This document shows, one piece after another, positions 1-32,711 of a stretch of DNA of 32,711 bases (within the stretch, counting starts at the first letter, position 1; every line of letters begins with the position of its first letter). A model generated the notes under the pieces. The model was not told where the DNA came from. It was given only the letters and a program-made list of their open reading frames with translations, and did not search any database. Origin of the DNA: Eubacteriales bacterium. Its GTDB lineage: Bacteria; Bacillota; Clostridia; Lachnospirales; Lachnospiraceae. The translations under genes were made by a program, and so were the position numbers. The DNA lies in the NCBI GenBank assembly GCA_030524785.1, contig JAUNFZ010000030.1:1-32711 (forward strand), written 5' to 3'.

Positions 1-76
1 GGTTCTAAACTATGGCTTAGCACTATTTTTTTAATTCAACTCCGAAAGACAGGTATCATGATAATGGAGAAAATCA

Positions 77-463
77 ATGGAAAAAATAATTTTATTCAGG
101 GGCAGGCTTACAGGAGATGGAAGATGGGCGGAGGGCTTTTATATAGGGGGATGTGAAAAAGAATACATTGTCAGCATGGGTGAAAAGGAAATGATACCTG
201 GGCAGGCGCATTGGAATGAGATCGCCCCGGGAACATTGTGCAGATATACGGGAATGAAAGACAGAAGCGGACAGCGAATATGGGAACACGATATTGTAAA
301 GGCTTATGAGGTGAGCAGCAGGGAGTGGATGACAAATGAAGTGGTCTTTGAATATGGCTGTTTCCGGCTTACCAAGAAAGAACACTGCGACGCATTGCTC
401 TGCCGGTATATGCCTTGGCAACTGGAGATTATAGGAAATAGCTTTGCATTTTATAATGCATGA
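77..463 (+). CDS. YopX-family phage protein
   Basis: The 128-residue product has the YopX layout: an N-terminal FRGRLTGDGRWAEGF block (the family has FRGK...G.W..G), a central YTGMKDRSGQRIWEHDIV block (family: YTGLKD..G..I.EGDIV) and a C-terminal LEIIGNSF block (family: ..IGNI..). YopX proteins are small, of unknown biochemical role, and are carried almost only by prophages and conjugative elements of Firmicutes. GGAG lies 8 nt before the ATG. It is followed on the same strand by a small membrane-protein gene, and both sit inside the element that ends in cotJC. The family call is good; no function can be given. Confidence 0.85.
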   Translation: MEKIILFRGRLTGDGRWAEGFYIGGCEKEYIVSMGEKEMIPGQAHWNEIAPGTLCRYTGMKDRSGQRIWEHDIVKAYEVSSREWMTNEVVFEYGCFRLTKKEHCDALLCRYMPWQLEIIGNSFAFYNA

Positions 464-513
464 GTGCCAGAAGCTTCTCCTGGGAATACTATAAATAAAA
501 ACAGGAGGAAAAA

Positions 514-744
514 ATGATATTTCTTGAAATCTATCTGATTGGTGCGGCGGTAACATTTTTAATTGTGCTATATTTGATTCAGAGAATGATGACGGACGAG
601 GATATGGATAAAATCAATCATGCGGGAGCGGAAACCGTGGGTATATCGGTGGCAATCGCATTGTTTCTTGGAATCTGCTGGCTTCCGTCTCTGGGAGCGC
701 TGCTCTGTTTCAAAATCGGAAAGCGCGGCGGCGGGAGAGAGTAG
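514..744 (+). CDS. small membrane protein of the integrated element
   Basis: A 76-residue protein that I do not recognise. A strong GGAGG lies 6 nt before the ATG. Two hydrophobic segments are visible, about residues 4-23 and 45-67, separated by a charged loop rich in D, E, K and N (TDEDMDKINHAG) and followed by a short basic tail (KIGKRGGGRE). This suggests a two-pass membrane protein. It is the last gene of the element: its stop codon lies only about 15 bp from the point where cotJC sequence begins. It might be a holin-like or other phage accessory protein, but nothing in the sequence settles this. Confidence 0.6.
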   Translation: MIFLEIYLIGAAVTFLIVLYLIQRMMTDEDMDKINHAGAETVGISVAIALFLGICWLPSLGALLCFKIGKRGGGRE

Positions 745-771
745 GAGGAAGCTGCGGTAAGGTCCTCCGTA
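745..771. other. element-chromosome junction (putative att site) inside cotJC
   Basis: To the right of about 760, the minus strand reads as the conserved CotJC start ending ...SQYGGP. To the left the reading frame continues as the antisense of the membrane-protein gene, with no resemblance to CotJC. The crossover therefore lies at or just beyond the GGAGGACCT codons (minus strand, about 760-768). The exact att core cannot be fixed because the other junction, which should carry the rest of cotJC, is outside the window to the left. Confidence 0.65.
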
Positions 772-855
772 TTGGCTCATAATAAATTGCGCCAGCTTTG
801 CGTTTGGAGTTTTAATATTGATAGGATATTCTAATCTTTTTTCATAGTTCCACAT
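760..855 (-). pseudogene. cotJC: cotJC 5' fragment (interrupted spore-coat Mn-catalase)
   Basis: Starting one base after the cotJB stop, with GGAGGA upstream inside cotJB, the frame encodes 32 residues that match the start of CotJC: MWNYEKRLEYPINIKTPN, then AKLAQFIMSQYGGP. CotJC is a manganese-catalase-like coat protein of about 190 residues. After Gly-Gly-Pro the family continues Asp-Gly-Glu, but here the frame runs into the end of a phage-like element and stays open only by chance to 568. The rest of the gene is missing from the window. This could be permanent inactivation, or a developmentally excised intervening element of the skin type. Confidence 0.8.
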
Positions 856-1284
856 TTATCTGCATCCTCCCTTCGTCATTGGCTCCCAGGGCCAGGGCTG
901 AGATACCCATTCCCAGCGCGTACTATCGGCTTCCACAGTACAGTCTGCGGTCAGCGGATAGAAGCGTCTCGCAAAAACGCTCATTGCCTCTTTGCGCTGT
1001 CGGGTCATTTTCTGATGGTAAGACAGAGCGCTGCTGTCGCAGGGATGCGTATCCAGATAGAGCATGGCATCATAGGCGGCAAAGCTCACTTCATTAATAA
1101 GATTGAATAACTGTGCCTGGCTCATGGATTCATAGGCTGAATCGCAAGCGCAGGGGCGATTCATAACGCGGCCCTCCGAAGAAAGAGGAAAAGCCGAAGC
1201 CGGCATGGATCCGGAGGGAGACGTTTGCGGGCAGGAGGCTGTACAGCCGCGCTGCATCTGATAATTTCTCGTCATCTGGTTCAT
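856..1284 (-). CDS. cotJB: spore coat protein CotJB
   Basis: The last 90 or so residues show the CotJB pattern: LFNLINEVSFAAYDAMLYLDTHP, then a charged helix, then FYPLTA and a tryptophan-rich end WEWVSQPWPWEP. CotJB is normally about 85-90 residues; this product is 142, with a Pro/Ser/Cys-rich N-terminal extension of about 50. The start at 1284 is chosen because its ATG overlaps the cotJA stop (ATGA) and AGAGGTGG lies 6 nt upstream; the next upstream ATG has no room for a ribosome-binding site. It is the second gene of cotJABC, expressed in the mother cell in relatives. CotJB acts with CotJC in the inner spore coat. Confidence 0.85.
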   Translation of the reverse strand: MNQMTRNYQMQRGCTASCPQTSPSGSMPASAFPLSSEGRVMNRPCACDSAYESMSQAQLFNLINEVSFAAYDAMLYLDTHPCDSSALSYHQKMTRQRKEAMSVFARRFYPLTADCTVEADSTRWEWVSQPWPWEPMTKGGCR

Positions 1285-1478
1285 GAACATCCACCTCTCT
1301 TTCCGCAGAAAGGTTTGCAGAGATCGGGAAAGATCGTTCCTGCGCGCAATGATGTGCACAGATCAAAGGTATTGGAAAACGCCGGCTGCCAGGGCACATA
1401 TGCCATTGCAAGCGACATGCCGGAAAGCGTGTCGCTGCGGCAGGGCGCGGAATTGGTCTCATATAATTGAGGATTCAT
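1281..1478 (-). CDS. cotJA: spore coat associated protein CotJA
   Basis: The 65-residue product carries the CotJA core LAMAYVPWQPAFSNTFDL, then SLRAGTIFPDLCKPFCG (family: ..YVP.Q.....Y....AL..GT.FP.L..PY). TAAGGAGC lies 5 nt before the ATG. It is the first gene of the cotJ operon and overlaps cotJB by 4 nt, suggesting translational coupling. The C-terminal end is Cys-rich (CKPFCGKRGGCS), as in many clostridial homologues. CotJA is needed in Bacillus subtilis to place CotJC in the coat. Confidence 0.82.
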   Translation of the reverse strand: MNPQLYETNSAPCRSDTLSGMSLAMAYVPWQPAFSNTFDLCTSLRAGTIFPDLCKPFCGKRGGCS

Positions 1479-1508
1479 AATAGCTCCTTAATTTTATTTT
1501 TCTATATC

Positions 1509-1516
1509 AGTTTATG
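1509..1516 (-). promoter_or_regulatory. possible sigma-E type -10 element for cotJABC
   Basis: The minus strand reads CATAAACT, one mismatch from the sigma-E -10 consensus CATACAnT, 31 nt before the cotJA start. No convincing -35 element is visible at the right spacing, so the call rests on this octamer and on the known mother-cell expression of cotJ in Bacillus. Confidence 0.25.
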
Positions 1517-1546
1517 AGGAGAAATAGAAAAGGTGTAAATTAAAGA

Positions 1547-1575
1547 TTGTATCTGCCCTTTATTTGTGCTAAAAT
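1547..1575 (+). promoter_or_regulatory. sigma-A promoter of the SEDS gene
   Basis: TTGTAT, 17-bp spacer, TAAAAT, with an extended TGn directly before the -10. It lies 23 bp before the start codon, with AAAGGGGAGAG as ribosome-binding site in between. It is divergent from cotJA. Confidence 0.6.
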
Positions 1576-1598
1576 CAACGCATAAAGGGGAGAGTTAA

Positions 1599-2757
1599 AT
1601 GGCAGTTAAGAAAAAAAGAAGAATTGGCTGGCTGGCAGGGCGGACAAAAAGCGCGTTTCATTATTATGACTATAATCTGCTTGCCAGTATTATTTTATTG
1701 ACCTGCTTCGGCCTTGTCATGCTGTACAGTACGAGCGCATATTCTGCACAGGTTACATTTGGCGACGATATGTACTATTTTACAAAGCAGGCGGCGATTA
1801 GCGGCGTCAGCTTTATTTTAGTATTGATTTTCTCGCAGATCGACTATCACTATTATGCGAAATTTGCAGGCCTTATTTATTTCGCGGCAAATGTGCTTCT
1901 GTTTCTGACAAAATTTATCGGTACGGAGCTTAACGGAGCGAAGCGGTGGATCTACATAGGCGGGAGGATTTCTTTTCAGCCGGCGGAAATGGCGAAACTT
2001 GCCATTATTTTGTTTTTGCCGGTACTGATCTGCAAGATAGGAAAAAATGTAAAGACGAAAGGCGCTTTTTTTACAATTCTTGGATGCGGCGCACTGACGA
2101 CTGTACTGACATGGAAATTCACAGATAATCTGAGTACGGCCATTATTATCGCGGGGATTACGGTGGGGCTTCTTTTCATTGTATTTCCGAAAAAGACGCC
2201 CTTCATCGTTGGAGCGGTTCTTGTGGCAGTGCTGGCAGCGGGATTTATTATGTATGCCCAGACGCTGAGCGGCAGCGACAACTATCGAGTAAAGCGAGTG
2301 ATTGTCTGGCTGAACCCGGAGGGCAATGAAAGTCTGGGGGGTTATCAGGTAATGCAGGGGCTGTATGCGATTGGCTCCGGCGGATTGTTTGGCAAAGGGC
2401 TTGGCAACAGTCTCCAGAAATTGTCTTATGTGCCTGAGGCGCAAAATGATATGATTTTGACAATTATCTGTGAGGAACTGGGACTTTTTGGCGTGGTAAT
2501 GCTGTCGCTGTTGTTTGCGTTTATGCTGTATCGCCTGATGTTTATCGCCCAGAATGCGCCGGATTTGCTGGGCTCTTTGATTGCTTCTGGAGTTTTTATT
2601 CATATTGCTTTGCAGGTGGTGCTGAATATTGCCGTTGTCACCAACGCGATTCCGACGACAGGCATTACGCTGCCTTTTGTCAGTTATGGAGGCACATCTA
2701 TCCTGTTTTTGATGGCGGAAATGGCGCTGGCTCTCAGCGTATCGCGACAGATAAAAT

Positions 2758-2774
<17 letters not shown>
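1599..2774 (+). CDS. SEDS peptidoglycan polymerase (FtsW/RodA/SpoVE family)
   Basis: A 391-residue polytopic membrane protein with the SEDS hallmarks: GAKRWIYIG followed by SFQPAEMAKL in the first half, GGYQVMQGLYAIGSGGLFGKGLG, SYVPEAQNDMI with the conserved acidic residue and CEELG, and the C-terminal PTTGITLPFVSYGGTS block. About ten hydrophobic segments are present and the length is usual for FtsW/SpoVE. These proteins polymerise lipid II into glycan strands together with a class B PBP. Whether it is the division (FtsW), elongation (RodA) or sporulation (SpoVE) copy cannot be decided from one gene; the nearby cotJ operon is only weak support for SpoVE. Its 3' end overlaps the convergent trpS by 17 bp. 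Confidence 0.9.
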
Positions 2775-4411
<1,637 letters not shown>

Positions 4412-4433
4412 CAAATTCACTCCTCCCGACGTT

Positions 4434-4462
4434 AGTATATCACCTGATGTTACCGCTGTCAA
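4434..4462 (-). promoter_or_regulatory. promoter of the tetR-trpS unit
   Basis: Consensus TTGACA (4462-4457), 17-bp spacer, TATACT (4439-4434) on the minus strand, about 23 bp before the GTG start. The spacer holds a small dyad ATCA-GG-TGAT (4438-4447), a possible operator for the TetR protein. Confidence 0.65.
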
Positions 4463-4558
4463 CATTCGAACGGTATGATTGTTTAATACCATCCCTTTCT
4501 CACTTCTTCTCCCTTCCTGCATATATTGAACCTGACGAGTATTTTATGAGGTTTACCT

Positions 4559-5554
4559 ATGAAACGAAAACTGACCGCGCTTCTTTGCTCCTGCACTTTT
4601 ATGGCCACACTTTCGTGCGCCGCCGTCTGTGCCGAAAATGATTTACAGAAAGTAACTCTGAATGAAGTCGCCCACTCTATTTTTTATGCACCTCAGTACG
4701 TTGCCATAGAGCTTGGATATTTTGAGGACGAAGGCATTGATCTGGACCTTGTCTGCGGCTTCGGCGCCGACAAGGTGATGACCGCCGTTCTCTCAGGCGA
4801 TGCCCAAATTGGTTTTATGGGAAGTGAGGCCACTATTTACGCTTACAACGAAGGTGCAGCCGACTTTGTAGTAAACTTTGCACAGCTTACCCAGCGCGCC
4901 GGAAATTTCCTGGTGGCAAGGGAAGAAATGCCGGACTTTGAGTGGAGCAATCTGAAAGGCACAAAGGTACTGGGAGGGCGAAAAGGCGGTATGCCGGAAA
5001 TGGTATTTGAGTATATCCTAAAGCAGCACAACATCGATCCGTACGCAGACCTTACCATTGACCAGAGCATTGATTTTGGTTCCACTGCTGCTGCATTCGC
5101 CGGCGGTCAGGGAGACTTTACAGTTGAATTTGAGCCCTCCGCCACAGCTCTTGAAAGAGAAGGTGCAGGATTCGTTGTGGCTTCTCTTGGCGTCGATTCG
5201 GGTTATGTCCCCTATACGTCTTACAGTGCCAAATCCAGTTATATGGAAGAACATCCCGATATCATTCAGGGATTTACAAATGCCCTGCAAAAAGGCATGG
5301 AATATGTAAACACTCACACGCCGGAGGAAATTGCCACTGTTATCGCCCCACAGTTTCCGGACAGTGACCTGGAAACGATCACAGCAATTGTCACACGGTA
5401 TGCCAGCCAGGATACCTGGAAGGAAAATCTTGTGTTTGAGCAGGAAAGCTTTGATCTTTTACAGGATATTCTGGAGGAAGCCGGCGAACTCTCCCAGCGC
5501 GCCTCTTATCAAGATCTTGTAACTGTTGTTTACGCTCAATCTGCGATTAAGTAG
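4559..5554 (+). CDS. ABC transporter substrate-binding protein, NMT1/THI5-like
   Basis: A 331-residue exported protein. Residues 1-25 form a signal peptide (MKRKLTALLCSCTFMATLSC, then AAVCAEND). It contains a Cys, but the LxxC lipobox is not clear. The mature part has the NMT1/SsuA fold signature: HSIFYAPQYVAIELGYFEDEGI, then LDLVCGFGADKVMTAVLSGDAQIGFMG, and GRKGGMPEMVFEYILKQHNI. Relatives bind pyrimidine precursors of thiamine, sulfonates, riboflavin or similar. GAGGT lies 7 nt before the ATG. No permease or ATPase gene is adjacent, so it is an orphan binding protein here or its partners are elsewhere. The divergent TetR gene may regulate it. The substrate cannot be deduced. Confidence 0.82.
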   Translation: MKRKLTALLCSCTFMATLSCAAVCAENDLQKVTLNEVAHSIFYAPQYVAIELGYFEDEGIDLDLVCGFGADKVMTAVLSGDAQIGFMGSEATIYAYNEGAADFVVNFAQLTQRAGNFLVAREEMPDFEWSNLKGTKVLGGRKGGMPEMVFEYILKQHNIDPYADLTIDQSIDFGSTAAAFAGGQGDFTVEFEPSATALEREGAGFVVASLGVDSGYVPYTSYSAKSSYMEEHPDIIQGFTNALQKGMEYVNTHTPEEIATVIAPQFPDSDLETITAIVTRYASQDTWKENLVFEQESFDLLQDILEEAGELSQRASYQDLVTVVYAQSAIK

Positions 5555-5594
5555 TGCTCTGAAGCACCTCTATAAAGAAGTAATTTCATCCCTG

Positions 5595-5629
5595 CAGGGA
5601 CGGCATAGTAAAAATCTATGGCGTCCTGT
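5595..5629 (+). terminator. hairpin after the substrate-binding gene
   Basis: GGACGGCATAG (5598-5608), 7-nt AT loop, CTATGGCGTCC (5616-5626) pair except for one G-G mismatch, and the stem extends by CAG/CTG with one bulged G. Only TGTTT follows, so it is an imperfect intrinsic terminator or an mRNA-stabilising stem. Confidence 0.45.
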
Positions 5630-5645
5630 TTGGCATAATGCCATT

Positions 5646-5801
5646 ATGACAGATACATTACGATATTATGGCAAGCTGACGGCTGCTAATAACCGGATCT
5701 TGTATGTCGTTACCAGATGTGATAATATCAATATGTGCATCATAACGACATATTATCTGAACACAAAGAAATTTGAAAACAAAAAGACGAGGGAAATAAA
5801 T
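5646..5801 (+). pseudogene. remnant of a toxin gene (DUF4258-like C-terminus)
   Basis: In the same frame as the following YgiT gene and without a stop between them, this stretch encodes GKLTAANNRILYVVTRC, then IITTYYLNTKKFENKKTR. The tail resembles the end of DUF4258 toxins (RPLHVV... IITAY.P....W....R), which normally sit directly upstream of YgiT-type antitoxins. The N-terminal half of such a toxin is missing and the frame upstream runs through the hairpin and the end of the preceding gene. The family assignment is from pattern memory and is moderate at best. Confidence 0.4.
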
Positions 5802-6029
5802 ATGTGTATGATTTGCAAAAATACCTCTACGTTAGAAAGCACCACAACCCATGTGGTAAATTATAAAAATTGCGTGATTATCGTAAAAAATGTTCCGTGC
5901 CTTGAATGCGATCAGTGCGGTGAGAAGTATTATACCGATGAAGTCGCAGAAAAGTTGGAAATCATGGTGAATCTGGTAAAGAAGCTGATGCAGGAGATTG
6001 CTGTGATTGATTATCGGCAAGCGGCATAA
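5802..6029 (+). CDS. YgiT-type zinc-finger antitoxin protein
   Basis: A 75-residue protein with two CxxC knuckles, CMIC near the start and CDQC at about 37-40 (VPCLECDQCGEKYYTDEVAEKL), followed by an amphipathic helix. This is the N-terminal zinc-binding domain of MqsA/YgiT antitoxins, which lacks the HTH half in these short versions. AGGGA lies just upstream of the ATG. Such proteins usually neutralise a DUF4258, MqsR or BrnT-like toxin encoded just before them; here only a toxin remnant precedes it. It may be a solitary survivor of a decayed module. Confidence 0.78.
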   Translation: MCMICKNTSTLESTTTHVVNYKNCVIIVKNVPCLECDQCGEKYYTDEVAEKLEIMVNLVKKLMQEIAVIDYRQAA

Positions 6030-6182
6030 ATATTTTTTAATATTATTGAGGAGACTTGTTTGGAACGGTTGATGAAAACAAACGTGATGACCTGATAATA
6101 ATTGTCGATAAATAGAGTATGTTTTTCAGCATGAATAAACGAATACAGTAAAATATAAGTTGCTAAGGAAGGGGATAAGGTT

Positions 6183-6650
6183 ATGAAAAAGGTAAAGCAA
6201 TTAGCATGTATTACAGTGATTATGATAATTGGAGTGTGTCAAACAACATTAGAAGTTAGAGCCCTTGATGCGCTTCAAAATATAGCTGATATAGCATCTG
6301 ATGTGCCAGATGTTGCATCTGACGCTGCCGGACAGGTTTACGAAGAAGGTTTAGATAGAGTGTGGGATGGTGTTAGCGGATTGTGGTCATGTTTTTCGGA
6401 AAACTGGAACGATGATTGGAGTGAGCCGTTGATTACAAGTATATATAACGATGCGAAATCGTGGCTAAATTTATCTGGGGACGATACACTGGAAAATTTG
6501 GAAGATATATTTGTAAATGTAACTGCAAAATTGGGAATGGGAACAGAGGACTCAAACCAACTTTGGGATTCTGTTATGGCGTTTGCTGAAAAGAACGATA
6601 TTAATGAGGAAGATTTAGGAAAATTAGCAATGCAATCTCAGCGGTTATAA
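6183..6650 (+). CDS. secreted hypothetical protein, C-terminally frameshifted
   Basis: GAAGGGGATAAGGTT precedes the ATG. The first 27 residues form a signal peptide (MKKVKQLACITVIMIIGVCQ, then TTLEVRA). The mature part is acidic and Trp-rich (DRVWDGVSGLWSCFSENWND, then DWSEPL; DAKSWLNLSGDD) with no recognised domain. The frame ends at 6650 after LAMQSQRL, but a +2 frame continues as AVISWKLENGIVKEQADDYV up to a stop at 6832, with the same composition. A 1-nt deletion near 6636-6641 is the simplest explanation. The intact product would be about 216 residues. Function unknown. Confidence 0.55.
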   Translation: MKKVKQLACITVIMIIGVCQTTLEVRALDALQNIADIASDVPDVASDAAGQVYEEGLDRVWDGVSGLWSCFSENWNDDWSEPLITSIYNDAKSWLNLSGDDTLENLEDIFVNVTAKLGMGTEDSNQLWDSVMAFAEKNDINEEDLGKLAMQSQRL

Positions 6651-6832
6651 GCTGGAAACTGGAGAATGGTATTGTAAAAGAACAGGCTGACGATTACGTA
6701 TCAGATACAATCAGTGAAGGGGTAATGAATTCGCTTGTCAATAGCCAAGATGAGGTTGAAGAAAAATTAGAAGAACAAGAGCAATTATTAAATCAGAGTT
6801 ATGAAAATGCAATAGAACAAATTGCTGAATAA
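6641..6832 (+). pseudogene. out-of-frame C-terminal part of the secreted protein
   Basis: Read in the frame of the stop at 6830-6832, this stretch encodes AVISWKLENGIVKEQADDYV and then a Glu/Gln-rich helix (EVEEKLEEQEQLLNQSYENA). It has no start codon or ribosome-binding site of its own and follows on naturally from the upstream frame, so it is the lost tail of the 6183 gene. Confidence 0.5.
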
Positions 6833-6871
6833 AAAGAAATGCTGTCTTTTAGGATAGAGTAATTTCTGATG

Positions 6872-6926
6872 AAAGAGATTATTTGCGTGGCTGAAACGAA
6901 ATTTACCACCTCAAATAATCTCTTTT
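6872..6926. terminator. long bidirectional hairpin between convergent genes
   Basis: AAAGAGATTATTTG (6872-6885) and CAAATAATCTCTTT (6912-6925) are a perfect 14-bp inverted repeat, and the inner GTGG/CCAC (6887-6890/6906-6909) extends the stem. The plus side ends in CTCTTTT. It overlaps the last bases of the minus-strand XRE gene and can serve transcripts from both sides. Confidence 0.6.
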
Positions 6927-7572
6927 ACATCATCGGGTTTTCCAGCAGGTCCTCCATACTGCAGCCAAGAACACGGGATAATTTGTAGAGGATATTCGCC
7001 TGTGCTTTGTCGATGTTGTTGACGCGCTGCTCGTACATCTGAATGTTGCGCAGATTGACGCCCGACTGCTTTGCAAGCTCCGATTGAGACAAGCCCCGGT
7101 TCTCGCGAATGTGTTTCAGCCTGGAATCACCTTCCGCAGCTTTGTAGAGCTCATTCATGGCATTGATGAAGCTTGTAATGTCCATTTCGTGATAGACGCA
7201 GTACATTCCAATGACTTTAGTCAAAGGAATACGCTCAAAAATGTCTTTGAACCTGCGGCTGCAGTACCACTGATACTCAGCCAATGCCCAACCGGCCCAA
7301 TATTCAGGCGAACAATCCTCTGAGTTGACGGGCGCCGGCAATTCCTTTCTGCCATATGCTTTTGTGATGACTGCGCGGGCCAGCTCAACGCCGGACATAC
7401 CGGCAACATAAGCAGGATTTCCGCGCTCAAACTGTTCGGCATAGCCTGTGTTGATAAACAGTGCTGTGACCCAATCCGGATTTAATTTGCAGTCATTAAT
7501 CGCATAGTCGAAGAAAGAGGACAAACAATTCTTGGCATTACTCAAATAGGATTCGCTGTATGCGTGGATCAT
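6925..7572 (-). CDS. XRE-family helix-turn-helix protein, probable antitoxin of the DUF3990 pair
   Basis: A 215-residue protein. Its last 65 residues are a Cro/C1-type HTH (LKHIRENRGLSQSELAKQSG, then VNLRNIQMYEQRVNNIDKAQ, then ILYKLSRVLGCSMEDLL). The N-terminal 140 residues are helical, with conserved-looking WVTALFINTGYAEQFERGN and WAGWALAEYQWYCSRRF blocks typical of proteins paired with DUF3990 or DUF3791 genes. The start at 7572 overlaps the DUF3990 gene by 35 nt, with AGAGGAG 10 nt upstream. The gene order is toxin-like first, regulator second. The promoter upstream of the pair carries two identical palindromes that fit an autoregulating XRE dimer. Confidence 0.78.
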   Translation of the reverse strand: MIHAYSESYLSNAKNCLSSFFDYAINDCKLNPDWVTALFINTGYAEQFERGNPAYVAGMSGVELARAVITKAYGRKELPAPVNSEDCSPEYWAGWALAEYQWYCSRRFKDIFERIPLTKVIGMYCVYHEMDITSFINAMNELYKAAEGDSRLKHIRENRGLSQSELAKQSGVNLRNIQMYEQRVNNIDKAQANILYKLSRVLGCSMEDLLENPMM

Positions 7573-8236
7573 CGTTGCGCATCTCCTCTCTTAAGATATC
7601 CAATACAAAGATATCGTCCCGATAGGACGTTCCCTTTTTGATTTCCTTACGATAAGTGTTCCTAGCTTTAGTGTCTCTATCCAGGAATTTGGGATAATAA
7701 ACATTCTTGTTGACAGGATAGGCGTTGATGAAATGAAGATGGTCAAAGCCTTTTTGTGAGATAACCACTGTCTGTTCACCAAGCTTGCCGAGCTTCAATG
7801 CCTTGTTCAGACTTCCAAGAGGCAGCGTGTTAGAAACAAAGGACTCGGCGTACTGAAAATAGGAATCGTCTGCTCGATAGCCAATGACAACATCATAGTC
7901 AGATAAATCAATCAAATAGTGTTCGATGATGTAGTCTCTGGCATCAACCGCAACCTCGGAACTGAGCTTGAAAGTGCGAAACTGAAGCAGCAGAGCCATC
8001 CAGTCCAAAATGGTATGATTTCCGTCCAACAGATTTAGTACCTTCAGCCCATCCGTGTCAAAGGCATAGTTGTTGACAAAGCCGTCTGTATTCTTTTTAC
8101 AGGCCCACTCACGTGCCATCTCATCGACACGGGTGCAGTAAAACCCCATGCCATAGTCGTTGTGGGGATTACCGATATGGATATCCGGAACTTCAATGAT
8201 GTGATCGGTTCCGTGAAGCAGTTGAATGATATTCAT
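7538..8236 (-). CDS. DUF3990 protein, ART-like putative toxin
   Basis: A 232-residue protein beginning with LLHGTDHIIEVPDIHIGNPH, then NDYGMGFYCTRVDEMAREWA. This is the DUF3990 signature (LYHGS...I..P.....K..DFG.GFY.T....A..WA), which resembles the NAD-binding face of ADP-ribosyltransferases. Other blocks are DYDVVIGYRADDSYFQ and LGSLNKALKLGKLGEQTVVI. No signal peptide, so cytosolic. GGAGGTG stands before the ATG. It is translated just ahead of an overlapping XRE gene under an operator-covered promoter, an arrangement typical of type II toxin-antitoxin modules. That it ADP-ribosylates a target is an inference from the fold family. Confidence 0.8.
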   Translation of the reverse strand: MNIIQLLHGTDHIIEVPDIHIGNPHNDYGMGFYCTRVDEMAREWACKKNTDGFVNNYAFDTDGLKVLNLLDGNHTILDWMALLLQFRTFKLSSEVAVDARDYIIEHYLIDLSDYDVVIGYRADDSYFQYAESFVSNTLPLGSLNKALKLGKLGEQTVVISQKGFDHLHFINAYPVNKNVYYPKFLDRDTKARNTYRKEIKKGTSYRDDIFVLDILREEMRNDDPRIQRILFE

Positions 8237-8252
8237 AAAATGGCACCTCCAT

Positions 8253-8268
8253 TATCATTGCAATGATA
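8253..8268. promoter_or_regulatory. operator O2 of the DUF3990-XRE pair
   Basis: A perfect 16-bp palindrome, TATCAT-TGCA-ATGATA, between the -10 element and the ribosome-binding site of the DUF3990 gene, covering the expected transcription start. Its arms are identical to those of the site at 8280-8295. Confidence 0.75.
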
Positions 8269-8275
8269 CAATTGA

Positions 8276-8305
8276 ATTATATCATCCAGATGATAGCTTT
8301 GTCAA
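8276..8305 (-). promoter_or_regulatory. near-consensus promoter of the DUF3990-XRE pair, with operator O1
   Basis: On the minus strand: TTGACA (8305-8300), 18-bp spacer, TATAAT (8281-8276). The spacer is almost filled by the palindrome TATCAT-CCAG-ATGATA (8280-8295), which touches the -10. A protein bound there would block RNA polymerase. The centre-to-centre distance to the second site is 27 bp. Confidence 0.8.
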
Positions 8306-8398
8306 CGGAGGTTGAAAAAAATTCTGGTTAATAGCCAAATCCCTCCGGACATGATATAATAATGTAATCCGTAAATTGCGAAAGCCAGAAAAAATGGC

Positions 8399-8449
8399 AA
8401 AAAAAATGCCCTGAGATTTTGGGGGAACCATCAGGGCGCGAAATATTAC
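8399..8449 (-). ncRNA. candidate ~50-nt small RNA with C-rich terminator loop
   Basis: On the minus strand a 7-bp stem GCCCTGA/TCAGGGC (8437-8431/8414-8408) with a 16-nt loop containing GGTTCCCCC is followed by A and eight T residues (8406-8399), a textbook intrinsic terminator. A promoter, TTGGCA-N17-TACAAT, ends only 19 bp upstream. No open reading frame lies between them. The pair would give a transcript of about 50 nt. C-rich single-stranded loops in Firmicutes small RNAs often pair with Shine-Dalgarno sequences. Existence and function are inferred. Confidence 0.45.
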
Positions 8450-8455
8450 AATGCT

Positions 8456-8484
8456 ATTGTAGCACAGAAATATGGCTGTGCCAA
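8456..8484 (-). promoter_or_regulatory. promoter of the candidate small RNA
   Basis: TTGGCA (8484-8479), 17-bp spacer, TACAAT (8461-8456) on the minus strand. The -10 is half of a palindrome TACAAT-GCT-ATTGTA (8447-8461) reaching to the presumed start site, which could bind a regulator. A second small dyad, GCACAG-N8-CTGTGC (8462-8481), fills the spacer. Confidence 0.45.
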
Positions 8485-8622
8485 GTGTTTTTTTAAAAGA
8501 TTGACGGATTTTTTAGCGATTTTTCGAAAATCTGGCATAATGCATCAAAGCAGAGGCGCCGGCTGCAGCTTAAGAAGATGATATTTCCGGCATATGAATG
8601 AAAAAGCAAAAGGAGAGTAAAG

Positions 8623-8856
8623 ATGCGCACAATGGAATTTTCAATTGAAAACAATGGACATATGCTGACCGTAGGACAGACGGTGGGTGTAAAAGAGTAT
8701 GTTACGTCCGGTTTGTACAGCTATATGATAGAGCATGCCATTGGAATGAGTAAGCCCTATCCGGTCAGCGAACGGCTGAAGTCGGACAGAGGGAAAGTAC
8801 TGGAAGTGAAGAAAACAGCCCGGTTTAATATAGCTGTGCTGGAGTTTGAGGAATAA
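8623..8856 (+). CDS. small hypothetical protein
   Basis: A 77-residue soluble protein with AAAGGAGAG 6 nt before the ATG, so it is likely translated. It contains FSIENNGHMLTVGQTVGVKE, then a helix-like SGLYSYMIEHAIGMSKPY, then basic SERLKSDRGKVLEVKKTARF and an acidic end. I do not recognise the family; the size and pattern resemble small SH3-like or DUF proteins of Lachnospiraceae. A CATAAT with upstream TGG (about 8533-8541) may be an extended -10. It is monocistronic and convergent with the flavodiiron gene, with a shared terminator between them. Confidence 0.6.
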   Translation: MRTMEFSIENNGHMLTVGQTVGVKEYVTSGLYSYMIEHAIGMSKPYPVSERLKSDRGKVLEVKKTARFNIAVLEFEE

Positions 8857-8868
8857 AGAAAGCACAAC

Positions 8869-8906
8869 AAAAGGCGCCTCTGCAATATCTGCAAAGACGC
8901 CCTTTT
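8869..8906. terminator. bidirectional terminator
   Basis: AAAAGGCGCCTCTGCA and TGCAAAGACGCCCTTTT form a stem of about 15 bp with two mismatches and a 5-nt loop. T runs follow on both strands. It serves the 77-aa gene on the plus strand and the flavodiiron gene on the minus strand. Confidence 0.75.
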
Positions 8907-8950
8907 CATATGCCGGGTTGGCGGCACATGTGAAATTTATTAGCTGTACA

Positions 8951-10741
8951 CTACTGAATAGGCTCAAAATCAGCTACGCCGTGTTTGCACAGCGGGCAGA
9001 TGAAATCATCCGGCAGAGTGTCGCCCTCATAGATGTAACCGCAGACTTTGCAGACAAAGCCTTTTTTGCCTTCTGTCTGGGGTTTCGGTTTTACATTCTT
9101 CTGGTAATATGTGTAGGTCATGGTATCCTTGTCGGACATAACGCGGGCTTCAGTTACACGGCAGATGAACATACCGTGGGTATCCAGATCTACGTAGGAT
9201 TCCACCTCCAGGGACATGAACGCGTTGATGTAGCGGGGCAGGAAAGCCAGGCCATTATCAGAATGAAGCGGCTCGAAGCCAGCAAATTTATCTGCAGTTC
9301 TTCCGCTCTGGAAACCGAAACGCTGGAAGATCTCAAAAGGAGCTTCCACGGACAGGCAGTTCACATTCAGCTTGCCGGTCTGTTTGATTACGTGGTGAGA
9401 ATAATTCTGCTTGTTGATATTTACTGCCACGCGGTTTGGCGTATCTGTAAGCTGAGTTACCGTGTTTACGATCAGTCCGTTGTCCTTTTTGCCGTCGTTG
9501 CTGGTAACGACATAGAGACCGTAGCCGATTTTAAACAGGGCGGTCATGTCATTCTTGTCAGCTTTATCGTCAGACTGCGCGATATAGTCGCGGCAGAGCT
9601 CGTCAGCAAGTTTTTCAAGAGCTTCCTTTGAATCGGCTTTCAGTGCAGATTTGATTGTCACCTCAGTGCCGGCGAAGGTTAAGTTCTTGCTGTTTGCCAA
9701 CATTCCCTTCATCACCTTTTTTGCGAGAGGAGCCCAGGAACCGTTTTCAATGAAAGCAACAGTACGGTTCTGATAGCTGCGTTCGGTCAGGTGATTGATA
9801 AATTCACGCATAAACGGGAAGATTTCCGCATTGTAGGTTGTGGTGGCAAGCACCAGTTTGCTGTAGCGGAACGCATCTGCCACGGCCTGAGCCATATCTG
9901 TGCGGGCCAGATCGTGTACGATGACCTTCGGGCAGCCTTTTTCCTTCAGCTTGGAAGCAAAAAGCTCTGCTGCCTGTTTTGTGTGGCCGTATACGGAAGT
10001 ATATGCGATTACGATTCCGTCATCCTCAACACGGTAGGAGGACCAGGTGTCGTAAAGACCGATATAATGTCCCAGGTTTTCGGTAAGCACCGGGCCGTGG
10101 AGCGGGCAGATGATCTGAATATCCAATGTAGCGGCAACCTTCAGGAGAGCCTGCACCTGTGCGCCGTATTTTCCAACAATGCCGATGTAGTAGCGGCGGG
10201 CTTCATCGTCCCAGGGCTCGTCCACATCATTGGCACCGAATTTTCCAAAGCCATCTGCGGCAAAGAGAACTTTTTCTGTGCTGTCATAAGTGACCATGAC
10301 CTCCGGCCAGTGTACCATCGGTGCGAAAACAAAGGTGAGCAGATGCTTTCCTAAGGACAGCGTACCGCCGTTTTCTACCTCCAGGCGCTTTACAGAATCC
10401 TCCAGATCAAAAAACTGATCCATCATAACGAAGGTTTTTTTGTTCGCAACGATGGTGGTGTCCGGGTATGCTTTCATAAAGTTTGCGATATTCCCGGCGT
10501 GATCCGGTTCCATATGCTGAACAACCAGATAATCGGGCTTTTTGTCCCCAAGTACAGATGCAATATTGTCCAGCCACTCATGGGTGAAGTGGATATCCAC
10601 CGTGTCCATCACGGCAATTTTTTCATCGACGATGACGTAAGAATTATATGCCATGCCGTTCGGCACAACGTACTGACCCTCAAAGAGATCAACCTGATGG
10701 TCATTGACGCCAACATAACGGATATCGTCAGTGATTCTCAT
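8951..10741 (-). CDS. flavodiiron protein fused to flavin reductase and rubredoxin domains
   Basis: A 596-residue O2/NO-reducing protein in four parts. Residues 1-245 are a beta-lactamase-like diiron domain with ligands H76, E78, D80 and H81 (QHMEPDHAGN), a His at about 144, an Asp at about 163 and the His of PLHGP near 228. Residues 250-395 are flavodoxin (YTSVYGHTKQAAE). Residues 405-550 are a flavin-reductase-like FMN domain. Residues 560-596 are rubredoxin (CKVCGYIY...CPLCKHG). The family reduces O2 to water or NO to N2O in the cytosol of anaerobes; fusing the electron donors makes it self-contained. GGAGG stands before the ATG. The promoter overlaps a PerR-like half-conserved box. Most such proteins lack one or both C-terminal domains. 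Confidence 0.93.
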   Translation of the reverse strand: MRITDDIRYVGVNDHQVDLFEGQYVVPNGMAYNSYVIVDEKIAVMDTVDIHFTHEWLDNIASVLGDKKPDYLVVQHMEPDHAGNIANFMKAYPDTTIVANKKTFVMMDQFFDLEDSVKRLEVENGGTLSLGKHLLTFVFAPMVHWPEVMVTYDSTEKVLFAADGFGKFGANDVDEPWDDEARRYYIGIVGKYGAQVQALLKVAATLDIQIICPLHGPVLTENLGHYIGLYDTWSSYRVEDDGIVIAYTSVYGHTKQAAELFASKLKEKGCPKVIVHDLARTDMAQAVADAFRYSKLVLATTTYNAEIFPFMREFINHLTERSYQNRTVAFIENGSWAPLAKKVMKGMLANSKNLTFAGTEVTIKSALKADSKEALEKLADELCRDYIAQSDDKADKNDMTALFKIGYGLYVVTSNDGKKDNGLIVNTVTQLTDTPNRVAVNINKQNYSHHVIKQTGKLNVNCLSVEAPFEIFQRFGFQSGRTADKFAGFEPLHSDNGLAFLPRYINAFMSLEVESYVDLDTHGMFICRVTEARVMSDKDTMTYTYYQKNVKPKPQTEGKKGFVCKVCGYIYEGDTLPDDFICPLCKHGVADFEPIQ

Positions 10742-10774
10742 GATAGTAATCCTCCATTCATTATTTTGGTAGTA

Positions 10775-10803
10775 ATTATAATATAGCCATTTATAAAAAG
10801 CAA
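10775..10803 (-). promoter_or_regulatory. flavodiiron gene promoter with possible PerR-like box
   Basis: TATAAT (10780-10775) on the minus strand with TTGCTT 17 bp upstream. The sequence around the -10, TTATAATTACTACCA, matches the PerR box TTATAAT-N-ATTATAA in the left half and in four of seven right-half positions. Control by a peroxide sensor is known for clostridial flavodiiron genes. The right half is too weak to be sure here. Confidence 0.4.
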
Positions 10804-10832
10804 CGCAAAAATCTATGATTGATAAAAAATTA

Positions 10833-11114
10833 TCAGGAATTGGACGCGGCCAGATATGCTTTTAAAGCGTTGGCAAGCTGATCCGGGCAGGAGGTGGGGC
10901 GAAAGCCGCAGGTAACTCCCTCCAGACGGGAAATTACGTCGTGGATATTCATGCCTTCCACTAATTTTCCAATACCGGTCGTGTTTCCGTTGCAGCCGCC
11001 GATAAAATGTACGTTTTTCAGACGGTCGTTTTCCACCTCAAATTCGACGGCAGACGAACAAACACCCTGATTTTTGTATACGTATCCATTGTCATTTTTT
11101 GTCAGTCTTTCCAT
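10833..11114 (-). CDS. TSCPD domain protein (TIGR03905 family)
   Basis: A 93-residue protein containing the diagnostic TSCPDQLANALK near the C-terminus and Gly/Cys-rich blocks FIGGCNGNTTGIGKLVEGM and LEGVTCGFRPTSCPD. The family is related to the Cys-rich end of some ribonucleotide reductases and is common as a stand-alone protein in Clostridia. Its job is unknown, possibly metal binding. The ATG at 11114 is preferred over the GTG at 11126 because AAAAGGAG would be only 1 nt from the latter. It is transcribed toward the flavodiiron gene, but each has its own promoter. Confidence 0.85.
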   Translation of the reverse strand: MERLTKNDNGYVYKNQGVCSSAVEFEVENDRLKNVHFIGGCNGNTTGIGKLVEGMNIHDVISRLEGVTCGFRPTSCPDQLANALKAYLAASNS

Positions 11115-11156
11115 AGTATGGTACACTCCTTTTGAAATTATTCTGTTTTGAGAGGT

Positions 11157-11165
11157 ATTATATCA
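11157..11165 (-). promoter_or_regulatory. extended -10 promoter of the TSCPD gene
   Basis: TGATATAAT on the minus strand (TGn plus a perfect TATAAT at 11162-11157), 43 bp before the start codon. The -35 region is poor, as is usual for extended -10 promoters. Confidence 0.5.
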
Positions 11166-11199
11166 TAATGCGGCAGGAAATTCCAGCGGGTAAAAGAGG

Positions 11200-11229
11200 T
11201 TGATAAAGTCTGACGTTTTATGCTATACT
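11200..11229 (+). promoter_or_regulatory. promoter of the PHP-ligase-reductase-YerC operon
   Basis: TTGATA, 18-bp spacer, TGC-TATACT (extended -10), 60 bp before the PHP gene start. It is divergent from the TSCPD promoter. Confidence 0.6.
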
Positions 11230-11288
11230 ACATAGGGTAACGCTGATGGAAGTGTTTCTTTTGAAAAACAGGGAAAGGGGAAGATGGT

Positions 11289-12014
11289 GTGAGAGATATT
11301 CTGGATGTACACTGCCATACGCTGGCCAGCGGCCATGCGTATAATACCGTGTGGGAGATGGCCCGCGCAGCCAGAGAAAAAGGGCTTGAAATTTTAGGCT
11401 TGACAGATCATGCGCCCCAAATGCCTGGAAGCTGCGGGGAATTTCATTTTCTGAACCTCAAGGTCGTGCCAAGGCAGATCGAGGGAATATGTGTACTGCA
11501 TGGTTCCGAAGTAAATATCATGGACTATGAGGGAAGCGTAGATTTGCCGGAACGTATTTTAAAGCAGATGGATCTTGTGATTGCCAGTCTCCACACGCCC
11601 TGTATAAAACCAGGAACGGTAAAAGAGAACACAAATGCCTGTATTAAGGCTATGGAAAATCCATATATCAACATTATTGGACATCCGGACGACGGAAGAT
11701 TTCCGCTTGATTATAAAGAACTTGTGGCGGCGGCCAGAGAAAACCATGTGCTTCTGGAGATCAATAATAATTCTCTGAATCCCCAGTGTTTTCGGCAAAA
11801 TGCCGGGGAAAACGACAGAACGATACTGAAGCTTTGCATGGAGTACGGCGTTCCTGTAATTATGGGGAGCGATGCGCATGTGGTAACGGATGTTGGAAAC
11901 CATGTTCGGGCGTTCGCCCTGATAGAGGAAATTGGATTTCCGGAGGAACTGGTGGTAAACCGCGACGCCGGGGAATTGATGAAATATATAAATTACGGAA
12001 AACAGGAGAGGTAA
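11289..12014 (+). CDS. PHP-domain phosphatase (YcdX-like)
   Basis: A 241-residue metal-dependent hydrolase of the polymerase-and-histidinol-phosphatase superfamily. The metal ligands of the family are visible: DVHCHT at the start, LTDHAP at about 40-45, GSEVNI, ASLHTP, IGHPDD and the final MGSDAHV. The length fits YcdX-type phosphatases, which use three metal ions; the substrate is not known. Translation starts at GTG (11289) with GGGGAAG upstream; the ATG three bases earlier is in another frame and meets TGA at once. First gene of a four-gene operon, 2 nt before the next start. Confidence 0.85.
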   Translation: MRDILDVHCHTLASGHAYNTVWEMARAAREKGLEILGLTDHAPQMPGSCGEFHFLNLKVVPRQIEGICVLHGSEVNIMDYEGSVDLPERILKQMDLVIASLHTPCIKPGTVKENTNACIKAMENPYINIIGHPDDGRFPLDYKELVAAARENHVLLEINNNSLNPQCFRQNAGENDRTILKLCMEYGVPVIMGSDAHVVTDVGNHVRAFALIEEIGFPEELVVNRDAGELMKYINYGKQER

Positions 12015-12016
12015 CT

Positions 12017-13324
12017 ATGTCGTTCGTAATCGAAAAGAAACTGAAAAATGTGATGACCTTTTATTATTTGATGAAGCTGGACAAGAAGGTGCCGACAAAC
12101 CGTGCTTTTATCAGAAAACGCCAGGGGAAGAAGGTGCATGAGCTGATGAAATGCGCCTATAAGATCCCTTTTTACCGGCAGAGATTTGATGAGAATCATC
12201 TGACGCCGGATGATTTTCATTCGGCGGAGGATCTGGCGAAATTTCCGGTGCTTACCAGAGCAGACCTGCGCCTGTGGATGCAGCAGGAATACGACGCTCA
12301 TCCCGAGATGCATGAGCGCTGGAGCGTCCTGAGTACCAGCGGATCTTCCGGGACGCCTCTAAAGTTTCTGCAGACGCAGAGGGAATCGGCCTGTGTGGAT
12401 GCAAACTGGATCAGGGTGCTGATGTATGCAGGGTATAAGCCCTCCTACAAAATGTTTTCTTTTGTGACAAGCCATAAACATATTGATCCCAAAAAGGGAG
12501 ACTCTATTATACAGAAGTTTGGTATTATGCCCCGCCGCGTGGTTTCCGAGAAAAATTGCGTGGGAGAGGGCATCCGCGACGTTCTGAATGAGTTAAATGA
12601 GTATAAGCCGGATGTGCTGTGCTTCAGGCGCAACTGCCTGGTGCGCATGGCGCTCTATGCCCAGCGGCACAATATAAAGGTATATCAGCCAAAGATCTAT
12701 ACGCCAGTCAGTGAGATGGTGGATGATGTCACGCGGAAAATACTGACGGAAACCTTTGGCGACGGCCTGATGGATGCCTACGGCAGTTCGGAGACAGGAA
12801 GCTGTATTATCCAGCTTCCCGGCAAAAAACTTTATTATATCAACAGCGATACCCATGTGGTAAACATTTATGATGAAAACAACCAGCTGTCAGATGATGG
12901 AAAGGTGATCGTGACAACGCTGTTTAAGAAGGACTTCCCGATTATCAATTATGAAATAGGAGACCGCGCAACCTCCGTCACAAAAGACGGTGTGCGTTAC
13001 ATTAAGTCGATTCAGGGAAGGGTAAACGATCTGGTGAAGCATGAGAACAGCGCAGAGTCTTCCGCGCTGGAGCTGATGAAAATTCCAAACGGTATTGTGG
13101 GAATCGCGCAGTTCCGCTATATTCAGGAATCTTATCACGATATACGTATACAGTTAGTAAAAGATCCAAATAATAATGTTCACACAAAACAAGAAATCGA
13201 AGCGTTTTTCCACGAAAAGATGCAGGAATTATTTCAAGATGAGTTTACGCTGCATTTCGACTGGATGGATGTAATCCCGCCTGACGAAAATGGAAAAATG
13301 CGCTGCTTTGCGTGTAAAATTTGA
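12017..13324 (+). CDS. PaaK-like adenylate-forming ligase
   Basis: A 435-residue member of the phenylacetate-CoA ligase / F390-synthetase branch of the ANL superfamily. It has the P-loop STSGSSGTPLKF at about residue 106, the YGSSETGS motif near 254, and NYEIGDRA with the conserved Asp followed by the hinge QGRVND. The C-terminal AMP-binding subdomain ends in PPDENGKMR with the usual late basic residue. The family activates carboxylic acids as acyl-AMP, often for cell-wall or capsule chemistry or CoA thioesters. The substrate cannot be deduced. AGGAGAGG stands before the ATG, and the gene lies 2 nt after the PHP gene. Confidence 0.82.
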   Translation: MSFVIEKKLKNVMTFYYLMKLDKKVPTNRAFIRKRQGKKVHELMKCAYKIPFYRQRFDENHLTPDDFHSAEDLAKFPVLTRADLRLWMQQEYDAHPEMHERWSVLSTSGSSGTPLKFLQTQRESACVDANWIRVLMYAGYKPSYKMFSFVTSHKHIDPKKGDSIIQKFGIMPRRVVSEKNCVGEGIRDVLNELNEYKPDVLCFRRNCLVRMALYAQRHNIKVYQPKIYTPVSEMVDDVTRKILTETFGDGLMDAYGSSETGSCIIQLPGKKLYYINSDTHVVNIYDENNQLSDDGKVIVTTLFKKDFPIINYEIGDRATSVTKDGVRYIKSIQGRVNDLVKHENSAESSALELMKIPNGIVGIAQFRYIQESYHDIRIQLVKDPNNNVHTKQEIEAFFHEKMQELFQDEFTLHFDWMDVIPPDENGKMRCFACKI

Positions 13325-13345
13325 GTCCGAAAGGAATAGAAATCT

Positions 13346-14272
13346 ATGATAAAGAATATTGGTCTTGTGGGAGCGGGAGCTGTGGGAAGCGTAATGATTT
13401 CCCGCCTTTATCAGGTTTATCCGGAGAATTTTTATCTTCTGGCCCGCGGTGCGAGGGCAAAACGGCTGGAGGAGGGCATATCGGTAAACGACCGTACTCT
13501 GAAACCGAAAATATATTCGGAAGCAGCGGAGCATGTAAAATTGGATCTGCTGATTGTGGCTGTAAAAAATTACAGCCTGGAGCGTGTGATCGAAGATGTA
13601 CGGCCGCTGATTGATCGGGAAACGATCATTCTTCCGCTTTTGAACGGCATTATGGCGACGCAGCGCCTGCAGGCAGCATTTCCCGAAAATCGGGTATTTT
13701 ATGGGGTGATGCTGCGCACAGACGCCCATCGAACGGGGCATAGGGTTTATTTTAGCACACCCGGAGAGATTCAGATGGGCTATGCGGACAACCGGATAAT
13801 TATGCCGGAGGTGCAGGAAGTATATGAGTGCCTAAAAAATGCAGGAGTGAACGCCCGCATTTATGAGGATATGCGGCGTATACAGTGGCGGAAGTGGATG
13901 CTGAATACTGCCGGAAGCCAGGCGGCAGTGGAGGCCGGCGTGGAGTGCGGGTATTTCAGCCAGGTTTCGGAGATTGTGGAATTGATGAGTCTCTGCATGG
14001 ACGAGATACTGCAGCTGGCTGAAGCGGAGGGCGTAAATTTAACAAGGCAGGATAAGGAAGAAACGCTGACGTTCCTGCTGGGTTATCCGGCTCACAAGAA
14101 AATGTCTATGCTGCAGGATGTGGAAGCCGGCCGGCCTATCGAAATTGACGAGTATGCGGGCACGGCAGTGGAATTGGGGAAAAAACATGACATTGCCACA
14201 CCGGTCAATCGGGTTTTGTACCTTACGATCAAAGCCAGGGAAAAGGTGGATGCAATTCGCAAACACATGTAG
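13346..14272 (+). CDS. ketopantoate reductase family protein (PanE/ApbA-like)
   Basis: A 308-residue NADPH-dependent reductase. The Rossmann motif GAGAVGS lies at residues 9-15 and the NADP-side ARGARAKRL follows the second strand. IVAVKNYSLE, PLLNGI and the C-terminal-domain motif RKWMLNTAGS (family: W.K...N.) are also present. True PanE makes pantoate for coenzyme A; many paralogues act on other 2-keto acids. Because it sits behind a PHP phosphatase and an acid-activating ligase rather than with panB, panC or panD, I would not assign panE with confidence. AAAGGAATAG precedes the ATG by about 7 nt; there is a 21-nt gap to the previous gene. Confidence 0.85.
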   Translation: MIKNIGLVGAGAVGSVMISRLYQVYPENFYLLARGARAKRLEEGISVNDRTLKPKIYSEAAEHVKLDLLIVAVKNYSLERVIEDVRPLIDRETIILPLLNGIMATQRLQAAFPENRVFYGVMLRTDAHRTGHRVYFSTPGEIQMGYADNRIIMPEVQEVYECLKNAGVNARIYEDMRRIQWRKWMLNTAGSQAAVEAGVECGYFSQVSEIVELMSLCMDEILQLAEAEGVNLTRQDKEETLTFLLGYPAHKKMSMLQDVEAGRPIEIDEYAGTAVELGKKHDIATPVNRVLYLTIKAREKVDAIRKHM

Positions 14273-14325
14273 ATTGCACAAAAGCTTCACAGTGATTGAA
14301 GCACTTGATAAAGGAGAAGGGGAAA

Positions 14326-14619
14326 ATGAGCAAAACAATCAGAACAGAGGCAGTAGATCATTTGTTTGAGGCAATACTGAAGCTTGAAAATAAGGAAGAA
14401 TGTTATCTGTTTTTTGAGGATGTTTGCACGGTCAACGAGCTTTTGTCGCTTTCACAGCGGTTTGAGGTGGCAAAAATGCTGACAGAGAACAAGACGTATC
14501 TGGAGATTGCCGAGCAGACAGGGGCGTCCACGGCTACGATCAGCCGTGTAAACCGCTCCCTGAATTATGGCAACGACGGTTATCAGATGGTATTCAGTCG
14601 GATGAAAAAGAATCAATGA
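14326..14619 (+). CDS. YerC/YecD family TrpR-like regulator
   Basis: A 97-residue TrpR-superfamily DNA-binding protein. It has the family core LKLENKEECYLFFEDVCTVN, then ELLSLSQRFEVAKML, and the helix-turn-helix TYLEIAEQTGASTATISRVN followed by RSLNYGNDGYQM. The ATG at 14326 has AAGGAGAAGGGG upstream; earlier in-frame starts add residues with no family match. It is probably last in the operon starting at 11289 (53-nt gap). Its 3' end overlaps the convergent DUF1836 gene by 26 bp. In B. subtilis yerC lies next to pcrA; here pcrA is also close, beyond DUF1836. Confidence 0.88.
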   Translation: MSKTIRTEAVDHLFEAILKLENKEECYLFFEDVCTVNELLSLSQRFEVAKMLTENKTYLEIAEQTGASTATISRVNRSLNYGNDGYQMVFSRMKKNQ

Positions 14620-15184
14620 TTTTTTCAATGATTTGTTTTTTTACATAAACATCAAAGCTTAACAGGCTGATGAAGGAAAAAAGATGAAGAAATTCCTGTT
14701 CTTCCTCCGGCGCATCCTTGAAGGTGTTTAAGGCGATGGCGTACTTTTCTTCAAGATCTGTACGCATATGCTCGGCCTGCGCTTTTTCCATGCTGAATAC
14801 TTCGCGGTAGAGAGATTCAATACAGAGTCCGTCCGTATTTTTAAAGTATTGTTTTGTGAGGGGCTCTAAAAGCGCCTGAATATCGGGAATGGAAAGAAAG
14901 CCTTTGAAATAGTAAATAAATATCAGAATCAGCACGTGCTCTTTGGAATATTTCTTCTTATCCGGAGAGGGCAGAAGGTGATTCTTGGCGTAATTATTAA
15001 TCATGGTTTTTGTCAGAATTTTATCCTCCGGGTGACGCTTGGAGGATTTTAATTGTGAATCCATGAAAGTAGTTACCTGATCCATATAGAGATCGATATT
15101 GGGAATATCATCCGGTTTAATATAGTCGATACGGGATATGCTGTCTAAAATACTTTTCAGCATATCATCGGGATTAATCGTCAT
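14594..15184 (-). CDS. DUF1836 putative regulator
   Basis: A 196-residue protein with the DUF1836 arrangement: an N-terminal part ending in TKTMINNYAKNHLLPSPDKK, a MerR-like helix-turn-helix stretch in which the regulator recognises DNA in related folds, then KYSKEHVLILIFIYYFKGFL, SIPDIQALLEP. The C-terminal 90 residues are helical. The function is unknown but a DNA-binding role is commonly inferred. AAGGAGAT lies 9 nt before the ATG. It has a strong promoter with a palindrome in the spacer, which would suit self-repression. Confidence 0.8.
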   Translation of the reverse strand: MTINPDDMLKSILDSISRIDYIKPDDIPNIDLYMDQVTTFMDSQLKSSKRHPEDKILTKTMINNYAKNHLLPSPDKKKYSKEHVLILIFIYYFKGFLSIPDIQALLEPLTKQYFKNTDGLCIESLYREVFSMEKAQAEHMRTDLEEKYAIALNTFKDAPEEEQEFLHLFSFISLLSFDVYVKKQIIEKIIDSFSSD

Positions 15185-15209
15185 AGCTGTTCATCTCCTT
15201 ACAAACTAG

Positions 15210-15238
15210 ATTATACAGTTTTTAAAACTACATGACAA
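15210..15238 (-). promoter_or_regulatory. promoter of the DUF1836 gene with spacer palindrome
   Basis: TTGTCA (15238-15233), 17-bp spacer, TATAAT (15215-15210) on the minus strand. The spacer contains AGTTTT-T-AAAACT (15217-15229), a 6-bp dyad placed to block polymerase when bound. Confidence 0.6.
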
Positions 15239-15282
15239 GCGTTTTTTGATTTTTTGCAGATTACATAAAACAGGGAGGAATT

Positions 15283-17532
15283 ATGGTTACATACGATACG
15301 TTGAATAATATGCAGCGGGAGGCGGTGTTTCACACAGAAGGGCCGCTTTTGATACTTGCAGGAGCTGGTTCGGGAAAGACAAGAGTACTGACTTATCGGA
15401 TTGCCCGCCTGATTGAAGAAGAAAATGTAAATCCCTGGAATATACTGGCGATTACTTTTACAAATAAAGCGGCGGGTGAGATGAGGGAGCGTGTGGACCG
15501 GCTTGTGGAAAAGGGCGCGGCTTCCGTTTGGGTTTCTACGTTCCATTCGCTTTGCGTGAGAATCCTGCGCAGGCATATTGACAGGCTGGGATATGGAAAC
15601 AGTTTTACCATTTACGATGCCGACGATCAGAAGTCTCTGATGAAGGATATCTGCAAACGGCTGGATTACGATACGAAAATATACCGGGAACGGAGTATTC
15701 TGGCAGCAATTTCCTCGGCAAAGGATGAACTGATCGGCCCGGATGAATTTGAAAAACAAAGCCTTGGGGATTACCACAGGCAGAAAATAGCGGCTGCTTA
15801 CCGGGAATATCAGGAACAGATGAGACGAAACAATGCGCTTGATTTTGACGATTTGATTGTCAAAACCGTGGAATTATTTCGTACCTGCCCGGATGTGCTG
15901 GAAAACTATCAGGAACGTTTTCGGTATATTATGGTGGATGAATACCAGGACACCAATACGGCTCAGTTTACGCTGATCAGCCTGCTGGCATTGAAATACC
16001 GCAATCTCTGTGTGGTGGGCGACGACGATCAGTCGATTTACAAATTCCGTGGCGCCAACATTGGGAACATTCTGAATTTTGAAAAGATTTTTGAGGACGC
16101 CCGGGTAATCAAGCTGGAGCAGAATTATCGCTCTACGGAGAATATTCTGAATGTGGCGAACGAGGTGATCAAAAATAATTACGGGCGTAAGGCGAAAACT
16201 CTCTGGACAGAAAATGGAACTGGGGAAACCGTAAGACTGAAACGTCTGGCAAATGCATTTGAGGAAGCAGATTTTGTCTCTGCGGATATTGCAAAAAAGG
16301 TACGGAAACATGAGGCTGATTACGGCGACTGCGCGGTGCTTTACAGGACAAATGCCCAATCCCGGCTGTTTGAGGAAAAATTTCTTTTGGCGAATATACC
16401 TTATAAAATCGTGGGAGGCGTAAACTTCTATGCCAGGAAGGAAATTAAAGATTTGCTGGCGTATTTAAAAACGATCGACAATGCCAGAGATGACCTGGCA
16501 GTGCGCCGTATCATTAATATTCCAAAGCGTGGAATAGGGGCAGCCACTCTGGCGAAGGTACAGACCTATGCCATGGATCAGGAAATCAGCTTTTATGAAG
16601 CACTGAAAAGGGCGGAAGATATTCCCGGAATTGGAAGAAGCGCGGGAAAACTGCAGAATTTTGTTACATTCATACAGACTTTGCGCAGTCATGCGGAGTT
16701 TTTGGGCGTGCAGGAACTTTTAAAGACGCTGATCGAGTCCACCGGCTATGTGGCGGGACTGGAAGCGGAGGATACAGAGGAAGCCCGGGGGCGGATTGAA
16801 AATATTGATGAACTGATTTCAAAGGCCGCCTCTTACGAGGAAAACGCTTCGGAACCGGATTTGAGCGGATTTTTGGAGGAAGTGGCGCTGGTGGCTGATA
16901 TCGACAGCCTGGAAGAAGATGAAAACCGCGTAGTGCTGATGACGCTGCACAGTGCAAAGGGACTGGAGTTCCCCGATGTTTATCTGACAGGTATGGAAGA
17001 AGGCCTGTTTCCAAGTTATATGAGTATTGCGGAAGAAGAAAACGATGAAATAGAAGAAGAACGGCGTCTCTGCTACGTGGGAATTACCCGTGCTATGAAA
17101 CATCTTACACTTTCGTATGCAGTACAGCGAATGGTGCGGGGAGAGACACGCTACAGTACGATGTCGCGGTTTTTGAGGGAGATTCCCCAGAAGCTGGTAG
17201 ATGATGGGAAAGGAGAGACGAAAACTGCCGGCGCCGATGGCCTGCCATGGAATTCCCCTGCAAGAACTACCGCAGCCAGAACCGGCGGCAATCCGTACGT
17301 ACAGGCGAAAAAAGCATTTCAGAGTAAAGTCTTTGATTTGAACGACCTTAAAGTTACCAGAGCGGATCACCTTGAATATGATGTAGGTGACAGGGTAAAA
17401 CATGTAAAGTTTGGTATCGGCACGGTACAGGCGATTGCAGAGGGAGGAAGGGACTACGAGGTGACGGTAGATTTTGAAAAGTACGGCGTAAAAAAAATGT
17501 TTGCGGCCTTCGCTAAACTGGTAAAGCTGTAA
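15283..17532 (+). CDS. pcrA: ATP-dependent DNA helicase PcrA (UvrD/Rep family)
   Basis: A 749-residue SF1A helicase that moves 3' to 5' in repair and in clearing RecA and RNA polymerase. All motifs are present: Q-motif LNNMQREAV; Walker A AGAGSGKT (26-33); Ia TFTNKAAGEM; II VDEYQDTN; III GDDDQSIYKFRGA; IV QNYRST; V VVLMTLHSAKGLEF; VI VGITRAMKHL. The C-terminal tail ends with a Tudor-like KOW element (DRVKHVKFGIGTVQAI), the RNA-polymerase-binding part of PcrA. GGGAGGAATT precedes the ATG. The length is usual for Firmicutes PcrA. Confidence 0.95.
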   Translation: MVTYDTLNNMQREAVFHTEGPLLILAGAGSGKTRVLTYRIARLIEEENVNPWNILAITFTNKAAGEMRERVDRLVEKGAASVWVSTFHSLCVRILRRHIDRLGYGNSFTIYDADDQKSLMKDICKRLDYDTKIYRERSILAAISSAKDELIGPDEFEKQSLGDYHRQKIAAAYREYQEQMRRNNALDFDDLIVKTVELFRTCPDVLENYQERFRYIMVDEYQDTNTAQFTLISLLALKYRNLCVVGDDDQSIYKFRGANIGNILNFEKIFEDARVIKLEQNYRSTENILNVANEVIKNNYGRKAKTLWTENGTGETVRLKRLANAFEEADFVSADIAKKVRKHEADYGDCAVLYRTNAQSRLFEEKFLLANIPYKIVGGVNFYARKEIKDLLAYLKTIDNARDDLAVRRIINIPKRGIGAATLAKVQTYAMDQEISFYEALKRAEDIPGIGRSAGKLQNFVTFIQTLRSHAEFLGVQELLKTLIESTGYVAGLEAEDTEEARGRIENIDELISKAASYEENASEPDLSGFLEEVALVADIDSLEEDENRVVLMTLHSAKGLEFPDVYLTGMEEGLFPSYMSIAEEENDEIEEERRLCYVGITRAMKHLTLSYAVQRMVRGETRYSTMSRFLREIPQKLVDDGKGETKTAGADGLPWNSPARTTAARTGGNPYVQAKKAFQSKVFDLNDLKVTRADHLEYDVGDRVKHVKFGIGTVQAIAEGGRDYEVTVDFEKYGVKKMFAAFAKLVKL

Positions 17533-17558
17533 AATTTCTCTGGAAGAAATTCCGTACT

Positions 17559-17599
17559 GAAAATTTCAGCATCGAAAGTTTCACCACCGAAAGTTTTTC
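17559..17599 (+). repeat. three tandem GAAA-n-TTTC palindromes, 15-bp period
   Basis: GAAAATTTC (17559-17567), GAAAGTTTC (17574-17582) and GAAAGTTTTTC (from 17589) follow each other with a constant 15-bp spacing, in the 148-bp gap after pcrA and about 35-75 bp before the promoter of the next gene. Each unit is a small palindrome. It looks like an upstream operator cluster or a decayed repeat. Confidence 0.5.
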
Positions 17600-17629
17600 A
17601 AAATACCTATGGTAAAAAGTTGAAATTGG

Positions 17630-17638
17630 TGTTATACT
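17630..17638 (+). promoter_or_regulatory. extended -10 promoter
   Basis: TGT-TATACT, 42 bp before the start codon of the 102-aa gene; no good -35 at 17 bp, which fits an extended -10 promoter, perhaps activator-dependent. Confidence 0.45.
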
Positions 17639-17680
17639 ATAAAAAAGTTTGATGGAATATCAGGAAAGGATGTGTCAACA

Positions 17681-17989
17681 ATGAATAAAATTGAAGACTT
17701 AATTGCAGCGATCCAGAAAAAAGAGGATGACAGAAACAAAAATACTGTATTGTGGATTCTCGCCATTATCGGTGCGGTAGCTGCAGTTGCAGGTATTGCA
17801 TATGCTGTTTACAGATATCTTACACCGGATTATCTGGAAGATTTTGACGACGATTTTGATGACGACTTCGACGACTACTTCGAGGATGAGCTGGAAGAAG
17901 CAGAAAAAGACGACGAGGACGCAAAGGACGACGAAGAAATTTTTGAAGATGAAACAAAAAAAGAGCCGGCTGCAGATACTGAAGAATAA
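17681..17989 (+). CDS. single-pass membrane protein with acidic tail
   Basis: 102 residues: a short charged N-terminus (MNKIEDLIAAIQKKEDDRNK), one membrane span at about 22-45 (TVLWILAIIGAVAAVAGIAY), then an extremely acidic tail with repeats of DDFDD and runs of D and E. The start at 17681 has AAAGGA 10 nt upstream; the GTG at 17672 is too close to it. The family is unknown to me, though small proteins of this build are common next to core genes in Lachnospiraceae. It is monocistronic, with its own promoter and a strong terminator. Confidence 0.7.
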   Translation: MNKIEDLIAAIQKKEDDRNKNTVLWILAIIGAVAAVAGIAYAVYRYLTPDYLEDFDDDFDDDFDDYFEDELEEAEKDDEDAKDDEEIFEDETKKEPAADTEE

Positions 17990-18016
17990 TCTGCCGGTAA
18001 AACAAAGGACAGTAAG

Positions 18017-18045
18017 GCCGCCGCACTATGATGCGGCGGCTTTTG
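18017..18045 (+). terminator. intrinsic terminator
   Basis: GCCGCCGCA (18017-18025), loop of 6, TGCGGCGGC (18032-18040), then TTTT. A perfect 9-bp GC-rich stem 27 bp after the stop of the acidic-tail gene. Confidence 0.85.
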
Positions 18046-18225
18046 TATGTAATGGGTCCGCAAGGCTCAGCGAACTATAGGGAAAGTCAGTGATATCAGA
18101 TGCGGCAAATGCAGTATGACTTGGCAGCTTGAAATTATCAGGAATCCCGAGCGCTGCTTAGAAAAAACGCAAATGTCAGAGAAAGAAAAAGAGATTGAAA
18201 AAATGCACAGGCGGTAGGAGGAAGC

Positions 18226-19689
18226 ATGAAAAAAGGGCAACTTGTAGAGGGAACAATAACGGAAATTCTGTTTCCCAATAAAGGCGTTATGAACATAGAA
18301 GGGGAAGAAAAAAACGTAATTGTAAAAAATACGGTAAAAGGCCAGCGGGTGTGCGCAGCGGTGAATAAGATACGCAGGGGCAGGGCAGAAGGCCGCGTTC
18401 TGGAGGTTTTGGAAAAATCCCCAACGGAGATAGAGCCCTCCTGCATACATTTTGCAGAGTGCGGCGGTTGTACCTACCAGAATCTATCCTACAGTGAACA
18501 AATTACCATGAAAGCAGGCCAGGTGAAACATCTGCTGGATGAAGTGTGCGCCGATTACATGTTCGAGGGAATCAAAGGCAGCCCGGAACAATTTGCTTAT
18601 CGCAATAAAATGGAGTTTTCTTTTGGAGACGCTTGCAAAGACGGCCCGCTGACCCTTGGCATGCACAAGCGCGGCAGCTTTTACGATATTGTAACAGTAG
18701 ATCATTGCCGTATTGTAGACAGCGATTTTCAGGAGATTCTGACCTGCGTTCTGGAACACTTTTTAGAGGCGAAAACGGATTTTTATCACAAATTAAGCCA
18801 CCAGGGCTATCTTCGCCATTTGCTGGTCCGTAAAGCCAAAAAGACAGGGGAAATTCTGGTGGACCTGGTAACGACTTCTCAACGTGAATTGCTTTGCCCG
18901 GCAGATAAAAGTTCTGCAGGAATGTGTGAAAAGGCGCTTTCAGACACAGAGAATGAACTTTTAGAAAAGATGAAGGAAAAACTGCTTGCCCTCAGGCTGA
19001 CAGGGAATATTGTGGGGATTCTGCATACGGTCAACGACAGCCTGGCTGACGTGATCCAAAATGACAGAACGGATGTCCTGTATGGTCAGGAATATTTTTA
19101 CGAGGAGCTTCTTGGGATGCGTTTTAAGATATCTCCCTTTTCTTTCTTTCAGACAAATTCCCTTGGCGCGGAAGTACTCTATGATATAGCCCGCACGTAT
19201 GTGGGAGAGACGAAGGATAAGACGATTTTCGACCTTTATTCAGGCACTGGCACCATTGCGCAGCTTCTGGCACCGGTGGCAAAAAAAGTGATTGGCATTG
19301 AAATTGTGGAGGAAGCGGTGGTGGCTGCGCGCCAAAACGCCGCATTAAACGGCCTTGCAAACTGCGAATTTCTGGCGGGCGACGTTTTGAAAATCATTGA
19401 TTCTGTTACCGAAAAGCCGGACATCATTGTACTTGACCCGCCCCGCGACGGTATTCATCCGAAGGCCCTGGCAAAAATCATCGACTTTGGAGTAGACAAG
19501 ATCGTTTATATCTCCTGTAAGCCGACCAGCCTGGCAAGGGATCTCGTGATATTGCAGGAGAGTGGTTATCGGCTGGAGAAGGGATGCTGCGTGGATTTAT
19601 TTCCTGGGACAGTGCATGTTGAGACGGTTGCTCTTTTGACAAGGAAATTAATCGACCGCAAGGATAATTCCCTGCCTTTAGAACAATAG
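18226..19689 (+). CDS. rlmD: 23S rRNA (uracil-C5) methyltransferase RlmD/RumA-type
   Basis: A 487-residue RNA m5U methyltransferase. Residues 1-62 form a TRAM RNA-binding domain. The 4Fe-4S ligands are C73, C79 and C82 (C-x5-C-G-G-C) plus a fourth Cys near 161 (VDHCRIV). The SAM site is DLYSGTGTIAQLLA, and DPPRDGIHPKAL and YISCKPTSLARDL carry the catalytic Cys region. It methylates a uridine of 23S rRNA with SAM; Firmicutes paralogues differ in site (U747/U1939). TAGGAGGAAGC lies before the ATG. The frame ends with KLIDRKDNSLPLEQ rather than the Lachnospiraceae tail domain, whose remnant lies just downstream. Confidence 0.9.
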   Translation: MKKGQLVEGTITEILFPNKGVMNIEGEEKNVIVKNTVKGQRVCAAVNKIRRGRAEGRVLEVLEKSPTEIEPSCIHFAECGGCTYQNLSYSEQITMKAGQVKHLLDEVCADYMFEGIKGSPEQFAYRNKMEFSFGDACKDGPLTLGMHKRGSFYDIVTVDHCRIVDSDFQEILTCVLEHFLEAKTDFYHKLSHQGYLRHLLVRKAKKTGEILVDLVTTSQRELLCPADKSSAGMCEKALSDTENELLEKMKEKLLALRLTGNIVGILHTVNDSLADVIQNDRTDVLYGQEYFYEELLGMRFKISPFSFFQTNSLGAEVLYDIARTYVGETKDKTIFDLYSGTGTIAQLLAPVAKKVIGIEIVEEAVVAARQNAALNGLANCEFLAGDVLKIIDSVTEKPDIIVLDPPRDGIHPKALAKIIDFGVDKIVYISCKPTSLARDLVILQESGYRLEKGCCVDLFPGTVHVETVALLTRKLIDRKDNSLPLEQ

Positions 19690-19710
19690 GATGAGATGGT
19701 ATATTTATTG

Positions 19711-19885
19711 TCCAAACTTCATTCATCATTATATTGATGTAGAGCTTAAGCTGGATGAGCTTGATTTTATGCAGCAGAGGGCAAATTATAATCCGCCGAA
19801 ATCAGAAAGTTCTAGATAGCCGAAATGCACAACAGAGAAAAACGCAGGTATACGAGCTGCGTTAAGGCTTTTTGGTATGGTATAT
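19711..19885 (+). pseudogene. decayed C-terminal tail domain of the methyltransferase
   Basis: In one frame the DNA reads SSHHYIDVELKLDELDF, then RANYNPPKSESSR, a TAG, then PKCTTEKNAGIRAALRLFGM. From memory this matches a domain commonly attached to RlmD proteins of Lachnospiraceae (IDVEL.LDELD.TSAE... ENYN.PKSE..RQPQCP.EKE.AI..AL..F.MI), with an internal deletion of about 40 residues and a stop. It is cut short by the insertion sequence 8 bp downstream. Confidence 0.5.
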
Positions 19886-19893
19886 GCAGTTAA

Positions 19894-19921
19894 GACACTA
19901 TGTTAGGTAATTGCGAAACTC
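19894..19921 (+). repeat. left terminal inverted repeat of the IS
   Basis: Starts GACACTATGTTAGG and continues TAATTGCGAAACTC. It aligns, with small gaps, to the minus strand of 21545-21518, which reads GACATAGTGTCTTAGG and then CGTTTGCGAAAC. The tip is itself nearly palindromic. Confidence 0.55.
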
Positions 19922-20055
19922 GCTAAGCTCGTTTTCAATCTTGAACCAAAACAGGTATGAGTTTGAACTCTGTACGAACTCTGGAATGAAATGTGGATAA
20001 TCAGATATTTTAGGCGCACTTTAATAAGCCATAGACATTGTGAAGTTGGTAAGTC

Positions 20056-21391
20056 CTATACAATGAGGGGCTTTAGGTTGCGGATGTATTCAGGATGTTT
20101 GATCTTATCTGCAAGGACAACCGTAATAAGTTGTGTGATACCGGCAGATTGGCATGTAAAGTTTTCACGTTTTGAGTCCGGCGTCCTGCAAGGCAAAGAT
20201 TATCTTTGATGTGGTTGAGGTCTCTTTCAACAACAGTCCTGATCTTGCAGGTGTTATCCCATTCTTCGGTTCCGCGGATTATTCCGGGATAAGCACGAAG
20301 ATTCTTTTACGGATAGAGGAAGACCATACGACCGGACGTGGAAGAAGTACAAGAAGATTGGCAACAGCAAAGTCTGCGGTATTTTCCGGTCGTATCATCC
20401 AGCCTCCATTTGATTTTGGGATAGACGAATTTGTATCTTGCCACGCCGCTGTGAAGTTTGGAAGTACTTTCGTATTTCATGGATAAAGAAGGATCATTGG
20501 GACAACATGGAATACCGTCTTCATTGATGGTATAATCCTGATTTTTAAGTTCAGATCTTGTATTCAGAGGAATATAGGCTTGAGAAAAGTGCCTGTTTTC
20601 ACCAAAGGTATCACCGGAAAGAAGATTTTTATAAAGCTGTACCGTATCAAAAGCGGCATCGCCCAGGAAGGTTTTGGAATTGAACAGGGGATGCTTATAG
20701 AAGAAATCTTTCAGGGTTGGGATGAGAAGCCTAGAATCATGGGCACATTTATCTTCGTCCGGCGAATCTAATTTTGGGTCAATACAGACATCGGGATGTG
20801 ATGCCATGAAGTCCTTGTTGTAAAAGGAAATGTGACGAATGATACCTACACCATTAGTGATAATGCCAAACTGGAAAACATAACAGAAATGTCCATTGAC
20901 ATAAAGTTGTTTAATCTCCGGATTGGTGGAGGCGTGTGGGGCATGGAGCTGTATGCAGCATAAGGGTTGTAGTTTTTACCGAATCCTATAGACCCGGCAT
21001 AAGATTTTAATTGTTTTATAATCCGATTGGCGTATTTGGGATTATTTTCGGTAACGAAAGCTTTAATCCCGGAGGAATCAAAGATCCGGGACTTTAGAAA
21101 AACCACAGAACTCACGAAGGGGTTTGGAATAAGCGAGGAAAGTTAAGAGAAGCTGATCAGTGGGGATAGAGAAAATACATTGAATGATCAAAGCCCACAG
21201 AAAAGCATGCAAAGGGTATTTACGGGTTCAGCCCGTTGATGCATAAAATGATTTCTGAAAGAGATCGGAACAATTTCATCAATGTCGATATGGTTCTCCA
21301 ATAGAGAAAGAAAAGCGGGGTTGCCATTACCAAATTTATTTTGGTAATCTTGAAAAATATTTGCCAAAGAAAGCTGTTTATATGGTATCAT
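20056..21391 (-). pseudogene. broken transposase gene
   Basis: The minus strand from the ATG at 21391 begins MIPYKQLSLANIFQDYQNKF, then PAFLSLLENHIDIDEIVPIS, FRNHF. After FRNHF one T is missing from a T run, so the correct sequence (YASTG, stop, TRKYPLHAFLWALIIQ) continues out of frame. Further pieces are the block near 20990 (KQLKSYAGSIGFGKNYNPYA), the open stretch 20807-20307 (SPDEDKCAHDSRLLIPTLKD, FLGDAAFDT, IPCCPNDPSLSMKYESTSKL) with catalytic-domain character, and RGTEEWDNTCKIRTVVERDL with the likely catalytic Glu. The end is AGITQLITVVLADKI... LKPLIV. At least three frameshifts or stops make it inactive. Confidence 0.75.
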
Positions 21392-21517
21392 AAGTATCAG
21401 AATAACTCTTTTCTTGGATGGTGGTTTACAATTTTTAGGCAACTCCATTATACCATATCCTATGAGGAGTTATTTGCTTTTAGTAACAAAAAATGCCGTA
21501 TTTATGTGGCTTTTGGC

Positions 21518-21545
21518 GTTTCGCAAACGCCTAAGACACTATGTC
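21518..21545 (-). repeat. right terminal inverted repeat of the IS
   Basis: The plus strand reads GTTTCGCAAACGCCTAAG and then ACACTATGTC. The inner part GGCGTTT-CGC-AAACGCC (21515-21531) is palindromic by itself. This end lies 14 bp before the start codon of the DUF2971 gene. Confidence 0.55.
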
Positions 21546-21559
21546 AGAAAGAGGATTGT

Positions 21560-22597
21560 ATGTCAAGTAATATTATTGCAAAATGTATGGGGATAGCGGA
21601 GGCAACTTATTTTTATATTCTATATAAAGATCAGAACATTATAGAAATGTACGCTCCGGGTGGTTTTATGAACAAAGCAACTGGGATATGTCACTATTGT
21701 ACGATAGATACGCTTAAAGTTATTTTAAATAAAGGGTGTTTAAGGTTTAGTGATGTTCGCTTTTTGAATGATTCAACGGAATTTGTGGAGATTCTGCGTT
21801 GGATAGAAAACTTGATTATGACTGATTCATTTAGTTCTGATTTCCGAAGATTGATTCTTGAGAGTGATGAAATGAAAGAATTAGAAGAGTATCGTCAATC
21901 TTATATAGGTGTTTCAAACACTACTCGTAAGTATAAGGTATACAGGACATACACATGCTCTTTTTCTACAGATAATAATGCACTTAGTATGTGGAATTAT
22001 TATGCACAGTCGGCGGAAGGAGTCAACATAACATTTGACCATTCATGGAATATGTTTGATGGTAGTAATAGGTCAGAAGTATATGTTGGCGAAAAATTAG
22101 AAAATGAAATTATGATCTATAGAGGCCTTGTTATTTATAAAAATGAAGATAAGAAAAAATGTATAATGGAATTACTTAATAGATTGCAAGAAGTATATGA
22201 TGAAGCGAAGGATGATATTAAAAATAATCAAGGCCATATATTATATGCCTTTAAACAGGCAGTAAATAATATGCGATGCTTTTTTAAAAATGAATATTTT
22301 GAATGTGAAAACGAATACAGGATTGTGTTAAGGATTCCAGAAGAATTATTGTTACAAAAGGAAAAGGACGGCGACAGCGATATTGTGGAAAAAGGACAAT
22401 TTAAACGTGGTAATACATTGATTCCTTATGTAGATTACAAATTCAAGAAAAGTAGTGTAGAACGAATTGTCATAAATCCTTACATTAAAGACGAGAGTGG
22501 CATATTTGAATTAGGGATTAAAGAATTATTGTGGATGAATCAGATGCAAGGTATACCTATTGTTCATTCTAATATTCCATTAAGAAAATACAGTTAG
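21560..22597 (+). CDS. DUF2971 domain protein
   Basis: A 345-residue protein with the DUF2971 pattern: HYCTIDTLKVILNKGCLRFS, then DVRFLNDSTEF (family: ..L..IL....L.FS....FND..E); YTCSFSTDNNALSMWNYYAQ, then SAEGVNITFD (family: CFS......MW..YA....G..I.F); and ECENEYRIVLRIP in the second half. The role is unknown; such genes are frequent in prophages and defence islands. The start at 21560 has AGAGG 5 nt upstream, but these bases adjoin the insertion-sequence end, so the first 35 residues, which lack family similarity, may not be original; ATG at about 21668 is an alternative. It is AT-rich compared with rlmD. Confidence 0.75.
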   Translation: MSSNIIAKCMGIAEATYFYILYKDQNIIEMYAPGGFMNKATGICHYCTIDTLKVILNKGCLRFSDVRFLNDSTEFVEILRWIENLIMTDSFSSDFRRLILESDEMKELEEYRQSYIGVSNTTRKYKVYRTYTCSFSTDNNALSMWNYYAQSAEGVNITFDHSWNMFDGSNRSEVYVGEKLENEIMIYRGLVIYKNEDKKKCIMELLNRLQEVYDEAKDDIKNNQGHILYAFKQAVNNMRCFFKNEYFECENEYRIVLRIPEELLLQKEKDGDSDIVEKGQFKRGNTLIPYVDYKFKKSSVERIVINPYIKDESGIFELGIKELLWMNQMQGIPIVHSNIPLRKYS

Positions 22598-22676
22598 ATG
22601 GGGAGTACATAAGTTAAAGATATCATGATAAAAAATGAAGCCGTAATCTTTAAATAAAAAGGAACTAAATTTGAGT

Positions 22677-22705
22677 TTGGATAAATTTGGATTACGCGAT
22701 ATAAT
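22677..22705 (+). promoter_or_regulatory. promoter of the defence operon
   Basis: TTGGAT, 17-bp spacer, TATAAT, 131 bp before the helicase start. The leader contains a 28-codon ORF (22709-22795) without a ribosome-binding site. Nothing else was seen in the 239-bp gap before the helicase gene. Confidence 0.6.
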
Positions 22706-22836
22706 TCTATGTGTATGGAAGATTATGCGGAGAATCTTGATAATGTTTTAAAAACTACGGGTGAAAAGATATTGCAAGGATTCAGAGCAATTTGAAAACC
22801 TGAGTACATCAGTGATAAGGAAGGAGGTCAGCGCCT

Positions 22837-25800
22837 ATGGAGATATTTGATAACATTACCAAGGTGGTACGAGATGACCTGAAGGAAAAGATACAGCCGA
22901 AAAGTAAGGTTTCCATAGCGGCGGCCTGCTTCTCTATGTATGCATATAAAGAGCTGAAGAGTCAGTTGGAGAAGGTAGATGAGTTCCGTTTTATTTTCAC
23001 GTCTCCTACTTTTATTAAAGAAAAGGCGGAAAAGCAAAAGAGAGAGTTTTATATTCCGCGCTTGAGCCGTGAAAACAGCCTGTATGGTACGGAGTTCGAG
23101 ATAAAGCTGCGTAACGAGATGAAACAGAAGGCAATTGCCAGAGAGTGTGCAGAGTGGATCCGGAAGAAGGCGACATTTAAATCGAATGTTACCGGTGAGA
23201 ATATGGGAGGATTCATGACTGTGGATTCTCCTGTAGAACAGACCGCCTATATGCCCATCAATGGCTTTACGACTGTTGATATCGGATGTGAACGCGGTAA
23301 TAACAGCTATAACATGGTGAACAGTCTGGAGGCTCCGTTCTCCACACAGTATATGCAGCTGTTTGATACGCTGTGGAATGATAAAGATAAAATGCAGGAC
23401 GTGACGGAGATGATCATCTCCAATATCAGCACTGCCTATAATGAAAACTCTCCGGAGTTTATATATTTCATGACGCTGTATAACGTTTTCAGCGAGTTCC
23501 TTGATGACATTTCTGAAGACGTCCTGCCGAATGAAGCCACAGGATTTAAACAAAGCAAGATCTGGGACATGCTCTATGACTTTCAGAAGGATGCGGTGCT
23601 TGCAATCATCAATAAACTGGAGAAGTATAACGGATGTATTTTGGCAGATAGTGTTGGTCTTGGTAAGACTTTCACAGCACTGGCAGTCATCAAATACTAT
23701 GAAAATCGAAATAAGACGGTTCTGGTACTTTGCCCGAAAAAGCTTTCTGAGAACTGGAATACATACAAGGATAATTACGTCAATAATCCAATTGCATCGG
23801 ATCGACTGAATTATGATGTGTTATTCCATACTGACCTGTCCAGGACTGGCGGTGTGTCTAACGGTCTTGATCTGGATCGCCTAAACTGGGGCAATTATGA
23901 TCTGGTCGTAATCGATGAATCACATAATTTTCGTAATGGCGCCGGCACTCATGCTAATACTCAGGAAAACCGTTATGTGAAGCTGATGGATAAGGTGATC
24001 CGTGCCGGTGTTAAGACGAAGGTGCTGATGCTTTCAGCAACGCCGGTTAATAACCGATTTACGGATCTAAAGAATCAGCTTGCTATTGCATATGAAGGCA
24101 ATTCTGAGTTTATTAATGAGAAACTGGACACAAAGAAGCCGATTGATGAGATATTCCGTCAGGCACAGAAGGCGTTCAATGCATGGAGCAAGCTGGAACC
24201 GGAAGCAAGAACAACGGATGCTTTGCTCAGGACGCTTGATTTTGATTTTTTTGAGGTTCTGGACAGTGTGACGATTGCGCGTTCCAGAAGGCATATCGAG
24301 AAATATTACAACACGGAAAAGATCGGTAAATTTCCGGAGAGATTGAAGCCGATTTCAAAACGTCCAAGCTTAACCGATTTGAATAATGCGATTAACTACA
24401 ATCAGATTTATGAACAGCTGATGCAGCTGACGCTTTGTATCTATACGCCGTCGAATTATATATTTCCGAGCAGGATGTCAAAGTATGTGGATTTGACCCA
24501 CAATAAGGGAAATAATCTTACACAGAGGGGACGTGAGCAAGGTATTCAGAGACTGATGAGCATTAACCTTTTGAAGCGTCTGGAAAGTTCTGTCTATTCC
24601 TTTAACCTTACCCTGAACCGGATTCGTGATCTTATTCAGAGTACGATAGATGCCATTACGCAATTCGAGAAGTATGGAAAAGCGGATCTGGATATGTATG
24701 AGGCAGGCGATAATGATTTTGACATGGAAGATGGGAATACAGATTTCTTCACTGTTGGTAAGAAGGTGAAGATTGATCTGGCTGATATGGATTATAAGAC
24801 CTGGCGTTCGGAACTTCAGTATGATGCTGATACTTTGGAACTGCTTACACTTATGATTGCGGATATTACACCTGAGTATGACCTGAAGCTTCAGACGCTT
24901 TTACGACTTCTGGATGATAAGATGGCGAATCCGATTAATGAGGGAAATAAGAAGGTATTGATCTTCTCTGCTTTCTCCGATACGGCAGAATATTTGTATG
25001 ATCAGGTAGCAGGTTATATGAAGAATCATTATGGACTGGATACAGCAGTGATTACTGGAACCATTGACGGCAGGACTACTATTAAGGGATTGAATGCTAC
25101 ATTGAATAATGTGTTGACCTGCTTTTCTCCGATATCCAAGAGCAGAGATGTTCTAATGCCGGGAAGCACAAAGGAAATAGACATTCTGATTGCGACAGAC
25201 TGTATTTCCGAAGGGCAGAATCTACAGGATTGCGATTATCTGGTGAACTATGATATTCATTGGAATCCGGTTCGTATTATACAGAGATTTGGTCGTATAG
25301 ACCGTATTGGCAGCAGAAACAAGTATATTCAGCTTGTGAACTTTTGGCCGGATATGACGCTGGATGACTATATCAATCTGAAATCCCGCGTAGAAACCAG
25401 GATGAAGATATCCATCATGACATCTACAGGCGATGATGATCTCATCAATCCTGAGGAAAAGGGAGATCTGGAATATCGCAAGCAACAACTGAAGCGCCTG
25501 CAGGATGAGGTGGTGGATATTGAGGATATGTCTTCGGGAATATCCATCATGGATCTGGGGCTTAATGAGTTCCGGCTGGATCTGCTTGAATATATCAAGA
25601 CACATGGGGATTTAGCGAAGAAACCGAAGGGACTTCATGCTGTGGTACCGGCAACAGATGAAAATCCTGAAGGAGTGATTTTTGCCCTCAGGAACATCAA
25701 TAATAGCATCAATATCGATAATCAGAACAGAATCCATCCGTTCTATATGGTTTATATTGGAAATGATGGAGAAGTTGTATGTGATTATTTGAATCCGAAG

Positions 25801-26067
25801 AAACTGCTTGATACTGTACGGCTGCTTTGTCGTGGCAGGTCGGAACCGATATTGGCGCTTTGCGAGAAGTTTAATAAAGAAACTGATGACGGAAGGAATA
25901 TGGAAGAAGTATCACAGCTTCTGTCCGATGCAATCAATTCTATTATTGATGTGAAGGAAGAAAGTGATATCGACAGTCTTTTTTTGGCAGGCGGAACTTC
26001 TGCTCTCACGTCAGAGATCAAGGGACTGGATGATTTTGAGCTTATATGCTTTCTGGTTGTTAAGTGA
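22837..26067 (+). CDS. SNF2-type helicase with N-terminal PLD-like domain
   Basis: A 1076-residue SF2 translocase. Residues 1-190 resemble the phospholipase-D-like module found at the front of helicases in restriction loci (KVSIAAACFSMYAYKELKSQ, FRFIFTSPTF, GFTTVDIGCERGNNSYNMVN), but no HxKx4D catalytic motif is seen. The helicase part has Walker A ADSVGLGKT near 275, DESH near 360, motif III LMLSATPVNN near 398, and in the C-terminal half KVLIFSAFSDTAEYL, DILIATDCISEGQNLQD and motif VI QRFGRIDRIG near 815. GGAGG stands before the ATG. First gene of the operon. It probably moves DNA or remodels protein-DNA complexes for the downstream restriction-modification genes; that link rests on context. 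Confidence 0.85.
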   Translation: MEIFDNITKVVRDDLKEKIQPKSKVSIAAACFSMYAYKELKSQLEKVDEFRFIFTSPTFIKEKAEKQKREFYIPRLSRENSLYGTEFEIKLRNEMKQKAIARECAEWIRKKATFKSNVTGENMGGFMTVDSPVEQTAYMPINGFTTVDIGCERGNNSYNMVNSLEAPFSTQYMQLFDTLWNDKDKMQDVTEMIISNISTAYNENSPEFIYFMTLYNVFSEFLDDISEDVLPNEATGFKQSKIWDMLYDFQKDAVLAIINKLEKYNGCILADSVGLGKTFTALAVIKYYENRNKTVLVLCPKKLSENWNTYKDNYVNNPIASDRLNYDVLFHTDLSRTGGVSNGLDLDRLNWGNYDLVVIDESHNFRNGAGTHANTQENRYVKLMDKVIRAGVKTKVLMLSATPVNNRFTDLKNQLAIAYEGNSEFINEKLDTKKPIDEIFRQAQKAFNAWSKLEPEARTTDALLRTLDFDFFEVLDSVTIARSRRHIEKYYNTEKIGKFPERLKPISKRPSLTDLNNAINYNQIYEQLMQLTLCIYTPSNYIFPSRMSKYVDLTHNKGNNLTQRGREQGIQRLMSINLLKRLESSVYSFNLTLNRIRDLIQSTIDAITQFEKYGKADLDMYEAGDNDFDMEDGNTDFFTVGKKVKIDLADMDYKTWRSELQYDADTLELLTLMIADITPEYDLKLQTLLRLLDDKMANPINEGNKKVLIFSAFSDTAEYLYDQVAGYMKNHYGLDTAVITGTIDGRTTIKGLNATLNNVLTCFSPISKSRDVLMPGSTKEIDILIATDCISEGQNLQDCDYLVNYDIHWNPVRIIQRFGRIDRIGSRNKYIQLVNFWPDMTLDDYINLKSRVETRMKISIMTSTGDDDLINPEEKGDLEYRKQQLKRLQDEVVDIEDMSSGISIMDLGLNEFRLDLLEYIKTHGDLAKKPKGLHAVVPATDENPEGVIFALRNINNSINIDNQNRIHPFYMVYIGNDGEVVCDYLNPKKLLDTVRLLCRGRSEPILALCEKFNKETDDGRNMEEVSQLLSDAINSIIDVKEESDIDSLFLAGGTSALTSEIKGLDDFELICFLVVK

Positions 26068-26137
26068 TGTCCCGAGAAGACAGGTGATAGCACAGTCTGA
26101 TTGGTTGACTTATGCAGAGCAGAATTGAGGTGTTTCA

Positions 26138-26788
26138 GTGATTGGATTACCAAAGAGTACAGAGTTTAACCGGAGAATACCAAAGCAGAAGTTTTATGAG
26201 AATCTGGCAGTATCGCCTGCATTGAAGCGTGTGTTCATAGATCAGATCAAGGTGATCTATTGGAAAAATAAAATTGCGGTCACGACGATGAATCTGGCAG
26301 CGGGCGAAACGGTAACGGAGATTGAGATATTTGAGATCAAGCTGGCAGAAAAGAAACTGGATGAATCTGTTCTCAGGCAGATTGATAAAGGGATACCTTA
26401 CCATATCGTATTCTTGCTGGAATACGATGAAAAGTATCAGGCATGGACGGCATACAAGGAAGCGGCGGCTTCCGGGGACAATGCGTTTAAGGTAGGGGCA
26501 TATTATCATACGGAATGGTTGGAAGAATCTGAACTTCCGCTGAAAATAGATGGACTGAATGTCGATAAGGTCTATGAGAATTTTGTGCGGCAGATTGCTA
26601 GGGATGCGCTGCAAACGGAGAATCAGGAATCGCTGAAGGAATCTATTGAAAGGGATAATCGGCGGAAAGAACTTCAGAAGCAGATTGCAGCTTTGCAGCA
26701 GAAAGTGCGAAAAGAGAAGCAATTAAACAAACAAGTACAGCTGAATGCAGAATTGAAAAAATTGAGAAAGGAATTGGAAGAACTGTAA
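26138..26788 (+). CDS. DUF4391 domain protein
   Basis: A 216-residue protein with the DUF4391 start GLPKSTEFNRRIPKQKFYEN and the blocks FIDQIKVIYWKNKIAVTTMN, EIEIFEIKLAEKKLDESVLR, IDKGIPYHIVFLLEYD, and KVGAYYHTEWL. The last 60 residues are a charged coiled coil (RRKELQKQIAALQQKVRKEK). DUF4391 proteins are nearly always encoded between an SNF2-type helicase and DNA methyltransferase genes, as here; their biochemical job is unknown, perhaps an adaptor for the helicase. The start is GTG, with GAGGT 6 nt before it, 70 bp after the helicase stop. Confidence 0.85.
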   Translation: MIGLPKSTEFNRRIPKQKFYENLAVSPALKRVFIDQIKVIYWKNKIAVTTMNLAAGETVTEIEIFEIKLAEKKLDESVLRQIDKGIPYHIVFLLEYDEKYQAWTAYKEAAASGDNAFKVGAYYHTEWLEESELPLKIDGLNVDKVYENFVRQIARDALQTENQESLKESIERDNRRKELQKQIAALQQKVRKEKQLNKQVQLNAELKKLRKELEEL

Positions 26789-26790
26789 TA

Positions 26791-27312
26791 ATGCATATTA
26801 AAAGAATTGAACTTAAATCTTTCAAACGCTTTACGCATTTGGTAGTCGAGAATATTCCTGACACAATAAGATTAGTGGTATTGGTGGGACCAAATGGATC
26901 TGGAAAAACTTCGTTTTTAGAAGCCATGAACCATTTTTACAAGTATTCAGGATATAGCAATATCGGAGATTGCCGCTATTTAAGTAAATTGGGGGATACT
27001 CCTAAATATAATAATAGTCAGTGGTATGATCAAGCTGCGGAACTCGTAGACATAGATTTTTATGATGCTACATTTCCAAAGAATGTTGGAGATAATAGTG
27101 ACATTAAAGGACGTTTTTATTTTAGAAGTGCGTATAGAAATGAACCAGACTTCCACATTGAAGTTATGCAACGACAGCAAAATCCAACAGAAACAATTCG
27201 TCTTGATTCTTTAATACAGAATGATCAGACTGTTTCGTCCAAAATTACCAGAGACTTATTGCAAATACGATTTCTGGCGTTTTTAACGATGGGAACGACT
27301 CAAAATCTGTAG
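26791..27312 (+). CDS. AAA-ATPase/TOPRIM protein, N-terminal part (gene frameshifted)
   Basis: The gene starts 2 nt after the DUF4391 stop. The N-terminus is an SMC/RecF-like ATPase: MHIKRIELKSFKRFTHLVVE, then Walker A GPNGSGKT (33-40) and SFLEAMNHFY. The frame ends at 27312 after FLAFLTMGTTQNL, while the +1 frame continues smoothly as FNDGNDSKSVAALRNELTGK. Restoring one T in the run TTTTT (27280-27284) joins both parts. It is more AT-rich than its neighbours, suggesting separate acquisition. As read, this fragment lacks the signature and Walker B and would be inactive alone. Confidence 0.7.
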   Translation: MHIKRIELKSFKRFTHLVVENIPDTIRLVVLVGPNGSGKTSFLEAMNHFYKYSGYSNIGDCRYLSKLGDTPKYNNSQWYDQAAELVDIDFYDATFPKNVGDNSDIKGRFYFRSAYRNEPDFHIEVMQRQQNPTETIRLDSLIQNDQTVSSKITRDLLQIRFLAFLTMGTTQNL

Positions 27313-27317
27313 CCGCT

Positions 27318-28367
27318 TTGCGTAACGAATTAACGGGTAAGATTCGTAATGCCATTGAGCGTGTATTTGAGGATTTGAAGTTTTCTTCTCTCGGAGAACC
27401 GCTTATAGATGGAAACTTTTACTTTACTAAAGGAACAACAAAAAATTTTAGCTATAGAAATTTATCAGCAGGTGAGAAATCTGCATTCGACTTGATATTG
27501 GATATAGTTGTTCAGTCAAAGTATTATTCAAATGCGATATATTGCATAGATGAACCGGAAACACATATGCATACTAAGCTGCAAAGTAAGGTGTTGCGCG
27601 AATTATATTTATTAATACCTGAACAATCACAGCTTTGGATTTCTACACATTCAATCGGAATGCTTCAGGAGGCAGAGGACATAGAAAAAGAACATCCCGG
27701 TACAGTTGCTTTTTTAGATTTTGGTGGTAGAGATTTTGATACGGACCAGGTGATTTTTCCTGCAAAGATTGGAAAAGCTGTGATGGATAAATTTTATGAA
27801 CTTGCGTTTGGAGACTTTGCGAAATTAATGCTTCCCAAAATAATCGTTTTTTGCGAAGGGGATGCTAATGGTGGAAAGCGTAAGGATTTTGACAAAACAA
27901 TTTATGCAACAATTTTTGCAGATACACATCCAGAAGCTTTTTTTATTTCTGGAGGTTCATGTAATGATATAGAAAAGATTGAGAATACTCATGGCGAAAT
28001 CATAAATACTTTGTTAAAAAATTCGACAGTGATAAAAATAGTTGACCGAGATGATAGAAGCGAAAGAGAGATTGAAGAATTGGAGAGAAAAGGTATACAT
28101 GTTTTAAAGAAAAGAAATTTGGAATCGTATTTATTTGATGATACAGTAATAGAAAAGTTGTGTGAATCAGTTGGAAAAATAGAGAAATATAACGAGTGTA
28201 TAGGAGAGAAAGAAGTTGCGCTCAATAATTCGATTGCTAGAGAAAATGCAACGGATGATTATAAATCGGCTCGTGGTGAGATTTATAATGCTTTAAAAAA
28301 ATACTTGGACTTACAAAATGTGGAAATAATGCGGATACATTTATTCGCGATACGCTGTCGTTATTAA
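27318..28367 (+). pseudogene. AAA-ATPase/TOPRIM protein, C-terminal part (DUF4435-like)
   Basis: Continuation of the 26791 gene. It contains the ABC-type signature NLSAGEKSAFDL, Walker B IYCIDEPETHMH and switch His WISTHS, then a TOPRIM-like half: IIVFCEGDANGG with the catalytic Glu, FISGGSCNDIEKI, VIKIVDRDDRS with the DxD, and KKRNLESYLFDD as in DUF4435. A second slip near 28315-28320 (A run one short) moves the frame; corrected, it reads NNADTFIRDTLSLLITPDMD, IYKQLEKEIF and ends at a TAA (28442-28444) that overlaps the Mod ATG as TAATG. The intact protein would have about 550 residues. The architecture resembles fused PARIS (AriA-AriB) or OLD-type nucleases, an inference from domain order. 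Confidence 0.7.
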
Positions 28368-28443
28368 TTACACCTGATATGGATATATACAAACAATTAG
28401 AGAAAGAAATATTTGGTAATGAAAATGGTGGAGGAATAGACTA

Positions 28444-30327
28444 ATGGAAAAAATGAGAATGGAGTCGGTTGATATGACCGCACAAAATATTGACAGGATT
28501 GCCGAGCTTTTCCCGAACTGCATCACTGAGACAGTTGACGAGAATGGCAAGCCGAAAAAGGCTGTTAACTTTAACCTGCTCCGTCAGATGCTCTCCGGTG
28601 AGGTGCTGGAGGTTGACGAAGCCTACGAATTTACATGGGTAGGCAAGAAAGCAGCCATTGTTGAGGCAAACAGACCTATTCGAAAGACTCTCCGCCCCTG
28701 CCAAGAGGAGAGCGTAGATTGGGATATCACGGAGAACCTCTATATTGAGGGAGATAACCTCGAGGTTCTAAAACTCCTGCAGGAGAGCTATCTCGGCAAG
28801 GTAAAGATGATCTATATAGATCCGCCGTACAATACGGGAAATGACTTTGTATATGCAGACAATTTCCGCATCTCTAATGAGGAATACACCGATGAAATGG
28901 GGCAATTAGACGAAAGCGGAAATCGCCTGTTCAAAAACACCGACGCTAACGGAAGATTTCACTCAGACTGGTGCTCAATGTTGTATTCACGGCTTTTGCT
29001 TGCGAGAAACTTGCTAAGTGATGATGGTGCAATTTTTATAAGCATCGATGACAATGAGTTAAATAACATGAGGAAAATTTGCGATGAAATTTTTGGCGCA
29101 GATAATTTCCGCAACACTATTTTGACCAGAAGAAGAATTAAAAGCCTCAATTCCCAGTTTGCTGACAATGGTCTATATAGCATGAATGTTGGTTTTGAGT
29201 ATGTACTCGTATATTCCAAGACAAGATCATTTTTGATGAAAGCGTTGCAAATGCAGAAACAGGTAATTGTTGATAAAGGTAGGTGGGATGTATTTTGGAG
29301 TAATGCGGATAGGCCGACTATGCGTTATGATATCTTGGGCTTTACACCTTCGACAGGACAATGGCGGAATTCGAAAGAAAAAGCTGATATTGCTGTAGCG
29401 AATTATGAAAAATATCTCGCTGAATTTGCTGATAAGATGACGCTCGAAGAGTATTATAAAAAAACTGGAATAAAAGATTTTATTCGGCGTATCCCCAATG
29501 CCACTGGAAAGAATGGTGGTGTTCAACATTGGGTTGCACCAAGTAATACTTCTCTTCGAACTTCAAACTGGACGGATATTGAGGTTTCACAGATTGGCAA
29601 AGAAATAGATCTGCCATTTGATAATCCAAAGAGCAAGCAATTGCTTATGGAGCTTATTAAGTTGTCGGAATTTACACCAACAGATATTATTCTTGATTTT
29701 TTTTCCGGCTCAGCCACTACCGCCCATGCGGTTATGCAGCTAAATGCAGAAGACGGCGGACGGCGCAGGTTTATTATGGTGCAACTGCCCGAGGAGACGG
29801 ATGAAAAGAGCGAGGCACGCAAGGCGGGCTATGCCAACATCTGTGAAATCGGAAAGGAACGTATTCGTCGTGCTGGAGAGAAAATTAAATCTGGGAGCCC
29901 TTTGAACACCCAAGATTTTGATGTCGGGTTCCGTGTACTCAAATTGGATGACACTAATATGAACGACGTCTATTACGCTGCCGGTGATTACACGCAGGGG
30001 ATGCTTACCATGCTTGAATCCAATATAAAGTCTGACCGCACTTCGTTGGATTTGCTTTTTGGCTGCCTCTTGGAGTGGGGGCTTCCACTTTCTTTGCCGT
30101 ATACCTCGGAGCAGATAGAAGGTTGTACGGTGCATGACTACAACAATGGCGATCTGATAGCTTGCTTTGATGAGAATATCCCGGATTCCGTAATTAAGGA
30201 GATTGCGAAACGTCAGCCGCTTCGCGCTGTGTTCCGCGATAGCAGTTTTAACGGAAGCCCGGCAAAAATCAATGTTGGCGAAATTTTTAAAATGCTGGCG
30301 CCGGATACCAGGGTAAAGGTGATTTGA
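28444..30327 (+). CDS. type III restriction-modification DNA methyltransferase (Mod)
   Basis: A 627-residue beta-class N6-adenine methyltransferase with motif IV DPPYNTGNDFVY at about 126 placed before motif I DFFSGSATTAHAV at about 418. ENLYIEGDNLEVLKLLQESY leads into the catalytic half. The target-recognition region spans about 190-400 and is visibly more AT-rich in its codons than the flanks. Length and N-terminal MRMESVDMTAQNIDRIAELF suit Mod of type III systems, which methylates one strand of a short asymmetric site and gives sequence specificity to Res. The ATG overlaps the stop of the repaired ATPase frame. Site unknown. Confidence 0.9.
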   Translation: MEKMRMESVDMTAQNIDRIAELFPNCITETVDENGKPKKAVNFNLLRQMLSGEVLEVDEAYEFTWVGKKAAIVEANRPIRKTLRPCQEESVDWDITENLYIEGDNLEVLKLLQESYLGKVKMIYIDPPYNTGNDFVYADNFRISNEEYTDEMGQLDESGNRLFKNTDANGRFHSDWCSMLYSRLLLARNLLSDDGAIFISIDDNELNNMRKICDEIFGADNFRNTILTRRRIKSLNSQFADNGLYSMNVGFEYVLVYSKTRSFLMKALQMQKQVIVDKGRWDVFWSNADRPTMRYDILGFTPSTGQWRNSKEKADIAVANYEKYLAEFADKMTLEEYYKKTGIKDFIRRIPNATGKNGGVQHWVAPSNTSLRTSNWTDIEVSQIGKEIDLPFDNPKSKQLLMELIKLSEFTPTDIILDFFSGSATTAHAVMQLNAEDGGRRRFIMVQLPEETDEKSEARKAGYANICEIGKERIRRAGEKIKSGSPLNTQDFDVGFRVLKLDDTNMNDVYYAAGDYTQGMLTMLESNIKSDRTSLDLLFGCLLEWGLPLSLPYTSEQIEGCTVHDYNNGDLIACFDENIPDSVIKEIAKRQPLRAVFRDSSFNGSPAKINVGEIFKMLAPDTRVKVI

Positions 30328-30337
30328 GGAGGCGGTT

Positions 30338-31420
30338 ATGGAAAAGAATGAAGTAACTTTTTCTATCAATGAGGATTTCTTTCAGAGTATATCTAACATA
30401 CTGGAAGAAGCACGGAAAAATGCAAAAACAGCCGTCAACCTTTCCATGGTTTATGCGTATTACGAGATTGGCAGGAAGATTGTCGAGAAAGAACAGAATG
30501 GAGAAAATCGCGCCGCCTATGGCAAGCAGCTTTTGAAGGAATTATCTAAATTTTTGACACAAAAATATGGAAAAGGCTATTCGGCAGACAATTTAAAATT
30601 GATGCGGAGATTTTATATGGTTTATTCTCAGGATCAAATTGGGGAAACAGTGTTTACCCAATTCGAAAATCTGCCCGCAGTTAGTAGCGGAAGAAAGTTT
30701 TTCTTGAGTTGGTCGCATTATTTGAAGCTGATGCGGATTGATAATATAGAAGAACGCCATTTTTACGAGATTGAGGCTGTTAAAAATGATTGGAGCCTTA
30801 GTGAATTGAAACGCCAGTGCGATAGTGCTCTCTATGAACGATTGGCGCTTAGTACAGATAAGGAAAAAGTTTACCGACTTGCTTTGGAAGGGCAGAAGAT
30901 TGAAACCTCCAAGGATGCGGTGAAGGATCCGTATATACTTGAATTTCTTGGTTTGCCGGAGCTTCCTGAGTATTCTGAAAGTGAACTGGAAAGCCGCATT
31001 ATTGACCATTTACAGCAGTTCTTGTTGGAACTGGGAACAGGTTTTGCTTTTATCGGACGGCAGGTACGCTTCACTTTCGATGAGGAGCATTTTATGGTCG
31101 ATCTGGTTTTTTATAATCGCTTGCTTCGCTGTTTTGTCCTCTTTGATTTGAAAATCGGGGAACTGAAGCATCAGGATATTGGGCAGATGCAGATGTATGT
31201 CCATTATTATGACCGCAAGGTGAAACTTCCGGATGAAAATTCAACGATTGGAATTTTACTTTGTCGGGAAAAGAATAATGCGGTTGTAGAAATGACGCTG
31301 CCGGAGGATAATTCTCAGATTTTCGCAAGTAAATATGAGACGGTTTTGCCAAGCAAGGATGCGTTGAGGGAGTTGCTGGAGGAGCATCTTTCCGACGAAG
31401 ATGGAGGCAGAGATTTATGA
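30338..31420 (+). CDS. DUF1016 / YhcG-type PD-(D/E)XK nuclease protein
   Basis: A 360-residue protein with an N-terminal DUF1016 helical domain (VYAYYEIGRKIVEKEQNGEN, YGKQLLKELSKFLTQKYGKG, NLKLMRRFY) and a C-terminal nuclease fold with HFMVDLVFYNRLLRCFVLFD, then LKIGELKHQDIGQMQMYVHY (D...DLK motif near 252-275). GAGGCGG precedes the ATG, 10 bp after Mod; the stop overlaps the Res start as ATGA. Such proteins often accompany restriction-modification genes in defence islands; what they cut is not established. Confidence 0.88.
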   Translation: MEKNEVTFSINEDFFQSISNILEEARKNAKTAVNLSMVYAYYEIGRKIVEKEQNGENRAAYGKQLLKELSKFLTQKYGKGYSADNLKLMRRFYMVYSQDQIGETVFTQFENLPAVSSGRKFFLSWSHYLKLMRIDNIEERHFYEIEAVKNDWSLSELKRQCDSALYERLALSTDKEKVYRLALEGQKIETSKDAVKDPYILEFLGLPELPEYSESELESRIIDHLQQFLLELGTGFAFIGRQVRFTFDEEHFMVDLVFYNRLLRCFVLFDLKIGELKHQDIGQMQMYVHYYDRKVKLPDENSTIGILLCREKNNAVVEMTLPEDNSQIFASKYETVLPSKDALRELLEEHLSDEDGGRDL

Positions 31421-32706
31421 GAATACAGTACAAGCATCAAAAATTTCAAGCCGATGCGGCAAAGGCTGTTGTAGATGTCTTTGCCGGACAGCCGTATTTG
31501 ACGCCATCTTATATGATGGATCGAGGGTCAGGATACATTCAGCAGAGCTTTACAGATGATGTTAATTTTACCGGATGGAGTAATCAGAAAATCGTTCCGG
31601 AACTGAATGATCAGCTAATTCTGGAGCATTTACAGAAAATCCAGCGGGCAAATCAAATTGCACCATCCAATAAACTGGAAGGAAGAAGCAACGGATATAA
31701 TCTCACAATCGAGATGGAGACTGGTGTCGGCAAGACTTACACCTATATTAAGACAATGTATGAGCTGAACCGCGCTTACGGATGGAGTAAGTTTATTATC
31801 GTTGTTCCGAGCATTGCTATTCGCGAGGGTGTTTATAAGTCATTTGAGATGACGCAGGAGCATTTTGCAGAGGAATATGGAAAAAAGATCCGCTTTTTTA
31901 TCTATAATTCGGCTCAGCTTACAGAGATTGATCGTTTTGCCTCAGACAGTTCAATCAATGTAATGATCATTAATGCTCAGGCGTTTAATGCAAGAGGTAA
32001 GGATGCCAGAAGAATTTATATGAAACTGGATGAGTTCAGATCCAGAAGACCGATCGATATTATTGCGAAGACAAATCCGATCCTGATCATTGATGAACCG
32101 CAGTCTGTAGAGGGAAAGCAGACCAAAGAAAACCTAAAGCAGTTTCATCCGATGCTTACTTTGCGTTATTCTGCCACTCACAAGAGTGACAGCATTTATA
32201 ACATGGTTTATCGCTTGGATGCTATGGAAGCATATAACAAGCGTCTGGTAAAGAAAATAGCCGTTAAGGGAATTACGGAGACTGGAAGCACAGCGACGGA
32301 CAGCTATCTTTATCTGGAAGGAATCAATCTGTCGAAGGGCGACCCGACGGCTACTCTTCAGTTTGAGATGAAGATGGCAGGCGGCGCACTAAAGAGGAAA
32401 AGTAGAATCGTAAAAGAAGGGGATAATCTTTATGATTATTCTAACGGTCTAGAAGAATACAAAAACGGTTTCGTTGTAAGTCATATTGACGGACGTGATG
32501 ATTCCGTTGAGTTTATCAATGGCATCAAGATTTATGCCGGCGATGTGATGGGAGCCGTTGATGAAGATCAGCTTCGCAGAATACAGATCAGAGAAACGAT
32601 CCTGTCGCATCTGCAGAGAGAACGCCAACTCTTTTATAAGGGAATCAAGGTACTTTCCCTGTTCTACTACAATATATTTATGGTTAATATCCCTTACAGC
32701 CAGTAA
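31417..32706 (+). pseudogene. type III restriction enzyme Res, truncated by inserted sequence
   Basis: The first 416 residues match a type III Res subunit: IQYKHQKFQADAAKAVVDVF, Walker A EMETGVGKTYTYIKT near 99, DEPQ (IIDEPQSVEGKQT) near 225 and LRYSATHK near 243, then the start of the domain that ends GIKVLSLF. The family continues with Phe-Ile-Asp-Glu-Val, but from about 32665 the frame encodes YYNIFMVNIPYSQ and stops. A full Res has about 950-1000 residues, so helicase motifs IV-VI and the endonuclease domain are lost here. ATGA overlap with the DUF1016 gene. Unless the rest resumes beyond the window after an inserted element, this Res is dead. Confidence 0.85.
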
Positions 32707-32711
32707 GGAAT
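32665..32711. other. unrelated sequence inserted in res at the window edge
   Basis: From about 32665 the DNA is AT-rich (CTACTACAATATATTT and onward) and no longer encodes Res. It is probably the first bases of a second mobile element or of a rearrangement joint; 47 bp are too few to identify it. Confidence 0.5.

Follow-up and report, generated by a model that had tools for sequence, protein, structure and literature searches.

Programmed reassembly of a split spore gene, directed at a new target, cotJC, and served by one or a few recombinase lineages for each cut site, looks to be common in the Lachnospiraceae. We consider it probable that the elements that split cotJC excise in the mother cell and restore the gene, in the manner of skin, SPbeta and gin; excision, its timing and cell type, and a working rebuilt protein are all things that we infer from genome sequence.

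A split cotJC in the window and its genome

The window, the whole stretch of 32,711 nucleotides analysed here, begins at base 1 of contig C113, in a draft genome of 114 contigs (G000, contamination 3.7%), so the far end of the element that enters cotJC at this point is unreadable in the assembly. Its relevant features are as follows.

1281-1478, minus strand: cotJA (PF11007, E 1.5e-17)
856-1284, minus strand: cotJB (PF12652, E 6.2e-27)
757-855, minus strand: cotJC 5' piece as matched (PF05067 positions 1-32, E 2e-5, 24.2 bits)
760-855, minus strand: cotJC proper, codons 1-32, C-terminal Gln-Tyr-Gly-Gly-Pro
761-765, minus strand: GGACC core, one junction of the site-32 attachment site (GGNCC-type cores lie at both ends of relatives' site-32 elements)
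739-760, minus strand: 22-base arm on the element side of the attachment site, TTACCGCAGC... (score 4.95 on a profile of 43 other site-32 arms)
1-760, no strand: end of the intervening element, its remainder past the contig end
77-463, plus strand: YopX-like phage gene inside the element (PF09643, E 6.4e-9, above cut-off)
514-744, plus strand: 76-residue, hydrophobic-looking ORF inside the element, without family match
1508-1534, minus strand: AC-N16-CATAAACTG ahead of cotJA, a sigma-K-like promoter that departs from the consensus at one position

The preliminary description of this locus reported cotJA, cotJB and a cotJC start in sound order, and the Pfam matches bear this out, with the cotJC start adjoining the cotJB stop; the CotJC frame holds, as claimed, through codon 32, the last of Gly-Gly-Pro, which ends at window 760, and is lost beyond that point. 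The 5' piece falls below the PF05067 family cut-off of 27 because it is very short, and it also matches positions 1-33 of the CotJC profile A1 (E 4.4e-14). On the element side both predicted genes are present: the small ORF and the YopX-like gene, which also matches phrog_8684 and phrog_98 (families without known function) and is the only prophage-type gene visible in the window's element. The break is no chance event, the same codon being cut, with both sides seen, in 22 of 77 genomes. The 22-base window arm, at 4.95 bits, is equalled or bettered by 143 of 65,378 window 22-mers (p about 0.002); both the lower quartile of the other site-32 arms (8.05) and the 6.19 that one intact cotJC continuation scores on the same profile are higher.

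A CotJC profile search of the window's genome returned four pieces, namely the window piece (1-33), one on contig C87 (1-34) and two on contig C109 (60-192 and 169-203). The first C109 piece, read by eye, is coding to about residue 176 and then passes into element DNA; TTCGGTGAA is common to both C109 pieces, which are spaced 6.8 kb apart, and the site-175 element carries a serine recombinase of 512 residues about 30 bases from the junction. An ftsW/rodA-type gene and a further stretch beside the window operon match DNA downstream of cotJC in genome G006 (75-77%), and the DNA past the C109 3' piece matches the G006 region upstream of cotJ (69-80%), which makes the window and C109 the two ends of one cotJC. 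Between the same flanks, the cotJ operon of G000 is inverted with respect to that of G006 (window 1599-6000 against L043 and L042; C109:4149-6211). The recombinase gene within which contig C109 ends has about 80% DNA identity to site-63 recombinases from other genomes, consistent with an element at site 63. Judged from these pieces, cotJC of the window's genome is cut at three sites: codon 32, residue about 60 and residue about 175.

The site-63 recombinase gene is itself split by an insert of about 8.3 kb (G000:C109:25830-34174; L035:7830-16174) that encodes two tandem serine recombinases and has GA at the cut. The insert resembles a transposon, and GA targeting is a property of Tn4451-type transposons. 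With its recombinase gene split in this way site 63 may be stuck in G000, the nested insert perhaps having disabled the element. Resolvase (PF00239), Recombinase (PF07508) and zinc-ribbon (PF13408) domains are all present in the four C109 recombinases scanned. The C109 cotJC piece gives pN values of 0.106-0.152 to genus mates, against 0.008-0.114 among four intact genes. The site-175 element (G000:C109:6596-11447; L034) also encodes a sensor kinase, a response regulator, an SH3-repeat protein and a PF13354 (Beta-lactamase2) protein, and four of its ORFs match no head or tail family in Pfam.

The same genome holds a second cotJ operon (G000:C87:2388-2489; L033) with cotJC cut at the same codon as in the window. 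Its arm scores 4.85 bits on the site-32 arm profile (p about 0.002), which again does not reach the lower quartile for other arms. The operon has no flanking DNA in common with the genus loci examined, and may represent a paralogue or another strain in the bin. Assignment of the C109 pieces to this operon was considered and rejected, as the flanks on C109 and in the window are those of a single locus. The C87 cotJB has a long, repeat-rich N-terminal part.

The preliminary description likened the window's element to skin and SPbeta, and proposed a search for a recombinase, a repeated core and the rest of cotJC at the far end. In relatives the parallel is well supported: their codon-32 elements have a serine recombinase beside one junction, a common core and the cotJC remainder (...GGPDGE) at the far end, and elements so built occur in G003 (3.7 kb), G006 (2.8 kb), Lacrimispora xylanisolvens ASCUSBR21 (2.8 kb) and Hungatella hathewayi WAL-18680. 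In the window's case the parallel lacks these parts, both the element's site-32 recombinase and cotJC residues 34-59 (by profile search of the contigs) being absent from the G000 assembly. The excision mechanism proposed in the preliminary description is likely for the family and unproven for the window's strain, in which one recombinase gene is also broken.

Cut sites and recombinases across the Lachnospiraceae

CotJC matches (E 0.01 or better) were found in 250 of 396 genomes of the same family. Of these, 77 were analysed piece by piece and checked for extra split copies: 74 selected from among the genomes whose best match was weak, and three that consist of a single contig. The cut is visible from both sides in 63 of the 77, at two or more sites in 16, and the two-sided cuts divide as 37 at site 63, 22 at site 32, 13 at site 136 and seven at site 175. 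This tally omits rows with E above 1e-6, the 14-32 row of G181 and a divergent 1-191 row of G266, and the 5' ranges of G298 and G328 were trimmed by hand of read-through. Fourteen of the 77 have no two-sided site; among them, G116 and G066 seem to reflect a contig end or a frameshift, and G259 paralogues. Cuts visible from one side only occur in 11 of the 77, including G165, where the cut is probably two-sided. Ends at four sites are seen in G388, and G051, from another family of the order, has three cut sites with both sides seen. In G265 and G308 a split copy lies alongside an intact one.

The same anatomy is found in the single-contig genomes G003, G265, G272, G304, G308 and G363 and in the complete-chromosome records of Blautia parvula NBRC 113351 and L. 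xylanisolvens ASCUSBR21. Where neighbouring pieces share a contig they are collinear and on one strand in all 51 pairs, from 43 genomes (for one pair, in G181, the match is a weak one of 19 residues), and the gaps run from 1,565 to 74,009 bases. Nine of the 51 gaps are under 4 kb, corresponding to small elements of 1.6-3.7 kb; the 39-kb element of G021 encodes portal, head, tape-measure and tail proteins. The sole control gene run, spoIVA (PF09547), gave more than one match in three of 260 genomes. SpoIVA is usual in sporulation; in the seven genomes of the window's genus that were searched it was matched only over its C-terminal half, in frames of about 260-290 amino acids (for example G003:C1:4290940-4291695 and G000:C85:42581-43345), and the PF09547 ATPase domain found no match in G000, G003 or G005.

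The cuts fall at about residues 32, 63, 136 and 175 of cotJC, on or beside metal-ligand motifs. Aligned with the Lactobacillus plantarum catalase (1jku) and other Mn catalases, they lie on or beside E35, E65/H68, E136 and H170, the residues that correspond to the metal ligands of the L. plantarum enzyme. Comparison of 53 junction pairs in register, including site 175 of G000, revealed a common run of 2-14 bases at the cut or close to it; some pairs, including G298 and site 175 of G000, came out of register and were read by eye. By eye also, the arms of site-32 elements form an inverted repeat flanking the core, roughly TATAGGTTnnTGCAnTA-GGNGGNCC-TAnTGCAnnAACCTATA, and so resemble a serine-integrase attP, in which inverted arms surround a core.

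Among 98 sequences scanned, 47 recombinase ORFs of at least 300 amino acids are found no more than 150 bases from a junction, and 45 of them read towards it. Short or broken recombinase ORFs are also seen (305 amino acids in G329, 384 in G298, 353 in G304, and fragments in G258), and in L213 and L042 ORFs of 70 and 73 amino acids, without family matches, adjoin the recombinase and are possible candidates for a directionality factor. In a quick tree of 66 recombinases, with long-branch warnings for L062, L035_9911 and L143, sites 32, 136 and 175 form one clade each and site 63 needs three changes, giving four site changes in all against 33.2 in shuffles. The tree takes in recombinases over 300 amino acids that lie up to 3.5 kb from a junction; L080 and L083 had their labels corrected by hand, genes from L034, L102, L117, L084 and L035 were added, and one ORF each from L054 and L036 was dropped.

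A scan of an 84,980-species collection for site-32 recombinases found 79 loci, with a cotJC piece in 62 and none in 17. Leaving aside six that overlap loci fetched earlier, 73 are new and serve as a test of prediction: 56 hold a cotJC piece, 55 of them with a plain site-32 end. Strains represented are B. parvula NBRC 113351, L. xylanisolvens DSM 3808 and ASCUSBR21, Blautia schinkii DSM 10518, Blautia massiliensis GD8 and H. hathewayi WAL-18680 and DSM 13479, whilst locus L144 (Lachnospiraceae bacterium UBA7225) is a contig of G006, from the window's own genus. For the two recombinases tried, GenBank phages held only relatives under 60% identity, and cotJC pieces occur in 31 of 207 IMG/VR loci. 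A protein resembling the Spo0A DNA-binding domain is encoded near the split gene at three of 177 loci (L087:887-1222; L153:1676-2059; L221:3795-4319), that of L087 (PF08769, E 4.7e-31) lying inside a 1.6-kb element; such proteins could tie element activity to sporulation.

Selection, promoters and competing explanations

Several comparisons point to continued selection on cotJC whilst it is split. Genomes G019 and G319 have a site-136 element common by descent, with 96% identity over 8.9 kb at one junction and 8.8 kb at the other, and over 167 codons their cotJC genes differ by 15 synonymous and no nonsynonymous changes (P 1.9e-10 if neutral). For G003 and G006, with a common site-32 element, dN is 0.067 and dS 1.42 (dN/dS 0.047); for G127 and G368, with a common site-63 junction, dN is 0.048 and dS 1.30 (dN/dS 0.037). 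These split-pair ratios (0.04-0.05) are higher than that of G001 and G007 (0.008), the sole usable intact pair, the other intact pairs being saturated. A stop within the counted range occurs in five of 194 distinct pieces, in each case in read-through into element DNA or at the junction. The ligand-aligned residues are kept in nearly all pieces (E35 in 50/51, E65 in 51/52, H68 in 51/52, E136 in 43/43, H170 in 54/55), and the odd rows look like read-through. The host gene thus appears to remain functional, taking purifying selection on its pieces as the measure, and selection on the pieces implies that the elements probably excise during spore formation and rebuild the gene.

Promoter patterns were sought with sigma-E and sigma-K consensus sequences. 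A strict sigma-K-like pattern lies upstream of cotJ in 42 of 90 regions from relatives, near-copies included, against 4.6 in shuffles; sigma-E patterns there are weak (14/90 against 11.5 and 12/90 against 7.0, again with near-copies). Upstream of the recombinases a sigma-E-like pattern, one among several patterns tried, was found for 41 of 136 against 74 of 1,349 other ORFs, often as GTATTTTTTATACCC-N-CATANNNT shortly before the start. By class the box precedes 34 of 93 recombinases for site 32 (a class that here includes 76, from loci L144-L222, placed by origin and not by tree), 6 of 22 for site 63, 0 of 10 for site 136, 1 of 8 for site 175 and 0 of 3 unassigned. The sigma-K pattern gave no signal before recombinases (3/136 against 26/1,349 other ORFs), and a sigma-A-like pattern was found before 1 of 136 against 90 of 1,349. 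A recombinase under sigma-E-like control early and a coat gene under sigma-K-like control late would be in the right order for restoration. Upstream of site-32 recombinases an inverted repeat, GGGTGTATTTTTTATACCC, which may be an operator or a terminator, overlaps the sigma-E-like box. Sigma factor genes of the sigma-E/sigma-K kind are uncut in the window's genus, although the sigma-K family cut-off is passed in only one of the nine genomes searched.

The explanation that we favour runs as follows. As the third gene of the cotJ spore-coat operon, cotJC would be a landing site for several kinds of gene-intervening element, each with a large serine recombinase specific to one site (after residue about 32, 63, 136 or 175). 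The gene would stay split in vegetative cells and in the future spore cell; in the mother cell, sporulation sigma factors would activate either the recombinase or its directionality factor, each element present would be cut out at the short core and the pieces would rejoin in frame, after which the cotJ operon, from its sigma-K-like promoter, would yield the whole Mn-catalase-like coat protein. We propose that this costs the host nothing, because the mother cell dies, and that a gene that can be rebuilt offers the element a safe site. Three excisions would be required in the window's genome, where one recombinase gene is interrupted. A bolder version makes cotJC a four-slot docking gene, occupied by independent recombinase lineages with one metal-ligand motif each, stacked up to four deep, removed at every sporulation in many Lachnospiraceae and nested in the window's genome, where one element sits in the recombinase gene of another and excision would need an order; this version we regard as evenly poised between right and wrong.

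It could instead be that serine integrases simply target the most conserved DNA of cotJC and that the gene is lost, CotJC being dispensable or covered by another copy. The intact copies beside the split ones in G265 and G308, the one-sided cuts in 11 of 77 genomes (one of them, in G165, probably two-sided), the broken recombinase gene of the window's genome and the short recombinase ORFs of some small elements all suit such plain inactivation, but the pieces keep their frame and ligand-aligned residues, dN/dS is low while the gene is split (above all between G019 and G319), and several elements occupy one gene, each in an intact site; we think this reading unlikely. Decidedly unlikely, too, is that these are ordinary temperate phages or islands that excise on induction or by chance and restore cotJC incidentally, with no tie to sporulation. 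The structural genes of the 39-kb G021 element and the general lack of the sigma-E-like box before site-136 and site-175 recombinases would be expected of such phages, but not the persistence of elements of 1.6-3.7 kb, the box before 34 of 93 site-32-class recombinases or the purifying selection on the split gene.

Two further readings are very hard to credit. That the pieces are translated separately and cooperate as a split protein, with no excision, would be in keeping with their often being open frames, but the later pieces lie kilobases from the cotJ promoter, some would supply only about 30 residues, and the piece ends look like recombination sites. An assembly or binning artefact is suggested by the fragmented, slightly contaminated window genome and by the C87 operon, cut yet sharing no flanks with the genus loci and perhaps from another strain; for the family it is refuted by the same anatomy in single-contig genomes and complete chromosomes.

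Annotation may label a working coat enzyme as a pseudogene. Named strains make it possible to test the order of excision, recombinase cross-talk and the benefit to the host, and the cotJC junctions offer dozens of recombinase and attachment-site pairs.

Comparison with known gene-intervening elements

A literature search of open-licence PMC papers found no report linking cotJC to such elements; PMC11222575, considered as a prior report, was rejected, as the part of it at hand concerns a gene deleted beside a prophage. In spore formers the known targets of such reassembly, according to the available portions of PMC10747680 and PMC5595907, are sigK, spsM, spoVFB, gerE and yabG, each as a single target gene.

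The closest parallel is gin, one element of 28.6 kb at one site in gerE of Bacillus cereus (PMC5595907, in the sections available to us). Like the cotJC elements, gin splits a mother-cell spore gene and involves serine recombinases and a short common core, phage genes being optional (PMC5595907, same sections). Gin excises at mid-sporulation (PMC5595907), whereas excision from cotJC is here inferred. The cotJC elements differ from gin as described in that partial text (PMC5595907) in having four sites and site-tied recombinase lineages, in occurring up to three to a gene with both sides seen (G051) or with ends at four sites (G388), and in spanning 1.6-74 kb.

Skin, in sigK, is likewise a serine-recombinase element in a late mother-cell gene (excerpts of PMC5025042 and PMC10747680). 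Skin controls a sigma factor and with it a cascade, whereas cotJC encodes a coat protein, so that timing would apply to a single product. In B. subtilis, SPbeta is a prophage in the spore-envelope gene spsM, comparable to the 39-kb G021 element in cotJC, although, as far as the portion of PMC4191935 consulted goes, it is one element at one site against the four sites of cotJC. The site-32 recombinases have their best PDB match in YokA, the SPbeta integrase. Yin, in yabG of Clostridium botulinum, is a prophage-like serine-recombinase element in a sporulation gene that is excised and circularised; in the part of PMC10747680 available it is reported as unique to one strain, whereas the cotJC elements are widespread.

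For the stacking of elements the nearest likeness is with heterocyst-forming cyanobacteria, where, in the extract of PMC4874684 used here, several elements may lie in one gene and are removed in the differentiating cell. Multiple interruption elements are recorded there in 10 of 87 genes, with four in nifD of Rivularia (PMC4874684). The cyanobacterial elements occupy other hosts and other genes than cotJC (PMC4874684, same extract).
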